Shown here: piece by piece, positions 1-64,000 of the stretch | Position numbering within the stretch: position 1 is the first letter of the stretch | Layout: the number at the start of each line of letters is the position of its first letter | Assembly (NCBI RefSeq): GCF_041477585.1 | Contig: NZ_JBGNYA010000001.1 | Location: forward strand, 1,116,001 to 1,180,000 | Origin: Halobellus sp. MBLA0158 | GTDB lineage: Archaea > Halobacteriota > Halobacteria > Halobacteriales > Haloferacaceae | DNA length: 64,000 bases | Direction: 5' to 3' | Program-made: the position numbers and the translations under genes | The notes under the pieces: generated by a model | The model's database searches: none | What the model saw: only the letters and a program-made list of their open reading frames with translations | Told to the model about the DNA's origin: nothing

Positions 1-467
1 AGCTCTTCGGGGGTGTGGGTCGCCCCGAGCACGATGGCGTACAGCACCACCGGCACCGAGATGATCGAGAGGACGATGTGGATCGCGAGCATCGCCAGAT
101 ACGGGTAGTAGACGAAGGCCGGGCCGACGAACTCCTTGGTCCCGCCGCCGCCGATCTTGGTGAGGTACAGCACCAGGAAGACGAGGATCAGGACGAACGA
201 CGTCACCATCGCGGCCGCGTGTTTTTGCACCTCGTTCCGACGGATCCACCGCCACCCCGCGGCGATCACGAGGACGTTCACGGCGTTGACGAGGGCGATC
301 GCGTCCGAGAGCGTGTTCACCGCCGAGAGCGACAGGTCGGGGAAGACGCTCTGGGGGACGGCCCCGAGGAACGTCCCGACGACGGCGGCGTATCCGACGA
401 TCGAGAGGACGACCGTGACCGCCAGCGGGTGCCGCTTGACCGCGTTGTCGGCGCTCGCAGTTGCCAT
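1..467 (-). CDS. DUF420 family membrane protein (C-terminus cut by window edge)
   Basis: The reading frame begins at the ATG at 467 and runs off the left edge after about 155 codons, so the end is missing. The protein starts MATASADNAVKRHPLAV and has roughly four hydrophobic segments: near residues 15-38, one around 55-70, one near 88-103 and one near 120-145. The spacing and short loops match the DUF420 (YozB-like) membrane family, which is often found near haem-copper oxidase or cytochrome assembly genes; its biochemical role is not established. A TATA-like GGAATAGTG on the minus strand lies about 25 nt upstream, consistent with a leaderless transcript. Family call is from the overall pattern, not a search. 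Confidence 0.7.
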   Translation of the reverse strand, partial: MATASADNAVKRHPLAVTVVLSIVGYAAVVGTFLGAVPQSVFPDLSLSAVNTLSDAIALVNAVNVLVIAAGWRWIRRNEVQKHAAAMVTSFVLILVFLVLYLTKIGGGGTKEFVGPAFVYYPYLAMLAIHIVLSIISVPVVLYAIVLGATHTPEE

Positions 468-603
468 ACTGGAACGTCCGGACTCGGCACTATTCCGTCT
501 TCGGATCCGACTCTGACTGGGGAGTGGTTTCTGAGACAGACAGCGCCGACAAGACCTCGCAACCATCACGGGCTGTGGAGGTCCGGCCGCTGTCGTTCCC
601 GCC

Positions 604-1650
604 TCAGATCACGCCGGTGAACGCCGCGGCCTCGCGCGCGGCGGCGTCGCTGACGCCGTCGCCGAGGATCGTGTACCGGTCGCGGATCGTGTGCGCGGTC
701 GTCACCGCCTCCAGGAAGGTCTCGTCGTCGATGCCGAGTTCGGCGGCCGTCGTCGGCGCGCCGACGTCCTTCAGGGCGTCGCGGATGTCGGCCCACTCCC
801 CGCGCTCGCCGGAGTGGAGGTACTCGGTCACGACGGCGGCGACGCCGACCTGGTGGCCGTGGAGCGCGCGCCCCGGGACCAGGCGGTCGAGCTGGTGGGA
901 GATCAGGTGCTCGGCGCCCGAGGCGGGTCGCGAAGAGCCCGCGATCGACATCGCGACGCCCGAGGAGACGAGCGCCTTCGCGACGAGCCACGCCGACTCC
1001 TCGAACTCGGGCTTGATCGCGTCGGAGGACTCGACGAGCATCTCCGCGGTCATCTGCGAGAGTGCGCCGGCGTACTCGCTGTACTCGACGTTCTTGAGCC
1101 GGTGGGCGAGCTGCCAGTCCTTTACCGCAGTATAGTTCGAGATGATGTCCGCACAGCCCGCGGTGGTGAGGTCCCAGGGCGCCTCCGCGAGGATCTCGGT
1201 GTCGGCGACGACCGCGAGCGGCGGGTCCGCGGCGACCGAGTGCCGGGTGTCGCCCTCCGGGATCGACGACCGCCCCGAGACGATGCCGTCGTGGCTGGCG
1301 GCGGTCGGCACGGAGACGAAGCCGCAGCCCAGCCGGTCGGAGGCCATCTTCGCCGTGTCGATCGGCTTGCCGCCGCCGAGCCCGACGAGGTAGCCCGCGT
1401 CTTCGGCCTCCGCGACGTCGATGACGCGCTCGACGGCGTCGAAGCTCGCCTGGTCGACGGTGACCGTCGCGGAGTCGTCGAACTGGGCCCGGACCCGGTC
1501 GCCGGCCAGCTCGTTCGGCGTCGGGCTCGTCACGACGAGCGGCCGACCCGAGAGATACAGCTCCGCCAGCGCAGCCGAGAGGTCGTCGAGGACGCCGTGT
1601 CCGACGAGCACGTTCCGCGGGAGCTTGATCCACGTCGTCTTCTCGAACAT
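604..1650 (-). CDS. egsA: sn-glycerol-1-phosphate dehydrogenase
   Basis: Makes sn-glycerol 1-phosphate from dihydroxyacetone phosphate with NAD(P)H, the step that sets the archaeal lipid backbone stereochemistry; cytoplasmic. The 348-residue protein has the nucleotide-binding LGGGKPIDTA at 91-100 and AASHDG near 117-122. The expected zinc ligands are present: Asp168 in GCADIIS, His248 in SGAEHLIS and His264 in ALHGHQ. Length fits the family. The ATG at 1650 is preceded by a minus-strand TTCTAAGC box about 27 nt upstream, as for a leaderless mRNA. It is transcribed alone, between the LysE gene upstream and the DUF420 gene downstream. Nothing suggests loss of function. Confidence 0.93.
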   Translation of the reverse strand: MFEKTTWIKLPRNVLVGHGVLDDLSAALAELYLSGRPLVVTSPTPNELAGDRVRAQFDDSATVTVDQASFDAVERVIDVAEAEDAGYLVGLGGGKPIDTAKMASDRLGCGFVSVPTAASHDGIVSGRSSIPEGDTRHSVAADPPLAVVADTEILAEAPWDLTTAGCADIISNYTAVKDWQLAHRLKNVEYSEYAGALSQMTAEMLVESSDAIKPEFEESAWLVAKALVSSGVAMSIAGSSRPASGAEHLISHQLDRLVPGRALHGHQVGVAAVVTEYLHSGERGEWADIRDALKDVGAPTTAAELGIDDETFLEAVTTAHTIRDRYTILGDGVSDAAAREAAAFTGVI

Positions 1651-1742
1651 AGCTCACGTATTCTGCGGCGCGGCTTAGAAGATACTGGTCCGCGCTCGAA
1701 ATTCATCCGCCGCTCAGTGAATCTCCGAGCGCCGGCGGCCGA

Positions 1743-2438
1743 TCAGAGGAACGTCCCGGCGCTCTCGGCTAAGAACAGCAGGCCGAATCCGGCGAGGACG
1801 ACCGCGCTCAGCCCCGCGACGATCGGCGCGAACGCCTCAACGCGCCGCTCGGCGCCGACGAGCGCCGCCGGGAAGCCGGTGATCCAGAGGACGATCCCGC
1901 CGAAGAAGCCCGCGATGAGCGCGGGCGAGCCCGTACTGACCACGAGAGTCCCCGCCAGCGCGTCCCCGACGTAGGGGGTCTGCGCCAGCACGTCGACCGT
2001 GCCCGGCTGGAGCAGCCCCACGCCGATCGTGAGCCAAAAGAGGATCTGGTAGGGGTTCGTCAGCGCCAGCACGAACGCCTTCCGGAAGCCGGTCCCGACC
2101 CGCGGGTCAGACTCGTCGGCGGCGCCCGCGCCGGGACGGAACGACGATCGGACGTCGCGTGCGGCGCCGTACGCGAAGTACAGCATCAGGAATCCCCCGA
2201 CGCCGACCATCGCCGCGCGCAAGAGCGGGAACTGCTCGACGAACGTGACGACGCCGAGCGCGGCGAGTACGAAGAAGATCGCGTCCGCGCTCATCGCGCC
2301 GAGGCCGGCCTTGAACCCCGCGAGCCAGCCGCGCACGACGCTCTCTTCGGCGATGATCGCGTTCATCGGTCCGGGCGGGGCCGCGAGCGCGACCCCGAAG
2401 ACCGCGCCCGCAGAGAGGGTCGCGAGGAGACTCGTCAT
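1743..2438 (-). CDS. LysE family translocator
   Basis: Predicted 231-residue membrane exporter of the LysE/RhtB family, which pumps amino acids or related small solutes out of the cell; the substrate cannot be read from sequence. About six hydrophobic segments are visible. The N-terminal part contains the family signature AAPPGPMNA, with the conserved GP. A longer open frame reaches 2504, but the ATG at 2438 is preferred: the protein then starts directly at the first membrane helix (MTSLLATLSAG), and a TATA-like TCTTTTCT lies about 29 nt upstream on the minus strand. It follows the GDT1 gene by 72 bp on the same strand, probably as a separate transcript. Confidence 0.85.
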   Translation of the reverse strand: MTSLLATLSAGAVFGVALAAPPGPMNAIIAEESVVRGWLAGFKAGLGAMSADAIFFVLAALGVVTFVEQFPLLRAAMVGVGGFLMLYFAYGAARDVRSSFRPGAGAADESDPRVGTGFRKAFVLALTNPYQILFWLTIGVGLLQPGTVDVLAQTPYVGDALAGTLVVSTGSPALIAGFFGGIVLWITGFPAALVGAERRVEAFAPIVAGLSAVVLAGFGLLFLAESAGTFL

Positions 2439-2510
2439 TGCGCCAAGGGACGACCGGAATCGAGAAAAGAGGTCCGAAGCGGCTCCGTGAGGGCCGTATG
2501 CCACCCTGGC

Positions 2511-3215
2511 TCACACGAGCGCGAGGACGGCCGTGCTGATCGTGCTGACGACGGTCTCCCAGACGGAGAAGCCGGTCACGATCGAGAGCGCGGTGTCGAG
2601 GCCGAAGAAGGCAAAGAGCGCCGCCGAGGCGAAGTGGGCCTTCCGCATATCGACCCGGTGGGCGAAGGTGTGGAAGAAGTACGCGTTGGCGAGGCTGACG
2701 GGGATGATCGCGAGCATCTCGCCGACCCAGATCGCGGAGGTCGCGCCGTACTGGACGGCGAGTCCGATCGTGACGAGCTGGGTCTTGTCGCCGAACTCGC
2801 CGGTCACCATCATCACGAAGATCGGGACGAATCCGCCGAAGGAGCCCGACAGGCGGTCGATCGGCGCGGGGAGGTCGAGCGCCGCCAGGTCGGCGAAGCC
2901 GCCGTCGGTTTCGGTCGCCCCACTCTGTGGATTCGGCCCCGACGGCGCCGAGCGGTACAGGAGGACCGCGAACGTCAGGAAGAGCCCCGCGGTAATGGCG
3001 TCGAGGACGACCGGCGGGAGCGCCGACTGGAGCGCGCGCCCGAACAGGATCTCGAGGGCGGTCCACCCGGCGAACGCCGAGCCGGCGGCCGCGACCACGA
3101 CGAGCGGATTGTACCGCGTCGAGAGCCCCGCGATGATGAACTGGACCTTCTCGCCGGGCAGCACCGCAAGCTGTGCGATGAACGCGACGACCAGGATCTC
3201 GGCGTAGGTCGTCAC
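2511..3215 (-). CDS. TMEM165/GDT1 family divalent cation transporter
   Basis: A 234-residue membrane protein with two related halves of three helices joined by a long loop (about residues 95-125), the UPF0016/GDT1 architecture. The second half carries the hallmark EFGDKTQ; the first half has the degenerate counterpart LPGEKVQF. GDT1 proteins move Mn2+ and/or Ca2+ against H+; bacterial relatives export manganese. Its ATG overlaps the stop of the upstream DtxR/MntR-type regulator by 4 bp (ATGA, 3212-3215), so the two are translationally coupled. That pairing makes a metal-homeostasis role, most likely manganese, a sensible inference. The exact ion is not provable from sequence. Confidence 0.85.
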   Translation of the reverse strand: MTTYAEILVVAFIAQLAVLPGEKVQFIIAGLSTRYNPLVVVAAAGSAFAGWTALEILFGRALQSALPPVVLDAITAGLFLTFAVLLYRSAPSGPNPQSGATETDGGFADLAALDLPAPIDRLSGSFGGFVPIFVMMVTGEFGDKTQLVTIGLAVQYGATSAIWVGEMLAIIPVSLANAYFFHTFAHRVDMRKAHFASAALFAFFGLDTALSIVTGFSVWETVVSTISTAVLALV

Positions 3216-3916
3216 GCGTCGGTCACCTCAGCTGGATCGGTCGGGGCCGCCGCGTCGGCGACGGGTCGCACGTAGATCGCGTCCGCGACGGACTCCGGCA
3301 GGCTCTGTTCGCCCTCGGTTTCGGTCCGGACGGTGAGCATCCCGAACGGGGCGACGTCGACGATCTCCAGCTCCGTGCCGGGGGTCACGCCGGCGTCTTC
3401 GAGATACTCCAGTTCCTCCCTGTCGCGGTCGCTTACGCGGGAGACGACCACCCGATCGCCGACTTCGTGCGCCGAAAGCGCGGAGGCGCCGTCGTCCTCT
3501 ATCGGTGCCAGGTCGGCCGAGGGAATGGGGTCGCCGTGGGGGTCGACTACCGGGTCGTCGAGCGCCTCGGCGACGCGCCGCTCGAACTCCTCGCTGATGT
3601 GGTGTTCGAGGGCGTCGGCCTCGTCGTGGACCTCGCTCCAGGAGTAATCGAGGTGTTCGGCGAGGTACGCCTCCAGCAGCCGGTGGTGGCGGAGCACCTC
3701 CAGCGCCACGGTCTCGCCCTCTGGCGTCAGTTCGGCGCCCTTGTACTTCTCGCGGGCGACGAGGCCGCGCTCCTCCAGTTTGTCGAGCATGCTCGTCACC
3801 GTCGCCGGCGTCTTCTCCAGCGCGTCGGCGACGGCGGAGGTGGAGACCGGCGGCCCCGACCGGGTCTGAATCTGATAGATCGTCTTGAGATAGTCCTCCA
3901 TCACGTCGCTCAGCAT
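3212..3916 (-). CDS. DtxR/MntR-type metal-dependent transcriptional regulator with FeoA-like domain
   Basis: A 234-residue regulator. Residues 1-65 form a winged helix (MEDYLKTIYQIQ, then PATVTSMLDKLEERGLV). Residues about 70-125 form the helical metal-binding and dimer domain, with HH at 76-77 and the DALEHHISEEFE segment. Residues about 160-215 form a FeoA/SH3-like domain (VGDRVVVSRVSDRD, then LEIVDVAPFGMLTV). The family binds Mn2+ or Fe2+ and represses or activates metal transporters. It is the first gene of an operon with the GDT1 transporter. A 16-bp inverted repeat lies 8 bp before its start codon, between the TATA box and the ATG, suggesting autoregulation. Haloarchaeal relatives are named SirR, TroR or IdeR; I do not assign a symbol. 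Confidence 0.9.
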   Translation of the reverse strand: MLSDVMEDYLKTIYQIQTRSGPPVSTSAVADALEKTPATVTSMLDKLEERGLVAREKYKGAELTPEGETVALEVLRHHRLLEAYLAEHLDYSWSEVHDEADALEHHISEEFERRVAEALDDPVVDPHGDPIPSADLAPIEDDGASALSAHEVGDRVVVSRVSDRDREELEYLEDAGVTPGTELEIVDVAPFGMLTVRTETEGEQSLPESVADAIYVRPVADAAAPTDPAEVTDA

Positions 3917-3923
3917 ACTCCGA

Positions 3924-3939
3924 TTTAGACGACTCTAAA
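3924..3939 (-). promoter_or_regulatory. Operator-like inverted repeat in front of the metal regulator gene
   Basis: The sequence TTTAGA-CGAC-TCTAAA has perfect 6-bp arms and a 4-bp centre. It begins 8 bp upstream of the regulator ATG (3916) and sits just downstream of, and slightly overlapping, the TATA-like box on the minus strand. The position is right for steric block of initiation. It loosely resembles DtxR/MntR boxes (TTAGG-type half sites). Autoregulation by the adjacent product is inference. Confidence 0.5.
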
Positions 3940-3947
3940 AATATTAG
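3937..3947 (-). promoter_or_regulatory. TATA box of the metal regulator-GDT1 operon
   Basis: The minus strand reads TAATATTTTTA, an AT-rich run in an otherwise GC-rich region, centred about 26 nt upstream of the ATG at 3916. This is the normal position for a haloarchaeal leaderless promoter. Confidence 0.55.
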
Positions 3948-4025
3948 TCTATCGGTCGAAACAATATCTTATGTCGAGTAGATACGATAGATGACGGACG
4001 CTCGATCAGCGTTGACGCGAGAAAG

Positions 4026-5198
4026 TTAGATTCCTTTCCCCATCAGGTGGCTCCGGAGTACGTCTGCGGTTTTCGTCCCGGATTCGGTGTTGACGACGAC
4101 GACGTCGTCGCCGGAGCCGAGCGCGCCGTCGTCGGCGAGCGTCCCGGCGCCCGCGAGCGCGACGCCGCCGGCCGCGCCGACCTCCACGCCGGCCTCCTGG
4201 GCCGCGACGACCGCGCTCTCCAGGCTGTCGTCGTCGTCGACGGCGACGAACCCGCCGCCGGTCGCCTCGACGGCCGCGAGCGCCGCGGCCGCGCCCTTCG
4301 GCTCCGGAATCTCCAGCTCGCCGACGATCGTGTCCGGCGACTCCCAGGGCTCTACCGTCTCGTCTCCCCGCTCCGCGGCGGCGACGAGCGGCGCGCAGCC
4401 CGACGGCTGGACGGCGTAGACCGGCGGTAGCGCGTCGATCAGGCCGATCTCTCGGAGCTCGCGGAAGCCCTTCGCGACGCCCGCGACGACCTCGCCGGTC
4501 CCCGCGGGGACGACGACCGCGTCGGGGAGGTCCCACGACGCGGACTCCGCGATCTCGAAGGCGACCGTCTTGAGCCCGTCGTGGCGGTGGGGGTTGTCGA
4601 ACTCCTGGAGCGTGTACCACTTCGACTGCAACTGCTCGTGGAGGGCGGCCTCGGCGTCCGGGTAGCGGCCGCCCGCGATGCGCATCTCGCCGCCGTGGAC
4701 GTTGACCATCGCCTTGTTGGAGAACGGCGCGCGCGAGGGGACGAACGCGTACGAGCGGATCCCGGCCATCCCCGCGTAGGAGGCCGCCGACTGCCCCGCG
4801 TTCCCGGGCGTCGCGAGCGCTGCGAGGTCCGCGCCGGCCTCACGGGCCGCCGTCACGGCCGGCGCGAGGCCGCGGTCTAAGACCGTCCCCGTCGGGTTCC
4901 GGCTCTCGTCTTTGATCGACAGGCTCCCGAGGCCGGCGTCGTCGGCCAGCGTCGGCGCCGAGACCAGCGGCGTACCGCCCTCGCCGGCCGTGACCGGATT
5001 CGAGAAGGCGAGCAGGTCGGCGTACCGCCACATCGACCGCGGCGCGTCGGCGAGCGCGCCGCCGGTCCAGTCGACGGCGTCGTAGTCGTAACGCGCTTCC
5101 AGCCGCGCGTCGGCGTCGCTCTCGCCGGTCGCCGTCGCGTCGTACCGCTCGCCGGTCTCCACACAGAACAGACCGCGAAACGCCTCGCTCGTTCCCAT
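4026..5198 (-). CDS. Threonine-synthase-like fold-type II protein lacking the PLP lysine
   Basis: A 390-residue protein that clearly belongs to the threonine synthase branch of fold-type II PLP enzymes: KDESRNPTG at 96-104, the glycine-rich phosphate-binding TPGNAGQSAASYAG near 139-152, VVPAGTGEVVAGV and the C-terminal VNTESGTKT. In active enzymes the first motif continues as SFKDR, with Lys holding PLP. Here it reads TVLDR, so Leu107 replaces that lysine (codon at 4878-4880). The N-terminal Zn-ribbon typical of archaeal threonine synthases is also eroded to FCVETGERY. Either it is a pseudoenzyme or regulatory paralogue, or another residue anchors the cofactor. The frame is intact and well conserved, so it is not a decayed gene. 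It is transcribed alone, divergently from the FAD oxidoreductase. Its function should not be annotated as threonine synthase without proof. Confidence 0.8.
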   Translation of the reverse strand: MGTSEAFRGLFCVETGERYDATATGESDADARLEARYDYDAVDWTGGALADAPRSMWRYADLLAFSNPVTAGEGGTPLVSAPTLADDAGLGSLSIKDESRNPTGTVLDRGLAPAVTAAREAGADLAALATPGNAGQSAASYAGMAGIRSYAFVPSRAPFSNKAMVNVHGGEMRIAGGRYPDAEAALHEQLQSKWYTLQEFDNPHRHDGLKTVAFEIAESASWDLPDAVVVPAGTGEVVAGVAKGFRELREIGLIDALPPVYAVQPSGCAPLVAAAERGDETVEPWESPDTIVGELEIPEPKGAAAALAAVEATGGGFVAVDDDDSLESAVVAAQEAGVEVGAAGGVALAGAGTLADDGALGSGDDVVVVNTESGTKTADVLRSHLMGKGI

Positions 5199-5349
5199 AC
5201 CGGTGCTACTGAACGGACGGCCAAATCCCTATTCATCCGGTCATCTGGGTGCAGCGGGAGTGCGGCCGCTCGACCCCTGCGCCGTTCGACGGCCCCCGGC
5301 GACGGCCCCACTCGCAGTCCCTATGTGGGTGCCGACCGAAGGACCGCGT

Positions 5350-6624
5350 ATGACTCAGGATTCCGTCGCGGTCGTCGGGGGCGGACTGGCGGGCCTCGTC
5401 GCGGCGCGGCGCCTCGCCCTGTCGGGCGCCGAGGTGACGCTGTTCGATCGCCGGTCGTCGGTGGGCGGTCGCGTCCGCACGGAGCACCGGGAGGGATTCA
5501 CGCTCGACCGGGGCTTTCAGGTCCTCTTCACGGCCTATCCGGCCGTCCAGCGCGAACTCGACCTCGGCGCGCTCAACCTCCGGTACTTCACCCCCGGCGC
5601 GGTCATCGCCCGCCCCGGATCGCGGTCGGTCCTCTCGGACCCCCTCCGGGACCTCCGGGCGCTCCCTGCGTCGGTTCGGAACGACGAGGTGACCCAGACC
5701 GACAAGGCGCGGACGCTGCTGCTCAGACAGCACGTCGGCACCCGGACCGAATCGGAAATCTTCCGGAGCGCCGACCGGTCGATCCGCTCGTACCTCCGCG
5801 AGTGGGGCTTCTCCGAGTCGTACATCGAGCACTTCGTCGCGCCCTTCTACGGTGGGATCACGCTCGATCGGTCGCTGTCGACCTCGAAACGCGTCTTCGA
5901 GTACACGTTCAAGGCGCTCTCCGATGGCCGGATCGCCGTGCCTGCCGCGGGGATGCAGGCGATCCCGGCGCAGTTGGCCGAGCGGGCGGAAGCGGCGGGC
6001 GCGACGATCCGCCGCGACGCCCGCGTTCGCGCGGTGACCGACCACGGCGACGGCGCCACGGTCGAGACCGAATCGGAGGCGCTCGACGTCGACGCGGTCG
6101 TGGTCGCCACCGATCCGAAGGAGGCGCGGCGGCTCACGGGCGTCGACGACGTGCCCACCGACGCCCGCAGTTGCGTGACGCAGCACTACCGGCTGCCCGA
6201 AGGCGTCGCCCCGACGACGCGGCGGAAGCTGCTTCTCAACGCCGCCGATCCGTCGCCGAACACGATCGTGCCGATGTCCGAGGTCGCGCCCGAGTACGTG
6301 CCCGAGGGCGAGGCGCTGGTCAACGCGACGTTCCTCGGCGAGGCGGCGCTCGACCGCGACGCCGACGCCCTCGCCGAGGAGACGCGGCTGACGCTGGAGG
6401 CGTGGTACCCCGACCACGACTTCTCCGAGCTGGAGCCGGTCCGGACCCACTGGATCGAGTTCGCGCAGTTCGACCAGCCGCCGGGCGTCCACGAGACGCT
6501 GCCCGGGACGCGGGCGCCCGGCGGGCGGACGTACCTGGCGGGCGACTACACCGCCTGGTCGTCGATCCAGGGGGCGATGCGGAGCGGCCGCGAGGCGGCG
6601 CGGGCGGTCGAGCGCGACCTCTGA
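5350..6624 (+). CDS. FAD-dependent amine oxidase/phytoene desaturase-like oxidoreductase
   Basis: A 424-residue flavoprotein. The N-terminus has the dinucleotide-binding fold VVGGGLAGLVAARRL followed by the acidic strand end (TLFDRR) and the GGR motif (VGGRVRTE). The C-terminus has the second FAD motif (YLAGDYTAWSSIQGAMRSG). This layout is that of the amine oxidase, protoporphyrinogen oxidase and carotenoid desaturase superfamily; the substrate is unknown. An in-frame extension reaches back to 5203, but the ATG at 5350 places the Rossmann motif right after the start, as usual. It is divergent from the threonine-synthase-like gene, with a shared 151-bp intergenic region. No carotenoid genes are beside it, so a carotenoid role is only one option. 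Confidence 0.8.
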   Translation: MTQDSVAVVGGGLAGLVAARRLALSGAEVTLFDRRSSVGGRVRTEHREGFTLDRGFQVLFTAYPAVQRELDLGALNLRYFTPGAVIARPGSRSVLSDPLRDLRALPASVRNDEVTQTDKARTLLLRQHVGTRTESEIFRSADRSIRSYLREWGFSESYIEHFVAPFYGGITLDRSLSTSKRVFEYTFKALSDGRIAVPAAGMQAIPAQLAERAEAAGATIRRDARVRAVTDHGDGATVETESEALDVDAVVVATDPKEARRLTGVDDVPTDARSCVTQHYRLPEGVAPTTRRKLLLNAADPSPNTIVPMSEVAPEYVPEGEALVNATFLGEAALDRDADALAEETRLTLEAWYPDHDFSELEPVRTHWIEFAQFDQPPGVHETLPGTRAPGGRTYLAGDYTAWSSIQGAMRSGREAARAVERDL

Positions 6625-6683
6625 GCGCCTCGGCCGCGACGGGGACGCGCGGCTCGCGGCCGAGGAGACCGCGGGCGAGCTTC

Positions 6684-7379
6684 TCAGAGCAGTTGCCGGA
6701 ACTCCCGCAGCGGCGGGAACGCGAGCGCTTCCCCGGCGTCGGCGTCGTAGACGATCGGTCGGGCGCCGTCCAGCCGATCGAGGAGCGGCGACTGGAGGTC
6801 CGACCCGCGCGCGTCGTTGACCTCGACGCCCGCGGCGGCGCGGGAGAACGCCGGCAGCATCAGCACGTCGGCGCCGTGGTGGGCGTCCGGCGCGTCGAGG
6901 AAGCAGGGTCGGCGGTGTCCCTCGATCGCGATCGCCGGGTGGTCGTGGCCGATCACGTATCGGTCGGCGTCGGTCTCCGGCCGCTCGTGCCCGTGACAGA
7001 CGACGACCCGCGGGTCCTCGGAGACGACGTAGGCGTCACGGACGTCGTCGCGGACGCGGTCGAGCGCGGCGTCGTGATTCCCGCGGACGAACACCGGCTC
7101 GCTCCCCGCGTCGCGGCAGGCCCCAGCGAGCTCGGCGACCGTCTCGCGGCTCCGCTCGGTGACGGTCCCGAACCGGTGGAGCACGTCGCCGGCGAACACG
7201 ACGGTCCCCGGGTCGAACGCCGCGAGGCGCGCGTCGAGCCGGTCCCGCAGGTCCCGCCGCTCGCCGAGGGGGAACGCGACGTCCGAAGCCGACGCGCGGC
7301 CCACGTGGAGGTCCGCGACGACGAGCGCGTCCGCGTCCGGGAGGAAGACGCTTCGCTCCCGGTACTCGATCGTGTCCAC
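6684..7379 (-). CDS. Calcineurin-like metallophosphoesterase
   Basis: A 231-residue cytoplasmic phosphoesterase with all five metal-binding blocks in order: DLHVG (22-26), GDVLH near 64-68, GNHD near 100-103, CHGH near 128-131 and GHDHP near 144-148. This arrangement matches the small archaeal SbcD/Mre11-related phosphoesterase group, which lacks the Mre11 capping domain. Substrate is unknown. The gene is convergent with the FAD oxidoreductase gene (59 bp between stops) and has no obvious operon partner. Confidence 0.85.
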   Translation of the reverse strand: MDTIEYRERSVFLPDADALVVADLHVGRASASDVAFPLGERRDLRDRLDARLAAFDPGTVVFAGDVLHRFGTVTERSRETVAELAGACRDAGSEPVFVRGNHDAALDRVRDDVRDAYVVSEDPRVVVCHGHERPETDADRYVIGHDHPAIAIEGHRRPCFLDAPDAHHGADVLMLPAFSRAAAGVEVNDARGSDLQSPLLDRLDGARPIVYDADAGEALAFPPLREFRQLL

Positions 7380-7584
7380 GGCCGGTCTTGGGCGCCCGTC
7401 AGCAAGTCAGTACCGGCACGTCGCGGACGCTATGCTCTCGGCGTCGCGGCGGCTATCGGTGTGGCGAACAGGCGACACGGACCGGACTGAGGCCCGGTGG
7501 GGCCGCGCGGCGCGGTGTGTCGCACACCCGCTGACGCGCCGCGGCCGCGACTACGTCACGGGCGGTCTGGCCGCCTCTCGGTAT

Positions 7585-7589
7585 AAAAA
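7585..7589 (-). terminator. Oligo-T terminator after the J-protein gene
   Basis: On the minus strand the stop codon at 7592-7594 is followed within three bases by CGTTTTTATACC. A short T-run right after a stop is the usual haloarchaeal termination signal. The same bases look like a plus-strand TATA box, but no plus-strand gene follows. Confidence 0.45.
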
Positions 7590-7591
7590 CG

Positions 7592-8194
7592 TCAGTCGCT
7601 GGCGTGTTCCCTGGCGGTCGCGTACGCCTCTTGCAGCCGCTTGAACTCGGCCTCCGAGCCGCCGTGGTCGGGGTGGACGGACAGCACGCGGTCGCGGTAG
7701 GCGTCTCGGACCTCCTCGACCGTCGCCGGCCGCGAGACGCCGAGGTGCTCGAAGGCGTCCTGGACCGGGTTCGATCGGTCTGATTCCGACTCGACGCCGA
7801 CGGTCGGCACCTCGAAGGGGAGCCGCCGGCCGAGCGCGCGGACCGGCATCTCGTGTTCGCAGAGTACCGTGTAGGTCCCGGCGCGTTCGAGCCGGAAGTA
7901 CGCCTGCGCGTCGAAGGTGAGCGCGACGTCCCGCTGGGGCAGGTAGAACTCGACGGTCTCGCCGCCGATCTCGTAGTCCTCCGCGAACGGCTCGTCGATG
8001 TCGCGGAGGTACCGCTGGATCTCCGCGCGGCGGCGGGCCGACCCGTCGATGCGTTCGGCCCTGGGCGCCGGCTCGTCGGGGAACAGGCGGCCGCCGACGA
8101 GGAACACGCCCGCGGCGATCACGGAGGCCACGCCGCCGCCGAGCAGCCCGAAGACGAGCCACGGCGGCAGCAGCGAAACCCACTCCGGAAGCAC
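7592..8194 (-). CDS. Membrane-anchored J-domain protein (C-terminal DnaJ domain)
   Basis: A 200-residue protein starting at GTG 8194. An N-terminal hydrophobic segment (about residues 6-32, PPWLVFGLLGGG onward) is followed by a soluble region of unknown fold. The C-terminus is a J domain with the catalytic HPD in SVHPDHGG, so it should stimulate a DnaK-type ATPase at the membrane. The open frame extends to 8464, but that would overlap ppsA and its promoter on the other strand; the GTG has a TTCTTTAGG box about 26 nt upstream. GTG 8248 is an alternative start. A J domain at the C-terminal end, behind a membrane anchor, differs from classical DnaJ. Confidence 0.75.
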   Translation of the reverse strand: MLPEWVSLLPPWLVFGLLGGGVASVIAAGVFLVGGRLFPDEPAPRAERIDGSARRRAEIQRYLRDIDEPFAEDYEIGGETVEFYLPQRDVALTFDAQAYFRLERAGTYTVLCEHEMPVRALGRRLPFEVPTVGVESESDRSNPVQDAFEHLGVSRPATVEEVRDAYRDRVLSVHPDHGGSEAEFKRLQEAYATAREHASD

Positions 8195-8347
8195 AGTCGG
8201 ATCGTGGGGTGCGGTCCTAAAGAACTTCTCGCCTGTGCCATCCGTCACGGGGGCTTCGGGTCGTCTCGGGGACCGATCGAGCCGCCCGGCGGGAATTGAG
8301 TACTCGGAGCCGAGTTTGTTTAATTCACCGTTGCACGCTTCGGAAAG

Positions 8348-8357
8348 TACTTTAGGG
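8348..8357 (+). promoter_or_regulatory. TATA box of ppsA
   Basis: TACTTTAGGG is centred about 29 nt before the ppsA ATG (8382), consistent with leaderless transcription. The 187-bp region 8195-8381 is shared with the divergent J-protein gene, whose own box (TTCTTTAGG, minus strand) is at 8216-8224. Confidence 0.5.
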
Positions 8358-8381
8358 ATATCTGCGGAATTGCACACACTG

Positions 8382-10670
8382 ATGGCTGTAGCTTGGCTGG
8401 ACGACGTGCGGTCCACCGACGTCGATAGCGTCGGCGGGAAGGGGGCTTCGCTGGGCGAACTCACCGCCGCGGGGCTGCCCGTCCCGTCGGGGTTCGTCGT
8501 GACCGCCGGTACCTATCGGGAGTTCATCGAGGACGCCGGCATCGACGAGGAGCTGTTTTCCGCCGTCGACGTCGACCACGAGGACACCGAGGCGCTGCGC
8601 GAGGCACACGAGCGCGCACACGAACTGATTATGGAGACCCCGGTGCCGGACGACGTCCGCGAGGAGATCATCGCGGCGTACCGGGACCTCGGTGACGGCG
8701 AGCGGTTCGTCGCCGTCCGCTCGTCGGCGACCGCCGAGGACCTCCCGGACGCCTCCTTCGCGGGCCAACAGGAGACGTTCCTGAACGTCCGGGAGGACGC
8801 GCTGGTCGAGCGCGTCAAGGAGTGCTGGGCGTCGCTCTTCTCCCAGCGCGCGATCTACTACCGGAACCGCCAGGGCTTCCCCCACGAGAAGGTCGACATC
8901 GCGGTCGTCGTCCAGGAGATGGTCGACGCCGAGAAGTCCGGCGTCCTCTTCACCTCTCACCCCTCGACGGGCGACCCCCAGATCATCATCGAGGCCGCCT
9001 GGGGCCTCGGCGAGGCCGTCGTCTCCGGATCGGTCTCTCCCGACAACTACGTGATCGACCGCGAGACGGGCGAGGTGGAGACGATCACCGTCGCCGACAA
9101 GAAGACGATGATGATCAAAGACGAGGAGACCGGCGAGACCATCGAGACCGAGGTCCCCGACGACAAGCGGAGCGTCCGCGTCCTCGAAGACGGAGAGATC
9201 GACGAGCTCATCGAGCTCGGCGAGCGCGTCGAGGACCACTACGGCACGCCCCAGGACGTCGAGTGGGCGGTCCACGAGGGCGAGATCTATATGCTCCAGT
9301 CGCGCCCGATCACCACCATCGACGACGAGGACGAGGCGGCCGCCGACGTCGAGGCCGCGGGCGCGGACGGCGGCACCGAGGCCGACAGCGCGGACTCCGG
9401 CGACGTGCTCCTCCGCGGGCTCGGCTCCAGCCCCGGAATCGCCTCCGGCGAGGTCCGGATCGTCACGAAGCTCGACCACCTCGACCAGGTCGGCGAGGGC
9501 GACATCATCGTCACGGAGATGACGATGCCCGACATGGTGCCCGCGATGAAGCGCGCGGCCGGGATCGTCACCGACGAGGGCGGGATGACCTCCCACGCCG
9601 CCATCGTCTCCCGCGAGCTCGGCGTCCCCGCGGTCGTCGGCGCCGGCTCGGCGACCCGCGACCTCGAAGACGGCCAGCTCATCACCATCGACGGCGACAA
9701 GGGGACCATCCGTGAAGGCACAGAGCCCGAGGAAGAAGAGACCGAGCCGATCGAGGACGCGCGCCCGAAGACGCCCGTGAAGCCGATGACCGCCACCGAA
9801 GTGAAGGTGAACGTCTCGATCCCCGAGGCCGCAGAGCGCGCGGCCGCGACGGGCGCCGACGGGGTCGGCCTCCTCCGGACGGAGCACATGGTGCTGTCGC
9901 TCGGCAAGACGCCGACGAAGTACATCGCCGACAACGGCGAGCGCGCCTACGTCGACGAGCTCGTCGACGGCATCCGCACCGCCGCCGAGGAGTTCTACCC
10001 GCGGCCGGTCCGCGTCCGGACGCTCGATGCGCCCACCGACGAGTTCCGGCAGCTGGAGGGCGGCGACGACGAGCCCAGAGAGCACAACCCGATGCTCGGC
10101 TACCGCGGCATCCGGCGCTCGCTGGACAACCCCGACCTCTTCAAGCACGAACTGGAGGCGTTCCGCCGGATCTTCGATATGGGCTACGACAACGTCGAGG
10201 TGATGTTCCCCTTGGTCAACGACGCCGAGGACGTCGCCCGCGCCCGGAACCTGATGAAACAGGCCGGCGTCGACCCCGAAAAGCGGACCTGGGGCGTGAT
10301 GGTCGAGACGCCCGCCGCCGCGCTCGAAGTCGAGTCGATGGCCCAGGAGGGCATCGACTTCGTCTCCTTCGGGACGAACGACCTCACGCAGTACACCCTC
10401 GCGGTCGACCGCAACAACGAGCGCGTCGCCGACCGCTTCGACGAGCTTCATCCCGCGGTCCTGTCGCTCATCGGCGACACCATCGAGACGTGCCGCGAGC
10501 TCGGCGTGAAGACGAGCATCTGCGGGCAGGCCGGCTCGAAGCCGCAGATGGTCCAGTTCCTCGTCGAGAAGGGCGTCTCCTCGGTGTCGGCCAACATCGA
10601 CGCCGTCCGCGACGTCCAACACGAGGTAAAGCGGGTCGAACAGCGGCTCATCCTCGATTCGGTCCGCTGA
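8382..10670 (+). CDS. ppsA: Phosphoenolpyruvate synthase (pyruvate, water dikinase)
   Basis: A 762-residue enzyme converting pyruvate and ATP to PEP, AMP and phosphate for gluconeogenesis. The N-terminal ATP-grasp/PPDK domain covers about residues 1-330 (GGKGASLGELTAAGLPVPSGF, with VRSSATAEDLPDASFAGQ). The central swivelling domain contains the phosphorylated His405 in GGMTSHAAIVSREL. The C-terminal PEP-binding TIM barrel begins near 450 (GVGLLRTEHM, VMVETPAAALE, FGTNDLTQYTL) and includes the catalytic Cys motif SICGQAGSK. An acidic linker (about 308-345) sits before the swivel domain. The frame is open upstream to 7998, but the ATG at 8382 fits both the family start and the TATA box. Confidence 0.95.
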   Translation: MAVAWLDDVRSTDVDSVGGKGASLGELTAAGLPVPSGFVVTAGTYREFIEDAGIDEELFSAVDVDHEDTEALREAHERAHELIMETPVPDDVREEIIAAYRDLGDGERFVAVRSSATAEDLPDASFAGQQETFLNVREDALVERVKECWASLFSQRAIYYRNRQGFPHEKVDIAVVVQEMVDAEKSGVLFTSHPSTGDPQIIIEAAWGLGEAVVSGSVSPDNYVIDRETGEVETITVADKKTMMIKDEETGETIETEVPDDKRSVRVLEDGEIDELIELGERVEDHYGTPQDVEWAVHEGEIYMLQSRPITTIDDEDEAAADVEAAGADGGTEADSADSGDVLLRGLGSSPGIASGEVRIVTKLDHLDQVGEGDIIVTEMTMPDMVPAMKRAAGIVTDEGGMTSHAAIVSRELGVPAVVGAGSATRDLEDGQLITIDGDKGTIREGTEPEEEETEPIEDARPKTPVKPMTATEVKVNVSIPEAAERAAATGADGVGLLRTEHMVLSLGKTPTKYIADNGERAYVDELVDGIRTAAEEFYPRPVRVRTLDAPTDEFRQLEGGDDEPREHNPMLGYRGIRRSLDNPDLFKHELEAFRRIFDMGYDNVEVMFPLVNDAEDVARARNLMKQAGVDPEKRTWGVMVETPAAALEVESMAQEGIDFVSFGTNDLTQYTLAVDRNNERVADRFDELHPAVLSLIGDTIETCRELGVKTSICGQAGSKPQMVQFLVEKGVSSVSANIDAVRDVQHEVKRVEQRLILDSVR

Positions 10671-10802
10671 GCCGCCGCGCCGACGTCCGGCGCTGACACA
10701 GCCATCCTCACCTTTTCCGGCCGCTCGGGGTCCAATCGCGGATCCGCCACCCGGGGTTCCCGTAACAGAATACCTAAACGCGGCGGGGCCGTACCCGTCG
10801 CT

Positions 10803-11987
10803 ATGCAGCGGGCGGCCCCGCAGGAGTTCGACCGCGTTCTCTCGTCGATGTGTACGGAACCACACCCCGACGCGAGGGCGGCCGCAGAGCGGTTTCTCGC
10901 GACGAATCCCGGCGACCCGGCCACGTACAACGAGGTCGCGCGCTTGGAGGCCCGCGCGGTGACCGAACTCGGCCGGCTCGCCGGCCTCGACGTGCCGCCC
11001 CAGACCGCGCCCGCCGAGCGGCCGCACGACGCCGACGACTCCCAGACCGTCGACGGCGGCGCGGAGTCGGTGCCGACGCGCTCGGGCGGGGACGGAAGCG
11101 GCGTCCGCGACCCCGACGCGGCGCCCCACGGCTACGTCACGAGCGGCGGCACCGAGGCCAACATCCAGGCCGTGCGGTCGGCGCGGGAGCGACGTGGCGT
11201 CGCGAACCCGAACCTCGTCGTCCCCGAGAGCGCGCACTTCTCGTTCACGAAAGCGGCGGACCTTCTGGAGGTCGAACTGCGGTCGGTGCCGACCGACGCG
11301 GACCACCGCGCGGACGTCGAGGCGGTCGCCGCGGCCGTCGACGAGGAGACGGTCCTCGTCGTCGGCGTCGCCGGCAGCACCGAGTACGGCCGGGTCGATC
11401 CGATCCCCGAGATCGCGGCCGTCGCCCACGACGCCGGCGCGTACTGCCACGTCGACGCCGCCTGGGGGGGCTTCCTCCTCCCCTTCACGGACCACGAGTG
11501 GAACTTCGCCCACGCGGGGATCGACTCGCTGACGATCGACCCCCACAAGTGCGGCCAGGCGGCGATTCCCGCCGGCGGGCTCCTTTTCCGCGAGGCCGCG
11601 GGGATGGACGCGCTCGCGGTCGACACGCCGTATCTGGAATCCACCTCGCAGGCGTCGCTGACGGGCACCAGGAGCGGTGCGGGCGTCGCCAGCGCCGTCG
11701 CCGCCATCGACGCGCTGTGGCCCGACGGCTACCGCCGCGAGTACGAGCGCGCCGACCGGCTGGCGCGCTGGCTCGCCGGCGAACTCCGCGACCGCGGCTA
11801 CGACGTCCCCGAGGTCGAACTCCCGATCGTCGTCGCCGACCTGCGCGGGAGCACCTTCGAGGCGCTCCGGGAGCGCGAGTGGCGCCTCTCGCGGACGGGC
11901 TCGGGGCTCGCGCGGATCGTGATGATGCCGCACGTCACACAGAGCAGCCTCCGGGCGTTCCTCGACGACCTCGACGCCGTCCGGTAG
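10803..11987 (+). CDS. mfnA: PLP-dependent aspartate/tyrosine decarboxylase (MfnA family)
   Basis: A 394-residue group II decarboxylase. [10 protein letters not shown] forms the cofactor phosphate loop, HVDAAWGG carries the Asp that pairs with the pyridine nitrogen, and [11 protein letters not shown] contains the Schiff-base lysine. Archaeal MfnA proteins decarboxylate L-tyrosine in methanogens or L-aspartate to beta-alanine (for coenzyme A). Haloarchaea lack methanofuran, so aspartate decarboxylation is the better guess. An acidic, low-complexity insertion (about residues 66-108) separates the N-terminal segment from the core. A TACCTAAACG box lies about 27 nt before the ATG. It follows ppsA on the same strand but after a 132-bp gap with its own promoter. 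Confidence 0.85.
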
Positions 11988-12067
11988 CCTGATCCACGCC
12001 GCCGCGGTTCCGCGATCGTTCCGAAACTCAAGACTTACCTCCCCGTGCGTCTCACTCCCCGACACAC

Positions 12068-12670
12068 GTGTCAGTCCCCGCCACGGCATCCCTCCTCGGA
12101 CCGGTCGCGCAGACGGCCAGCGCTGTCGGCGTCGCGGTGGCGGGCGACCTCCTGCCGGAGTTCGGCTGGCTCACCCAGGCGGTCGAGACCGCCACGGGGT
12201 GGCCCGGCGTCGGCATCATCTTCGTCTACTCGTTCCTGATCGCGTTCGCGCTCCCGGGCGTGAGCGAGGTCGTCCTCCTGGCGCCGCTGGACCTCGGCCT
12301 CGGCGAAGGGGGACGCCTCACGGTCATCATCCTGACGAGCGCGGTCGGCAAGGCCGCGGGCAGCGTCTTCGCCTTCCACATCGGCCAGGAGGTCAAGGAG
12401 GCCGGGCCGGTCATCCGCTTTCTCCGCAACTCCCGGTTCGACGTGATCGAGTGGTCCGAGCGCCGCACCGTCGAGATCGCCCAGCGGTGGGGCTACGCGG
12501 GGCTCGCGGCCGCGCTGTCGGTCCCCTTCTTCCCCGACACGCTGTCGATCTACGCGTTCGCCGTCCTCGAAGAGGACTACGCGAAGTTCGCGGCCGCGAC
12601 CTTCGCCGGAAGCGTGGGGCGGCTCGTCGTCACCCTCGTCGGCGTCGGGACGGTCCTGTCGATCGTCTAG
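12068..12670 (+). CDS. VTT/DedA-like (YqaA-type) membrane protein
   Basis: A 200-residue membrane protein beginning at GTG 12068. Four or five hydrophobic segments are visible (around 50-70, 80-105, 138-155 and 175-198). Re-entrant-like motifs include FALPGVSEVVLLAP and LSVPFFPDTLSIYAFAVL, resembling the VTT/SNARE-associated domain of DedA and YqaA proteins, which are implicated in lipid scrambling or polyprenyl carrier recycling. The function in this organism is unknown. A GACTTACC box about 32 nt upstream supports the start. It lies between the mfnA-like gene and metG on the same strand with separate promoters. Confidence 0.75.
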   Translation: MSVPATASLLGPVAQTASAVGVAVAGDLLPEFGWLTQAVETATGWPGVGIIFVYSFLIAFALPGVSEVVLLAPLDLGLGEGGRLTVIILTSAVGKAAGSVFAFHIGQEVKEAGPVIRFLRNSRFDVIEWSERRTVEIAQRWGYAGLAAALSVPFFPDTLSIYAFAVLEEDYAKFAAATFAGSVGRLVVTLVGVGTVLSIV

Positions 12671-12753
12671 ACGGCGCCGGGACGGACCGCCGCGCCGACC
12701 GGCCGCGACTTCGAACCAGCGGGATTTTGGTCCCGCCCCGTTCATCACCGTGT

Positions 12754-14820
12754 ATGAGCCACGAGGACTTCCCCACCGACGAGCCGACGGTGGTGACCTG
12801 CGGCCTGCCGTACGCCAACGGCGACCTCCACATCGGTCACCTCCGCACGTACGTCGGCGGCGACATCTACAGCCGTGCGCTGAAGCGACTCGGACAGGAC
12901 ACCGCCTTCGTCTCCGGGTCGGACATGCACGGCACGCCCGTCGCGGTCAACGCCGAGGAGGAGGGCGTCACGCCCGAGGAGTTCGCGCTCCGGCACCACG
13001 AGCAGTACGAGGCGACCTTCCCGAAGTTCGACGTCGAGTTCGACAACTACGGCCACACCCACGACGAGACGAACCTCGAAACGACACGGGAGATCGTCCG
13101 CACGCTGGAGGAAGAGGGCTACGTCTACGAGAAGGAGATCCCCGTCGCCTACGACCCCGGGGCCGACCAGTGGCTCCCCGACCGCTTCGTCGAGGGCACC
13201 TGTCCGTACTGCGGCGAGCACGCCCGCGGCGACGAGTGCGACGAGGGCTGCGGCCGCCACCTCGAACCCGGCGAGATCGAAGACCCCGTCTCGGCGATCA
13301 CGGGCAACCCCGCCGAGTACCACGAGCGCGAGCACAAATTCTTCGCCGTCTCGGACCTCCAGGAGTATCTCTCTGGCTTCCTCGACCGACTGGAGGGCAC
13401 CTCGAACGCGCAGAATCAGCCCCGCGAGTGGATCGAGGGCGAACTCCAGGACTGGTGTATCACCCGCGATATGGACTGGGGCGTCGACTACCCCGGCGAC
13501 GAGGACCTCGTCCTCTACGTCTGGGTCGACGCGCCGATCGAGTACATCTCCTCGACCAAGCAGTACACAGACCGCGTCGGCAGCGACGTCTTCGACTGGG
13601 AGGAGGCGTGGCGCGACGAAGGGGAAATCGTCCACATCATCGGCCGCGACATCATCCAACATCACACCGTCTTCTGGCCGGCGATGCTCCACGCCGCGGG
13701 CTACACCGAGCCCCGCGCGGTGATGGCCTCGGGGTTCATCACCCTCGAAGGCAAGGGCTTTTCGACCTCCAGAAACCGCGCCGTCTGGGCCGACGAATAT
13801 CTGGAAGAGGGCTTCCGCCCGGACCTCCTCCGCTACTACCTCGCGACAAACGGCGGCTTCCAGCAGGACGTCGACTTCTCGTGGGCGAAGTTCCGCGAGC
13901 GCGTGAACAACGAACTCGTCGGGACGGTCGGCAACTTCGCGTACCGCTCGATGCTCTTCGCCGCCCGGGAGTTCGGCGGCACGCCCGACGCCGACCTATC
14001 GGACGACGTCCGCGAGCGCATCGAGGCGGCGATCGATGACTTCCGCGCGGGCGTCAACGACTACTCCGTCCGCGACATCGGCGAGAGCGCGGTCCGCCTC
14101 GCGCAGTTCGGCAACGAGTACATCCAGAAGCACGAGCCCTGGAAGCTCGACGACGACGATCCCGAGAAGGCCCGGGTCATCCGCGACTGCGTCCAGATCG
14201 CGACCGCCGTGGCCGTCCTGTTCGAGCCGGTCACGCCCGAGGCCGCAGAGCACCTCTGGGAGGACCTCAACGCCGACGGCGACGTCCACGCGGTCGGCGT
14301 CGAGGCCGCACTCGACGCCCCCGGCGAGGAGTTCGACGAGCCCACGGAGCTCTTCGAGAAGATCCCCGAAGAGCGCGTCGAGGAGCTCAACGAGAAGCTC
14401 GAAGCGCGCGTCGCGGAGGCGACGGCCGACGAAGACGACGAGAGCGGCGAGGAGGACGAGGATTCCGACGACGCCGCGGCCGACCTCGAACCGATCGCCG
14501 ACGAGCGGATCGGCTTCGAGGACTTCCAGGACCTGGACATCCGCGTCGGCGAGATTCTCGACGCCGAGGGCGTCGAGGGCGCGGACAAGCTCGCGAAGCT
14601 GACCGTCGACATCGGCGTCGAGGAGCGCCAGATCGTCGCCGGTATCAAGCAGCTCCACGACCTCGATTCCCTCCCCGGGACCAAGATCGTCGTCGTCGCA
14701 AACCTGGAGAAGGCCGAACTGTTCGGCGTCGAGTCCAACGGAATGCTGCTCGCGGCGGGCGAGCAGGCCGATCTGCTGACGACCCACGGCGATGCCGAGC
14801 CCGGCACGAAGATCCGGTAA
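12754..14820 (+). CDS. metG: Methionyl-tRNA synthetase
   Basis: A 688-residue class I aminoacyl-tRNA synthetase charging tRNA-Met. The HIGH motif is exact at residues 26-29 (NGDLHIGH). A zinc-knuckle insertion has paired cysteines (CPYCGEHARGDECDEGCG). The KMSKS loop is the archaeal variant GKGFSTSRNRAVW. After an acidic linker (about 553-580) comes a C-terminal EMAP/Trbp-like tRNA-binding domain (FQDLDIRVGEIL to the end), which increases tRNA affinity. The frame is open back to 12199 but that overlaps the preceding gene; the ATG at 12754 follows a GATTTTGG box by 27 nt and matches the family N-terminus. Confidence 0.96.
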   Translation: MSHEDFPTDEPTVVTCGLPYANGDLHIGHLRTYVGGDIYSRALKRLGQDTAFVSGSDMHGTPVAVNAEEEGVTPEEFALRHHEQYEATFPKFDVEFDNYGHTHDETNLETTREIVRTLEEEGYVYEKEIPVAYDPGADQWLPDRFVEGTCPYCGEHARGDECDEGCGRHLEPGEIEDPVSAITGNPAEYHEREHKFFAVSDLQEYLSGFLDRLEGTSNAQNQPREWIEGELQDWCITRDMDWGVDYPGDEDLVLYVWVDAPIEYISSTKQYTDRVGSDVFDWEEAWRDEGEIVHIIGRDIIQHHTVFWPAMLHAAGYTEPRAVMASGFITLEGKGFSTSRNRAVWADEYLEEGFRPDLLRYYLATNGGFQQDVDFSWAKFRERVNNELVGTVGNFAYRSMLFAAREFGGTPDADLSDDVRERIEAAIDDFRAGVNDYSVRDIGESAVRLAQFGNEYIQKHEPWKLDDDDPEKARVIRDCVQIATAVAVLFEPVTPEAAEHLWEDLNADGDVHAVGVEAALDAPGEEFDEPTELFEKIPEERVEELNEKLEARVAEATADEDDESGEEDEDSDDAAADLEPIADERIGFEDFQDLDIRVGEILDAEGVEGADKLAKLTVDIGVEERQIVAGIKQLHDLDSLPGTKIVVVANLEKAELFGVESNGMLLAAGEQADLLTTHGDAEPGTKIR

Positions 14821-14869
14821 GACCCCCCTGACCGCAACGAATTTCTCCCCGGGGCCGGATGTGCGGACG

Positions 14870-15202
14870 ATGTACTTCGGTCTCACGGGCGCAGACGTGG
14901 CGCTCGAACGCGGCCCCCCGATCCGGCTCTCGCCGGGGCTGGCCGTCGCCCGGTTCCGCTTCGCCGGGGACGCGCCGCCCGGAATCCGCGCCGGCATCGA
15001 GCGGGTCGCCGTCCACGAACAGGGCGACGACTCCTTCGAGGTCCGCTTCACCGGCTGGACCGACGGGGCGTACGTCGTCGACCGCGACGTGCTCGGAGAG
15101 ATCGTCGCGTCGCTCGAAGCCGAGGACGACTACGGCGAGTGGCGGGCCGACTGGGACAGCGCCCGTCCGGACTGGATCCCGCCGTCGATGGCCGAGCAGT
15201 GA
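14870..15202 (+). CDS. Conserved haloarchaeal hypothetical protein
   Basis: A 110-residue acidic soluble protein starting MYFGLTGADVALERG and ending IPPSMAEQ. It has alternating beta-strand-like segments, no membrane span, no cysteine and no recognisable catalytic motif. Codon usage is typical of the chromosome, and it lies 49 bp after metG on the same strand, so it may be co-transcribed with it. An in-frame start at 14792 would overlap metG; the ATG at 14870 is preferred. I do not recognise the family and give no function. Confidence 0.65.
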   Translation: MYFGLTGADVALERGPPIRLSPGLAVARFRFAGDAPPGIRAGIERVAVHEQGDDSFEVRFTGWTDGAYVVDRDVLGEIVASLEAEDDYGEWRADWDSARPDWIPPSMAEQ

Positions 15203-15266
15203 GGCGCCGTCGGATCGCGAGCGATCCGTCGAACATTTTTACCACGAGCGTACTCATTTTGTCGAG

Positions 15267-15275
15267 TTTTTATTA
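15267..15275 (+). promoter_or_regulatory. TATA box of pyk
   Basis: TTTTTATTA is centred 28 nt before the pyk ATG at 15299, a strong leaderless promoter. A further T-run (about 15236-15240) just after the preceding gene could end its transcript. Confidence 0.6.
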
Positions 15276-15298
15276 GGCGGTCGACTGTACGGGACGCT

Positions 15299-17074
15299 AT
15301 GCGAAAAGCGAAGATCGTCTGTACGCTCGGCCCGGCGTCCGACGAGGAGCCGACGATCCAGGCCCTCGCGGAGGCGGGGATGAGCGTCGCGCGGCTCAAC
15401 GCGAGCCACGGGACGCCCGACCACCGCCGGGAGGTGATCCGGCGGATCCGCGCGGTCGACGACCGGACGGAGCGCCCCCTGGCGGCGATGGTCGACCTCC
15501 AGGGGCCCGAGGTCAGGACCGCGCCGCTGGAGGAGCCGATCCAGCTCGAAACGGACTCGGAGGTCCGGTTCGTCGAGGGCACGGACGCGACGCCCGAGAC
15601 CGTCGGGCTCTCGTACTCGATCGCCGCCGCGGAGCCGGGCGATACGGTCCTCCTCGACGACGGCCGCATCGAGACCACGGTGCTCCGCGTCGAGGACGAC
15701 GCCGTCGTCGCCCGCGTCGACTCCGGCGGGAAGCTCGCCGGCCGCAAGGGCGTGAACCTCCCAGGCGTCGACCTCGACATCGACCTCATCACGGAGCGCG
15801 ACCGCGAGGAACTCCGCGTCGCCGCCGAGACCGAGGCCGACTTCGTCGCGGCCTCGTTCGTCCGCTCGGCGGCCGACGTCTACACCATCAGCGACGCGCT
15901 TGACGAACTCGGCGCGGACATCCCCGTCGTCGCGAAGGTCGAGCGGGCCGGCGCGGTCGAGAACTTAGAGGAAATCGTCGACGCCGCCTACGGCGTGATG
16001 GTCGCCCGCGGCGACCTCGGCGTCGAGATGCCGCTCGAAGACGTCCCGATCATCCAAAAGCGGATCATCCGCCGGTGCCACGAGACGGGAACGCCCGTCA
16101 TCACCGCGACGGAGATGCTTGATTCGATGATCCACGCCCGGCGGCCGACCCGCGCGGAGGCCTCCGACGTCGCCAACGCCGTCCTCGACGGCACCGACGC
16201 GGTGATGCTCTCGGGCGAGACCGCCATCGGCGACGACCCCGTCCGCGTCGTCGAGACGATGGACCGGATCGTCCGCCAGGTCGAATCCAGCGACGAGTAC
16301 GCCGAGGGCCGCGAGGGGCGGATCCCGACGCCCGACGGCGACTCCCGCACGGAGGCGCTGGCCCGCTCGGCGCGCTACCTCGCCCGCGACGTCGGCGCGA
16401 GCGCCATCGTCGCCGCCTCCGAATCGGGCTATACGGCCCGGAAGACCGCGAAGTTCCGCCCGGCCGTCCCGGTGGTCGCGACGACGCCGACCGATCGGGT
16501 CCGCCGCCAGCTCGCGCTCTCGTGGGGGGTCATCCCGACCTACTCGCCGTACCGCGACGGCATCGACCAGATGATGGACGACGCGGTCGACGCCGCGCTC
16601 GACGTCGACGCCGCCGCCTCCGGCGACACGCTCGTCGTCCTCTCGGGGATGATGACCGAACTGGAGGGCACGAACACGACGAACATGTTGAAGCTCCACG
16701 TCGCCGCCGAGGCCGTCGCCACGGGCCGGAAGGTCGTCGGCGGCCGGATCGCGGGGCCGCTCGCGGTCTCCTCGGACGGCGACCTCTCCGGGGTCCCCGA
16801 GGGCGCGATCCTCGCGCTGCCGGCGGACTTCGACGGCGAGTTCGACGGCGACGCGGCGAAGCTCGGCGGGATCGTCGACGCGCGGCCGGGGATGACCGGC
16901 TACCCCGCGCTCGTCGCCCGCGAGCTCGATCTGCCGATGATCTCGGGCGCGCCGCTGCCGGAGCGGCTCTCGCCGGGCACGACCCTGACGCTGCACGCCG
17001 AACGCGGCATCGTCTACGAGGGCGACGTGATCAGACACCGCCGCGAGCCCGACCGCGGGCGTCGCGGGCGGTAG
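15299..17074 (+). CDS. pyk: Pyruvate kinase with extra C-terminal PEP-utiliser-like domain
   Basis: A 591-residue glycolytic enzyme making ATP and pyruvate from PEP. The N-terminal barrel starts RKAKIVCTLGPAS and carries SVARLNASHGT, VARGDLGVEMP and the active-site ATEMLDSMI. After the allosteric domain (about 355-470), the last roughly 110 residues form an additional domain related to the phosphohistidine domain of PEP synthase, as in Bacillus pyruvate kinases. The catalytic histidine segment (usually TSHAA) reads TGYPA, so the domain cannot be phosphorylated there and is probably structural or regulatory. Transcribed alone from a strong promoter. Confidence 0.94.
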   Translation: MRKAKIVCTLGPASDEEPTIQALAEAGMSVARLNASHGTPDHRREVIRRIRAVDDRTERPLAAMVDLQGPEVRTAPLEEPIQLETDSEVRFVEGTDATPETVGLSYSIAAAEPGDTVLLDDGRIETTVLRVEDDAVVARVDSGGKLAGRKGVNLPGVDLDIDLITERDREELRVAAETEADFVAASFVRSAADVYTISDALDELGADIPVVAKVERAGAVENLEEIVDAAYGVMVARGDLGVEMPLEDVPIIQKRIIRRCHETGTPVITATEMLDSMIHARRPTRAEASDVANAVLDGTDAVMLSGETAIGDDPVRVVETMDRIVRQVESSDEYAEGREGRIPTPDGDSRTEALARSARYLARDVGASAIVAASESGYTARKTAKFRPAVPVVATTPTDRVRRQLALSWGVIPTYSPYRDGIDQMMDDAVDAALDVDAAASGDTLVVLSGMMTELEGTNTTNMLKLHVAAEAVATGRKVVGGRIAGPLAVSSDGDLSGVPEGAILALPADFDGEFDGDAAKLGGIVDARPGMTGYPALVARELDLPMISGAPLPERLSPGTTLTLHAERGIVYEGDVIRHRREPDRGRRGR

Positions 17075-17105
17075 GGATTTCCGGGCGCGGCACCTACCTC
17101 GGGTG

Positions 17106-17375
17106 ATGAGCGATCACGACCCGGACCGCGACCGGACCGCCGAGGACGACCCCGTTCGGAGTCCGGTCGGCTTCGACCCCGATTCCGATTCCGATTCCGG
17201 TTCCGACCCCGACGCGGCTTCGACGATCGGCACCCAACTCGACGAGGGGCTGACGTTCGAGCGTCCGCCGATCGAACCCGAGCGCCCGAAGCCGGAGAAC
17301 GCGCTGTTCGTCGTGCTCGGCGTGCTCGGCACCGTCGTCCTCCTGGCGTCGGCGTTCGCGCCGGGCCTCATCTGA
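17106..17375 (+). CDS. Small single-span membrane protein with Asp-Ser repeat
   Basis: An 89-residue protein: a highly acidic N-terminal half with a DSDSDSGSDPD tract, a short conserved-looking stretch (FERPPIEPERPKPENALF) and one C-terminal membrane helix (about 68-86). The Asp-Ser tract is encoded by a GATTCC hexamer repeat at 17175-17210. GTG 17103 immediately precedes the ATG and is an alternative. The ERPPIEPERP segment suggests a conserved haloarchaeal family, but I cannot name a function. It follows pyk by 31 bp and may be its operon partner. Confidence 0.65.
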   Translation: MSDHDPDRDRTAEDDPVRSPVGFDPDSDSDSGSDPDAASTIGTQLDEGLTFERPPIEPERPKPENALFVVLGVLGTVVLLASAFAPGLI

Positions 17376-17460
17376 CGGCAGAGAATTATCACTTCTGATG
17401 CTGTGACCGTAGCGCTTTATGTGGTATGCGGGGTAGCAGAGAGAGACAACCGACCCGCCG

Positions 17461-19251
17461 ATGTCCCACGCTATGCTTCCCCTCACCATCGTTTGCTGCC
17501 TCCTCGTCGGTGCGGTAGCCCCGGTTTCGGGGCTCGCCGCAGTGCCGGCGGCGCCGGCGCCCACGCCCACGCCGGTCGCAGCGATCGACGCGGGTCCACT
17601 GCGCGCACAGACCGAGGACGCCTCGGGCTCGTTCGGCCAGGACAATCTGACGGTGACCCGCGGCAACGAGGTCACGATCTCGGTCTCGCACTCGGGCCCC
17701 GCGAACCTCACGATCGGCGGGTCCGAGTACGGCTTCGATGTCACCGTCCAGCTCGGCGGTAGCGGCTCGACCGAAGTCGTCCTCGACACCCGCGCGACGA
17801 CCGCCGCGGACCCGAACGAGTTCATCGAGGGCGGCTCGCCGACGATGCACTCGGATCCCCTCGAGGAAGCGATCGAGCCCGAAGACTACCTCCTGCGGCT
17901 CGAAGTCGACGGCGTCGAACAGGACCTCGCCACGCTCACCGTCGAACCCCGCGGCGAGACGACTGCGGCGTCCTACCGCGCCCCGGCGTCGTTCACCCCC
18001 GAGGAGTACACCGGCGGCGGCGAGGACGGCGACGCCGACGTGGGGACGCTGACGAGCCAGATGAGCGCGGGCGAGACCGTCGCCCGCGGCGACTACGCCG
18101 TCGTCCGGTTCGAAGAGAGCGGCCTCGAAACCGCGCTGAACGCGAGTGATCTCACCGGAAGCGCGGCCGCGAACGGCCTGAAGGTCAACTTCACGCAGAC
18201 CGACCCCGGCCCGAACCACGCGGCCCGCGAGTACGTCGCGACGGCGGGCGCAAACGTCTCTGTGCTCCCGAACTTCGAGAACGACCGGATCTACGTGCTC
18301 TGGAACACGAGCGGCGTCCCGATCGAGGACCGGTCCGGGCGCAACCGCTACCGCGCGGCGCTCACGCTCACCGACGAGAGCGGCCTCGTCGCCTCGGAGA
18401 CGACGCTCGCGACGACGGCGTTCGCCCTCGAAGCGCCGTCGGTGTCGCTGTCGCCGGAGGGCGATGCGACCCACTACCCGTGGGAGAACGACACCTTCAC
18501 CGTTACGGGCCGGACGAACCGCGCGCCCAACACGACCCTCGAAGTCCGACTGCGCTCGGACGACCCGAACGCCTTCCTCCAACTCCGAGACGCGACTGTC
18601 GGCGGCGACGGCCGCTTCGCGGCCGACTTCGACCTCGGCTCGGTCTCCCGCGGCACGAACGCGACGCTGTGGGTCCGGGAGTACTTCCTCCAGACCGCCC
18701 AGGACGTCTACCTGGTCGCGCCCGATCCGAGCGTCCGGATCGACGACCAGACCGCCAACGGCACGTCGCTGACCGTCGCGAGCGCGGAGATCCCCTCCGG
18801 CGGCTTCGTCCGGCTCGAAGACGTCGACGGCGAGTCGGTCGGCCGGAGCGACTACCTCGAACCCGGCCGTCACGAGAACCTCGCCGCGGAACTGAGCACG
18901 CCCCTGTTCGAGTCTCAGCGGCTCCGCGCGGAGCTGGTCCGGGCGGACGCGAACGGCTCCTACCGGGCGAACGCCGAGGCGTACGCCGACGACGGCGTCG
19001 TCGTCAACGACACCGCGGTGATCGACTTCCCGCCGGCGCCGACCGAGACGCCGGCGGCGACACAGACCGCGACGGCGACGGCGACGCCCACGCCGACCGA
19101 GACGCCGTACCCCGTCGTGACGCGGACGCCGCTCGCGCCCGCCGGCGCGACGCAGTCGAGCCTCCCGCTGTCGCCGGGCGTCGCCGTCGCCGCGGTGCTC
19201 GCGCTCGGCGCGCTCTTGGCCCGCCGCGGCCGCGGAGGTGAGTCGTCGTGA
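17461..19251 (+). CDS. Surface glycoprotein-like exported protein
   Basis: A 596-residue predicted secreted, cell-surface protein. Residues 1-27 form a Sec-type signal peptide (MLPLTIVCCLLVGAVAP in the core). The body is beta-rich, with many N-glycosylation sequons (NLT, NAS, NFT, NVS, NTS, NGT, NDT). A Thr/Pro linker near 530-557 is followed by a hydrophobic helix (SPGVAVAAVLALGALLA) and a basic tail (RRGRGG). That end resembles the PGF-CTERM signal for archaeosortase, but with PGV in place of PGF. General layout is like BGTF-type haloarchaeal surface proteins. Its stop overlaps the GTG of the next gene by 4 bp, so they are translationally coupled. Confidence 0.75.
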   Translation: MSHAMLPLTIVCCLLVGAVAPVSGLAAVPAAPAPTPTPVAAIDAGPLRAQTEDASGSFGQDNLTVTRGNEVTISVSHSGPANLTIGGSEYGFDVTVQLGGSGSTEVVLDTRATTAADPNEFIEGGSPTMHSDPLEEAIEPEDYLLRLEVDGVEQDLATLTVEPRGETTAASYRAPASFTPEEYTGGGEDGDADVGTLTSQMSAGETVARGDYAVVRFEESGLETALNASDLTGSAAANGLKVNFTQTDPGPNHAAREYVATAGANVSVLPNFENDRIYVLWNTSGVPIEDRSGRNRYRAALTLTDESGLVASETTLATTAFALEAPSVSLSPEGDATHYPWENDTFTVTGRTNRAPNTTLEVRLRSDDPNAFLQLRDATVGGDGRFAADFDLGSVSRGTNATLWVREYFLQTAQDVYLVAPDPSVRIDDQTANGTSLTVASAEIPSGGFVRLEDVDGESVGRSDYLEPGRHENLAAELSTPLFESQRLRAELVRADANGSYRANAEAYADDGVVVNDTAVIDFPPAPTETPAATQTATATATPTPTETPYPVVTRTPLAPAGATQSSLPLSPGVAVAAVLALGALLARRGRGGESS

Positions 19252-20408
19252 TCCCCGAACTGGAGCCCGATGAGTTCGTCTCGTTCCTCGGCGACCTGTG
19301 GCGCGAGCGCGGCTGGAACGTTTCGATGAAGGAGCGCGCCGACGAGACCCACTTCGTGATCGGCAAGCGCGGCGACGGCAAGCGCGGCGTCATCTACGTC
19401 TTCCCGACGACGACCGCGACCGTCACCGAGCGGCACCTCAAGCAGTTCGTCACGTTCTGTCGGAAGCGCGGCATCGACGTCGCCGTCGTCGCCACCCAGG
19501 GCGCCTTCGCGGAGGGCGCCCAGCGCATCGCCGGCCAGCGCGGGGTCCACCTCCTCGACCGCGAGACGCTCGAAACCACCGTCTCGGAGGGCGGCTTCGA
19601 CGACCTCCTCGCCCAGTACACCGAGACGACCGGTCTCGCGGCCGTCTTCGAGCGCCTCCGCGACGTCGGCGTGCCCGTGCCGGAGGGGCTCGAAGACCGC
19701 CTGCCGGACGTCGGCGCCGCGGTCGCGGGACTCCGGGCGAAGGTCGGCCTCACCGCGGAGGGATCGGGCGACGAATCGGACGGTGGCGACGGTGGCGGGA
19801 CCGACGGAGACCCCGGGGACAGGTCCAGACTCGACCAGGTGACGGACCGGCTCGGCGGGATCGCCTCGGGATCGGTGCCGGCGGGCGTCGTCCCCGTCGT
19901 GCTCGTCGTCGCGTTCCTGATCGGCGCGACCATCGGCCCGGCGGTCGGCCTCGGCGGCGGGCTCTTGGGCTCGGGCGGCGATGCGGGCCCCGGCGTGTCC
20001 GCGATGTCGACCGCGGGCGCGAACGCGACGGTCGACGCACGGTGGAACGCCGAGACGCGCGACGGCCTGAGTGTCAACGGAACCTCCTTCGAGCCGCCCG
20101 ACGGGCAGACGTTCCTGCTCGTTCGCCTGAACGTCACCAACGGCGGCGACAGCCCGATCCAGCTCCAGCAGTCGGCGTTCGCGGTCGAAGTCGCCGGCCA
20201 GCGCTACGGCCGGCAACCGCTCGATGGCGTGACGGGCTTCCCGAGCGCCGGGCTCTTCGAGCCCGACGAGAGCCGCGAGGTGTGGCTCGTGTTCAGCGTC
20301 CCGGCCGACGCAGAGAGCGCGACGCTCGTCTACGACGGCGAACTGATGCTCCGGTTCGAGCGCGACTCGGCGATCACGCCCGAGGCGACCGTCCCGGACG
20401 ACGGCTGA
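19248..20408 (+). CDS. Membrane protein with degenerate Mrr-type endonuclease fold and extracellular DUF4352-like domain
   Basis: A 386-residue protein starting at GTG 19248. Residues about 5-110 look like an Mrr_cat restriction-endonuclease fold: EFVSFLGDLWRERGWNV, then RHLKQFVTFCRKRGIDVAVV, then FAEGAQRIAGQRGVHLLD. The catalytic Gln/Glu-x-Lys strand is replaced by VIYVFP, so cleavage is doubtful. An acidic Gly-rich linker is followed by one membrane helix (about 207-228). A C-terminal DUF4352-like Ig fold (about 262-380, TFLLVRLNVTNGGDSPI) would lie outside the cell. It is translationally coupled to the surface glycoprotein gene. Function unknown; a DNA-binding or protein-docking role on the inner face is inference. 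Confidence 0.7.
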   Translation: MIPELEPDEFVSFLGDLWRERGWNVSMKERADETHFVIGKRGDGKRGVIYVFPTTTATVTERHLKQFVTFCRKRGIDVAVVATQGAFAEGAQRIAGQRGVHLLDRETLETTVSEGGFDDLLAQYTETTGLAAVFERLRDVGVPVPEGLEDRLPDVGAAVAGLRAKVGLTAEGSGDESDGGDGGGTDGDPGDRSRLDQVTDRLGGIASGSVPAGVVPVVLVVAFLIGATIGPAVGLGGGLLGSGGDAGPGVSAMSTAGANATVDARWNAETRDGLSVNGTSFEPPDGQTFLLVRLNVTNGGDSPIQLQQSAFAVEVAGQRYGRQPLDGVTGFPSAGLFEPDESREVWLVFSVPADAESATLVYDGELMLRFERDSAITPEATVPDDG

Positions 20409-20480
20409 TACTGTTCCGCAGACGACGCGGGCTCGTCGATCGACACCCGCGGTCCGAGCGCTTCACTGACGTCGCTTACG

Positions 20481-20562
20481 ATCGTAGCGTTTGCAAGTCT
20501 TCACTCACTCGATCGCACGCTGTCGTGCGATCGGACGTGTGATCAGTTGCAAACGCTACGAT
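20481..20562. repeat. 82-bp MITE-like inverted-repeat element
   Basis: The element is bounded by perfect 16-bp inverted repeats: ATCGTAGCGTTTGCAA (20481-20496) and its complement (20547-20562). Inside is a second inverted repeat, GATCGCAC (20511-20518) and GTGCGATC (20525-20532), with a 6-nt loop. It holds no reading frame and no clear target-site duplication flanks it. It lies between two plus-strand genes, before the nfeD-like promoter. The form fits a small non-autonomous transposable element or a mobile regulatory hairpin; no second copy was seen in this window. Confidence 0.6.
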
Positions 20563-20591
20563 AGCGTGATCCCACCTCGCGTCCCGTGATA

Positions 20592-20601
20592 ACGCTTAAT
20601 C
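20592..20601 (+). promoter_or_regulatory. TATA box of the NfeD-like gene
   Basis: ACGCTTAATC is centred about 28 nt before the ATG at 20624. It lies 29 bp downstream of the inverted-repeat element, so the element occupies the upstream activator region of this promoter. Confidence 0.45.
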
Positions 20602-20623
20602 GTGCGCCATCCCAAGCCCGCGT

Positions 20624-21313
20624 ATGTTCGACCGAGCGCTCGCGGTCGCCCTCCAGCTCTCGATCCCGCCCGAGACGCTGCCGCTCCTCCTCGTGGCGGC
20701 CGGCCTCGGCGTCAGCTTCCTCGAAGCGTTCGCGCCGGGAGCGCACTTCATCGTCCTCGGGATCGCCCTGCTGGCGGCCGGACTGGTGGGGCTCGTGCTC
20801 GGGCCGCTGGCCTCACCCGTCGTGCTCGCGGTGCTCGTGCTCGTCTTCGGCGGCCTGGCGCTCTACGGCTACCGCGAACTCGACATCTACGGCGGCAAGG
20901 GCACGGCCCAGACGAGCGACTCGACGAGTCTCCGGGGGCGGACCGGCAGAGTGACAGAGCGCGTCACGCCCACCGAGGGCGAGGTGAAGCTCGACGAGGG
21001 CGGCTTCAATCCCTACTACGCCGCGCGCTCGGTCGACGGCGAACTCGACGTCGGGACCGAGGTCGTCGTCGTCGATCCCGGCGGCGGCAACGTCGTCACC
21101 GTCGAGTCCGTCGCCGCGGAGTACGACGAGATCGACCGCGCGCTCGAACGCGGGCGTCGCGAGGGCGCGGCGGACGCGGCCGGCGGCGACGGCGGCGGCT
21201 CCGGTGAGATCGACGCCGACGCCGGCGCTGGCGCCGACGCGAACGAGAGCGCGGGGTCGGAGTCGGAGCCGACGGATGCCGAAGATCCGGACGTCGAGAC
21301 CGAGCGGAACTGA
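20624..21313 (+). CDS. NfeD family membrane protein
   Basis: A 229-residue protein with three or four N-terminal membrane helices (about 15-80; LPLLLVAAGLGVSFLEAFAPGAHF is typical of NfeD). An OB-fold-like cytoplasmic domain follows (about 95-170; SLRGRTGRVTERV, LDVGTEVVVVDPGGG), and then an acidic low-complexity tail. NfeD proteins work with SPFH/stomatin-like proteins in membrane-domain organisation. An SPFH gene lies 3.1 kb downstream (24435-25679), separated by five other genes, so the usual operon is broken up here. The intergenic region upstream holds an 82-bp inverted-repeat element. Confidence 0.85.
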   Translation: MFDRALAVALQLSIPPETLPLLLVAAGLGVSFLEAFAPGAHFIVLGIALLAAGLVGLVLGPLASPVVLAVLVLVFGGLALYGYRELDIYGGKGTAQTSDSTSLRGRTGRVTERVTPTEGEVKLDEGGFNPYYAARSVDGELDVGTEVVVVDPGGGNVVTVESVAAEYDEIDRALERGRREGAADAAGGDGGGSGEIDADAGAGADANESAGSESEPTDAEDPDVETERN

Positions 21314-21445
21314 CGGTCCGGGCGTCCCGTCCCGCCATCGCCGGGGTCGCGCCCCGCGCCCCTCGCGCCGGCCCGCGAATCCCGGAGCGGCGGTATTTAA
21401 TTGCCCGCGCTACCAGCACGCAGACGACCCTGGTCCCCACCCCGT

Positions 21446-22630
21446 ATGACCGACAGCGCCCTCCCGATCGACCGACGGACGCTCGCCGCGCTCCTGCTGC
21501 TCGCCGTCGCCCTCTCCGCCTTCGTGTGGGCGTCGGGGGCGTCGGTGACGGACGGCGAGCCGCGAGTCAGCGAGAACGTGAGCGAGCGGTACCGCTCGAT
21601 CGACTCCCTCGAAGCGACCCGATCGATCGTCGTCGAGCGCAATCGGAGCGTCTCCCGCACGGTCGCCGACGTGACCCTCGTTCCGGGCACCGACCGCGAG
21701 CGGGTCCGGTTCCGCGGCGATGGCCCGCGTCGGTACGAGCACCGGCTCTCCAACGGGTCGGTCCTGTGGCTCTACGATGCCGACCGGCGAAACGTCACCG
21801 TCATCAATATCACCGGCCCGCCGGAGCGCACGACGCGGGCCGCCCGGATTCAGCAGTACGTGGCGGCGGCCGGGCTGACGGACGCGGCCGGCCGGCCGCA
21901 GCAGCCGACGGTCGCGCCGCTGCCGGTCGTGCCGCGCGACCGCGGGGCCCGACCGCAACCCAGGGCCGCCGACACCTACACCGTCGACTACGTCGAGACC
22001 GACTCGGTCGACGGCCGGGAGGCGTACGTCCTCAGCGTCGCGCCCTCGACGAACCGCAGCGACGTCGGCTACCGGCAGCGGCTCTGGCTCGACGCGGAGC
22101 GGTTCTATCCGCTCCGGACGCGGACCGTCTGGACCGCCGACGGGGCCCGGCGGTCGGTGACGACCACCTACACGAACGTGACGTTCGACGCGCCGGTCTC
22201 GGCGGACGCCTTCTCGCCGGACTTCGGACCGAACGCGACGGTCGAGCGGCTGGAGACGCCGGAGACCGAGTGGTACCGGAGCGTCGCCGACCTCTCGGCG
22301 CGGAGTTCGATCGCGGTCCCCGAACCGTCGGTGCCGGCGGACTTCTCGCTCACGTACGCGACGCGCACCACCGGCCGCGTGCGGGGCGTGGGGCTCCGGT
22401 ACGCCGCGGACGGCCGCCAGCTCACGGTCGCCAAGTACAACTTCACCTACGCGCCCGACGAGGGCGAGACGGACCTCGTCGTCGACGGTCGGCCGGCGAC
22501 GCTCGACCGCGGCCCGACGACCTCGCTGTCCTGGTCGTGCGAGCAGTACCGGTACACGGTCCGCGGGACGGGCGTCGAGACCGAGCGGCTGATCGCCGTG
22601 TCCCGGTCGATCGGGTGTCCGAGCGGGTGA
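21446..22630 (+). CDS. LolA-like exported/membrane-anchored protein
   Basis: A 394-residue protein with an N-terminal hydrophobic signal or anchor (about 11-30, LAALLLLAVALSAFVWASG) and a long extracytoplasmic beta-rich part with numerous N-glycosylation sequons. The pattern (RSIVVERNRSVSRTVADVTLVPGTDRERVRF, then a second half with YVLSVAPS and LWLDAERFYPLRTRTVW) resembles haloarchaeal LolA-like/outer-membrane-lipoprotein-carrier homologues. Archaea have no outer membrane, so the cargo, if any, is unknown; lipid or glycolipid binding is possible. A TATTTAATT box at 21394-21402 suggests a leader of about 20 nt. A longer in-frame start at 21401 lies inside the promoter and is rejected. Confidence 0.7.
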   Translation: MTDSALPIDRRTLAALLLLAVALSAFVWASGASVTDGEPRVSENVSERYRSIDSLEATRSIVVERNRSVSRTVADVTLVPGTDRERVRFRGDGPRRYEHRLSNGSVLWLYDADRRNVTVINITGPPERTTRAARIQQYVAAAGLTDAAGRPQQPTVAPLPVVPRDRGARPQPRAADTYTVDYVETDSVDGREAYVLSVAPSTNRSDVGYRQRLWLDAERFYPLRTRTVWTADGARRSVTTTYTNVTFDAPVSADAFSPDFGPNATVERLETPETEWYRSVADLSARSSIAVPEPSVPADFSLTYATRTTGRVRGVGLRYAADGRQLTVAKYNFTYAPDEGETDLVVDGRPATLDRGPTTSLSWSCEQYRYTVRGTGVETERLIAVSRSIGCPSG

Positions 22631-23020
22631 ACGCTTTCGGGCCGTCGCCCCCGCGGCGCCCGGCGCGCGACGGCGTTTTCTGACCCGGAAACTGCGGCTG
22701 CCGTTATATTATCTCTCGGGCTCTTCCGTCGAACGCGATGGACACGCGCTGCGGGCGCGAGGTGCCGCCCCGCTCACGTCCCCGCCGCCGTCCGTCGTCG
22801 CCGCCGCGGTCGCTACCGCGGCCCCGCTGACGTGCTCTCGATCCCTCCGCCGGGCTCCCTCCGTGCCCCGGCACCGACGCTCGACTCCCGGCCCGCCGTC
22901 TGCGCGGGCAGCCCTCCCCAAATCGGCCCGCCGCGGGTGGCTCCGACGACTGCGTGGTGGAACTTCAGAGTCGGAAGTCCGGGGCGGTATTTATTCGGGC
23001 GGCGGTCCTCCGGTCGACGC
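22631..23020. other. 390-bp gene-free stretch with an orphan promoter and hairpin
   Basis: No conserved protein is recognised here. A strong TATA-like TTATATTA (22704-22711, plus) is followed 31 nt later by an ATG at 22738 that opens only a 30-codon, Arg/Pro-rich frame ending at 22830. That composition is unlike haloarchaeal proteins and is probably not real. Downstream lies a perfect hairpin, GCCGCGGT-CGCT-ACCGCGGC (22803-22822). The right end holds TATTTATT (22988-22995), the promoter of the winged-helix gene. The stretch could encode a small RNA; that is inference. Confidence 0.4.
22988..22995 (+). promoter_or_regulatory. TATA box of the winged-helix/membrane-protein pair
   Basis: TATTTATT is centred 29-30 nt before the GTG start at 23021 and fixes that start as leaderless. 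Confidence 0.55.
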
Positions 23021-23392
23021 GTGAGCGAGGACCCGGACCCCGGCGACATTCTCGACATCCTCAGCGACGACTACGCCCGGGCGATCCTCGCCGCAACGAG
23101 TGTCAAACCAATGTCCGCACAGCAGCTCGCCGACGAATGTGAGATGTCCGAACCGACGGTGTACCGGCGGGTCGAGCGGCTCAGAGAGCACGACCTCCTC
23201 GAAGAGCGCACGGAGGTCCGAAGCGACGGGAACCACTACGGCGTCTACGCGGCCACGCTCTCGGAGCTCTCGATCGAACTGGAGGAGGGGCGCTTCGAGG
23301 CCGACGTGACCCGACGCGAGCCGGCGTCGTTCCCCGGCGAACGGGAGTCAGACACCGCGGACCGATTCAGGAAAATGTGGGAGAACCTCTGA
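23021..23392 (+). CDS. Winged-helix transcriptional regulator (ArsR-like)
   Basis: A 123-residue cytoplasmic regulator starting at GTG 23021. The winged helix covers about residues 8-80 (DILDILSDDYARAILAA, then SAQQLADECEMSEPTVYRRV for the turn and recognition helix, then VRSDGNHYGVYAATL for the wing). An acidic C-terminal tail ends FRKMWENL. The open frame extends to 22832, but the upstream part is GC-rich and low-complexity, and the TATA box at 22988 supports the GTG. Its stop is followed one base later by the ATG of a small membrane protein, so the two form a tight operon, presumably a regulator and its membrane partner. Confidence 0.85.
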   Translation: MSEDPDPGDILDILSDDYARAILAATSVKPMSAQQLADECEMSEPTVYRRVERLREHDLLEERTEVRSDGNHYGVYAATLSELSIELEEGRFEADVTRREPASFPGERESDTADRFRKMWENL

Positions 23393-23393
23393 T

Positions 23394-23705
23394 ATGCTCG
23401 GGCTGTCCGCGCTCGTCGACTGGCTGATCGTCGCGCTCGCGCTCGGGTCCACGCTCGTCGGCGGCTACGTGGGCTATCAGGCCTACCGCGGGTATCGCCG
23501 CCACGACAGCCGGACGATGCGAGCGCTCTCGCTGGGGCTGCTCCTGCTCACGACCGTCGCGTTCAGCATCGCCTTCGTCGGCTCCGTGCTCCTCCGGGAG
23601 GGCTATCTCGACCTCCGGTACCAGCGTCCACTGACACTCGTGACGCGGACCCTGCAGTTCCTCGGCGTCCTCCTCATCGCCTACTCGCTCCACGCTCGGA
23701 AGTGA
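23394..23705 (+). CDS. Small three-helix membrane protein paired with an HTH regulator
   Basis: A 103-residue protein with three hydrophobic segments (about 5-27, 42-65 and 80-98), with short basic loops (YRGYRRHDSRTMR) between the first two. No catalytic motif is visible. It starts one base after the stop of the winged-helix gene, so expression is coupled. Winged-helix plus small membrane-protein pairs recur in haloarchaea; the membrane protein may sequester or signal to the regulator, but this is inference. Confidence 0.75.
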   Translation: MLGLSALVDWLIVALALGSTLVGGYVGYQAYRGYRRHDSRTMRALSLGLLLLTTVAFSIAFVGSVLLREGYLDLRYQRPLTLVTRTLQFLGVLLIAYSLHARK

Positions 23706-23977
23706 CGCGCCGCGCCCGCGATTCCCGGGCCGGCACCGTCGGCGGCCCGGACCGACGATCACGGTACCTCCGCTAGTCGGGGGTAACTTCAGACTGAGAA
23801 ACTCCGCGCTGGGTCTCTTTGTGGTCCGATACGCAGTGGGGTGTACGATGGATTCGATTCGAGACCCGAACGACGTGCCGCGCGGCTCTCGGAACCGACA
23901 GCTTGCCCCCAGCGTGAGGTCGAGACGCGACCGACGGACCGAGCGCCGCGAGACGCCGGCGTCGGTAGCGTGAGGCG

Positions 23978-24316
23978 ATGTCAAGCCTGTTACCTGCCCA
24001 CGGCTCGGTCGAGCGCCCCGCGCCGGACCGCACCGAGGTCGTCGTCGACGGGACCGGCTCGGGTGCGGTGCTTTCGGTCCTGGCCTCGGAGACGGCGCAG
24101 GCGGTCCTCTGTGCCCTCGACGCGGGGCCGAAGCCGGTCTCCGAGATCGCCGAGGCGGCCGACACGTCGCTCCAGAACGCGCGCTACCACGTCGGGCGCC
24201 TCCGCGAGGCCGGGTTCGTCGAGCCCGTCGACACGTGGTACTCCGAGAAGGGCCGCGAGATGACGGTCTACGGCCTGCTGGTCGATCGGCTCGTGCTCCG
24301 GTTCGAGTCCCGGTAG
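23978..24316 (+). CDS. HTH transcriptional regulator (ArsR-like), paralogue of the one at 53909
   Basis: A 112-residue protein with an N-terminal variable segment and a winged helix at about residues 28-100: AVLSVLASETAQAVLCAL, then SEIAEAADTSLQNARYHVGRL (helix-turn-helix), then YSEKGREMTVYGL (wing). The DTSLQN-R-H and YS-KGREM-VY blocks recur nearly unchanged in the gene at 53909-54277, showing a paralogous pair. The 272-bp gap before it (23706-23977) contains a leaderless-type 41-codon Arg-rich frame (23848-23973) that is probably not a protein. Target genes unknown. Confidence 0.8.
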   Translation: MSSLLPAHGSVERPAPDRTEVVVDGTGSGAVLSVLASETAQAVLCALDAGPKPVSEIAEAADTSLQNARYHVGRLREAGFVEPVDTWYSEKGREMTVYGLLVDRLVLRFESR

Positions 24317-24403
24317 TCGACCGGATCGAGACCTACGGCCCCCAAAACGACCGGCGACGGCTGTTCGGACGGCCGCCGTCGGCCGGCGACCGGCCCGGGC
24401 CAA

Positions 24404-24411
24404 CGCTTATC
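24404..24411 (+). promoter_or_regulatory. TATA box of the SPFH gene
   Basis: CGCTTATC is centred about 27 nt before the ATG at 24435; typical leaderless spacing. Confidence 0.45.
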
Positions 24412-24434
24412 ACCGCCACCTCCCAAGTTCGGCT

Positions 24435-25679
24435 ATGGCACTCGGTCCCGCGTTACTCCAACTCGGCATCGGGATCCCGACGATCGGGATCCTCGTGCTC
24501 CTCCTCGCGATCGTCACCGTCTACCAGATGGTCGAGATCGTCGACGCCTACGAGAAGAAGGCGCTGACGGTCTTCGGCGAGTACCGGAAACTCCTGGAAC
24601 CGGGGATCAACTTCATCCCGCCGTTCGTCTCGCGGACGTACGCCTTCGATATGCGGACCCAGACGCTCGACGTCCCGCGTCAGGAGGCGATCACCCGCGA
24701 CAACTCCCCCGTGACCGCCGACGCCGTGGTCTACATCAAGGTGATGGACGCCAAGAAGGCGTTCCTCGAAGTCGACGACTACAAGCGCGCGGTCTCGAAC
24801 CTCGCCCAGACCACGCTGCGGGCGGTCATCGGCGACATGGAGCTCGACGACACGCTCAACAAGCGCCAGGAGATCAACGGCCGGATCCGCCGCGAGCTCG
24901 ACGAGCCCACAGACGAGTGGGGCGTCCGCGTCGAGAGCGTCGAGGTCCGCGAGGTGAACCCCTCCCAGGACGTCCAGCAGGCGATGGAACAGCAGACGTC
25001 GGCCGAGCGTCGCCGCCGCGCGATGATCCTCGAAGCCCAGGGCGAACGGCGCTCCGCCGTCGAGCAGGCCGAGGGTGAAAAGCAGTCGAACATCATCCGG
25101 GCGCAGGGCGAAAAGCAGAGCCAGATCCTCGAAGCACAGGGCGACGCCATCTCGACGGTCCTCCGCGCGAAGTCCGCCGAATCGATGGGCGAGCGCGCGA
25201 TCATCGAGAAGGGAATGGAGAGCCTGGAGACGATCGGCCAGGGCGAGTCGACGACGTTCGTCCTGCCGCAGGAGCTCACCAGCCTCCTGGGCCGCTACGG
25301 CCGGCAGCTGACCGACTCCGACGTCCAGGAACAGGCGGGCCTCGACAGCCTCGACTTCGACGAGGAGACGCGCGAACTGCTCGGGCTGGACGACATCGAG
25401 GAGATCCTCGGCCAGATCGACCAGGCGACCGAGATGGACGTCGAAGAGCTCGAACAGGAGGCCGAGGCGATCAAGCAGGGCGCCGGGACCGACTTCAAGG
25501 ACGCCGATGCGGTGATCCAGGAGGCCGGCACCGTCGAGGAGCCGTCGATCAAGGACCCCGACGAGGTCGTCGCCGAGGCCGACGCCGAGGCCGCGGAGTC
25601 GGGGTCGCCCTCGGCGGAGCCCGACGACGCGGCGGACGAGTCGTCCGAGGAGCCGGCCGTCGAGCGCGAGACGGAGTAG
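24435..25679 (+). CDS. SPFH/stomatin-like membrane protein
   Basis: A 414-residue protein: one N-terminal membrane helix (about 8-32), then the SPFH (band 7) domain at about 33-200 (EYRKLLEPGINFIPPFVSR, TQTLDVPRQEAITRDNSPV, VSNLAQTTLRAVIGDMELDD). A coiled-coil, Gln/Glu-rich stretch follows (about 185-260) with near-repeats of EAQGE/RAQGEKQSQ. The C-terminus is an acidic tail rich in Ala, Glu and Asp. These proteins oligomerise on the membrane and pair with NfeD proteins and membrane proteases. The NfeD homologue is 3.1 kb upstream rather than adjacent. Confidence 0.92.
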   Translation: MALGPALLQLGIGIPTIGILVLLLAIVTVYQMVEIVDAYEKKALTVFGEYRKLLEPGINFIPPFVSRTYAFDMRTQTLDVPRQEAITRDNSPVTADAVVYIKVMDAKKAFLEVDDYKRAVSNLAQTTLRAVIGDMELDDTLNKRQEINGRIRRELDEPTDEWGVRVESVEVREVNPSQDVQQAMEQQTSAERRRRAMILEAQGERRSAVEQAEGEKQSNIIRAQGEKQSQILEAQGDAISTVLRAKSAESMGERAIIEKGMESLETIGQGESTTFVLPQELTSLLGRYGRQLTDSDVQEQAGLDSLDFDEETRELLGLDDIEEILGQIDQATEMDVEELEQEAEAIKQGAGTDFKDADAVIQEAGTVEEPSIKDPDEVVAEADAEAAESGSPSAEPDDAADESSEEPAVERETE

Positions 25680-25754
25680 CCGGACCGGCGATCCCGTCGC
25701 TATCGCCCCGAACGAAGCGCTTTTGTCCGCATCTCCCCTTCATCAACCGACTCG

Positions 25755-26375
25755 ATGCCCAACCGGGAGGTCGACGAGGAAAAGCGGGCGACGCTCAGGC
25801 GCTTTGCGGCGCTCGGAGCGGCCTCGCCGCTCGCCGGGCTGGCATCCGGCACCGCGGCCGCGGACTCGGAGACCACGAGCGACGCCCGCGACGCCATCGT
25901 CGGCTTCGTCGCCTCCGCGCCCGGCGCCCACTTCTCGAAGATCCGCGACGACCTCCAGCTGGGAACGGGCGAGACCCAACACCACCTCCGGAATCTGGTC
26001 GAAGAGGGGGTCCTCGACTCCCGCCGCGACGGCGACTACAAGCGCTTCTTCCCCGCCGGTCGCTTCTCGGCGTTCGAACAGACCGCGCTCGGGTACCTCC
26101 GGCGGCGGACCCCCCGCGGGATGCTCATCGAACTCCTCCGGAACCCGGACGCCACGGGCGCGGACCTGGCGGCCCACCTCGACGTCTCGCGGGCGACCGT
26201 GAGTGGCTACGCCCGCGAACTCGACGAGGCCGGATTGCTCTCCCGGGAGGACGGCTACGCCGTCGAGCGCCCGGAGACGCTGCTCGTGCTCGTCGTCAGG
26301 TACGCCGACTCGTTCGGCGCCGACGCGGTCGCGCTGGCGGGCGAGACCGACTCGCTCGTGCGGTACGACCCCTGA
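25755..26375 (+). CDS. Winged-helix protein with Tat-like N-terminus
   Basis: A 206-residue protein. Residues about 46-105 form one winged helix (DAIVGFVASAPGAHFSKIRDDL, GETQHHLRNLVEEGVLDS) and about 118-175 a second (GMLIELLRNPDATGADLAAHL, SRATVSGYARELDEAGLLS). Both are of the DNA-binding type. Residues 1-36 read EKRATLRRFAALGAASPLAGL and end TAAAD, which looks like a twin-arginine export signal (RRF with a hydrophobic Ala/Leu-rich core) or a membrane anchor. Export of a DNA-binding protein would be odd; it may instead be anchored inside, or the segment may be a decayed signal. The start ATG at 25755 has a GCTTTTGT box about 32 nt upstream. Confidence 0.75.
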   Translation: MPNREVDEEKRATLRRFAALGAASPLAGLASGTAAADSETTSDARDAIVGFVASAPGAHFSKIRDDLQLGTGETQHHLRNLVEEGVLDSRRDGDYKRFFPAGRFSAFEQTALGYLRRRTPRGMLIELLRNPDATGADLAAHLDVSRATVSGYARELDEAGLLSREDGYAVERPETLLVLVVRYADSFGADAVALAGETDSLVRYDP

Positions 26376-26387
26376 CGTCGGCGCCGC

Positions 26388-26633
26388 TCACCGTGTCACC
26401 TTCCAGGTCGTCCCCGAGGAGTAGCCCCACTTCTCGATCGTCAGGCCGACGTCGCTGTCGAGGATCGCCCGCATATTCGCGCCGACCTCCTTCGCGGAGA
26501 GCTCTAGGTCCTCGGCGATCAGGCGCGATTTGAAGTAGGTCCGCTCGTCCACGTTCGCTCGCAGGTATCCGAGGATCCGATCCTGCTTTTCGTTGAGGTT
26601 CGCGGCCGGGCTCGCGGCGGCTGTCGCGCTCAT
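26388..26633 (-). CDS. Small conserved haloarchaeal winged-helix-like protein
   Basis: An 81-residue protein: an Ala-rich start, then LNEKQDRILGYLRANVDERTYFKSRLIAEDLELSAKEVGANMRAIL as a helix-rich block resembling a helix-turn-helix, then WGYSSGTTWKVTR as a strand pair or wing. It is widely conserved-looking in haloarchaea; function unknown, perhaps transcriptional. The ATG at 26633 is preferred over a GTG two codons upstream (26639). It is convergent with the Tat-like winged-helix gene (stops 12 bp apart). Confidence 0.7.
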   Translation of the reverse strand: MSATAAASPAANLNEKQDRILGYLRANVDERTYFKSRLIAEDLELSAKEVGANMRAILDSDVGLTIEKWGYSSGTTWKVTR

Positions 26634-26792
26634 ACCCACCAGTACACCCGCTCGGCCTATGAGGGGTTTGGTACGGTCGCTTAACCCCGCGCTGTGATGC
26701 GGTTTCGACGGATCGGTCGCCCGTTTCGTTCCGCCTTCGGGCGCCCGTCGGTACGGTCGCCTAACACGGATTCGGAGCCGATCCGAGGCAGA

Positions 26793-26802
26793 AAGTTCAT
26801 AC
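26793..26802 (+). promoter_or_regulatory. Promoter element of the AglD-type gene
   Basis: AAGTTCATAC is centred about 29 nt before the ATG at 26827. Two copies of GGTACGGTCGC[T/C]TAAC lie further upstream (26670 and 26750), 80 bp apart. Confidence 0.35.
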
Positions 26803-26826
26803 CCGCTGCACGGCCAGAAGCCACCA

Positions 26827-28758
26827 ATGGACGGTCCCCGCGACGGCTCCGGACGCGACTCAGCTCCGCGGCCTCACGCCACAGAGAGCGGCGTGCGCGC
26901 CGACGGAGGCGATGCCGCGGACGGCGATGTCGCGGCCGATCGCGGCGGGCCGGAAGCGGTCTCGGTGAGCGTCGTCCTGCCGGCGTACAACGAGGCCGAC
27001 ACGATCGAGGCCACGGTCGAGACGACCCTGCGGACGCTCGCGTCGTTCCTGGCGCCGGGGTCGTTCGAGGTCATCGTCGCCGAAGACGGCTGTGCGGACC
27101 GCACGCCCGAGATCGCCGACCGCCTCGCCGCCGAGGACGACCGCGTCCGCCACTTCCACAGCGACGAGCGACTGGGGCGCGGCGGCGCGCTCGAACGCGC
27201 CTTCGAGGCGGCCGACGGCGACGTGTTGGTGTACTTCGACACCGACCTCGCGACCGATATGCGCCACCTCGAAGAGCTGATCGAGCGCGTCCGCTCGGAC
27301 GAGGCCGACGTCGCGACCGGCTCGCGCTGGATCCCCGGCAACGTCGCCGACCGGCCGCCGAAGCGCGGGGTCCCGAGTCGGGTGTACAACGGCCTCGTGC
27401 GGACGCTGCTCCGGTCGGACCTCCGCGACCACCAGTGCGGCTTCAAGGCCTTCAGCCGGGAGGCGTTCGACGACCTCAAGACCGAGGTCGAAGACGACCA
27501 CTGGTTCTGGGACACCGAGATGCTCGTCCGCGCCCAGCGCCGCGGGTTCGCGGTCGCGGAGTTCCCCGTCGAGTGGACGCCGAAGGGCGACACGAAGGTC
27601 GACCTCGTCCGCGACGTCTTCGGGATGGGCAGCCAGATCGTCCGCACGTTCTGGCAGCTGTCGGTCCGCCCGCGGCTCTCCCGCCGCGTCGGCATCGTCG
27701 CGGGCGCGGTCTTGGCCCTCGTCGCGCTGGTGTTGATGACGCAGTACATCGACTTCGAGACCGTGCTCACCGAGGTGGGCGACGCCGACCTCGCGCTCGT
27801 CGGCGCCGCTGCGGTGATCTACGTCCTCTCGTGGCCGCTCCGGGGCTACCGCTACCGCGACATCCTCGCGGAGTTGGGCTACCACGAGCGGGTGGGGTTC
27901 CTGACCGGCGCGGTGTTCATCAGCCAGACCGGGAACCTCGTGTTCCCGGCGCGGGCGGGCGACCTCATCCGGGCGTACGTGGTGAAGGCGCGCCGCGGGA
28001 TCCCGTACCCCTCGGGGTTCGCGTCGCTGGCGGCCGAACGCGTCTTCGACCTGCTGACGATCACCTCGATGGCGGGCGTCGTCCTCATCGGCTACACCGC
28101 GACCGGCCAGACCGCGGAGCTCGCCCGGACGATCACGGGCGCGGAGGGCGCCGGCCGCGTCGCCGTCATCGTCGCGCTCGGCGTCGGTCTCGTCGCGCTG
28201 GCGGCCGTCGTCGGGATCGCGCTCTCGGCGCGGAGCGACCGCGACTTCGTCCGCGCGCTCGTCTACCGGGTGAGCACGGACTCCTACGCGGACTTCGTCG
28301 CGGGCGTGGTCGGCCGGTTCGTCGACGACCTCCAGACCGTCGCGGGGACGCGCCGCGGCTTCTCGCGGGTCGGCGCGGCGAGCGTGGCCGTCTGGACGCT
28401 CGACGTCGTGACCGCGCTCCTCGTGCTCGCGGCGTTTCAGCCGGAGCTCCCGCTCGTCGAGCTCGTCGCGGTGAGCTTCTTCGCGGTCAGCGTCGGCAAC
28501 CTCGCGAAGGTGCTGCCCCTCTCGCCCGGCGGCGTCGGGCTCTACGAGGGCGCCTTCACCCTCCTCGTCGTCGGACTGACGCCGCTGTCGGCCGAGCTGG
28601 CGCTCGGGGCGGCCGTGCTCGATCACGCGGTGAAGAACCTCGTCACCGTGATCGGCGGCTACGCCTCGATGCTCGGGCTCAACGTCTCGCTGACGACCGC
28701 GGTCGAAGAGACCCGCGAGGTCCGCGAGCACGGCGAGGAGGCGCCCGAACTCGATTAG
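26827..28758 (+). CDS. aglD: Dolichol-phosphate glycosyltransferase with flippase-like domain (AglD type)
   Basis: A 643-residue two-part membrane protein. After an acidic start, residues about 45-265 are a GT2 glycosyltransferase (SVSVVLPAYNEADTIEATV, VYFDTDLATD with the metal-binding DxD, and CGFKAF). Residues about 280-625 hold about eight membrane helices of the lysylphosphatidylglycerol-synthase/UPF0104 type (SQTGNLVFPARAGDLIRAY, LSPGGVGLYEGAFTLL). This matches Haloferax AglD, which charges dolichol phosphate with the final mannose of the S-layer N-glycan at the membrane. It stands alone, without other agl genes. Its stop lies one base from that of the convergent ITPase gene. Confidence 0.85.
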   Translation: MDGPRDGSGRDSAPRPHATESGVRADGGDAADGDVAADRGGPEAVSVSVVLPAYNEADTIEATVETTLRTLASFLAPGSFEVIVAEDGCADRTPEIADRLAAEDDRVRHFHSDERLGRGGALERAFEAADGDVLVYFDTDLATDMRHLEELIERVRSDEADVATGSRWIPGNVADRPPKRGVPSRVYNGLVRTLLRSDLRDHQCGFKAFSREAFDDLKTEVEDDHWFWDTEMLVRAQRRGFAVAEFPVEWTPKGDTKVDLVRDVFGMGSQIVRTFWQLSVRPRLSRRVGIVAGAVLALVALVLMTQYIDFETVLTEVGDADLALVGAAAVIYVLSWPLRGYRYRDILAELGYHERVGFLTGAVFISQTGNLVFPARAGDLIRAYVVKARRGIPYPSGFASLAAERVFDLLTITSMAGVVLIGYTATGQTAELARTITGAEGAGRVAVIVALGVGLVALAAVVGIALSARSDRDFVRALVYRVSTDSYADFVAGVVGRFVDDLQTVAGTRRGFSRVGAASVAVWTLDVVTALLVLAAFQPELPLVELVAVSFFAVSVGNLAKVLPLSPGGVGLYEGAFTLLVVGLTPLSAELALGAAVLDHAVKNLVTVIGGYASMLGLNVSLTTAVEETREVREHGEEAPELD

Positions 28759-28759
28759 G

Positions 28760-29272
28760 TTAGTACAGGTCGCTCAGGAACGGGCTCGCGGCCGCGGTGA
28801 CGGCCGACGCCAGCGCGTCGGTCCGGGTCATCGCGCCGCCGGTGAACGCGCCCGCGGCGCCCTGCTTCCTCGCGACGTCGGACTCGCCGAGGACGTCGTC
28901 CATCACCGGTCCCAGTTCCTCGCCCGCGCGGACGCGCTCGGCGATCGAGTCCGGGAGCGGGAGACTCGGACCCGCACCGATGCCCCGCCGGTCGCCGTCG
29001 TCGATGACGGCCCTCATCACGAGGAACGCGGGCTCGCCGTCTCCCTCTTCTACGCCGGCCACGCCGCCTTCGATCCCCACGCCGAGGTCGTAGCCGCCGG
29101 CGTCGAGGACCGCCGCGGCTCGGTTCTCCGCACCCCGGCGGGTCTCCTCGCGGCCCGTCGGCTGCTCGGAGACGCCGGAGGGGACCGGCTCCGCCTCGAC
29201 GGTCGCGTCCGGGAAGACCCGGGCCGTCGCGTCGCGCTTCACGGGGTTCCCGCTGCCGACTCCGATTCGCAT
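28760..29272 (-). CDS. Inosine/xanthosine triphosphatase-like protein (DUF84, YjjX type)
   Basis: A 170-residue cytoplasmic phosphatase expected to hydrolyse non-canonical nucleotides (ITP, XTP) and keep them out of DNA and RNA. Family blocks: VGSGNPVKRDA at the N-terminus, SEQPTGREETRRGAENRA near 34-51, the central GVGIEGGV and the C-terminal GAFTGGAMTR. A minus-strand GTATACTCC box is about 25 nt upstream of the ATG. It is downstream of the cobalamin-binding-like gene on the same strand, 79 bp away, and convergent with aglD. Confidence 0.87.
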   Translation of the reverse strand: MRIGVGSGNPVKRDATARVFPDATVEAEPVPSGVSEQPTGREETRRGAENRAAAVLDAGGYDLGVGIEGGVAGVEEGDGEPAFLVMRAVIDDGDRRGIGAGPSLPLPDSIAERVRAGEELGPVMDDVLGESDVARKQGAAGAFTGGAMTRTDALASAVTAAASPFLSDLY

Positions 29273-29351
29273 ACCGACGGGTGGTGCGGCGTGGAGTATA
29301 CGCGTGTCGCTTTCGCAGTCCGGCGGGCTGCTGGCCTCCCTTTGCTCGCCC

Positions 29352-30143
29352 TCAGCCGTCGCCGTGGAGCACCGTCGCGAGCCGCTCGATGCCGTCGACG
29401 AGGGCGGGGCTCGGCTGATTCAGGAGGTCGTCGTCGAACACGTGGACCGGCGCGTCGACGTCCCAGCCGCGCTCAGCGAGGACGTCAGGGTCGACCCGAT
29501 CGCCGTGGCCGCAGTGGTGGACGACGACGTGGTCGGGATCGGCGCCCGCGACCCGCGCTCTCGTCACTTCTTGTGACCGTTCTCCCGGCTCGCAGAAGGG
29601 GTAGCGGCCGCCCGCGGCCGCGACCGCGTCGGGGACCCAATTGCCGGCGGCCATCGGCGGGTCGCCCCACTCTTCACAGTAGACCACGGGCCAGGCGTCG
29701 CTCCCGCGTTCGGGGACGCGGCTCCGGACGGCGTCGATCCGGTCGCGCAGTTCCGTCGCGAGCGCGCTCCCCGCCTCGGGCCGGCCGACCGCCCGCCCGA
29801 GCGCCTCGACGGAGTCGACCACCGCCGCGAGCGTGTCGGGCTCGACGTGGCAGACGTCGTAGCCGCGGTCCTGGAGTTCGTCGCGGACCTCGCGCTGGAG
29901 CCCGTCGGCGGTGCAGACGACGTCGGGATCGAGATCGGCCAGCCGGTCGTAGTCGGGGTTCAGCCACCCCCCGACGACCGGGCGGTCGAGGTCGCAGTGG
30001 GCGGTCACGCCGACGACCGCCTCGTCGGCGCCCATCGCCGTCAGGGACGCCGTCGTGCTGGGCGCGAGCGAGACGATGCGCTCGGGTGCGCCGACGGCAT
30101 CCGTGTGCGCCTCTCTTCGGCCGGCCGCTTCGGACGGCACCAT
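29352..30143 (-). CDS. Cobalamin-binding protein-like (BtuF/helical-backbone metal receptor) without export signal
   Basis: A 263-residue protein of the periplasmic-binding class III fold: RIVSLAPSTTASLTAMGADEAVVGVT at the N-terminus, PDVVCTADGLQREV in the first lobe, and WVPDAVAAAGG with HHCGHGD in the second. Annotated relatives bind vitamin B12 for BtuCD import. However, there is no signal peptide, lipobox or membrane segment before the domain, and no btuC/btuD gene nearby. It may be an intracellular corrinoid- or metal-binding protein. Start is uncertain: ATG 30143 is used; an alternative TTG lies at 30170. Confidence 0.7.
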   Translation of the reverse strand: MVPSEAAGRREAHTDAVGAPERIVSLAPSTTASLTAMGADEAVVGVTAHCDLDRPVVGGWLNPDYDRLADLDPDVVCTADGLQREVRDELQDRGYDVCHVEPDTLAAVVDSVEALGRAVGRPEAGSALATELRDRIDAVRSRVPERGSDAWPVVYCEEWGDPPMAAGNWVPDAVAAAGGRYPFCEPGERSQEVTRARVAGADPDHVVVHHCGHGDRVDPDVLAERGWDVDAPVHVFDDDLLNQPSPALVDGIERLATVLHGDG

Positions 30144-30219
30144 ATCCGTTCGAGCGGGGCCGACGCGCAAGTGCGTTGCGGACGGCCGCGGGGCCGGGAG
30201 CCCGCTCCGGTCCCGGTGG

Positions 30220-30230
30220 TATATAAATTA
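30220..30230. promoter_or_regulatory. Strong AT box in the divergent tfb/cobalamin-binding region
   Basis: TATATAAATTA stands out in GC-rich DNA. On the minus strand it is 82 nt from the ATG at 30143, implying a leader of roughly 50 nt for that gene. On the plus strand it could be a second, upstream tfb promoter. Confidence 0.45.
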
Positions 30231-30299
30231 TCATGGTCGTTTTTCTGGGATGCCTCGGGAGGGGCTGTGCGCGCCGTTCGGGCAGACGATTCCGAACGC

Positions 30300-30309
30300 T
30301 TTTTATAAT
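30300..30309 (+). promoter_or_regulatory. TATA box of tfb
   Basis: TTTTTATAAT is centred about 82 nt before the ATG at 30387. Initiation about 27 nt downstream would give a 5' leader of roughly 55 nt, unusual in a region where most genes appear leaderless. Confidence 0.5.
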
Positions 30310-30386
30310 CTCCGTCGGTGGAGTTGGTACGGACCGCTCCGGGCCTTCGTACTGATCCCTGGCACGGGGCATTCGTCGCGACACCG

Positions 30387-31433
30387 ATGAGCGAGCAGAG
30401 TACCTACACTCGCGTGAACGCGAGAACGAGAGACGAATCGCGAACGAACGAGGGACGAGACGGCAGCTCGGCCGGCCAGCGCTGGGTCCGTCCCGACGAG
30501 GAAGAAGAGGTCGAAGAGGAATCCGAAGACGAAGAGCTCACCTGCCCGGAGTGCGGCGGCAACGTCGTCGCCGACGACGAACACGGCGAGACCGTCTGTG
30601 ACGACTGCGGCCTCGTGATCACCGAGGACTCGGTCGACCGCGGCCCCGAGTGGCGCGCCTTCGACGCCAAGGAGAAAGACCAGAAGTCCCGCGTCGGCGC
30701 GCCGACGACGAACACGATGCACGACAAGGGGCTGTCGACCAACATCGACTGGCGCGACAAGGACGCCTACGGCAACTCCCTGTCGTCGAATCAGCGCCAG
30801 AAGATGCAGCGGCTCCGCAAGTGGAACGAGCGGTTCCGCACCCGCGACTCGAAGGAGCGAAACCTCAAGCAGGCGCTCGGCGAGATCGACCGGATGGCCT
30901 CGGCACTGGGTCTCCCCGAGAACGTTCGGGAGACCGCGTCGGTCATCTACCGCCGCGCGCTCGACGAGGACCTGCTGCCCGGCCGCTCCATCGAGGGCGT
31001 CGCCACCTCGTGTGTCTATGCCGCGGCCCGGATGGCGGGCGTTCCCCGCTCGCTCGACGAAATCGCGGAGGTCTCCCGCGTCCCCAAGAGCGAGGTCGCC
31101 CGGACCTACCGCTACATCGCCCGGGAACTCTCCTTAGAGGTCAAGCCCGCCGACCCCGAGCAGTACGTCCCGCGGTTCGCCTCCGAACTGGGCCTCTCCG
31201 ACGAGGCGAAGCTCCGCGCGCGCCAGCTCCTGAAGAACGCCAAGGAGAAGGGCGTCCACTCCGGCAAGTCGCCGGTCGGCCTCGCCGCCGCCGCCGTCTA
31301 CGCCGCGGCCCTGCTGACGAACGAGAAGACGACCCAGGCCGCCGTCAGCGACGTCGCCGACATCTCCGAGGTCACGATCCGCAACCGCTACCACGAGCTT
31401 CTGGAAGCCGAAGAGAGCATCGGCCTGGCCTGA
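30387..31433 (+). CDS. tfb: Transcription initiation factor TFB (canonical)
   Basis: A 348-residue archaeal TFIIB homologue that bridges TBP-TATA and RNA polymerase. A long acidic N-terminal extension (1-50) is followed by the zinc ribbon with four cysteines (C53, C56, C71, C74; CPECGGN and CDDCGLV). The B-finger/linker has RGPEWRAFDAKEK and [18 protein letters not shown]. Two cyclin-like repeats follow (about 145-240 and 245-345), ending in the BRE-binding helix VTIRNRYHEL. A second TFB nine kilobases away (40387-41370) lacks the zinc cysteines. In-frame upstream start GTG 30318 is possible but would overlap the promoter. Confidence 0.95.
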   Translation: MSEQSTYTRVNARTRDESRTNEGRDGSSAGQRWVRPDEEEEVEEESEDEELTCPECGGNVVADDEHGETVCDDCGLVITEDSVDRGPEWRAFDAKEKDQKSRVGAPTTNTMHDKGLSTNIDWRDKDAYGNSLSSNQRQKMQRLRKWNERFRTRDSKERNLKQALGEIDRMASALGLPENVRETASVIYRRALDEDLLPGRSIEGVATSCVYAAARMAGVPRSLDEIAEVSRVPKSEVARTYRYIARELSLEVKPADPEQYVPRFASELGLSDEAKLRARQLLKNAKEKGVHSGKSPVGLAAAAVYAAALLTNEKTTQAAVSDVADISEVTIRNRYHELLEAEESIGLA

Positions 31434-31502
31434 TCGACGGCCGCGAGTTCGCAGCGCCGCCGACGTACCCGACTTCGGATCCGGACCGGATCCGGACGTT
31501 CA

Positions 31503-31510
31503 CTTTTAAG
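31503..31510 (+). promoter_or_regulatory. TATA box of the zinc-ribbon membrane protein gene
   Basis: CTTTTAAG is centred 29 nt before the ATG at 31536, a standard leaderless promoter. Confidence 0.5.
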
Positions 31511-31535
31511 ACCTCCCACCTCGTCGCCCACTGAT

Positions 31536-31952
31536 ATGACGCACACGCGACGCCGTGCCCTGATCGCGACGCTCGTCGCCGTCCTCGGCGCCAGCGTCGG
31601 CGTCGCGGGCGCCGGCCACCTCTACCTCCGGCAGTGGCGCCGCGCCGCCGCCTGGTTCTCGGTCGTCGTGGGCGCGACGATCGTGCTGCTCTCGGTGTTC
31701 GTCGACCCGGCGACGCTCAGCCTCTCGGATCCCGCGGCCGTCGCGAACGTCGAGCCGGCCTCGCTGCCGACGGCGGTCACCGCGCCGGTGTTCGCGCTCC
31801 TGCTGTTGAACGCGCTCGATGCCTACCGCCTCGCCGCCCGCGGCCCGCAGACCGCGGACGCGCCGCAGTGTCCCGCCTGCGGCGGCGAACTCGACCCCGA
31901 ACTCGACTTCTGTCCGTGGTGTACGACGCGGCTCGAATGGGAAGCGGAGTAG
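31536..31952 (+). CDS. Membrane protein with C-terminal zinc ribbon
   Basis: A 138-residue protein with three hydrophobic segments (about 9-28, 38-58 and 80-95), then a soluble tail containing a zinc ribbon (CPACGGEL and CPWCTTRL, two CxxC pairs 12 residues apart). The zinc ribbon would face the cytoplasm. No enzyme motif is visible; function unknown. It directly abuts the convergent 3-dehydroquinate synthase gene: its stop ends at 31952 and the other gene ends at 31953. Confidence 0.75.
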   Translation: MTHTRRRALIATLVAVLGASVGVAGAGHLYLRQWRRAAAWFSVVVGATIVLLSVFVDPATLSLSDPAAVANVEPASLPTAVTAPVFALLLLNALDAYRLAARGPQTADAPQCPACGGELDPELDFCPWCTTRLEWEAE

Positions 31953-33161
31953 TTACTTCTCGATGATGCTCTCTTCGACGGCCTCGCCGAAGTGTCGCGC
32001 GGTCTGCTCGTAGTAGAGCCGCACCTCGTCGCCCGCTTCCAGGTCGGTGACTGCCTTCCGCCCCTCGCGGGTGTGGACCTTGATCGTCTCGGCGTTCTGC
32101 AGGAGGGTCTCGACGCGGTCGCCGTCGACCTCGGCCTCGATCCGGAACATCGGGCGCTTTTCGATCTTCACGCGGCCGACGACGGCCTCGCGGGTCTTCC
32201 CCTCGCTGTCGACGACCTGGACCTCGTCGCCGCTCTTCAGCTCGGAGAGGTACTTCGTGCCGCCGTCGGGTGTCCGGACGTAGGCGTGGACCGCGCCGGC
32301 GTTGACGCGGAACGGCCGCGAGGCGACGTAGGGCGACTCGGCGGTCTCGGCGTGGACGAAGAACAGCCCGCGGCTCATGCTGCCGACGAGCATCCCTTCG
32401 TCGTGTTCCATCAGGTTCCCGGTGTCCACACAGACCCGGTCGGCCATCCCGGTGCGCTCGACGGCGGTCACCTCGGCCCACTGGAGGTCGAGCGTCTCGC
32501 GCTCGGCCTCGTCGCGGATCTCGACGGTCTTTCTGATCTCGTCGGGATCGTCCGAGTCCAAGAGCACCCCGTCGGCGCCGAGTTCGAGCGTCTCGAAGGC
32601 GGTCTTTGCCTCCTCGGCGGTCGTCACGCCCGCGATGAGGTCGGTCTCCTCGCCGATGCGCGCGATCAGATTTTCGAGGGGGATGATCGTCCAGTCCTCG
32701 CCGACGACGATGGTGTACTCCGCGTCCTGGGCGGCCTCCTCGGCGAAGGCCTCGTAGTCCTCCGAGAAGATCCGGACGTAGGCGCCCTGCGCGCGGTCGT
32801 CCTCGCGGCGGAGCGTCGTGAGGTCCGCCGACCCGGCGAAGTCCGGCGGCAGGTCCGCCGTGCCGTCGCCCTCGCCCTTCTTGCCCACGATGTAGGCGTC
32901 GGCCTCGCCCTCGGCGTCGACGTCGTCGATGGGGGTCTCGTCGGCGTCTGTGTCCTCCTCGACATCGTCGATCAGCGCGGTGCCCGAGTCGGTGCGGAAC
33001 GCCGCCACCGAGACGTCGCCGAGCGAGCGGACGCGGTCGACGTCGGCCTCGTCGACGAGCACCCAGTCCACGCCGGCTTCGAGGCCGGCCGTGATCCGTC
33101 GCTTGCGTGTCTCCCAGTCGCCGACGGTGTCGTCGGCCTTGAGCCAGACGCTGCGTGTCAT
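31953..33161 (-). CDS. aroB': 3-Dehydroquinate synthase II
   Basis: A 402-residue enzyme of the archaeal shikimate entry route, converting 2-amino-3,7-dideoxy-D-threo-hept-6-ulosonate to 3-dehydroquinate with NAD+. Recognised by MTRSVWLKADD at the start, GADGVLLDSDDPDEI in the middle, and the block from GMLVGSMSRGLFFVH through RPFRVNAGAVHAYV. An acidic insertion (about 68-100) is a halophilic addition. The ATG at 33161 is used; the open frame continues much further upstream, but that part overlaps the GNAT gene and is a shadow. A minus-strand TTCAAGCG box lies about 26 nt upstream. Confidence 0.93.
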   Translation of the reverse strand: MTRSVWLKADDTVGDWETRKRRITAGLEAGVDWVLVDEADVDRVRSLGDVSVAAFRTDSGTALIDDVEEDTDADETPIDDVDAEGEADAYIVGKKGEGDGTADLPPDFAGSADLTTLRREDDRAQGAYVRIFSEDYEAFAEEAAQDAEYTIVVGEDWTIIPLENLIARIGEETDLIAGVTTAEEAKTAFETLELGADGVLLDSDDPDEIRKTVEIRDEAERETLDLQWAEVTAVERTGMADRVCVDTGNLMEHDEGMLVGSMSRGLFFVHAETAESPYVASRPFRVNAGAVHAYVRTPDGGTKYLSELKSGDEVQVVDSEGKTREAVVGRVKIEKRPMFRIEAEVDGDRVETLLQNAETIKVHTREGRKAVTDLEAGDEVRLYYEQTARHFGEAVEESIIEK

Positions 33162-33222
33162 TACCGGCCCAACTCGGCCGGCGCGCTTGAACGTGGCGAC
33201 TCTGCGGAGGCTTGCCGCGGCG

Positions 33223-33876
33223 TCAGTCGCGGAACGCCCCGTCGACAGCCGAGACCGGTCGCGGTTCGGCCGGCTCGCCCTCGGGCTCCCGGAGCCGGCG
33301 GTGGTACCAGACGACGTCGTGCCAGCCGTCCAGCTTGAACCCCGCGGCCGGGAAGCGGCCGACGCGCTCGAAGCCGCGGCGCTCGTGGAACGCCTCGCTC
33401 TCGGGGTTCGGCATCCCCAGCGCGGCGTAGGCCGCGCAGTAGCCCTGTCGCCGGAGCGTGTCGAGCAGGCGGTCGTAGAGCCGCGTCCCGATCCCGGAGC
33501 GGTGGGCCTCGCGGTCGACGTAGACCGACGTCTCGACGGCCCACCGGTAGGCCGGGCGCTCGCGGAGCTGGCTGCCGTAGGCGTAGCCGACGATCCTCGA
33601 CTCGGCCTCGCTGTCGCCCGTCCCGTCGCGCGGGTCGTTTTCGTCATCTTCCGCGTCACTCTCTGCGTCGTCATCGTCGACGGCGACGTACCACGGATAC
33701 TCGTCGGCGTCGCGCTTCTCGCGGATCTTCGCTCGCACCTCTGCGACCGCAGGCACCTCGGTCCGGAACGTCGCCGGCGAGTCGCGGACGTAGGGCGCGT
33801 AGATCCGCCGGACCGCGGCCGCGTCGTCGGGGGTCGCGGGGCGGAGGCGAACGTGCCCATCAGCGTCGTCGCGCAT
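33223..33876 (-). CDS. GNAT acetyltransferase (phosphinothricin acetyltransferase-like)
   Basis: A 217-residue N-acetyltransferase. VRLRPATPDDAAAVRRIYAPYV opens the fold, SVYVDREAHRSGIGTRLYDRLLD carries the acetyl-CoA loop (motif A, RSGIGT), and the MPNPESEAFHERRGFERVG and WHDVVWYHRRL segments are typical of the Pat/Bar/MddA group that acetylates phosphinothricin or methionine derivatives. A roughly 30-residue, highly acidic insertion (DDDDAESDAEDDENDPRDG and onward) interrupts the loop after WYVAV. Substrate cannot be read. It precedes aroB' on the same strand by 61 bp. Confidence 0.85.
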   Translation of the reverse strand: MRDDADGHVRLRPATPDDAAAVRRIYAPYVRDSPATFRTEVPAVAEVRAKIREKRDADEYPWYVAVDDDDAESDAEDDENDPRDGTGDSEAESRIVGYAYGSQLRERPAYRWAVETSVYVDREAHRSGIGTRLYDRLLDTLRRQGYCAAYAALGMPNPESEAFHERRGFERVGRFPAAGFKLDGWHDVVWYHRRLREPEGEPAEPRPVSAVDGAFRD

Positions 33877-33965
33877 ACTGTTCCGAGGGCGGCCGAGCGT
33901 AACCGCTCTTGCGGTTCGCGATTCTCGCCTCCCGCGCTTCCCGATCGCTCACCGACCGCGGGACG

Positions 33966-34715
33966 TCAGAGCGCGTACAGCGACGGGAGGAGCGAGAGTC
34001 CGACCAGCAGTTCGAGGAGGTTGTTCAGCGCGTGGAACAGCCAGGCGCCGACGAGGTTGTCGAAGCGGAGGCGGAGCCACGTGAGCAGCGATCCGAGGAG
34101 CGCGGCGTTGAGGACGCCGGCGATTCCGGCGGTGAAGACGTGGACGACGGCGAACACCGTGAGCGACGCGGCCCCGACGACGAGCGGTCGGTATCCCCGC
34201 TCGATCCCGACGCCGACGAGGAGGCCGCGGTACAGCAGTTCCTCCGCGACGGGCGCGACCACGACCGCGCCGAAGCCCACGGCGAGCGCTCCCGCGGCTG
34301 TGGTCACCGTCGCCGGCGCGTACCGCGCGACGCCGAGCGCGTCCGCAAGCATCGTCGTCGCGGGCCACCCGACGAAGACGCCGAGGGCGGTCGCCACCGC
34401 TCCGGCGGCGATCTCGCGGCGGGACGGCGTCCGGAAGAGCGCGGCCGCCGCGAACGGCGCCGAGTCCAACGCGACGAACAGGCCGCCGACGACCGCGAGG
34501 TTCGCGACGCCGTACACGAGCGTCGGGAAGTGCGGCGGAAACCCCGGATCGGCGCCGCCGGCCGCGACGTAGCCCGCCGTGATGACGAGCGCCGTCAGCG
34601 CGATCGGCGCCACCGCGGCGAGCGCCCACGCGGAGCCGACGGTCTCGAAGGCGCCGGCCGTCCGTCGGAGTCGATCCCCCGGAATCCGTAGCGAGGCGAG
34701 GGTCGGAGGGCTCAT
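33966..34715 (-). CDS. CPBP family intramembrane glutamic protease
   Basis: A 249-residue membrane protein with about seven hydrophobic segments. The CPBP/Abi motifs are present: EELLYRG (motif 1, with the catalytic Glu pair), then FAVVHVF (motif 2 His) and HALNN (motif 3). Family members cleave membrane proteins (Rce1-like CAAX protease) or give bacteriocin immunity; the substrate here is unknown. It is divergent from the radical SAM gene (133 bp between starts). Confidence 0.87.
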   Translation of the reverse strand: MSPPTLASLRIPGDRLRRTAGAFETVGSAWALAAVAPIALTALVITAGYVAAGGADPGFPPHFPTLVYGVANLAVVGGLFVALDSAPFAAAALFRTPSRREIAAGAVATALGVFVGWPATTMLADALGVARYAPATVTTAAGALAVGFGAVVVAPVAEELLYRGLLVGVGIERGYRPLVVGAASLTVFAVVHVFTAGIAGVLNAALLGSLLTWLRLRFDNLVGAWLFHALNNLLELLVGLSLLPSLYAL

Positions 34716-34848
34716 TCGGGCGTGGCTGTATCTACGATGGTCCCTGAATCTATCGGTTGGCTATCACGTCCATATTGACTCCGGACCGCGCGGGCGCCGG
34801 CGGTCCCGGAGAGTGAGCGTTTTACCGCTCGGTCGTCTTTGCTCTGCT

Positions 34849-36576
34849 ATGACCGATCCGGCCGACATCTCCGTGACGCTCGTCGACGGCTACGTCGACG
34901 AGCCGGCGCACTTCGGCGTGCCGCCGTACATCTCCACGTATCCGCGCTATGCGGCCGGGGCGCTCGTCGACGCCGGCGTCCGCCGGGAGCGCGTCACCTA
35001 CCACACGATCGACGAGCTCCGCGAGGACCGGGGCAAGTGGGCCGACGTCGCCGACGCCGACCTCTTCGTCTACATCGGGGGGATGACCGTCCCCGGAAAG
35101 TACGTCGGGGGGACGCCCGCCGAGCCCGACGAAGTCCGGGAACTGGCCTGGACCGCCGAGGGCGTCTCGGTGATGGGCGGGCCGATCCGCTTCGGCGTCG
35201 GCGAGGAGAACGCCGGCGCCCAGGAGATGGAGCGCCAGGACCTCGACTACGACTTCCTCGCGATGGCCGATGTCGAGGCCGCGCTCTACGACCTCGTCCG
35301 AAACGACTTGGAGGGCTTCGAGAACCGCTACCGCGACACCGACGAACTGGACCGCTGGGCCGAGAAGGGCGCGTTCGTCGTCGAACAGCACCCCAATCAC
35401 CCGGACTACCTGATCTGCGAACTGGAGACCTCCAGAGGGTGTGCCTACCGCTGTTCGTTCTGCACCGAGCCGATGTACGGCGACCCCTCGTTCCGCCAGC
35501 CCGAGTCGGTCGTCGGCGAGGTGGGGAACCTCTACGACCGCGGCGTCCGGCACTTCCGGCTCGGCCGCCAGGCCGACATCCTCGCGTACGGCGGCGACGG
35601 CGAGGCGCCCAATCCCGAGGCGTTGCGGGAGCTGTACGGCGGCATCCGGGAGGTCGCGCCCGACCTCGGGACGCTCCACCTCGACAATATGAACCCGATC
35701 ACGGTGGTGAAGTGGCCCGAGAAGGCGCGGGAGGGCATCCGGATCATCGCCGAGCACAACACCCCCGGCGACACCGCCGCCTTCGGCTTGGAATCGGCCG
35801 ATCCCGTCGTCCAAGAGAAGAACCACCTGAACGTCACCGCCGACGAGTGCTTCCGGGCGATCGAGATCGTCAACGAGGAGGCCGGCTGGCGTCCCGGCGA
35901 CGACCCCGACGACGCGCCCACCCACGGCGACGGCGCCGCGAACCGCCTGCCCAAACTGCTGCCCGGCATCAATCTCCTGCACGGGCTGAAGGGCGAGCGC
36001 GCGGAGACCTTCGAGCACAACAAGCAGTTCCTGGAGCGCGTCTACGACGCGGGCCTGATGGTCCGCCGGATCAACATCCGGCAGGTGATGGCCTTCGAGG
36101 GGACCGAGATGGCCGACGAGGGCGCCGACATCGCCCGCGAACACAAGAAACGCTTCAAGCAGTACAAGCGCGAGGTCCGCGAGGAGATCGACCGGCCGAT
36201 GCTGCGCCGCCTCGCGCCCGTGGGTACCGTCCTCCCCGACGTCCACCTCGAATACCACCAGGACGGCCGGACGTTCGGCCGGCAGCTGGGGACGTATCCG
36301 CTCTTGGTCGGGGTTCCGGGCGAGCGCGAATTAGGACAGACGATCGACGCCGCGGTCGTCGACCACGGCTATCGGTCGGTGACGGCCGTTCCCTACCCGC
36401 TGGATCCGAACGCGGCCTCGATGGACGAACTCACGGCGATTCCGGGGATCGGCGACAGCACGGCGGGCGACATCGTGGTCAATCGGCCCTACGAGTCGGC
36501 CGCAGAGGTTCCGTCCCCCGAAATCGACTTCGCGACGTTCACCGGCGGCTATCCGGTCGATCGACGGGCGGACTGA
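34849..36576 (+). CDS. Radical SAM protein with C-terminal helix-hairpin-helix
   Basis: A 575-residue protein of the COG1031 type. Residues about 1-130 form a Rossmann-like domain (VTLVDGYVDEPAHFGVPPYI) perhaps related to B12-binding folds. The radical SAM core holds the cluster motif CAYRCSFC (CxxxCxxC) near 201-208, coordinating 4Fe-4S and SAM. The C-terminal 70 residues contain a helix-hairpin-helix (MDELTAIPGIGDSTAGDIV), usually a nucleic-acid-binding element. The substrate is unknown; tRNA or DNA modification is a fair hypothesis. A GCGTTTTACC box lies about 28 nt before the ATG at 34849. The open frame continues to 34579 but overlaps the divergent CPBP gene. Confidence 0.87.
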   Translation: MTDPADISVTLVDGYVDEPAHFGVPPYISTYPRYAAGALVDAGVRRERVTYHTIDELREDRGKWADVADADLFVYIGGMTVPGKYVGGTPAEPDEVRELAWTAEGVSVMGGPIRFGVGEENAGAQEMERQDLDYDFLAMADVEAALYDLVRNDLEGFENRYRDTDELDRWAEKGAFVVEQHPNHPDYLICELETSRGCAYRCSFCTEPMYGDPSFRQPESVVGEVGNLYDRGVRHFRLGRQADILAYGGDGEAPNPEALRELYGGIREVAPDLGTLHLDNMNPITVVKWPEKAREGIRIIAEHNTPGDTAAFGLESADPVVQEKNHLNVTADECFRAIEIVNEEAGWRPGDDPDDAPTHGDGAANRLPKLLPGINLLHGLKGERAETFEHNKQFLERVYDAGLMVRRINIRQVMAFEGTEMADEGADIAREHKKRFKQYKREVREEIDRPMLRRLAPVGTVLPDVHLEYHQDGRTFGRQLGTYPLLVGVPGERELGQTIDAAVVDHGYRSVTAVPYPLDPNAASMDELTAIPGIGDSTAGDIVVNRPYESAAEVPSPEIDFATFTGGYPVDRRAD

Positions 36577-36613
36577 CGAGTCGGCGTCGTCCGCGCCGTA
36601 TCTCGCCGAAGCC

Positions 36614-37069
36614 CTACCCGCGGTTCGTCTCGACCGCGGTCCCCCGAGATCGCTCCGCGTGTTCGACCCCGGCCGACGGGTCGTCGACGGTGCCGTTCTC
36701 GGTCCGGACGAGCGTGTCGAGCCGCCGCTCGAACTCCTCGTCGGAGATCTCTCCCGCGGCGTACCGCTGCTTGAGCGCCTCCACGGCGTCGTTTCCGGCG
36801 GATCTCGTTTTCGTTTCCCGGCCGGATGGCGGCGCGAGGAGCGACGCCGCAGCGACGGCCGGGAGGGTCAGCGCGAGGATTCCGAACAGCGCGATGAGGG
36901 CGTTGTACACGAGCCCCGTTTTTACGCCCGAGATGATTGCCACCGCGGCGTAGGCACAGAGGGGAGCGGCGACGCCGGCGACCGCGGCGACCCGACGCCG
37001 CCACCGACGGCTGTCGGGCGTGTATCTGGCGAGCGTGCTCGACGGCGTTGCGTCGCGTGGAGGGCGCAT
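36614..37069 (-). CDS. SHOCT-domain membrane protein
   Basis: A 151-residue protein: basic N-terminus (RRWRRRV), two membrane helices (about 26-47 and 55-80), then a soluble tail with a SHOCT motif (DAVEALKQRYAAGEISDEEFERRLDTL). SHOCT is a short two-helix module found at the ends of membrane proteins, thought to mediate oligomerisation. It is convergent with the radical SAM gene (37 bp between stops). A minus-strand AGTTTTGTGC box is 28 nt upstream of the ATG. Confidence 0.8.
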   Translation of the reverse strand: MRPPRDATPSSTLARYTPDSRRWRRRVAAVAGVAAPLCAYAAVAIISGVKTGLVYNALIALFGILALTLPAVAAASLLAPPSGRETKTRSAGNDAVEALKQRYAAGEISDEEFERRLDTLVRTENGTVDDPSAGVEHAERSRGTAVETNRG

Positions 37070-37156
37070 ATTCGGTGCAGTGTCGACACTCGCACAAAAC
37101 TGTTTTCCGGCCGAGAGCGGCGTTCGCGACGCACGAGGCCGGACGCAGTGGCGCCG

Positions 37157-37555
37157 TTACAGTTCCTCTTCGATCACTTCGCCGACCGCGAAGTTCGACT
37201 TCACTTCCGTGACCTCGATCTTCACGCGGTCGCCGACTTCGGTGTCGGGGACGATGATGACGTAGCCGCGCTCGACGCGGGCGATGCCGTCGCCCTGCTT
37301 GCCGATGTCCTCGATCTCGACGTAGCGCAGTTCGCCGGGCTCGACGGGGGGCTGGGGCTCCGACGAGGGGCGCTCGGTCTCTGTCGTCTCCGGCGTGGAC
37401 TCGGTCGAGCGAGAGATGAGAGCGACGCGGTAGGTCTCGCCGGGATCGATCGACCCGGTCTCGACCTCGCGCTTCGGTACTTCGACCACGTATCGGTCCT
37501 CTTCGGCGCGAACGTCCGCGTTGAACAGACACAGGAGCTTATCTGAGATTTCCAC
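37157..37555 (-). CDS. TRAM-domain RNA-binding protein
   Basis: A 132-residue protein: an N-terminal strand-rich segment (VEISDKLLCLFNADVRAEEDRYVVEV), a Ser/Thr/Pro/Glu linker, and a C-terminal TRAM domain (about 68-130; YVEIEDIGKQGDGIARVERGYVIIV, VGDRVKIEVTEV). Small archaeal TRAM proteins bind RNA and act as chaperones. The start at GTG 37555 is chosen because it gives the usual family N-terminus and follows a TACTTTAA box (37591-37598) with a leader of about 12 nt; an open frame continues to 37750, but overlaps nreA. Confidence 0.85.
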   Translation of the reverse strand: MEISDKLLCLFNADVRAEEDRYVVEVPKREVETGSIDPGETYRVALISRSTESTPETTETERPSSEPQPPVEPGELRYVEIEDIGKQGDGIARVERGYVIIVPDTEVGDRVKIEVTEVKSNFAVGEVIEEEL

Positions 37556-37646
37556 CGTATAGACCTCCGGTCGTACATTCCCGTGAATCGTTAAAGTAGT
37601 ACCGCCCGTCACACCGGCCCCGCAGGTCGGTTTTCGGCCGCGTGGC

Positions 37647-38915
37647 TCAGCCGCCGCCGAAGTCGCCGAAGGTCGTCTGGAGCCCGGCCGCCATCGTCGA
37701 CTTCCGCCGGAGGGTGCCCAGCGAGATCGGCAGGTGCTCTCCGACGCCACGGACCGCCCCGCCGAAGGTCTCTGCGGTCCCGTACTCCTCGCCGAAGGCG
37801 TCGCGGACGGCCTCCCGCACCTGCCAGACGCCGACCGGGCCCCAGTAGTCCTCGGAGACGTGCCGGAGGACGAGCGCCTTGGCCTGTCGCCCCCGATCGT
37901 CGAGGTGTTCGAGGACGCCCAGGCGGGCGGCGTGGTACGCGCCCGCGGTCTCCTCGACGTAGCCCGTCCGCCCCTCGCGGCCCTCGCTGTCGGCGGCGAG
38001 GTACATCCCCGCCTCGGGGTCGGGGTTCCAGACGCTGCCGGGCGCCTTCATCTCGACGAGCTCGTACTCCCACTTGCCGGGCGCGAGGATCACCCAGAAG
38101 GCGTTGCCGAGGAACTCGTTGCGGTGGACCTCCACGCTCCCGATCTCGGGGTTCGTCCGGATCCGGCCACGGAGGTACTGGCCGACGGTGTCGTCGACGG
38201 CGGTGATCGACCACCGCGTGGGGACGAGTCGGCGCTGTTGGGTCTGGCCGAGCGCGCCCGCCGAGAGGATCGTGTTGATGTCGTAGACGTCGAAGCCGCG
38301 CCGGTAGAGGTAGGTCATCGCGCCCTGGGCGTTCCAGTCGTCGTCCTCCAGGGTCTTCTCGACGAGTCGCGGCACGTGGGGGTTCTCCGCCAGCTCCGCG
38401 GACTGGGCTCGCGCGCGCGGCCCCACGGGCGTCGCGACGTCCTCGACGCCGACGTCGAGGTCGACGTCGGGCTTCTCGTCGAGACCGATCTCGACGGTCA
38501 CGGGGCGGTCCGCGATCGCGACCTCGCGCTGTGTCCCCAGAAATCCGTTCCAGGAGTCGGCGACGTTCGTCACCTCCTGGGCGCGGTTGGAGTTCAAAAG
38601 CGAGGTCCGCCGCGCGAAGACGTCCGAGATGGAGACGCCCTCGTCGTACCACGCCCCCGAGGTCTCGAAGCGCTCGGCGTCGTCGTCGTGGCCGACCGGC
38701 GAGAGCAGCCCCGTCGACACCTTCGGATAATTGGAGGTGCCGACGAAGATCGACGGCGAGACGCCGCCGTACAGCGAGTCGCCCTGGACGGTCTCCTCGA
38801 AGCGGTCCTGGAAGGTCTCGAGGTGGTCGAGGATGTCGTAGGACTTCTCCTCGGCGAGCCGTCGACGCTCCGCCCGCTCGTTGCGCTCGATGTCGACGTA
38901 CTCCTCCAGGTCCAT
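37647..38915 (-). CDS. nreA: NreA-type DNA repair protein with PCNA-interacting tail
   Basis: A 422-residue archaeal protein. NreA works with PCNA in repair of DNA damage, notably mitomycin C damage. Conserved blocks: SPSIFVGTSNYPKVSTGLLSP near 53-73, SWNGFLGTQREVA near 120, and DVYDINTILSAGALGQ. The last residues, LQTTFGDFGGG, form a PIP box (Q-x-x-h-x-x-F-aromatic-like) that should dock into PCNA. It lacks the N-terminal zinc finger seen in some relatives. The open frame continues upstream to 39254, but that is non-coding; the ATG at 38915 has a TTCATATTCG box about 27 nt upstream. Confidence 0.88.
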   Translation of the reverse strand: MDLEEYVDIERNERAERRRLAEEKSYDILDHLETFQDRFEETVQGDSLYGGVSPSIFVGTSNYPKVSTGLLSPVGHDDDAERFETSGAWYDEGVSISDVFARRTSLLNSNRAQEVTNVADSWNGFLGTQREVAIADRPVTVEIGLDEKPDVDLDVGVEDVATPVGPRARAQSAELAENPHVPRLVEKTLEDDDWNAQGAMTYLYRRGFDVYDINTILSAGALGQTQQRRLVPTRWSITAVDDTVGQYLRGRIRTNPEIGSVEVHRNEFLGNAFWVILAPGKWEYELVEMKAPGSVWNPDPEAGMYLAADSEGREGRTGYVEETAGAYHAARLGVLEHLDDRGRQAKALVLRHVSEDYWGPVGVWQVREAVRDAFGEEYGTAETFGGAVRGVGEHLPISLGTLRRKSTMAAGLQTTFGDFGGG

Positions 38916-39045
38916 TACCTGACCGTGAGCCGGCGACGAATATGAAGCTTCGGCGTGGCGATCGCTCGCGAGCGTCGGTGCCGGGGTCGCTTTCCCGACC
39001 GTGAACCGAAAGGTATCTTGCACAGAATATGAATTACTAAGCAAG

Positions 39046-40329
39046 ATGGACGACGCACGCGACCTCACGCAGGGCATCCGCGAACATCTCGGGCAGTTCT
39101 CGCTGCACGTCCTGCTCGTGTTCGCGACGGGGCTGACGATCGGATCCGAGCGCGCGGTCGTGCCCGTTCTCGGCCGCGACGCACTCGGCGTCGAGTCGCT
39201 GTTCGTGATCGGTTCGTTCGTGGTCTCCTTCGGGTTCGTGAAGTCCGTGCTCAATCTCTACGCCGGCAAGTGGGGCGAGGAATACGGCCGCAAGCCCGTG
39301 CTCGTGGCCGGCTGGCTGACCGCGCTGCCGCTTCCGGCGATCCTGATCTACGCGCCGAACTGGGCGTGGATCACCGTCGGCAACGTCCTCCTGGGGATCA
39401 ATCAGGCGCTGACCTGGAGTATGGCCATCAACGCCAAGATCGACCTCGCGGGCCCCGACCAGCGCGGCCTCGCCGTGGGGATCGACGAGGCGTTCGGGTA
39501 CACCGGCGTCGCCGTCGGCGCCTGGGTCACCGGCGTGATCGCCGCGCAGGCGGGTCTCCGGCCGGCGCCGTTCTACTTCCTCGCGGCGGTCGTCGTGGTC
39601 GCGCTCCTCGTCTCGGTCGTCCTGATTCGGGAGACCGTCCAGTACGCCCGAGCCGAGGGCGACGACGACCACCACGACGCGAACCTCCCGTTCCTCGCGG
39701 TCCTGAAGCGCGCCACCTACGGCGACCGGACGCTGTTCGCGGCGGCGCAGGCCGGTCACGTCGAGAACTTCGTCGACACGCTGTTCTGGATCGCCGTCCC
39801 GCTGTACCTCACGAGCCGCGGGCTCGGCCTCGACGCCGTCGGCGTCGTCGTCGGCGTCCACAGCGCGATGTACTTCCTCCAGATCGGAACGGGCGGCCTG
39901 GCCGACCGCATCGGGCGCCGCTGGCCCGTCATCGTCGGGATGTTCGTCGCCGGCGCGGGCGTGCTCGGGATGCCGCTCGTCGAGGGCTACCTCCCGTGGG
40001 CGCTCCTCGCGGGCCTTTCGGGCCTCGGAATGGCGCTCCTGTATCCGAACCTGATGACGGTCCCGGGCGACGCCGCGCACCCGACGTGGCGCTCGGCCGG
40101 GATGGGCGTCTACCGGATGTGGCGCGATTCCGGGTACGGCGTCGGCGCGATCCTGATCGGGCTCTCGATGGAGTTCCTGTACGTCGAGGCCGCGTTCTAC
40201 CTGACGGCGGGACTGATGTTCCTCTCGGGCGCGGTCGTCCTCCTGTGGATGGAAGAGACCCACCCGGAGTTCGGGACCCACGAGCCGCCGGCTCCCGCAC
40301 CGGAGTCGGGTTCGCCGACGAGCGACTGA
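39046..40329 (+). CDS. Major facilitator superfamily transporter
   Basis: A 427-residue carrier with about 12 membrane helices in two halves. The MFS loop 2-3 signature is present as YAGKWGEEYGRKPVLV in the first half, with its counterpart GGLADRIGRRWPVIVG in the second. The substrate is unknown; drug or sugar efflux are both possible. The ATG at 39046 is chosen; an in-frame GTG at 39001 is possible. It is divergent from nreA (130 bp). Confidence 0.87.
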   Translation: MDDARDLTQGIREHLGQFSLHVLLVFATGLTIGSERAVVPVLGRDALGVESLFVIGSFVVSFGFVKSVLNLYAGKWGEEYGRKPVLVAGWLTALPLPAILIYAPNWAWITVGNVLLGINQALTWSMAINAKIDLAGPDQRGLAVGIDEAFGYTGVAVGAWVTGVIAAQAGLRPAPFYFLAAVVVVALLVSVVLIRETVQYARAEGDDDHHDANLPFLAVLKRATYGDRTLFAAAQAGHVENFVDTLFWIAVPLYLTSRGLGLDAVGVVVGVHSAMYFLQIGTGGLADRIGRRWPVIVGMFVAGAGVLGMPLVEGYLPWALLAGLSGLGMALLYPNLMTVPGDAAHPTWRSAGMGVYRMWRDSGYGVGAILIGLSMEFLYVEAAFYLTAGLMFLSGAVVLLWMEETHPEFGTHEPPAPAPESGSPTSD

Positions 40330-40386
40330 GATTCTTCTCCTGTGGCCGTCGGCTCGTAGGTGGAAAAACCGCGACAGAACGGGCGC

Positions 40387-41370
40387 CTAACTGTGGATGC
40401 CCATCGCTTCGATCTGCTCTTGGTACCGATTTCGGATCGTGACCTCGGTGACCTGAGCGACGTCGGCGACCTCGCGCTGGGTCTTCTTCTCGTTACACAA
40501 CAGCGAGGCCGCGTAGATGGCCGCGGCGGCGAAGCCCGTCGGCGACTTCCCCGACAGCAGGCCCTTCTCGGAGGTCGTCTCGATGATCTCGTTGGCCTTC
40601 GACTGGACCTCCTTCGAGAGGTCGAGCTCCGAGCAGAATCTGGGCACGTACTTCTTCGGGTCGACCGGCTTCATCTCCAGGCCGAGCTCCTGGGAGATGT
40701 AGCGGTAGGTCCGGCCGATCTCCTTGCGCTCGACGCGGGAGACCTCGGAGATCTCTTCCAGGGAGCGGGGAATACCCTCCTTGCGGCAGGCGGCATACAG
40801 CGCGGAGGTGGCGACGCCCTCGATCGAGCGACCCCGGATCAGGTCCTCGTTGAGGGCGCGTCGGTAGATCACCGAGGCGACCTCCCGTACCGATCGCGGC
40901 ACGCCCAGGGCGGAGGCCATCCGGTCGATCTCGGAGAGCGCGAACTGGAGATTGCGCTCGCCCGCGTCCTTCGTGCGAATGCGCTCCTGCCACTTCCGCA
41001 GGCGGTGCATCTGCGAGCGCTTCCGCGAGGAGATCGAGCGGCCGTAGGCGTCTTTGTCCTTCCAGTCGATCGTCGTCGTCAGCCCCTTGTCGTGCATCGT
41101 CTGGGTCGTCGGCGCGCCGACGCGGGACTTTTCCTGCCGCTCGGAGTGATTGAACGCCCGCCACTCCGGCCCGGGGTCGATCTGCTCTTCCTCGACGACG
41201 ATCCCCGTGGGCTCGTGGATCAACTCGCCGTCGCCCGTCCGGACGAGGTCTTCCTCGTCCATGTCCTCGATGTCGATGTCGTCTTCCGCTTCGTCCGCCT
41301 CGTCTTCACGTTCGCCCTGCCATCGCGTCCTGTCTGCGTCCTGTTCCCGCTGGCGGGTGGGCCGTGTCAT
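40387..41370 (-). CDS. TFB paralogue lacking the zinc-ribbon cysteines
   Basis: A 327-residue TFIIB family protein. The linker ([41 protein letters not shown]) and both cyclin repeats are intact, ending with [13 protein letters not shown], so TBP/BRE binding should remain. But the region where TFBs carry CxxC-x(14)-CxxC reads [20 protein letters not shown], with no cysteines. The zinc ribbon that recruits RNA polymerase through the dock domain is therefore missing or folds without zinc. The canonical TFB is at 30387-31433. It could be a specialised initiator or a competitor. A GGGTTTAA box lies about 34 nt upstream. Confidence 0.88.
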
Positions 41371-41459
41371 CGCATTTTTATATTCGCTATCTCGATACAG
41401 TTAAACCCTCGGCTGATTCGGACCGAACGCTTCTTTCATCCCTGCCGAGTTCGTCCGGT

Positions 41460-42056
41460 ATGCCGAGCGTCAATCTCGATCCCGACGTCGCCCGCGAGCG
41501 GCTGGAAGCCGCCGGCGTCGAGGTCGAACCGGGCAACACCGACCACGAGCGGTGGCGCGCCGAGCGCGGCGACGCCAACGCTGTCGCCTACGACGACACG
41601 GTCGTCGTGCAGGGGTCGCGGCCGACAGATCTCCTCGCCGTGCTCCGCGAGGATCGGGGCGGCCGCGCGCACGTGTACTTCGACGGCGCCAGCCGGGGGA
41701 ATCCCGGTCCGGCGGCGGTCGGCTGGGTGCTCGTCACGAGCGACGGTATCGTCGCCGAGGGGGGCGAGCGGATCGGCGAGACGACGAACAACCGCGCCGA
41801 ATACGAGGCCCTGGAGCGCGCGCTCGAAGCCGCGCGGGAGTACGGTTTCGACGAGATCGACGTCCGCGGCGACGCCCAGCTGATCGTCCGGCAGGTCAGG
41901 GGCGAGTACGACACCAACAACCCCGAACTGCGGGAGCGGCGGGTCCGCGTGCGCGAACTGCTGGAGACCTTCGACCGGTGGTCGATCGAGCACGTACCGA
42001 GAGCGGTAAACGACCGCGCCGACTCACTAGCGAACGAGGCGCTCGACGATGGCTGA
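41460..42056 (+). CDS. rnhA: Ribonuclease HI (archaeal type 1)
   Basis: A 198-residue enzyme that degrades the RNA strand of RNA-DNA hybrids. The N-terminal ~65 residues form an accessory domain (PSVNLDPDVARERLEAAGVEV). The catalytic core has the four acidic residues: Asp in YFDGASRGNPGP, Glu in TNNRAEYEAL, Asp in VRGDAQLIVRQV, and Asp in NDRADSLANEAL. It overlaps the next gene by 8 bp (42049-42056), so the two are translationally coupled. The ATG at 41460 is used; the open frame extends to 41364, into the divergent tfb region. Confidence 0.92.
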   Translation: MPSVNLDPDVARERLEAAGVEVEPGNTDHERWRAERGDANAVAYDDTVVVQGSRPTDLLAVLREDRGGRAHVYFDGASRGNPGPAAVGWVLVTSDGIVAEGGERIGETTNNRAEYEALERALEAAREYGFDEIDVRGDAQLIVRQVRGEYDTNNPELRERRVRVRELLETFDRWSIEHVPRAVNDRADSLANEALDDG

Positions 42057-42666
42057 ACGAAGCGACGGCGACACCGGACGGCACAGCGCGGACGGCGAGC
42101 GGAGCGAGGGCGACGGCGACGCCGAGGTCCCCGACGACGTCGTCGAAGAGGCCGAGCGACTGACGCGGCTCGCCGACGAGGCCGCCGTGGAGGACGCCGC
42201 GGAGGCCTACCGCGACCGCCGGGACGATCTGGTGGCCGACCACGACTTTACGGCGCGCGTCCGCGACGAGGACGACACTCTCGTCCTCTACCCCGAGGAG
42301 TGGGTCGAGGACGGAACGGTGCAGTTCGACCGGATCGACGACACCGACCGCGCGGTCGAGGTGTCGCTGTCGGGGCCCGACCACGGGGCCGAGTGGGACG
42401 CCATCGAAGAGCGGAACGAGGCCATCGTCGACGCGATCGAGGCGGCACACGGCCCCGACCACGCCGCCAACGTCCGCGCGTTCGCGGACTTTATGGGCAA
42501 TCACTATCTGAAAGCGGTGGACGACGCGACCCGCGACGAGCGCGAGGAGTTCCTCACGGAGTACTACCCACGCAACGCGTGGCCGTCGAAAAAACAGGAA
42601 TCCATCGTCGCCGAGAGCGTCCGTCTCGCGACCGAGACCGACCTCGACGACGTGCCCGGAGCCTGA
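42049..42666 (+). CDS. RnhA operon protein
   Basis: A 205-residue acidic soluble protein whose start lies inside the end of rnhA. After a disordered acidic N-terminus (about 40 residues), the body has FTARVRDEDDTLVLYPEEWVEDG and DHAANVRAFADFMGNHYLKAV blocks, and ends near PSKKQESIVAESVRLA. No catalytic motif is recognised. The same gene pair is common in haloarchaea, where the protein is simply called the rnhA operon protein; a role with RNase HI or in nucleic acid metabolism is inference. Confidence 0.75.
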   Translation: MAERSDGDTGRHSADGERSEGDGDAEVPDDVVEEAERLTRLADEAAVEDAAEAYRDRRDDLVADHDFTARVRDEDDTLVLYPEEWVEDGTVQFDRIDDTDRAVEVSLSGPDHGAEWDAIEERNEAIVDAIEAAHGPDHAANVRAFADFMGNHYLKAVDDATRDEREEFLTEYYPRNAWPSKKQESIVAESVRLATETDLDDVPGA

Positions 42667-42672
42667 GTTCGA

Positions 42673-43032
42673 TTACCGGTACGACTCGACGAGTTCGACG
42701 AGTTCGTCCGCGCGTTCGTCGTCGGCGACGAACTTCGCGAACATCCAGTCGAACTGATCGACGAGCGCGTCGTGGCCCTCCTCGGTGAGTTCGTACTGGT
42801 TCGTCCGCTTGTCGAGTTCGCTCTTTTCGACCAGCCCCATCTCGACGAGGTCGTCGAGGTTGGGGTAGAGCCGCCCGTGGTTCACCTCGGTCCCGTAGTA
42901 GGTCTCGAGCTGCCGTTTGATGGCCAGGCCGTACATCGGTTCCTCGGCCAGGATCACGAGGATGTTCTGCTGGAACGCCGTGAGGTCGCGCACCACACTT
43001 TCGGTGTCAGTAACTGCTTGTGCCTCTGACAT
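42673..43032 (-). CDS. PadR family transcriptional regulator
   Basis: A 119-residue winged-helix regulator. DLTAFQQNILVILAEEPMYGLAIKRQLETYYGTEVNHGRLYPNL is the PadR fold with the conserved YG and GRLYPNL, followed by the wing DKRTNQYELTEEG. Haloarchaeal members repress small-molecule-responsive genes. A minus-strand TTAAATATC box (43053-43061) is about 25 nt upstream of the ATG. It is convergent with the RnhA operon protein gene (6 bp between stops). Targets unknown; the AT-rich region upstream also holds palindromic elements. Confidence 0.88.
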   Translation of the reverse strand: MSEAQAVTDTESVVRDLTAFQQNILVILAEEPMYGLAIKRQLETYYGTEVNHGRLYPNLDDLVEMGLVEKSELDKRTNQYELTEEGHDALVDQFDWMFAKFVADDERADELVELVESYR

Positions 43033-43117
43033 ACTACCAGAAATGCCGTCGGGATATTTAACACTTCTTAACTCACCATTTAGCCGCCACTAATCCACCT
43101 CCTGTACCCCTCAAACC

Positions 43118-43131
43118 GCCCGATATCGGGC
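43118..43131. promoter_or_regulatory. 14-bp perfect palindrome in the PadR-ppa intergenic region
   Basis: GCCCGATATCGGGC is self-complementary. It lies 86 bp upstream of the PadR start and about 185 bp before ppa. A second element, TTCTCTG-9 nt-CAGAGAA (43185-43207), lies nearer ppa. Either could be an operator; the function is unknown. Confidence 0.35.
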
Positions 43132-43284
43132 GATATGTCGAATTCGAACAACCGCCTTGGTCGGACTCCCGTCCACCAGCAAGATTCTCTGAGTATTCCC
43201 CAGAGAATAATTAATGTCGCCGTATGTCGCTCAACGGCCGTGAGAGGCCGTCACAAGGCGCTCGCCCGGCGGCGATGCGAAAGG

Positions 43285-43292
43285 ACTTTTTG
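43285..43292 (+). promoter_or_regulatory. TATA box of ppa
   Basis: ACTTTTTG is centred about 27 nt before the ATG at 43315, a typical leaderless promoter. Confidence 0.5.
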
Positions 43293-43314
43293 TTCGTTCG
43301 GTGACGCAGTAGGT

Positions 43315-43848
43315 ATGACGAACCTCTGGGAAGACCTCGAAACGGGACCGGACGCGCCGGACGTCGTGTACGCCGTCGTCGAGTGCCTGAAGGGAGAGCG
43401 GAACAAGTACGAGTACGACAAGGACGTCCCCGGCGTCGTCCTCGACCGCGTGCTCCACTCGAACGTCCACTACCCCTCGGACTACGGCTTCCTCCCGCAG
43501 ACGTACTACGACGACGAGGACCCCTTCGACATCCTCGTCCTCGTCGAGGACCAAACGTTCCCCGGCTGCGTCATCGAGGCCCGCCCCGTCGCCCTTATGC
43601 GGATGGACGACGACGGCGAACAGGACGACAAGGTCATCGCCGTCCCCGACGAGGACCCCCGCTACGACGAGGTCCAGGACGTCGAGGACCTCTCGGATCA
43701 GCAGAAGGCCGAGATCTCCGAATTCTTCGAGACGTACAAGAACCTCGAGGAGGGCAAAGAGACCGAGACCCTGGGCTGGGAGGACGCCGCGGCGGCCAAG
43801 GACGCCATCGAGCACTCGATGGACCTCTACGAAGAGCACTTCGGGTAG
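43315..43848 (+). CDS. ppa: Inorganic pyrophosphatase
   Basis: A 177-residue family I soluble pyrophosphatase that hydrolyses PPi made by biosynthetic reactions. Active-site blocks: ERNKYEYDKD at the N-terminus, HYPSDYGFLPQTYYDDEDPFDILVL with the Mg-binding Asp cluster, and VIAVPDEDP. Length fits the archaeal enzyme. The open frame continues upstream to 43135, but the ATG at 43315 follows its TATA box and matches the family start. An inverted repeat (43863-43879) lies just after the stop. Confidence 0.94.
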   Translation: MTNLWEDLETGPDAPDVVYAVVECLKGERNKYEYDKDVPGVVLDRVLHSNVHYPSDYGFLPQTYYDDEDPFDILVLVEDQTFPGCVIEARPVALMRMDDDGEQDDKVIAVPDEDPRYDEVQDVEDLSDQQKAEISEFFETYKNLEEGKETETLGWEDAAAAKDAIEHSMDLYEEHFG

Positions 43849-43862
43849 TCTGGCCCGACATC

Positions 43863-43879
43863 GACTCGGACTCCGAGTC
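43863..43879. terminator. Inverted repeat after ppa
   Basis: GACTCGGA-C-TCCGAGTC has perfect 8-bp arms 14 bp past the ppa stop. It could form a hairpin at the transcript end, although archaeal termination relies mainly on U-tracts and none follows directly. Low certainty. Confidence 0.3.
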
Positions 43880-44015
43880 CGACACCGATTTCGACCCCCG
43901 TTCTTTCGCTACTCGTCGACGCCGAGCCATAACTGCTGAGAATACCGCCCGATCACCGCGATGTGTTATGCGTATGGGTAATCTTTTGGGTGCGTGCGCA
44001 CAAGATACGGACGTG

Positions 44016-44147
44016 ATGTCAGCCGAAACCACGCGCCTCGGCGTCGCGCACCCGACGGTCGTCCCCGGCAACCATCCGGGCGCCGGCGACGCGGACGAGG
44101 CTCCGGCCGACGAGGACACAGAGCGCGCCGCCGACCAGTCGTCCTGA
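44016..44147 (+). CDS. Candidate leaderless 43-residue acidic protein
   Basis: Begins ATG at 44016 and reads MSAETTRLGVAHPTVVPGNH, then an acidic tail (GDADEAPADEDTERAADQSS). Codon third positions are almost all G or C and the acidic composition matches real haloarchaeal proteins. An ATCTTTTGGG box (43981-43990) is centred 30 nt upstream. It fills part of the 320-bp gap between ppa and the molybdopterin-domain gene. No known motif, membrane segment or cysteine. An upstream in-frame ATG at 43969 would add residues MRMGNLLGACAQDTDV. Proteomic proof is lacking. Confidence 0.5.
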   Translation: MSAETTRLGVAHPTVVPGNHPGAGDADEAPADEDTERAADQSS

Positions 44148-44168
44148 CGCCCCGGTTCAGAGTACTCA

Positions 44169-44672
44169 CTACGAGTCGATCCGCGACAGCGCGAGTTCCT
44201 TCGCCGTGTCCCCGTCGCTCGGCTCCGACTCGCGGAGCTCGATTTCTGCGACCCACTTGATCTGCTCCCAGCAGTCCGTGCCGGACTCGGTGGGGACGAG
44301 CCGCGCCGGTCCGCCGTGTTCGACCGGCAGCGCCTCGCCGTCGAGTTCGGTCGCGAGCACGGCCGTCGCGAGCCTCTCGATCGGGAAGGAACACGCGTAC
44401 TCACCGTCCATCGCCCGGACGAGCGCGTGGCTCGCCGCCGACGTCGGACCGGCTCGATCGATGAGGGTTCCGACGCGGACGCCCCGCCAGGTGAGGTTGG
44501 CCGCGGTCCAGCCCTCCACGCACGCGAAGTCCTCCTCGAACGTCTCGGCCGGCAGCGCCGCCACGTCCGCCCTGTCGAGGTCGAGCGGGCGGTCGACCGC
44601 CCCGGTGACTCGGAGCGTCCACCCCTCGGGATCGACCTCCTCGGGCACCTCGTGTGATTCGAGTCCCGTCAT
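44169..44672 (-). CDS. Small molybdopterin-dependent oxidoreductase-like protein (sulfite oxidase fold)
   Basis: A 167-residue protein equivalent to the molybdopterin-binding core of the sulfite oxidase/YedY family. LRVTGAVDRPLDLDRADV opens the fold, the Mo-ligand Cys is in FACVEGWTAANLTWRGV, and GGPARLVPTESGTDCWEQIKWVAEIEL closes it. It has no signal peptide, haem or dimerisation domain, so it is a minimal cytoplasmic version. The ATG at 44672 is used; a TTTTGG box is about 27 nt upstream. Physiological substrate unknown. moaC lies about 7 kb away. Confidence 0.82.
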   Translation of the reverse strand: MTGLESHEVPEEVDPEGWTLRVTGAVDRPLDLDRADVAALPAETFEEDFACVEGWTAANLTWRGVRVGTLIDRAGPTSAASHALVRAMDGEYACSFPIERLATAVLATELDGEALPVEHGGPARLVPTESGTDCWEQIKWVAEIELRESEPSDGDTAKELALSRIDS

Positions 44673-44764
44673 GCGCACCCGTCGGTTCCCCGCGGCCAAA
44701 ACCGTTGCCGCGAACGGGTTCGGGACGGCCCGGTGGCGGCCGGCGGACGGGCCGAGGGGAACCG

Positions 44765-44770
44765 CTTTTA
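44765..44770 (+). promoter_or_regulatory. TATA box of the rhomboid gene
   Basis: CTTTTA is centred about 27 nt before the ATG at 44795, consistent with leaderless transcription. Confidence 0.45.
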
Positions 44771-44794
44771 CTTGCGCCGGGACTACGAGGAGTG

Positions 44795-45748
44795 ATGGCT
44801 ACCTGCGACGAGTGCGGGAAGCACGAGAATATGCCGTACCAGTGCCGCCGGTGCGGGGACACGTTCTGTGCTGAACACCGCCTCCCGGAGAACCACGACT
44901 GTCCGGGCCTCAACGACTGGAACGACCCCTCCGGCGTCTTCGACAGCGGCTTCGACGACTCCGTCCAGAACCGCGGCGGTCGGTCCTCGTCTGCGGGGCT
45001 CAGAGAGCGGCTGTTCGGCACCGGCGGCCCGCTCGGGTACTTCCGCGGGAATATGAGCTACGTCTTCCTCGGCGCGATGTGGATCACCTTCGCGCTCCAG
45101 TACTTCGTCTTCCCCTTCCTCCTGGGCGCGGGACCGCGGAGCGCGCTCTGGCAGGCTACGTTCGTCCTCTCGCCGGGCCACGTCGAGTACGTCTGGACGT
45201 GGCTCACCTCGATCTTCGCCCACGGCGGCTTCACCCACATCGCGTTCAACAGCATCGCGCTGTACTTCTTCGGCCCCGTCGTCGAGCAGTACCTCGACAC
45301 CAGGCGCTTCACGGCGCTCTTCTTCGGCGCGGGGATCGTCGCCGGACTCGCCCAGGTGTTTTCGACGCTCCTCACCGTCGGCCCGTTCGGCGCGGGCGTC
45401 GTCGGCGCCTCGGGCGCGATTATGGGCGTGCTCGGCGTGCTCACGGTGCTGAATCCGAACCTCAAGGTGTACCTCTACTTTATCATCCCGATGCCGCTGT
45501 GGGTGCTCACCTTCGGCTTCGCGGCGTTCAGCATCGTCGCGGGCTTCGGCGCCGCCAGCGGCGTCGGCGTCGTCGGCGGCAACGTCGCCCACCTCGCTCA
45601 CCTCGGGGGGCTGATCGTCGGCCTCGCGTACGGCGCCCGCGTGAAGGGCCGCGTCGGCGTCCCGAACTCCCTCCAGTTCGGTGGCGGCGGCGGTCCCGGT
45701 GGCCCGGGTGGCCCCGGCGGTCCGGGCGGCCCCGGACGGCGACCCTGA
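44795..45748 (+). CDS. rhoII: Rhomboid intramembrane serine protease with AN1-type zinc finger (RhoII type)
   Basis: A 317-residue protein. Residues 4-36 form an AN1 finger (CDECGKHENMPYQCRRCG, FCAEHRLPENHDC). Six to seven membrane helices follow from about residue 85. The catalytic serine is in GASGAIMG and the histidine in AHLAHLGG of the last helix; the AHGGFTHIAFNS segment is typical. The C-terminus ends in a GGP repeat tail. The Haloferax homologue, RhoII, affects S-layer N-glycosylation, so a role in envelope protein processing is likely. The stop is followed one base later by the endonuclease V ATG (45750). Confidence 0.9.
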   Translation: MATCDECGKHENMPYQCRRCGDTFCAEHRLPENHDCPGLNDWNDPSGVFDSGFDDSVQNRGGRSSSAGLRERLFGTGGPLGYFRGNMSYVFLGAMWITFALQYFVFPFLLGAGPRSALWQATFVLSPGHVEYVWTWLTSIFAHGGFTHIAFNSIALYFFGPVVEQYLDTRRFTALFFGAGIVAGLAQVFSTLLTVGPFGAGVVGASGAIMGVLGVLTVLNPNLKVYLYFIIPMPLWVLTFGFAAFSIVAGFGAASGVGVVGGNVAHLAHLGGLIVGLAYGARVKGRVGVPNSLQFGGGGGPGGPGGPGGPGGPGRRP

Positions 45749-45749
45749 G

Positions 45750-46535
45750 ATGGAGCCCGTCCGACCCGAGTTCGTCCCCGATCCCGACGCGAGCCGCGCG
45801 GAGATGGAGGCGCTCCAGCGCGAGGTCGCCGCGGCCGCCGTCTGGGAGGACGACTTCGACTTCGCCGCCGAACGGGTCTCCGCGCGCGGCGACAGCACGC
45901 TCGCCGAGGCCGCAGACGACTCGACGGAGCGCCCGCTCGTCGCCGGCGTCGACCAGGCGTTCCTGGAGGACCGCGCCGTGAGCGTCGTGGTCGTCCGCCG
46001 CGGCGACGAGGTGGTCGAACGCGCCCACGCGGTGACGGACCTCGAAATCCCGTACATTCCGGGCCTGCTCTCCTTCCGCGAGGGCGGACCGATCCTCGCC
46101 GCGTTCGCCGAACTGGACGCCGACCCCGACCTCGTCGTCTTCGACGGCAGCGGTCGCATCCACTTCCGACAGGCGGGCTTGGCGACGCACCTCGGCGCGA
46201 CGCTCGACGTTCCGAGCGTCGGCGTCGCGAAGGGCCTGCTCTGTGGCGCGCCCGACGACGACCTCGACGAGCGGCCGGAGGGCTGGCGGACGCCGATCCG
46301 CGCGGACGACTCGGTGGAGAACGCCGCGGACGGCACCGTCATCGGCCACGCGCTCCAGTCGCGGCAGTACGACACCCGGCCGGTCGTCAATCCGATCTAC
46401 GTCAGCCCCGGCCACCGCGTCGCGGTCGGGACCGCCGCCGACCTGGTGGAGCGGCTCTGTGACGGCTACAAGCTCCCGGAGCCGACGCGGCTGGCGGACG
46501 CCTACGCCGACGACGTGAAGGCCGAGTACGCGTAG
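45750..46535 (+). CDS. nfi: Endonuclease V
   Basis: A 261-residue enzyme that nicks DNA (or RNA) next to deoxyinosine. The RNase-H-like core is complete: Asp in VAGVDQAF, Glu in [14 protein letters not shown], the [18 protein letters not shown] block with the second Asp, and [10 protein letters not shown]. The N-terminal ~55 residues are a helical extension. It starts just after the rhomboid stop (2 bases from TGA to ATG), so the genes are likely one transcript; functional linkage is not obvious. The ATG at 45750 is preferred over 45681, which overlaps the rhomboid frame. Confidence 0.93.
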
Positions 46536-46598
46536 GGCGGTACGGCGATCGTTTGAGTCTCCACAAGGGCCTTTCCGTCCTGCCGCGTGTGTCCGCGT

Positions 46599-47111
46599 AT
46601 GCGACGCGCCAGTGCCGTTGCGGCGACCCTCGCGCTCCTGTTGCTCACCGCCGGCTGTCTGGGCGGCGCGCCGTCGTCCGGCACCGACTCGGCCACGCCG
46701 ACCGACGCCGCGCCGTCGGGAAGCCCGACGCCGACGCCCGATCCGACGCCGGGCGCGACGCCCACCGACGAGTGGACCTCGACCGAGCGGGCCTCGGAGA
46801 TCCCCGACGCCGACAAGGCCGTCCACGTCGAGAACAGGTGGAACCGCTCGGTCGAACTCCGGATCCGCGTCGTCCGCGAGGCCACGAACGAGACCGTCTA
46901 CGACGAGACGGCGACGTTCGAGCCGGGGGCCGACCGGGACGTCTACAACGTCAGGGAAGCGAACCCCGACGGCATCGAGTCCTTCAGGGTGACCGCGACC
47001 GGGCTGAACGCGACGGGGAGCGTCACGATCGAGACGAGCGCCTGCTACACCGGCGCCTACGTCGAGGTAACAGACGAGGGCGAACTCTACCCCTTCCACG
47101 GCATCTGCTGA
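46599..47111 (+). CDS. Putative lipoprotein
   Basis: A 170-residue exported protein. Residues 1-20 form a signal peptide with the lipobox LTAGC, giving a lipid-anchored Cys. A Thr/Pro/Ser-rich linker (about 22-60, with [10 protein letters not shown]) follows, then a compact beta-rich domain with sequons NRS, NET, NAT and a Cys pair (SACYTGA, GIC). No enzyme motif is recognised; ligand unknown. The ATG at 46599 is preferred over 46587. A GGCCTTTCCG box is about 26 nt upstream. Confidence 0.75.
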
Positions 47112-47137
47112 TCGGCGGCGACAGCGACTCGAAAACA

Positions 47138-47145
47138 CTTATTCG
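47138..47145 (+). promoter_or_regulatory. TATA box of thrS
   Basis: ACTTATTC is centred about 27 nt before the ATG at 47168; leaderless spacing. Confidence 0.5.
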
Positions 47146-47167
47146 TGCGCTCGCACTCCCAACGCGT

Positions 47168-49093
47168 ATGAGCGAAATCGTTGTCAGCCTCCCCGACGGG
47201 TCCGAACTCTCCGTCGCGGAGGACGCGACCGTCGAGGACGTCGCCTACGAGATCGGCCCCGGGCTGGGGCGGGACACGGTCGCGGGCGTCGTCGACGGCG
47301 AACTCGTCGACAAGGCCGACCCCGTCCACGACGGCGCGGAGGTCGTCATCGTGACGGACCAGAGCGACGAGTACCTCCGCGTGCTCCGCCACTCCGCGGC
47401 GCACGTCTTCGCCCAGGCGCTCCAGCGCCTCTACCCCGAGGCCAAGCTCGCGATCGGGCCGCCGACCGACGAGGGCTTCTACTACGACGTTACCAACGTC
47501 GATCTCGACGCCGACGACCTCGCGGAGATCGAAGACGAGATGGAGGCGATCATCGACGAGGACCTCCCGATCGAGCGGGAGCTCCGCGACCGCGAGGCGG
47601 CCTTCTCGACGTACGCCGACAACCCCTACAAGCGCGACATCTTGGAGACCGAGGCCAAAGACGAGGACCCCGTCTCCTTCTACGTCCAGGGCGACTTCGA
47701 GGACCTCTGTCAGGGCCCGCACGTCGACTCGACCGGCGAGATCGGCGCCGTGACGCTGCTCAACATCTCCTCGGCGTACTGGCGCGGCGACGAGGACAAC
47801 GACACGCTGACCCGCGTCTACGGGACGGCCTTCGAGTCCGAATCCGACCTTGAATCGTACCTCGAACGCCGCGAGGAGGCCAAAGAGCGCGACCACCGCA
47901 AGCTCGGCCAGGAGCTCGACCTCTTTTCGATCCCGGACATCACGGGCCCCGGGCTCCCGCTCTATCACCCGAACGGCAAGCGGATCCTCGACGAGCTCTC
48001 CGAGTACGCCCGCAGTCTGAACCTCGACGCCGGCTACGACCCCGTCGAGACGCCGCACCTGTTCCGGACGGAGCTGTGGAAGGAGTCGGGCCACTACGAC
48101 AACTACGTCGACGACATGTTCCTGCTCGACGTCAACGACGAGGAGTACGGATTGAAGCCGATGAACTGTCCGGGCCACGCGACCATCTTCGATCAGAAGT
48201 CGTGGTCGTATCGGGACCTCCCCGTGCGGTACTTCGAGGACGGGAAGGTGTACCGGAAGGAACAGCGCGGCGAGCTCTCGGGGCTCTCGCGGGTGTGGTC
48301 GTTCACCATCGACGACGGCCACCTGTTCTGCCGGCCCGAGCAGATCGAGGCGGAGGTCAATCAGGTGATGGACCACATCTACGAGGTGCTGGAGACCTTC
48401 GACCTCGACGCCCACGTCGCGCTCGCGACGCGCCCGGAGAAGTCCGTCGGCGGCGACGAGATCTGGGAGCAGGCCGAGTCCCAGCTCCGGTCCGTACTGG
48501 AGAATCAGAACATCGACTACGACCTCGAACCCGGCGACGGCGCCTTCTACGGCCCGAAGATCGACTTCGCCTTCGAGGACGCCCTGGGCCGGAAGTGGGA
48601 CGGCCCGACGGTCCAACTGGACTTCAACATGCCCGAGCGCTTCGAGCTCTCCTACACGGGCGAGGACAACGCCGAGCACCGGCCGGTGATGATCCACCGC
48701 GCGCTGTACGGCTCCTACGAGCGCTTCTTCATGGTCCTCATCGAGCACTTCGACGGGAAGTTCCCGCTCTGGCTCGCGCCCGAGCAGGTCCGGATCCTCC
48801 CGATCAGCGACGATCAGTTGGGCTACGCCCACAGGGTCAAAAACGAACTCGGCGACTTCCGCGTGGAGGTCGAGGACCGCTCGTGGACGCTCGGCCGGAA
48901 GATCCGCGAGGCCCAGGAGGACCGCGTCCCGTATATGATCATCGTCGGCGACGACGAACAGGAGGCGGGGACCATCTCGGTCCGCGACCGGAAGGAACGC
49001 GAGCGGGGCGACGTCGACGTCGAGACGTTCCGCGCGCACCTCGAAGACGAGTACGCGGAAAAGCGCGTCGAGCCCGACTTCATCGGGGAGTGA
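47168..49093 (+). CDS. thrS: Threonyl-tRNA synthetase (bacterial-type domain order)
   Basis: A 641-residue class II synthetase. TGS domain at about 1-65, then the N2 editing domain (about 70-230; [11 protein letters not shown] with its conserved His residues), then the catalytic core with the zinc ligands Cys (MNCPGH), His (DDGHLFCR) and His (MIHRALYGS). The anticodon-binding domain is at the C-terminus (about 535-640; [15 protein letters not shown]). Many archaea use a different, DTD-like editing domain; the N2 form here is the bacterial kind, known in haloarchaea. Transcribed from its own promoter downstream of the lipoprotein gene. Confidence 0.95.
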
Positions 49094-49110
49094 CGATAGG
49101 CATTTGACGG

Positions 49111-50184
49111 TCAGTCGGCGTCGTGGCCGAACTCGGCGACGACGCTCGCGCTCCGGCACTGGTACTGCAGCCCGAAGATCCGATTGACACCGCAGCCGAG
49201 CGATCGCGGGAGCCGCCGCACGAGTCGGTGACGGAGGCTGTCCGGGTGGAAGCCGACCCGGCCCATCCGGCCGCCGAGGCGGTGGTGGATCGTCCGGTGT
49301 TGGACCAGCGCGAACCCGGCGAAGATGCCGAGGAAGCCGAGGACGGTCGTCCCGCTCACCGCCTGCCCGAGGAGCGCCCAGCCGCCGAGGGCGGCGACGA
49401 CGGGCTGGAAGTAGCCGACGAGGTTGGTCTCGCTCGGGCCGATCCGCGCGTGGAGCGCGAAGTAGAGCAGGAAGCCGATCACGCCGGAGGCGACCGTCAG
49501 GTACGCGAGCGCCGCGAGCGCGGTCGGCGTCCAGGCCACGTCGGCGGGCGACTCGCCGGTCGCGACCGATCCCGCCAGGAGCGCGAGCGAGCCGACGAGC
49601 ATCGCCCATCCCTGCATCGACACGTCCGCGAGCGTCGTTCGGAGCGGCGTCGACAGCACCGATCCGAGCGCGAAGCTCGCGGCCGCGACCAGCAGGAGGC
49701 CGATGCCGAGCACGTCGGCCCCGAGCAGATTCGCGGGGTCGAGATCGGCGACGATGGCGACGCCGACGAGTCCGAGGAGGAAGCCGCCGGCCGTGACCGC
49801 GTCCAGCGAGTCGTCGAGGACGAGCGCCGCGAAGACGGCGGTCAGGACCGGCGAGAGGCTGACGATCACGGCGGCGACAGAGCCCGGCACCGCGGTCTGG
49901 CCGAGGTACAGGAGGGCGTGGTACGCCGCGACGAGGAACCCCCCGACGACGGCGACGTTCAGCCATTCGGTCCGGCCGCGGGGGCGGATCCGCTCCCGCG
50001 TGACCGCCGCGTAGCCGAGGACCAACACCCCGGCCAGCGCGTACCGCGCCCCCGCGAAGAACAGCGGCGGCACGGCTTCCAGTCCGGCTTCGATGGCGAC
50101 GAACGACAGCCCCCAGATGGTCGCGAGCGCGCCAAAGAGGAGGGCATTCGGTGAGAGATATCGGGAACCACTGCGTCGAATCAT
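49111..50184 (-). CDS. EamA/DMT family transporter
   Basis: A 357-residue membrane protein with ten hydrophobic segments forming two EamA repeats (first from LFGALATIWGLSFVAIEAG, second from ADVLGIGLLLVAAASFALG), plus a C-terminal tail of about 60 residues. DMT carriers export metabolites or amino acids; the substrate is unknown. It is convergent with thrS (17 bp between stops). The region before its start is unusually AT-rich and contains a palindrome (50185-50196) directly abutting the ATG. Confidence 0.88.
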   Translation of the reverse strand: MIRRSGSRYLSPNALLFGALATIWGLSFVAIEAGLEAVPPLFFAGARYALAGVLVLGYAAVTRERIRPRGRTEWLNVAVVGGFLVAAYHALLYLGQTAVPGSVAAVIVSLSPVLTAVFAALVLDDSLDAVTAGGFLLGLVGVAIVADLDPANLLGADVLGIGLLLVAAASFALGSVLSTPLRTTLADVSMQGWAMLVGSLALLAGSVATGESPADVAWTPTALAALAYLTVASGVIGFLLYFALHARIGPSETNLVGYFQPVVAALGGWALLGQAVSGTTVLGFLGIFAGFALVQHRTIHHRLGGRMGRVGFHPDSLRHRLVRRLPRSLGCGVNRIFGLQYQCRSASVVAEFGHDAD

Positions 50185-50196
50185 AGAGATATCTCT
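50185..50196. promoter_or_regulatory. Palindrome at the EamA gene start (possible operator)
   Basis: AGAGATATCTCT is perfectly self-complementary and ends exactly at the ATG (50184, minus strand). The likely TATA box AAATATCT (minus, 50209-50216) is about 28 nt upstream, so the palindrome covers the transcription start. An additional inverted repeat ATATTTGAA / TTCAAATAT (50211-50219 and 50257-50265) flanks the AT-rich stretch. Confidence 0.45.
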
Positions 50197-50346
50197 TCTA
50201 AATGGCGTAGATATTTGAATTTTACTACAAAATAGGAGTGATAAATAGTTTCAAATTTCAAATATTGCCATTTTCTCGTGTGAATCGGTGTCTCGGCTGT
50301 CGCGGGCGCCGCGGCCTCCCGCGGGTAGCGTTCAAGTGCGTCGACC

Positions 50347-50363
50347 GTCTACGGGACGTAGAC
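50347..50363. promoter_or_regulatory. Hairpin upstream of hflX
   Basis: GTCTACG-GGA-CGTAGAC has perfect 7-bp arms, 42 bp before the hflX ATG. It could be a leader hairpin or a protein-binding site. The remainder of 50266-50405 shows no other clear feature. Confidence 0.3.
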
Positions 50364-50405
50364 AGTGCAGGTGACAGACACCGAGGTCGCTCCGGCGGTG
50401 AACGC

Positions 50406-51788
50406 ATGACCCGAGACAGCCGCGTCGTCGTTGCGAAGCGGGTCGACGGCGGCGACGACGCCGACCTGAGCGAGATCACAGAGCTCGCGCGCGCCGCGGG
50501 CTACGAGGTCGTCGGCACGCTCTCGCAGTCGCGCGACGAGGACGCCGCCTACCACTTCGGCGAGGGCAAGGTCGACGAGCTCGCGGCGCTGGTCGCCGAG
50601 ACGAACGCCGAGGCCGTCATCGTCGACAACCGCCTGGGTCCGTACCAGACCTACAACATCGGCGGCAAGCTCCCCGAGGGCGTCGAGGTGATCGACCGCT
50701 TCACGCTCATCCTGGAGATCTTCGGCCAGCGCGCGAACACCCGCAAGGCCCAGCTGCAGGTCGAACTCGCGGAGCTCCGCTACGAGCTTCCGCGGGCGGA
50801 GGCCAAGACGTCGCTGGCCAAGCGCGACGAGCGCCCCGGGTTTATGGGGCTCGGCGAGTACGACGAGAGCCGCGAACAGGACATCAAGGCCCAGATCTCG
50901 CGGATCAAACAGGAGCTCGACGCCATCGCCGACAAGGAGGAGACCCGCCGCGAGCAGCGCCGGGAGTCGGGCTTCGACCTCGTGGCGCTGGCGGGCTACA
51001 CCAACGCGGGCAAGTCGACGCTGATGCGCCGGCTGGCCGACGACCTCGACGTCGGCGAGAACGAGGGGCTCCACCCCGATCTCGATCCGACCGCCGAGTC
51101 CGAAAACCGCCTGTTCACCACGCTCGGGACGACGACGCGGCGCGCCGACACCGGGACGCGGGACGTCCTCCTGACCGACACGGTCGGCTTCATCTCGGAC
51201 CTGCCGCACTGGCTCGTCGAATCCTTCGAGTCGACGCTCGATTCGGTCTATCGCGCCGATCTCGTCCTGCTCGTCGTCGACGCCTCCGAGTCGATCGAGG
51301 AGATGCGCGAGAAGCTCGTCACCTGCCACGACACCCTCTACGAGCGGAACGAAGCTCCGATCGTGACCGTCCTCAACAAGATCGACCGCGTCGACGACGA
51401 TGAACTGCTGGAAAAGCGCGAGGCGCTGTCCGCGCTCGCGCCGAACCCCGTCGCCGTCTCGGGGCTCACCGGCGAGAACGTCGACGAACTCACAGACCGG
51501 ATCGAGGCCGAACTCCCCGACTGGCGCGAGGAGCGGCTCCTTCTGCCGCTGTCGGACGACGCGATGAGCCTCGTCTCGTGGCTCTACGACCACGGGCACG
51601 TGCGGGAGGAGGAGTACACCGGCGAGGAGGTCCTCGTCGAGTTCTCGGCGCGGCCCGCCATCGTCGAACAGGCCCGCGCGAAGGCGGGCGAGATCAGGCG
51701 CGCCGACGCGCCGGACGCGGAGACCGAAGCCGCTCCCGTCGCGGACGGCGATGGCTCCGAGTCCGAGGCGAGCCTCGACGGCCGGTAG
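50406..51788 (+). CDS. hflX: GTPase HflX
   Basis: A 460-residue ribosome-associated GTPase. The N-terminal HflX domain (about 1-185) includes EGKVDELAALV and GQRANTRKAQLQVELAEL, and a coiled-coil lies near 160-190. The G domain has G1 AGYTNAGKST, a switch region with TTLGTTTRR, G3 DTVGFI and G4 NKID. HflX splits stalled or stressed ribosomes. It ends with an acidic tail. The ATG at 50406 is preferred over an upstream in-frame start at 50238 that lies in AT-rich non-coding DNA. Confidence 0.94.
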   Translation: MTRDSRVVVAKRVDGGDDADLSEITELARAAGYEVVGTLSQSRDEDAAYHFGEGKVDELAALVAETNAEAVIVDNRLGPYQTYNIGGKLPEGVEVIDRFTLILEIFGQRANTRKAQLQVELAELRYELPRAEAKTSLAKRDERPGFMGLGEYDESREQDIKAQISRIKQELDAIADKEETRREQRRESGFDLVALAGYTNAGKSTLMRRLADDLDVGENEGLHPDLDPTAESENRLFTTLGTTTRRADTGTRDVLLTDTVGFISDLPHWLVESFESTLDSVYRADLVLLVVDASESIEEMREKLVTCHDTLYERNEAPIVTVLNKIDRVDDDELLEKREALSALAPNPVAVSGLTGENVDELTDRIEAELPDWREERLLLPLSDDAMSLVSWLYDHGHVREEEYTGEEVLVEFSARPAIVEQARAKAGEIRRADAPDAETEAAPVADGDGSESEASLDGR

Positions 51789-51797
51789 GCAAAGTGA

Positions 51798-52328
51798 TCA
51801 GTCGTCGGCCGACTCGCCGAGCCGCTGTTTCTCCTTCCTGACGACGTGGACGTCGTCGATCCGGGTGTCGGGGTACTGGCCGTCTTCGTCCTTTTCGGCC
51901 GCTTTGACCATGTCCCAGACGACGTTGAGCCCCGTCGTGACGCCCTCTAAGGCCTCCATCTCACAGCCCGTCTTCCCCGTGGTCTCGACGGCGACGGTGA
52001 GGACCACCCGCTCGTCGCGGACGTCGAAGTCGGTGTCGACGTTCGTGATCGGGATCTGGTGGCACATCGGGATCGTCTCCCAGGTGTGTTTGACCGCCTG
52101 GACCGCGCCGATCCGCGCCGTCGCGAGGACGTCGCCCTTTCCGATCTCGTCGTCGCGGATGGCGCCGATCGTCGACTCGGTCAGATGGATGGTCCCGCGG
52201 GCGACCGCGCGACGCTCCGTGTCGGGCTTCGAGCCGACGTCGACCATCTGGACGTCGCCGGTCTCGTCGACGTGGGTGAGCTCCGGTTCCTCGTCCCCGT
52301 CGCCGGCGTCCGATCGCTCGTCGCTCAT
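51798..52328 (-). CDS. moaC: Cyclic pyranopterin monophosphate synthase
   Basis: A 176-residue molybdenum cofactor enzyme acting after MoaA. Conserved core: THVDETGDVQMVDVG, GKGDVLATARIGAVQAVK, the active-site MCHQIPIT, and VETTGKTGCEMEALEGVTTGLNVVWDM. A halophilic acidic start (about 20 residues) precedes it. Its ATG overlaps the stop of the upstream nnr gene by 4 bp (52325-52328), so they are coupled. Convergent with hflX (9 bp between stops). Confidence 0.95.
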   Translation of the reverse strand: MSDERSDAGDGDEEPELTHVDETGDVQMVDVGSKPDTERRAVARGTIHLTESTIGAIRDDEIGKGDVLATARIGAVQAVKHTWETIPMCHQIPITNVDTDFDVRDERVVLTVAVETTGKTGCEMEALEGVTTGLNVVWDMVKAAEKDEDGQYPDTRIDDVHVVRKEKQRLGESADD

Positions 52329-53761
52329 TCGTCGTCCCCCCACAGCGCCGCGGGCAGCCGATCGATCAGGTCGGTCGCGACCAGCCCGTAGCCGTTCTCC
52401 TCGACCGCCGCGTCCCCCGCTCGGCCGTTCGCGTACGCCGCGACGGCGGCCGCCTCGAACGGCGGCAGGACGCAGGCCAGCGCGCCGGCCGCGCCCGCGA
52501 GGACGTCGCCGGTGCCCCCGACGGTCATCCCCGGGTTCCCCGTCCGATTCACCCGCCGGTCCCCGCCGTCGGCGATCACGTCGTAGGCGCCCTTCACGAG
52601 CAGGACGTGGCCGAGGTCGGCCGCGAAGTCCGCGACGAGGTCCGCGCGCGTCCGCCAGTCTTCGTCGGTCTCGCCCCCCATTTTCCGCAGTTCCCCCTGG
52701 TGAGGCGTACAGAGAAGCGTCGCGTCCGTGTCGACGGTCGGGACGATTTCGAGGGCGTCGGCGTCGACGACGGCGGTTTCTTCGTAGGCGTCGAGGAAGT
52801 CGCGGACGGCCGCCAGCGTCTCCTCGTCGCTGCCGAGTCCGGGACCGAGCACCGTGACGTCGTGTGCCGACGCGAGGGTGAGAAGTTCGCCGACGTGCGC
52901 CGGGGAGAGCCGTTCGCCGTCGTACGGCCGGAGGATGAGGCTCTCGCTGTACCCCTGGATCTCGCGGGCGACCGACGCGGGGCAGGCGACCCTGACGAGG
53001 TCCGCGCCCGCCCGGAGCGCGGCCTGGGCGGCGAGCGCCGGCGCGCCGGTGTAGGGCCCGCCGCCGACGACGAGCACCTCGCCGAAGTCGCCCTTGTGGC
53101 TCCGGTCGGGCCGGCCGAGCGCGAGCAGGTCGCCCGGACCGGTGAACAGCTCTGCGGCCTCGGGGATGCCGATGTCCGCGACCGTGACCGCCGCATCGAC
53201 GGCGTCGAGGCCGGGCTTGCGGTCGTGGAACGTCACCACCCGGTCGGCGTCGACGGCGATGCCCGCGGCCTCGCCCGTGTCGGCGTCGACGCCGGAGGGC
53301 ACGTCGACCGCCACGACGGTCGCGTCGGCGTCGTTGATCGCGCTCGCCGCCGTCGCTTCGGGTTCGCGGAGCGCGCCGGTCACGCCCGTCCCGAGCATCG
53401 CGTCGACGACGACGTCGGGGTCGCCGAGGTCGAGATCGGCCGAGTCGGTCACCGCGCGGGCGTCGTACTCGGCGGCCCGGAGCGCCTCCCAGTTCTCGCG
53501 GGCGATTCCGGTCGCGATCGTCTCGGGCCGGCCGAGCAGGTGGACCGCGACGTCGTAGTCGTCGAGGAAGCGGGCCGCGACGAGCGCGTCGCCGCCGTTG
53601 TTGCCGCGCCCCGCGACGATCGCGACCCTCGCGCCGGGATCGGCCGATCGACGGACCGCGCGCGCCACCGCGTTGCCGCTCGACTCCATCAACTGCTTCC
53701 GGGGGACGCCGAGGGCCTCGGCGTTCCGATCCACCGCGGCCATCCGCTGGCTCGTGATCAT
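52325..53761 (-). CDS. nnr: Bifunctional NAD(P)HX epimerase/dehydratase
   Basis: A 478-residue metabolite-repair enzyme. The N-terminal YjeF_N epimerase (about 1-210) has GRGNNGGDALVAARFL and VDAMLGTGVTGALREP; the C-terminal ADP-dependent dehydratase (about 220-478) has GGPYTGAPALAAQAALRAGADLV, VLGPGLG, CTPHQGELRKM and the ATP/ADP loop NPGMTVGGTGDVLAG. Together they restore hydrated NAD(P)H. The ATG at 53761 is used (upstream frame to 53845 rejected). A TATA-like CTTTTTAGCC is embedded in an inverted repeat (53783-53798) about 30 nt upstream. Confidence 0.94.
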   Translation of the reverse strand: MITSQRMAAVDRNAEALGVPRKQLMESSGNAVARAVRRSADPGARVAIVAGRGNNGGDALVAARFLDDYDVAVHLLGRPETIATGIARENWEALRAAEYDARAVTDSADLDLGDPDVVVDAMLGTGVTGALREPEATAASAINDADATVVAVDVPSGVDADTGEAAGIAVDADRVVTFHDRKPGLDAVDAAVTVADIGIPEAAELFTGPGDLLALGRPDRSHKGDFGEVLVVGGGPYTGAPALAAQAALRAGADLVRVACPASVAREIQGYSESLILRPYDGERLSPAHVGELLTLASAHDVTVLGPGLGSDEETLAAVRDFLDAYEETAVVDADALEIVPTVDTDATLLCTPHQGELRKMGGETDEDWRTRADLVADFAADLGHVLLVKGAYDVIADGGDRRVNRTGNPGMTVGGTGDVLAGAAGALACVLPPFEAAAVAAYANGRAGDAAVEENGYGLVATDLIDRLPAALWGDDE

Positions 53762-53782
53762 TGCCCGACCCTCCGAGCGAGA

Positions 53783-53798
53783 GCGGCTAAAAAGCCGC
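53783..53798. promoter_or_regulatory. Inverted repeat over the nnr TATA box
   Basis: GCGGCT-AAAA-AGCCGC has perfect 6-bp arms around an A/T core that is itself the likely minus-strand TATA element of nnr (centre about 30 nt before the ATG at 53761). A protein bound here would block TBP. Confidence 0.4.
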
Positions 53799-53827
53799 GG
53801 GTGGGGGCGCGGCCGGCTTCGCTTCAG

Positions 53828-53857
53828 CGTGATCGGATCGATCACGCGTGATCGGAT
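53828..53857. repeat. CGTGATCGGAT repeats and palindrome upstream of the HTH gene
   Basis: CGTGATCGGAT occurs twice as a direct repeat (53828-53838 and 53847-53857); a perfect 14-bp palindrome, GATCACGCGTGATC, overlaps them (53840-53853). They lie just upstream of the TATA box (GTTTAGGG, 53878-53885) of the gene at 53909, suggesting an operator, perhaps for its own product. Confidence 0.4.
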
Positions 53858-53908
53858 GTGTGTCGGAAATCCGAAACGTTTAGGGTAGCGAGGTCGGTAT
53901 CGCGTGGT

Positions 53909-54277
53909 ATGTCGGGGCTACTGCCGTCAGAGACCGACAGGCGTGCCGGCGAGGACGACGGCGACGTCCGCGTCCTCCCGCTGGAGGACGACGAGGCCGC
54001 ACGCCTCATCAACTGTCTCTCCTCCGACACGGCCCGCGCGACGCTCTCGGCCCTCCAGGATCGTTCGGCCACCGCCTCCGAGCTCGCCGACTCGGTCGGA
54101 ACGTCGCTCCAGAACGTCCGCCACCACCTGGAGAACCTCCGCGACGCCGATCTCGTCCGCATCGTCGGCACCCGGTACTCCGTGAAAGGACGCGAGATGA
54201 AGGTCTACGCGCCCGCGCGCGAGTCGTTCGTCGTCTGCGTCGGTGATCCGTCCGAAGACGATCCGGGATACGAGTAG
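53909..54277 (+). CDS. HTH transcriptional regulator (ArsR-like), paralogue of the one at 23978
   Basis: A 122-residue winged-helix protein: LINCLSSDTARATLSAL, then SELADSVGTSLQNVRHHLENL (recognition helix) and YSVKGREMKVYAPA (wing), then an acidic tail. These blocks match the gene at 23978-24316 closely, so the two are paralogues. Leaderless, with GTTTAGGG about 28 nt upstream of the ATG at 53909 (open frame to 53858 rejected). Repeats just upstream could be its binding site. Confidence 0.82.
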   Translation: MSGLLPSETDRRAGEDDGDVRVLPLEDDEAARLINCLSSDTARATLSALQDRSATASELADSVGTSLQNVRHHLENLRDADLVRIVGTRYSVKGREMKVYAPARESFVVCVGDPSEDDPGYE

Positions 54278-54346
54278 GCCCCCGCCGCGTTTCGGCCCTC
54301 ACCCGCACCCTCAAATAGGGTGACAGATCCACTCACCGACACCGAT

Positions 54347-56761
54347 ATGAGCGCGGCCCAGCGAGTCCCCGACGTGAGTTGGCAGGCGGTCTTCGGTCAC
54401 GACGAGCCCTACCCGGAACAAGCCGACGGCATCGACGCCGCGATCGACGCGGCCGACGACGACGGCTTCCTGGTCGTCGAGGGCGCCTGCGGGACCGGCA
54501 AGACGATGCTCGCGCTCACCGCGGGGATCGACCGCGTGCGCGACCCCGACTCGAAGTACGAGCGCGTCCTCGTCCTGACGAGCGTCAAGCAGCAGCTCCG
54601 CCAGTTCGAGGCCGACCTGGAGACGATCAACGCGAACCTCCCGACCGACTGGCGCCCCGTCTCGGGGCTGACGCTCGTCGGCAAGGCCGACGTCTGCCCG
54701 TACAGTCGCGAAAGCGTCGCCGGAATCGACGACGAGACGGTCTACGACCGCTGCGAGGGGCTCCGCGAGCGGACCCGCAACCTCGTCGGTGAGGACGGCC
54801 AGACGTCGACGGGGACGCTCGTCTCCGAGGCGAAGGCGACCCAGACCGGCCTGTTGGACTCGGGGGCCACCCAGGGCCCCGAGTACTTGTCGACGGCCGG
54901 CGAGCCGACGCCGTTCCTCCCGGAGACCGCCGAGTACGCCGACACCGAGTACTGCCCGTTCTACGCGACGTTCCTCGACGACCTCCCGGAGGACGGCGAC
55001 CCGGTCGAGGCGGTCCCCTTCGACCTGACCGACTGCGGCCACATCGACACCGACGAGCTGGTCCGGCTGAGCGCCGGCTACGGGACGTGCCCGCACTCGG
55101 TGATGGGCGCGGTCCTCCCGCACGTCGAGGTCGTCCTCGGGAACTACTACCACGCGTTCGACCCGCAGACGGTGGGCTCGTTCACCGGGGCGCTCGTCGA
55201 CGACGCGACGTTCGTCGTCTGCGACGAGGCGCACATGCTCGAACCGCGCGTCCGCGACCTCGTCAGCGACGGGGTCGGTCTGACGACGCTCCGGGACGCC
55301 GAACAGGAACTGACGCGCGTGATCCAGCCCGTCGAGTTCGACGACGCGGGGAAGGACGCCGCGGGCGGGAGCGGAAGCGACACCGGGAGCGCCGACGCCG
55401 ACCTCGTCCGGGGCGAACTCGCGGACTCGGACGTGACGCTGCGCGAACTCCGGGAGGTCAGGGCGTTCGTCTCGGACCTGCGCTCGGAGGTCGACCGCCG
55501 CGTGAAGGCCCACCTCGACCGCTCGCTCCCGGACTGGCGGGCGGACGTCTCGCGGCTGGAGGACGACGAGATCCCCCTCCGCGACCCCGAGGCGCCCGCG
55601 GTCGACGACCTGACGGAGTGGGCCGACGACGCCGGCTACGACGGGGGGACGTGGGTCCGCGCCGAGTCGGTCGGCGCCGTGGTCGCGCGGATCCTGAACG
55701 AGGCCGAAGACGAGGACGTCCGCCGGGCCGCGCCCGCGGCCGGCCGCGCGCTGGCGAACTGGAAGCGGTGCGATCACGTCTCGTACTTCCGGGAGATCGA
55801 ACTGGAGCGGACGTGGGACGAGACCGAATCTCAGAACTCCTGGCGCCGCGCCTACAACGCCCGGCTCGCGCTCCACAACTGCGTCCCCGGCGAGACGATC
55901 GCCGAACGGCTCGGGGAGTTCGGCGGCGGCGTGTTGATGTCGGCGACGCTCGAACCGATGGACGTCTTCCGGGAGGTCACCGGCCTCGACGCGCTCGCCG
56001 AGCGGGGCCGACCGGTCGAAGAGCGGACCTACGGGCTCTCTTTCCCGGCGGCGAACCGCGCGTCCTTCGCCGTCGACGTCCCGAAGTTCACCCACGAGAA
56101 CCGCGGGCGGCGGGGCGAGTCGAACCCGACGCGGCGGGCGCACGTCGACGCCGTCGCCGAGATCGCGCGCTCGCCGGGGAACGTCCTCGTCGGGATGCCG
56201 AACTACGGGGAGGCGTCGTGGATGGCCGAGGCCCTCGCCGATCGGCTCGACCGGCCGGTCCTGCTCGACGAGTCCTCCGGCGACGACGCGACGGAGGCGC
56301 TCAAGGCGGAGTTCTTCGGTGGCGAGCCGAAGGTGCTCGTGACGAGCCTCCGCGGGACGCTCACCGAGGGCGTCGACTACCGCGGGGACCGGCTCGCGGC
56401 CGCCGCCGTCTGCGGCGTCCCGCTGATCGACACCTCAAGCCCCCGGACGCGAGCGCTCCGGACGGCGTACGACCGACGGTTCGGCGGCGGAGGGTCGGAC
56501 GGCCGGCGCGGACGGAGCGGTTTCGAGACGGCGCTCACCGTCCCGGCGGTCCGGAAGGCGCGGCAGGCGATCGGCCGCGTGATCCGCGGCCCCGAGGAGG
56601 TCGGCATCCGCGCGCTGATCGACGCGCGCTACGCTCGCGCGTCGTGGGACAGCGTCCGGGAGTACTTACCCGAGACAGAGCGCGAGGAGTTCGATCCGGT
56701 GAGTCCGGATATGCTCGGGTACGGCGTCGATCGCTTCTGGTCGCGCGCCGGCGAGGAGTAG
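54347..56761 (+). CDS. XPD/Rad3-like ATP-dependent DNA helicase with 4Fe-4S domain
   Basis: An 804-residue SF2 helicase of the XPD/DinG group. Walker A is EGACGTGKTMLAL near 45-57; the DEAH box reads CDEAHMLE. Between them four cysteines fit the iron-sulfur domain (in DVCPYSR, TEYCPFY, LTDCGHI and YGTCPHS). An Arch-like insertion and helicase domain 2 follow (VLMSATLEPMDVF, SLRGTLTEGVDYRG, KARQAIGRVIRG with the arginine finger region). It unwinds 5'-3' in repair or replication. The ATG at 54347 is favoured over GTG 54320: the TCAAATAG box is then about 32 nt upstream. Confidence 0.92.
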   Translation: MSAAQRVPDVSWQAVFGHDEPYPEQADGIDAAIDAADDDGFLVVEGACGTGKTMLALTAGIDRVRDPDSKYERVLVLTSVKQQLRQFEADLETINANLPTDWRPVSGLTLVGKADVCPYSRESVAGIDDETVYDRCEGLRERTRNLVGEDGQTSTGTLVSEAKATQTGLLDSGATQGPEYLSTAGEPTPFLPETAEYADTEYCPFYATFLDDLPEDGDPVEAVPFDLTDCGHIDTDELVRLSAGYGTCPHSVMGAVLPHVEVVLGNYYHAFDPQTVGSFTGALVDDATFVVCDEAHMLEPRVRDLVSDGVGLTTLRDAEQELTRVIQPVEFDDAGKDAAGGSGSDTGSADADLVRGELADSDVTLRELREVRAFVSDLRSEVDRRVKAHLDRSLPDWRADVSRLEDDEIPLRDPEAPAVDDLTEWADDAGYDGGTWVRAESVGAVVARILNEAEDEDVRRAAPAAGRALANWKRCDHVSYFREIELERTWDETESQNSWRRAYNARLALHNCVPGETIAERLGEFGGGVLMSATLEPMDVFREVTGLDALAERGRPVEERTYGLSFPAANRASFAVDVPKFTHENRGRRGESNPTRRAHVDAVAEIARSPGNVLVGMPNYGEASWMAEALADRLDRPVLLDESSGDDATEALKAEFFGGEPKVLVTSLRGTLTEGVDYRGDRLAAAAVCGVPLIDTSSPRTRALRTAYDRRFGGGGSDGRRGRSGFETALTVPAVRKARQAIGRVIRGPEEVGIRALIDARYARASWDSVREYLPETEREEFDPVSPDMLGYGVDRFWSRAGEE

Positions 56762-56775
56762 CGACGTCAGACCCG

Positions 56776-56958
56776 CTATCCGTCGTACTCGGCCTTGCAC
56801 TCGGGAGAACAGAAGTGGCGGGAGGCGACGCGGCCGTCCTCGACCCAGGTGACGACGCGGTGGGTCGGCGACTGGATGATCTTCTCTCCGCAGGCCGCAC
56901 ACTCCGGTGCGTCGGCTTCGTCGACGTCTTCTCCGAGTTCGGAAGTCGGGTCTACCAT
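56776..56958 (-). CDS. Small zinc-finger protein
   Basis: A 60-residue acidic protein with one zinc finger: CAACGEK, then RHFCSPECK, a CxxC and CxxxC pair 21 residues apart, as in small TRASH/MYM-like fingers (or DUF7576-type proteins). Too short for an enzyme; a DNA, RNA or protein adaptor is likely. The ATG at 56958 is used (the frame opens at 56988). Convergent with the helicase (15 bp between stops). Confidence 0.7.
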   Translation of the reverse strand: MVDPTSELGEDVDEADAPECAACGEKIIQSPTHRVVTWVEDGRVASRHFCSPECKAEYDG

Positions 56959-57121
56959 TCTCTCCGAGTCGTTGGCGCTCCGGCCCACTTGATACTGTCG
57001 AACGGCCGGGAGCGCGCCGTCGCGCGCCGGCCGCCGCGCGGGTCTGCGGTGCCCGCCGAGGGTTTCTCGCCGACAGTAGTAGTTTAATACGTCCGAAGCC
57101 TGGCTACGAGTGTGGACTGAG

Positions 57122-57352
57122 ATGTCCGATCCTTCCGGCCCCCCAGAGAGTCGCAGTTCGGCGCCGCACGCAGAGCACTCCGCGGTACGGACGCCGGACG
57201 GCCGATTCGAGCTTCGCTGCGTCGTCGTCCGCTACGAGCGGCGACCGGACCGGTGTACGGTCTATCCGCGGCGCGAGAGCTGCTGTGAACACGTCGACGC
57301 GTGGTTCTCGGCAGACGCCGACGCGTTCGTCCCGCTCGACGAAATTCGCTGA
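57122..57352 (+). CDS. Small conserved haloarchaeal protein
   Basis: A 76-residue soluble protein. After a Pro/Ser-rich start it has RTPDGRFELRCVVVRYERRPDRCTVYPRRESCCEHVDAWFSADADAFVPLDEIR-type sequence: beta strands followed by Cys residues (one, one, and a CC pair) and an aromatic-rich end. The Cys pattern (C, C, CC) hints at metal or redox, but no known motif matches. It lies between the small zinc-finger gene and cheF, with GTTTAATAC about 36 nt upstream and a possible GTG start at 57110. Confidence 0.65.
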   Translation: MSDPSGPPESRSSAPHAEHSAVRTPDGRFELRCVVVRYERRPDRCTVYPRRESCCEHVDAWFSADADAFVPLDEIR

Positions 57353-57385
57353 GAGGGCGGTCGGCACACGGACGTTTTTCGCCGT

Positions 57386-58480
57386 TCAGACGTTGATGTC
57401 CTCGAACTCCTCGTTGACGATGAACCGCCCCTGCGGGGTGAGGTCGACCGGCGGCTCCTCGTCGGTGATGAGGTCGTCCTCGTGGAGCGATTCGAGCCTG
57501 GCGTCGAGTTCGGCCTCGCCGATGTCGAGCAGCGACGCCAGATCGATGTCTTCGCTGGTGGAGTAGAGGCCGACGAGCACCTCCAGTTCCTGTTCTTCGA
57601 TCTCGACGTCGCGGACGTCGCTTTTGATCCAGTGGTAGATCAAGCGGAGGTACCGCCCGAGGATGTTCATCTTCCGCCGCGAGGTCATCGAGATCTCGGA
57701 GGTGACAGTCTGGCCGTTCTCGACGTGTTGGACCGAGAGGACGAGCAACGTCTCGTCGTCGTCGGTCGTTCGCTCCATCACCTCGAAGAAGATGACCGAA
57801 GCGAGGTCGATCGAGAACGGTTCGTCCTGATCGGTCTTGATGTCGCCGCCGGTGAACGAGACCGATTCGTAATCGAGGTGCAGCCCGGTCTTTCGGGTCG
57901 GGGTGTCCATCACGCGACCGCCGACCTTGGCCGGGTGGGTGACGAGCGCCGTCGAGCCGTTGAGCGTCGCTCGGAAGAGCAACAGGGAGAACTTCTCGAT
58001 CAGCTCGCGGTCCCCGCCGATGACGGTCGTCCGGCGGTAGTCGCCGTCGATGTAGCCGACCATCACGGTGTAGTCGAAGAACTCCTCGACTTCCGGGGGC
58101 ACCTGCCCGACCGCGATGTCGAAGATCGAGGTGATCGGCACCGTCGTCTTCGTCTCCGAGGTCGCGAGGACGAGCCGCCGCCCGCTCATCAGGACGCGTC
58201 CCTTCACGGGGTCGAAGGCGGCGTCGCCGCCCGCGACGAAGTTCGCGACGAAGTCGACGACGATCGACTCCCCGTCGGGCGTCTTGGGGCGGCTTCTGCC
58301 CGTCGATTCGGATTTGGATTTCGCCTTGGATTTGGCGTTCCCGCCCGCGTCGCCGCCGGACGCCGATTCGTCCTCGCCGCTCTGCTTCCGGTAGGCTTCG
58401 AGCAGTTCCGACCGGCCCTGCGCCGCCTCGCCGTGCTCGGCGCGCTGGTCCGTTCCCTCGTCGGATCCCGTCGCCGTCAT
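57386..58480 (-). CDS. cheF: Archaeal chemotaxis protein CheF
   Basis: A 364-residue adaptor that links the CheY-type response regulator to the archaellum motor. After an acidic N-terminus with a lysine-rich tract (NAKSKAKSKSE near 49-59), the CheF core starts near 75 (VVDFVANFVAGGDAAFDPVKGRV) and runs to DLTPQGRFIVNEEFEDINV. The typical ARRKMN-like block appears as SMTSRRKMNILGRYLRLIYHWIKSD. Its ATG overlaps the arlJ stop by 4 bp (58477-58480), so it is the last gene of the archaellum operon and made with it. Confidence 0.9.
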   Translation of the reverse strand: MTATGSDEGTDQRAEHGEAAQGRSELLEAYRKQSGEDESASGGDAGGNAKSKAKSKSESTGRSRPKTPDGESIVVDFVANFVAGGDAAFDPVKGRVLMSGRRLVLATSETKTTVPITSIFDIAVGQVPPEVEEFFDYTVMVGYIDGDYRRTTVIGGDRELIEKFSLLLFRATLNGSTALVTHPAKVGGRVMDTPTRKTGLHLDYESVSFTGGDIKTDQDEPFSIDLASVIFFEVMERTTDDDETLLVLSVQHVENGQTVTSEISMTSRRKMNILGRYLRLIYHWIKSDVRDVEIEEQELEVLVGLYSTSEDIDLASLLDIGEAELDARLESLHEDDLITDEEPPVDLTPQGRFIVNEEFEDINV

Positions 58481-60255
58481 ACGCTGATCAGCCCCCCGGC
58501 GAGCGACGACGTCAGGACGGCGCTCCCACAGCCGATCCACACGAGGATGACGAAGTGGAGGTACGCGTTCGTCTTGTGGCCCCCGTCGACCATCCGGATC
58601 ATCAGCGACGAGAGGACGGCGTTGAAGAGGATGATGAGCGAGAGGAGGTACTCGATGATGGGGATGTCGTAGACGCCCGCGTAGATCAGCTGGCCGAACT
58701 CGAACTGCGCGAGGTTCATACTCGACGAGAACGTCGCGAGAATCTCGACGATCTCCAGCCCGATGAAGAAGGCGAACGCCGCCGACGCGGTGATGCCGTA
58801 CAGCACGCCGATAAGCGTCGTGGTCTTCTGTTGTCGCTGCCGGCGGAGCTTGATGACCTCGTTCATATTGTTCGAGATGAGTTCGCCCAACTGCTTCGGC
58901 GTCCCGCCCATCTGCCTGCCGACGAGGTACATCTCGGAGAACTTCTGGATGAGGTACGAACTCGTCTCGGCGGTGAAGAGGAACCACGACCGGTCGGGTT
59001 CGACGCGCATATTCAGCCGGACGTAGAGCCGGTCGATCTCCCGCGACAGCACGCCGAAGTCCTTCTCGCGGAGCGTCTCCAACACGGCGCGGGTGGTCGA
59101 CTGCTTCGCGCTCTCGGAGGCGCCCAGCGCCCGGATGAAGCCCGGGTACTCCTCGTCGCGCTCTTTGATCCCGTTTTCGTGGTGTCGCGCCACGAGCCCG
59201 GGCACCGCCAGCGGCGTCACCGGCGCGGCGATCAGCACCGGGACGGGCGTATCGAGCATCACCCGCTGGACCGCCTGTCCCACCGGCGTCCAGCCCATCG
59301 TTCCGACGCCCAGGATCGTGATGAAAAGGAGGCTCAACGCGACCGCGCCGTAGAGCGCGATGTCGATCTGGCGGTCGATCTTCGTCCGGTACTCGTCCTG
59401 CTGGTACCACAGCGGGTCGTACGGCGACATCGTCCGGATGACGAAGTAGAACCCCAGCTGGACGAAGACGAAGAGCACGATGACGGCCGCGATCGTCATC
59501 GTGGCGTCGGTCCCCGTGAGGATCGGGAGCACGATCGCGTTGATGATCGCGAACGTCATCGACAGAATCATCGAGAGATAGAGGTCCTTCATCACTTCGA
59601 GGTTCCCGAGCGCGCCCTCGTAGACGGTGATGTACTTCTGGATCATCGTCTGCTGTTCGCCGAGCAGGAAGTCGTCGAGGCTCTGGCCGGCGTTCAGCGA
59701 GTACGCCAGCCGGTCGAGGAAGTCGCCGAGCTCCTTCGAGGGAACGACCCGCGCCCGCCGCTGGAGCGCGTCGTCGAGCGACTGATTCCAGGTGTCGACG
59801 AGTTCCGTGATCCGCCGCATCTCGACGGCGAGCTCGCCGTACTCCTCCTCGCGGCCGAGCTGTCTGAACACGGCCACGCGGTCGATGTTCGTCGTCGAGA
59901 GGACCGTCAGGTGCGTGATGACGAGGTGGAGTTGGTTTTCGAGCCCGCGACGCTGCTGCTCTACGAGGAGCCGCGGGTACAGGAGCCCCGCCAGCAGCAT
60001 CAACAGCCCGAGCAGGAAGATCGGGATCCGAACGAGTACCGGCAGCGGCAGCAGCACCGCGCCGGCGACGCTGACGACGAAGAGGACCGCCGTCGGCAGG
60101 AGGACCGTGAGCGCGTACTTCCGGTTCTCCATCGGCATCCGCTCGTAGGAGTCGATGACAGACGAGAAGAAGCGCTCTAGCTGCTCCCGCTGGGCGCTGA
60201 GACCGACGTTCGTGTCGGTGCCGCCGGAGCCCGAGCCGGCTTCGGTCTCGCTCAT
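58477..60255 (-). CDS. arlJ: Archaellum membrane platform protein ArlJ (FlaJ)
   Basis: A 592-residue polytopic membrane protein of the type II/IV secretion platform (GspF/TadC-like) family, the core membrane component of the archaellum. About 8-9 hydrophobic segments are present, in two blocks (about 50-95 and 255-345; again 480-590), with two cytoplasmic domains carrying the T2SF helix pattern (DFLDRLAYSLNAGQSLDDFL; FGVLSREIDRLYVRLNM). It is 40 bp downstream of arlI and overlaps cheF. Confidence 0.93.
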   Translation of the reverse strand: MSETEAGSGSGGTDTNVGLSAQREQLERFFSSVIDSYERMPMENRKYALTVLLPTAVLFVVSVAGAVLLPLPVLVRIPIFLLGLLMLLAGLLYPRLLVEQQRRGLENQLHLVITHLTVLSTTNIDRVAVFRQLGREEEYGELAVEMRRITELVDTWNQSLDDALQRRARVVPSKELGDFLDRLAYSLNAGQSLDDFLLGEQQTMIQKYITVYEGALGNLEVMKDLYLSMILSMTFAIINAIVLPILTGTDATMTIAAVIVLFVFVQLGFYFVIRTMSPYDPLWYQQDEYRTKIDRQIDIALYGAVALSLLFITILGVGTMGWTPVGQAVQRVMLDTPVPVLIAAPVTPLAVPGLVARHHENGIKERDEEYPGFIRALGASESAKQSTTRAVLETLREKDFGVLSREIDRLYVRLNMRVEPDRSWFLFTAETSSYLIQKFSEMYLVGRQMGGTPKQLGELISNNMNEVIKLRRQRQQKTTTLIGVLYGITASAAFAFFIGLEIVEILATFSSSMNLAQFEFGQLIYAGVYDIPIIEYLLSLIILFNAVLSSLMIRMVDGGHKTNAYLHFVILVWIGCGSAVLTSSLAGGLISV

Positions 60256-60295
60256 CGGTTCGCCTCCGTCGCGGTCGATTCCTGCTCGGCGCGTC

Positions 60296-61966
60296 TCATC
60301 CTTCGATCCTCGTCATATCGAACGGGAGCCCTTCCGTGCCGTCCCGCTGGAAGTCCTGAATGAGTTCGTTGACCTCGTGGTAGCCGACGATGTTCTCCTG
60401 GATCGCCCGCCGGATGATCTCGGTCCGGAACTCGATGTCCTCGTAGATCTTCCGGGTGTCGTCGTACCCGAGCAGCGTGGCGATCTTCTCCTCCATGATG
60501 AAGGAGTTGTTCCGCCCCTGGAAGACGATCTCGTCTTCGACGGGGTCCCAGTAGAACGCCTCGCGGGTGACGACGCCGCCCATCTCCTTGGAGTACCCCT
60601 CGATCTCCTGGACCGAAGTCACCCGGCGGAGCGTCTCGTTGCCCCGCTTCACCCGGTTCTGGAACAGCGCGATGTCACAGTTCGACATGAACGTCTCGGG
60701 GACGTTGATCGGGTCCCCGGTGAACCGCTGGATCATCGAGACGATGTCGGACGCGTGGAAGGTCAGCATCACCGGGTGGCCGGTCTGGGCCGCCTGGAAC
60801 GCCATCCGACCCTCCTCGCCACGGACCTCCCCCACGATGATGTAGTCGGGGCGGGAACGGAGCGCGGCCGCGACCAGGTCGAACATGTCGACCTCCGAAT
60901 CGGCGCCGCGTCCCTCACGCGTCAGGAGCTGCTGCCAGGTGTCGTGCGGCGGCAGCACCTCGGCGGTGTCCTCCGCCGTGTAGATCTTGGAGTCCCGCGG
61001 GATGAACGACGTGATGGCGTTGAGCGTCGTCGTCTTCCCCGAGGCGGTCTCGCCGACGACGAACACCGTCCGCTCGTTTTCGAGCGCGATCCAGAGGTAC
61101 GCCGCCAGCTCCGGGGAGAGCGTTCCCCACTTCGCGATCTGGAACACCGACAGCGGGACGTCGTCGCCCTGACGGATCGTGAGCGAGGAGCCCTTCAGCG
61201 AGACGTCGTCGGAGTAGATGATGTTGATACGCGACCCGTCCGGGAGCGTCGAGTCGACGATGGGGTGTGCGTCGGAGACGGGGTCGCCGATCCGCTCGCC
61301 CATGTTCCGGAGCCAGTTGTCGAACTGCTCCGAGGAGTCGAACTCCACGGTCGTCTCCAGCAGCCCGAACTCCCCGTGGTCGACGTCGACCTGGCGGGGC
61401 CCGATGACGTGAATGTCCTCGTTCGCCGGGTCGCGCATAATCGGTTCGAGCGGTCCGAGCCCGACGATGTCGCGGACGAGCCGGTAGCGGACCTTCTCGT
61501 AGGTCTCCTCGGTTACTTCGAGCGGCCCGAGTTCGAGCCGCTGGACCAGCTCGGCCAGCCGCCCGTGGTCTTCGGTCTCTAAGGTGACGATCTCTTCGAG
61601 CAGTTCCTGGATCCGCTCTTCGTATTCTGTGTCCTCCGTCGGCGCGGGCTTTGCGACCGACCGTTCGAGGAGCTTGTCCTTGACCTGGCCGAAGAGGTCC
61701 TGTTCGTTGTCGTCGAGTTCCGGCTCGATGGTGTAGTACTTCGTCGTCTCCCCGAAGTTGCCGTACACCTGGCAGTAGACGGGGCCGCCGAGGTGGTAGA
61801 TGATGTTCGGCCGCCGCGACTCGTAGCCGTCCGGCTCGTCGACGAGCATCGGGAACTCGCCGGTGATCTGCCGGAAGCGCTTGAGGTGGTCGCGGAGGTG
61901 CCCCCACTGTTGTGCGTGCCGCTTCAACTCGCTGTCGATGCTCGCAGAGCCGTGTTCCGTCGCCAT
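60296..61966 (-). CDS. arlI: Archaellum motor ATPase ArlI (FlaI)
   Basis: A 556-residue hexameric ATPase that drives archaellum assembly and rotation. GspE-type core: Walker A GETASGKTTT, the Asp box region TAEDTAEVLPPHDTWQ, Walker B region SRPDYIIVGEVRGEEGR, and the His box VMLTFHASDI. The N-terminal ~200 residues bind ArlJ/ArlH. Its ATG shares one base with the stop of arlH (TAATG), typical of tightly coupled translation. Confidence 0.95.
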   Translation of the reverse strand: MATEHGSASIDSELKRHAQQWGHLRDHLKRFRQITGEFPMLVDEPDGYESRRPNIIYHLGGPVYCQVYGNFGETTKYYTIEPELDDNEQDLFGQVKDKLLERSVAKPAPTEDTEYEERIQELLEEIVTLETEDHGRLAELVQRLELGPLEVTEETYEKVRYRLVRDIVGLGPLEPIMRDPANEDIHVIGPRQVDVDHGEFGLLETTVEFDSSEQFDNWLRNMGERIGDPVSDAHPIVDSTLPDGSRINIIYSDDVSLKGSSLTIRQGDDVPLSVFQIAKWGTLSPELAAYLWIALENERTVFVVGETASGKTTTLNAITSFIPRDSKIYTAEDTAEVLPPHDTWQQLLTREGRGADSEVDMFDLVAAALRSRPDYIIVGEVRGEEGRMAFQAAQTGHPVMLTFHASDIVSMIQRFTGDPINVPETFMSNCDIALFQNRVKRGNETLRRVTSVQEIEGYSKEMGGVVTREAFYWDPVEDEIVFQGRNNSFIMEEKIATLLGYDDTRKIYEDIEFRTEIIRRAIQENIVGYHEVNELIQDFQRDGTEGLPFDMTRIEG

Positions 61967-62718
61967 TAGGCAACACTCCTGGACTCGATGACGATGCCGA
62001 TGCCCGAACGGACCGAGAAGCCGACGCGGTCGCCGACCTGCTGGCCCATCCCGGCGAAGCGCTTCACGAAGATGTTCCGTCGGACGTCGTTACCGACCTC
62101 GACCATCTCCAGTTCCAGGTAGACGTCCGCGATCGACCGGAACGGGCCGATCGCCTCCTCGTCGACCGTCGAGGGGTCGACCGTGAGCACGATCGTCTTG
62201 CCCTTCGTGGTCAGATCGCGGAAGAAGGAGATGATCTCTAGGGCGGCCTGCCGCTCTTCGTTCTGGCGGACCAGCGCCTCGAACTTCGGGTCGTTCCGGA
62301 GGATGGCGTCGAAGGTGTCGACGATGATGACGTCGCCCTCCCAGAGCGTGTCCGCCTCCATCATCCGTTTGAGGAACTGCTTGCGCTCGTCGTCGCTCTC
62401 GCCGCCGGTGAGCGCCCCGCGGGCGTCGATCTCGGCGGGAATGAAGAGGATCTGCTCGTCCAGCAGGGGCTTGACGACGTCGTAGGTGAGAGAGTGCATC
62501 TGGTCGAGGAAGCCCCGGACACCCAGCTCGGTCGAGATGAGCGTCGTCACCACGCCCTCCTGGGTGAATCCGTAGGTGAACCGCTGTGAGAGGACGCTCT
62601 TTCCGGCCCCGTAGTCGCCCTCGATGAGGACGATCGAGCCCTTGGGGATGCCGCCGCCGAGTTCCTTTTCGAGCCGGTCGTGGTCTTTCAGTCCGAGCGA
62701 GTATTGGTTCGATGCCAT
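61966..62718 (-). CDS. arlH: Archaellum ATP-binding protein ArlH (FlaH)
   Basis: A 250-residue KaiC/RecA-like protein that binds ATP and joins ArlI to the cytosolic ring. Walker [13 protein letters not shown] near 34-45 and Walker [13 protein letters not shown] are intact. [21 protein letters not shown] is the family start. Lies between arlG (3 bp) and arlI (1-bp overlap). Confidence 0.94.
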
Positions 62719-62721
62719 AGA

Positions 62722-63177
62722 TTAGACGTTGAATCTGAAGGTCTCCTCGTCTCCGTCGACGACGAGCGTGGCCTGGTGGTCGCCGGTGCCCTCCAAGCCG
62801 CTGAGTCCACCGATCTCCACCTCGACGACGCCGTGGGGCGTCCACTCCGGGCCGCCGTCGACGACGCTGACGGTGACGTTCGTCCGGTACTCCGCGTCGA
62901 AGATCACATCGAAGGTCTGGTTCGTCGCCGGTAAGGTCCGTCTCCCGGTGTTCTTGACGTACAGCGTGACCGTGTCGTTGTCCTGGTCGTACACCGTGCT
63001 GTCTGAGTTGCTGATTATCTCGACGTCCGTCCGGATGTTCTCTGCGACGTCGGCGCCGCGGTCGTCGAGTGCGCCGCTGATGCCGGTGACGGTGTCGATG
63101 AGGACGCCCGCGACGCCCGCCGCGATGACGATGCTCGCGATGAAGAGGATCAGGCTCGGGACGGAGACGTCGGCCAT
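62722..63177 (-). CDS. arlG: Archaellum stator-like protein ArlG (FlaG)
   Basis: A 151-residue protein with one N-terminal membrane helix (about 8-30, SLILFIASIVIAAGVAGVLI) and an extracytoplasmic beta-sandwich (about 45-150; VYDQDNDTVTLYVKNTG) with N-glycosylation sequons (NQT, NVT). ArlG forms filaments with ArlF that anchor the motor to the S-layer. It follows arlF with no gap. Confidence 0.9.
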   Translation of the reverse strand: MADVSVPSLILFIASIVIAAGVAGVLIDTVTGISGALDDRGADVAENIRTDVEIISNSDSTVYDQDNDTVTLYVKNTGRRTLPATNQTFDVIFDAEYRTNVTVSVVDGGPEWTPHGVVEVEIGGLSGLEGTGDHQATLVVDGDEETFRFNV

Positions 63178-63621
63178 CTAACTCCCCTCCACCGTGGTGT
63201 TGGTCGACGAGACGCCGTTCTGTGCGACGACTGTGACGCCGTCGGGCTGTGCGACGTTCCTGACGGTCAGCGTGAGCGTCTGACCGGCGGCCCAGACGTC
63301 GGTGTCGCCGTCGCCGTCGACGGAGGTCTCGTCCGGGACCGCGTACTCGTTGTCGACGAGGAGGCTCGTGTCCGCGACCGACAGGGTCGTCGTCCCGTCG
63401 TTCGTCGCGTTGACGACGAGGTCGTTGTTGCCGCTCGCGTTGTAGACGACGCTCGTCACGTCGATCGCCGTATTCCGGCGGTCGAGCAGGTCTTCGGACT
63501 TCTCGTCGCGGGCCTCCGAGAGCTGCTCTGCGCTGCCCGCGGCCGCCGTGTAGAGCGTGCCCGAGGCGATCAGGACGCCGAGGAAGATGACGGCAGTCGA
63601 CCCGCTAACGCCGAATCCCAC
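63178..63621 (-). CDS. arlF: Archaellum stator-like protein ArlF (FlaF)
   Basis: A 147-residue protein: N-terminal helix (about 7-30, STAVIFLGVLIASGTLYTAAA), then a beta-rich domain binding the S-layer (NDLVVNATNDGTTTLSV, VWAAGQTLTLTVRNVA). The GTG at 63621 is chosen because GGAGGT lies 7 nt upstream on the minus strand (63629-63634), a perfect Shine-Dalgarno. A GTG at 63630 and longer frame to 63675 are less likely. The start lies inside the end of the preceding arlD/E frame (17-bp overlap). Confidence 0.88.
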   Translation of the reverse strand: MGFGVSGSTAVIFLGVLIASGTLYTAAAGSAEQLSEARDEKSEDLLDRRNTAIDVTSVVYNASGNNDLVVNATNDGTTTLSVADTSLLVDNEYAVPDETSVDGDGDTDVWAAGQTLTLTVRNVAQPDGVTVVAQNGVSSTNTTVEGS

Positions 63622-64000
63622 GGGACCCACCTCCGAGCGCCGACAGCTCCTCGAGGAGCCGCGCCTCGTTGACATCGCCGGCGAGTCGGCTGATGTACGT
63701 CAGACTCTCCCTGTGGTGTTCGACCCGCAGGTCGCGCGGGCGTTCGGTCTCCCCGGCGGTGGCGGCGTTGCGGACGTGCTCGCACATCGTCCGCTCGACC
63801 TCCTTCGTGATCCAGTCCTGGGACCGGTACTGTCGCAGCGCCCGCGCCGCGCCGATCGCTCCGCCGACGTCGACGAGGAACCGCGTCCACTCCAGGACGA
63901 CCGATTCCGCCGTGTACCGCGCCGGCAGTTCGGTGAGGTACGCGTCGGATTCGGCGGCCGCCTGCTGGGTCGTTCCGTTCGTCGCCGGCGTCTGTGACGA
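63605..64000 (-). CDS. ArlD/ArlE-type archaellum protein (N-terminus outside window)
   Basis: The last 131 codons of an archaellum cytosolic protein that continues past the right edge. The visible part reads SDAYLTELPARYTAESVVLEW, then TRFLVDVGGAIGAARALRQY and DWITKEVERTMCEHV: the FlaD/E domain (YLT-x-L, EW-x-x-FLV, then the Tyr/Trp-rich helix). A C-terminal extension ends SRLAGDVNEARLLEELSALGG. In haloarchaea arlCE or arlD genes sit just before arlF, which fits. Which of them this is cannot be told. Its last 17 bases overlap arlF. Confidence 0.85.
   Translation of the reverse strand, partial: SSQTPATNGTTQQAAAESDAYLTELPARYTAESVVLEWTRFLVDVGGAIGAARALRQYRSQDWITKEVERTMCEHVRNAATAGETERPRDLRVEHHRESLTYISRLAGDVNEARLLEELSALGGGSRGIRR

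Follow-up and report, generated by a model that had tools for sequence, protein, structure and literature searches.

Repeated loss of the PLP lysine in a haloarchaeal threonine-synthase-like family points to a probable retained pseudoenzyme

The window, a 64,000-nt stretch of the Halobellus sp. MBLA0158 genome, encodes a threonine-synthase-like protein with leucine at the position of the PLP Schiff-base lysine. We regard it as probably a retained, PLP-free pseudoenzyme of the threonine-synthase-like fold-type II PLP family, i.e., a non-catalytic ligand-binding or regulatory protein. The sequence-only reading had proposed a retained pseudoenzyme, and three results favor this view: the lysine is missing throughout a clade, the genome has a true thrC at another site, and purifying selection acts on the gene. 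Proteins of this family (group A, below) without the lysine combine a lost catalytic residue with an intact and constrained gene, as is expected of a pseudoenzyme.

A threonine-synthase-like gene with leucine at the lysine position

The coding sequence (positions 4026 to 5198, minus strand), recognized from the ORF list, Pfam, and syntenic orthologues, starts with ATG and encodes 390 amino acids with zero internal stops. The motif KDESRNPTGTVLDRG (residues 96 to 110; 4869 to 4913, minus strand) contains Leu107 (TTA codon at 4878 to 4880, minus strand) in place of the Schiff-base lysine of threonine synthase, and two paralogues in the same genome carry lysine at this site, within NPTGSFKDRG and FPTGSFKDRG. 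Both the replacement and the unbroken frame had been noticed in the sequence-only reading; alignment with these paralogues and with family orthologues agrees with the former, and the intact 390-residue ORF with the latter. Pocket roles were assigned to positions by alignment and from general knowledge of ThrC. The loop GTGEVVAG (residues 233 to 240; 4479 to 4502, minus strand) corresponds to GGGVGLVG, the glycine-rich PLP-phosphate loop of lysine-bearing orthologues, and NTES (residues 370 to 373; 4080 to 4091, minus strand) aligns with NTG of the lysine-bearing forms, at a site that we take, on the same grounds, to adjoin the expected pyridine-ring contact.

Profile searches placed the protein in the family but below the curated thresholds. 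Pfam PF00291 (PALP, fold-type II) matched it with 217 bits, whereas its scores with NF006050 (278.6 bits; cutoff, 303) and TIGR00260 (126.3 bits; cutoff, 167.1) fell short. A lysine-less Haloferax protein also stayed under the NF006050 cutoff (297 bits), and lysine-bearing orthologues from the same locus in Halobacterium and Halostella exceeded it (374 to 382 bits). The AF2 model (pLDDT 92; pTM 0.93) predicts a threonine-synthase fold: comparison with solved threonine synthases, for which Foldseek was also run, gave Z scores of 41 to 48 over nearly the whole chain, with 21 to 31% identity for those of 45 to 48; the plant threonine synthase 2c2b was the top match (Z 47.7), and 1v7c had Z 45.7.

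A true, lysine-bearing thrC was sought elsewhere in the genome, as had been suggested earlier, and is present (L002), scoring 294 bits with TIGR00260 against the cutoff of 167. The same genome holds a third threonine-synthase-like paralogue (L003:1486-2592), which bears the lysine and scores below all NCBIfam cutoffs. In Haloferax volcanii, a thrC3 insertion mutant requires Gly/Ser/Thr (PMC4300041); hence, no other gene of this species covers that step.

Residue 107 across haloarchaea and the shared locus

Orthologues of the window protein, defined as group A by N166, R178, E296, and an RSHLM-like C-terminal end, were present in about 289 of 292 sampled class-Halobacteria genomes, as read from the best E values; three genomes (G250, G285, and G336) gave only ThrC-like matches. 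Beyond the class, a phylum-level search showed no group A member, its best matches falling to about 342 bits. Among 148 Haloferacaceae genomes, 145 matched immediately, and one of the remaining three was found later (G035, L114). The window's nearest named relative shares 84% identity, in keeping with a probable Halobellus origin. The orthologues read from this family (28 genera) have mostly Leu at position 107, otherwise Phe, Tyr, His, Ile, Val, or Thr, and Lys107 in none. The replacement, which an earlier check had asked to be traced in a clade, therefore spans Haloferacaceae, including eleven Haloferax species other than H. volcanii, all without the lysine. Lys107 is kept in other families (Halobacterium, Halostella, Halorarius, Haloarchaeobius, Halorubellus, and many Natrialbaceae), in which the members without it carry Ala, Thr, Arg, Val, Gly, Gln, or Asn. 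The codon for Leu107 varies with the genome (CTC, CTG, CTT, TTG, or TTA), so the residue is conserved and not the codon; TTA, used in the window only, was discarded as a conserved feature. A paralogous group B (L061 to L067 and L138), distinguished from group A by N166, has lysine in every copy read. In the window's genome group B was not found, and the next matches there share 35% identity.

A sequencing error or a decaying pseudogene is an extremely improbable source of Leu107. One relative (G109, L036) is interrupted by three stops, two TGA and one TAA, and is itself either a pseudogene or affected by sequencing errors. Against this stand family-wide replacement with varied codons and intact frames, which led us to reject sequencing error, and the intact frames together with dN/dS values of 0.12 to 0.26, which led us to reject pseudogene decay. 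The sequence-only reading had held that lysine in orthologues would betray an error here; lysine-bearing orthologues occur only in other families and speak instead of repeated loss.

The number of losses was estimated from 101 proteins, on a tree that left out the motif columns. This tree requires a minimum of six changes between lysine and other residues; the exact number is uncertain given a quick search and long branches. Placing the 66 lysine-less proteins in a single clade was rejected (delta lnL 363; p-AU 5e-6), and with it a single loss of lysine. The tree suggests losses in a large clade with Haloferacaceae, within Natrialbaceae, and beside Halostella. Four proteins (L096, L223, L119, and L225) bear lysine among lysine-less relatives while having a broken phosphate loop and lacking the usual Phe106, and this broken loop fits drift at site 107. 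A second reading, tentative and with well under even chances in our estimate, is that group A function was always PLP independent, even in lysine-bearing members, which would make the group a new ligand-binding or regulatory class on the threonine-synthase fold. A function of this kind from the start would have allowed the lysine to be lost, and regained by drift, several times.

The genomic context connects both forms. On the minus strand, conserved neighbors of the window gene are a presumed glycerol-1-phosphate dehydrogenase-like gene (604 to 1650), a LysE/LeuE-like exporter gene (1743 to 2504), and a gene for what we take to be a UPF0016-like membrane protein (2511 to 3215; no NCBIfam match). 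They are accompanied by a DtxR/MntR-family regulator gene (3212 to 3916, minus strand), whose product is SirR in H. volcanii (PMC11349517), and by a divergent gene for a CrtI-like FAD oxidoreductase (5350 to 6624, plus strand), the counterpart of HVO_0817 (PMC4300041). Lysine-bearing and lysine-less members share the order LysE, UPF0016, DtxR, and target, with the divergent CrtI-like oxidoreductase gene, and are therefore the same gene rather than paralogues. Halostella pelagica (Lys; L216) and its close relative QS_9_68_17 (Asn; L215, from a metagenome bin) are one such pair, and in Natrialbaceae the neighborhood of the group A gene is mostly different. Beyond the FAD oxidoreductase gene, which they adjoin across haloarchaeal families, lie a PdeM/SbcD-related phosphoesterase gene and a DnaJ-like gene (6684 to 8464).

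A perfect palindrome, TTTAGAcgacTCTAAA, occupies positions 3924 to 3939 just upstream of the DtxR/SirR start, and the equivalent place in other Halobellus and in Haloferax, Halobacterium, Haloarchaeobius, and Halostella has a box resembling WTTAGANNNNTCTAAW. The palindrome is probably a SirR autoregulatory operator. We are unsure whether the group A gene is cotranscribed with the regulator gene, because sirR seems to own a conserved operator between the two. The named flanking genes in H. volcanii are HVO_0817 (PMC4300041) and HVO_0819, encoding SirR (PMC11349517), and from the order FAD oxidoreductase-target-SirR we infer that the counterpart there is HVO_0818, which should be the lysine-less form.

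Conserved and decaying parts of the protein

Conservation was counted over 94 group A proteins, 28 with and 66 without the lysine. The phosphate loop decays along with it: Gly234 is kept in 26/28 lysine-bearing versus 5/66 lysine-less proteins, Gly237 in 28/28 versus 16/66, and Gly372, of the C-terminal NTG, in 24/28 versus 11/66. This association between loop decay and lysine is partly phylogenetic, and an independent-pairs test had too few pairs for significance. Terminal branches are longer in lysine-less proteins (median, 0.23 versus 0.08). About 45 positions are nonetheless at least 97% conserved whatever residue 107 is, among them R156, K162, H168, R178, C268, P288, D289, E296, R382, S383, and M386, and N166, R178, R205, and E296 are invariant in 94/94. 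The segment NKAMVNVHGGEM (residues 161 to 172; 4683 to 4718, minus strand) hardly varies within group A, whether or not Lys107 is present; PDTIVGELE (residues 288 to 296; 4311 to 4337, minus strand) contains the group A-specific P288, D289, G293, and E296; and RSHLM (residues 382 to 386; 4041 to 4055, minus strand) is a C-terminal group A signature with no counterpart in true threonine synthases. The dN/dS values were 0.12 in Haloferax, 0.18 in Halobellus, and 0.26 in Halorubrum, close to those of the flanking genes: purifying selection acts on the group A gene.

The N-terminal zinc ribbon (residues 10 to 36; 5091 to 5171, minus strand) survives as a remnant with one of four cysteines, in line with the earlier description of it as degenerate and as in the nearest relatives. 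Its loss is confined to some clades, the window's among them. Because 45/66 lysine-less proteins (and 26/28 lysine-bearing ones) still have the CxxC...CxxC ribbon, its loss is an event separate from and later than that of the lysine.

Could the protein hold PLP noncovalently and still catalyze a PLP reaction, either by way of a free external aldimine or with another lysine (K96, K162, or K210) standing in for Lys107? Fold-type II enzymes with a mutated lysine can still hold PLP external aldimines, which counts against a PLP-free reading; moreover, the three lysines are retained in 92 to 98% of lysine-less proteins, which in part also keep N133 (48/66) and T371 (42/66). However, the same lysines are equally present in lysine-bearing forms, so none has migrated, and 61/66 lysine-less proteins differ at position 234 of the phosphate loop, which in Haloferacaceae contains Glu. 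We consider such PLP-dependent catalysis very unlikely. Another lysine serving as the Schiff base, which would have spoken against the earlier interpretation, was searched for in the group A alignment as a lysine specific to lysine-less proteins and was not found.

That the former PLP cleft performs new chemistry, binding a substrate without PLP and using the acidic E236, gained in the loop, with the invariant H168, R178, and E294/E296, is unlikely. E236, E294, and E296 are invariant in Haloferacaceae, so the site there is reorganized rather than random. Outside this family, however, most lysine-less proteins have different loops and do not share E236 and E294, and one new mechanism would thus not explain all losses.

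Rather unlikely, too, is a non-catalytic partner subunit that stabilizes or tunes true ThrC or the L003-type paralogue, both lysine bearing, as LCB1 does for LCB2. A candidate partner exists in the window's genome in ThrC (L002), and LCB1/SPTLC1 of serine palmitoyltransferase, which is without the PLP lysine, provides a precedent (PMC3794620). Conversely, no paralogue was seen beside the gene, and the absence from this genome of group B, the closest lysine paralogue, rules it out as an obligate partner.

A retained pseudoenzyme would accommodate these patterns as follows. The ancestor would have been a haloarchaeal threonine synthase paralogue that had both Lys107 and a glycine-rich phosphate loop. 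The lysine was then lost in place in at least three lineages and the loop eroded too, so that PLP is most likely no longer bound. The gene itself has hardly ever been lost and remains under purifying selection, which implies that the selected function needs no PLP lysine. The old two-domain cleft retains the ThrC-type arginine R205, N101/T103, G132, and the near-invariant R156, K162, and R178 and would still bind a small anionic metabolite. The family-specific surface (NKAMVNVHGG, PDTxxGxxE, and C-terminal RSHLM) would signal to a partner whether the ligand is bound, the outcome being a non-catalytic sensor or regulatory protein. Retention of R205, R156, K162, R178, and this surface is the reason for favoring an anionic ligand and a regulator, and the putative sensor role takes these conserved residues as its basis.

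Implications and comparison with known systems

As the sequence-only reading anticipated, homology misannotates this gene: a near-universal haloarchaeal core gene is labeled threonine synthase, although Haloferacaceae and parts of several other families are without the required residue. It should be left out of the threonine synthases in automated annotation and in metabolic models. Repeated in-place loss of the PLP lysine under purifying selection amounts to a natural experiment in turning an enzyme fold into a non-enzyme, and the model organism H. volcanii, a likely lysine-less carrier (HVO_0818), allows direct testing. Our search of openly accessible literature found no publication on a lysine-less threonine-synthase family or on HVO_0818.

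The window protein resembles ThrC (TIGR00260; PDB 1v7c, 6nmx, and 2c2b) in its predicted whole-chain fold, in NPTG..DRG and the GN loop, and in R205, which matches the arginine of NP.R.EG.KT; it differs in lacking the Schiff-base lysine, in having GTGEVV instead of GGGVGL as the phosphate loop, and in scoring below the curated cutoff. The NF006050 (PRK08197) "threonine synthase" family takes in lysine-bearing group A proteins and group B paralogues. Its Halobacterium and Halostella members are direct orthologues of the window gene at the same locus, whereas the window and Haloferax lysine-less proteins fall under its cutoff. LCB1 has a PLP fold different from that of the window protein. Pseudoenzymes as such are already known, and LCB1/SPTLC1 is one example: like the window protein, it is a PLP-family homologue without the PLP lysine that has been retained by selection (PMC3794620), but LCB1 is a known heterodimer partner, a role that would be putative for the window protein.
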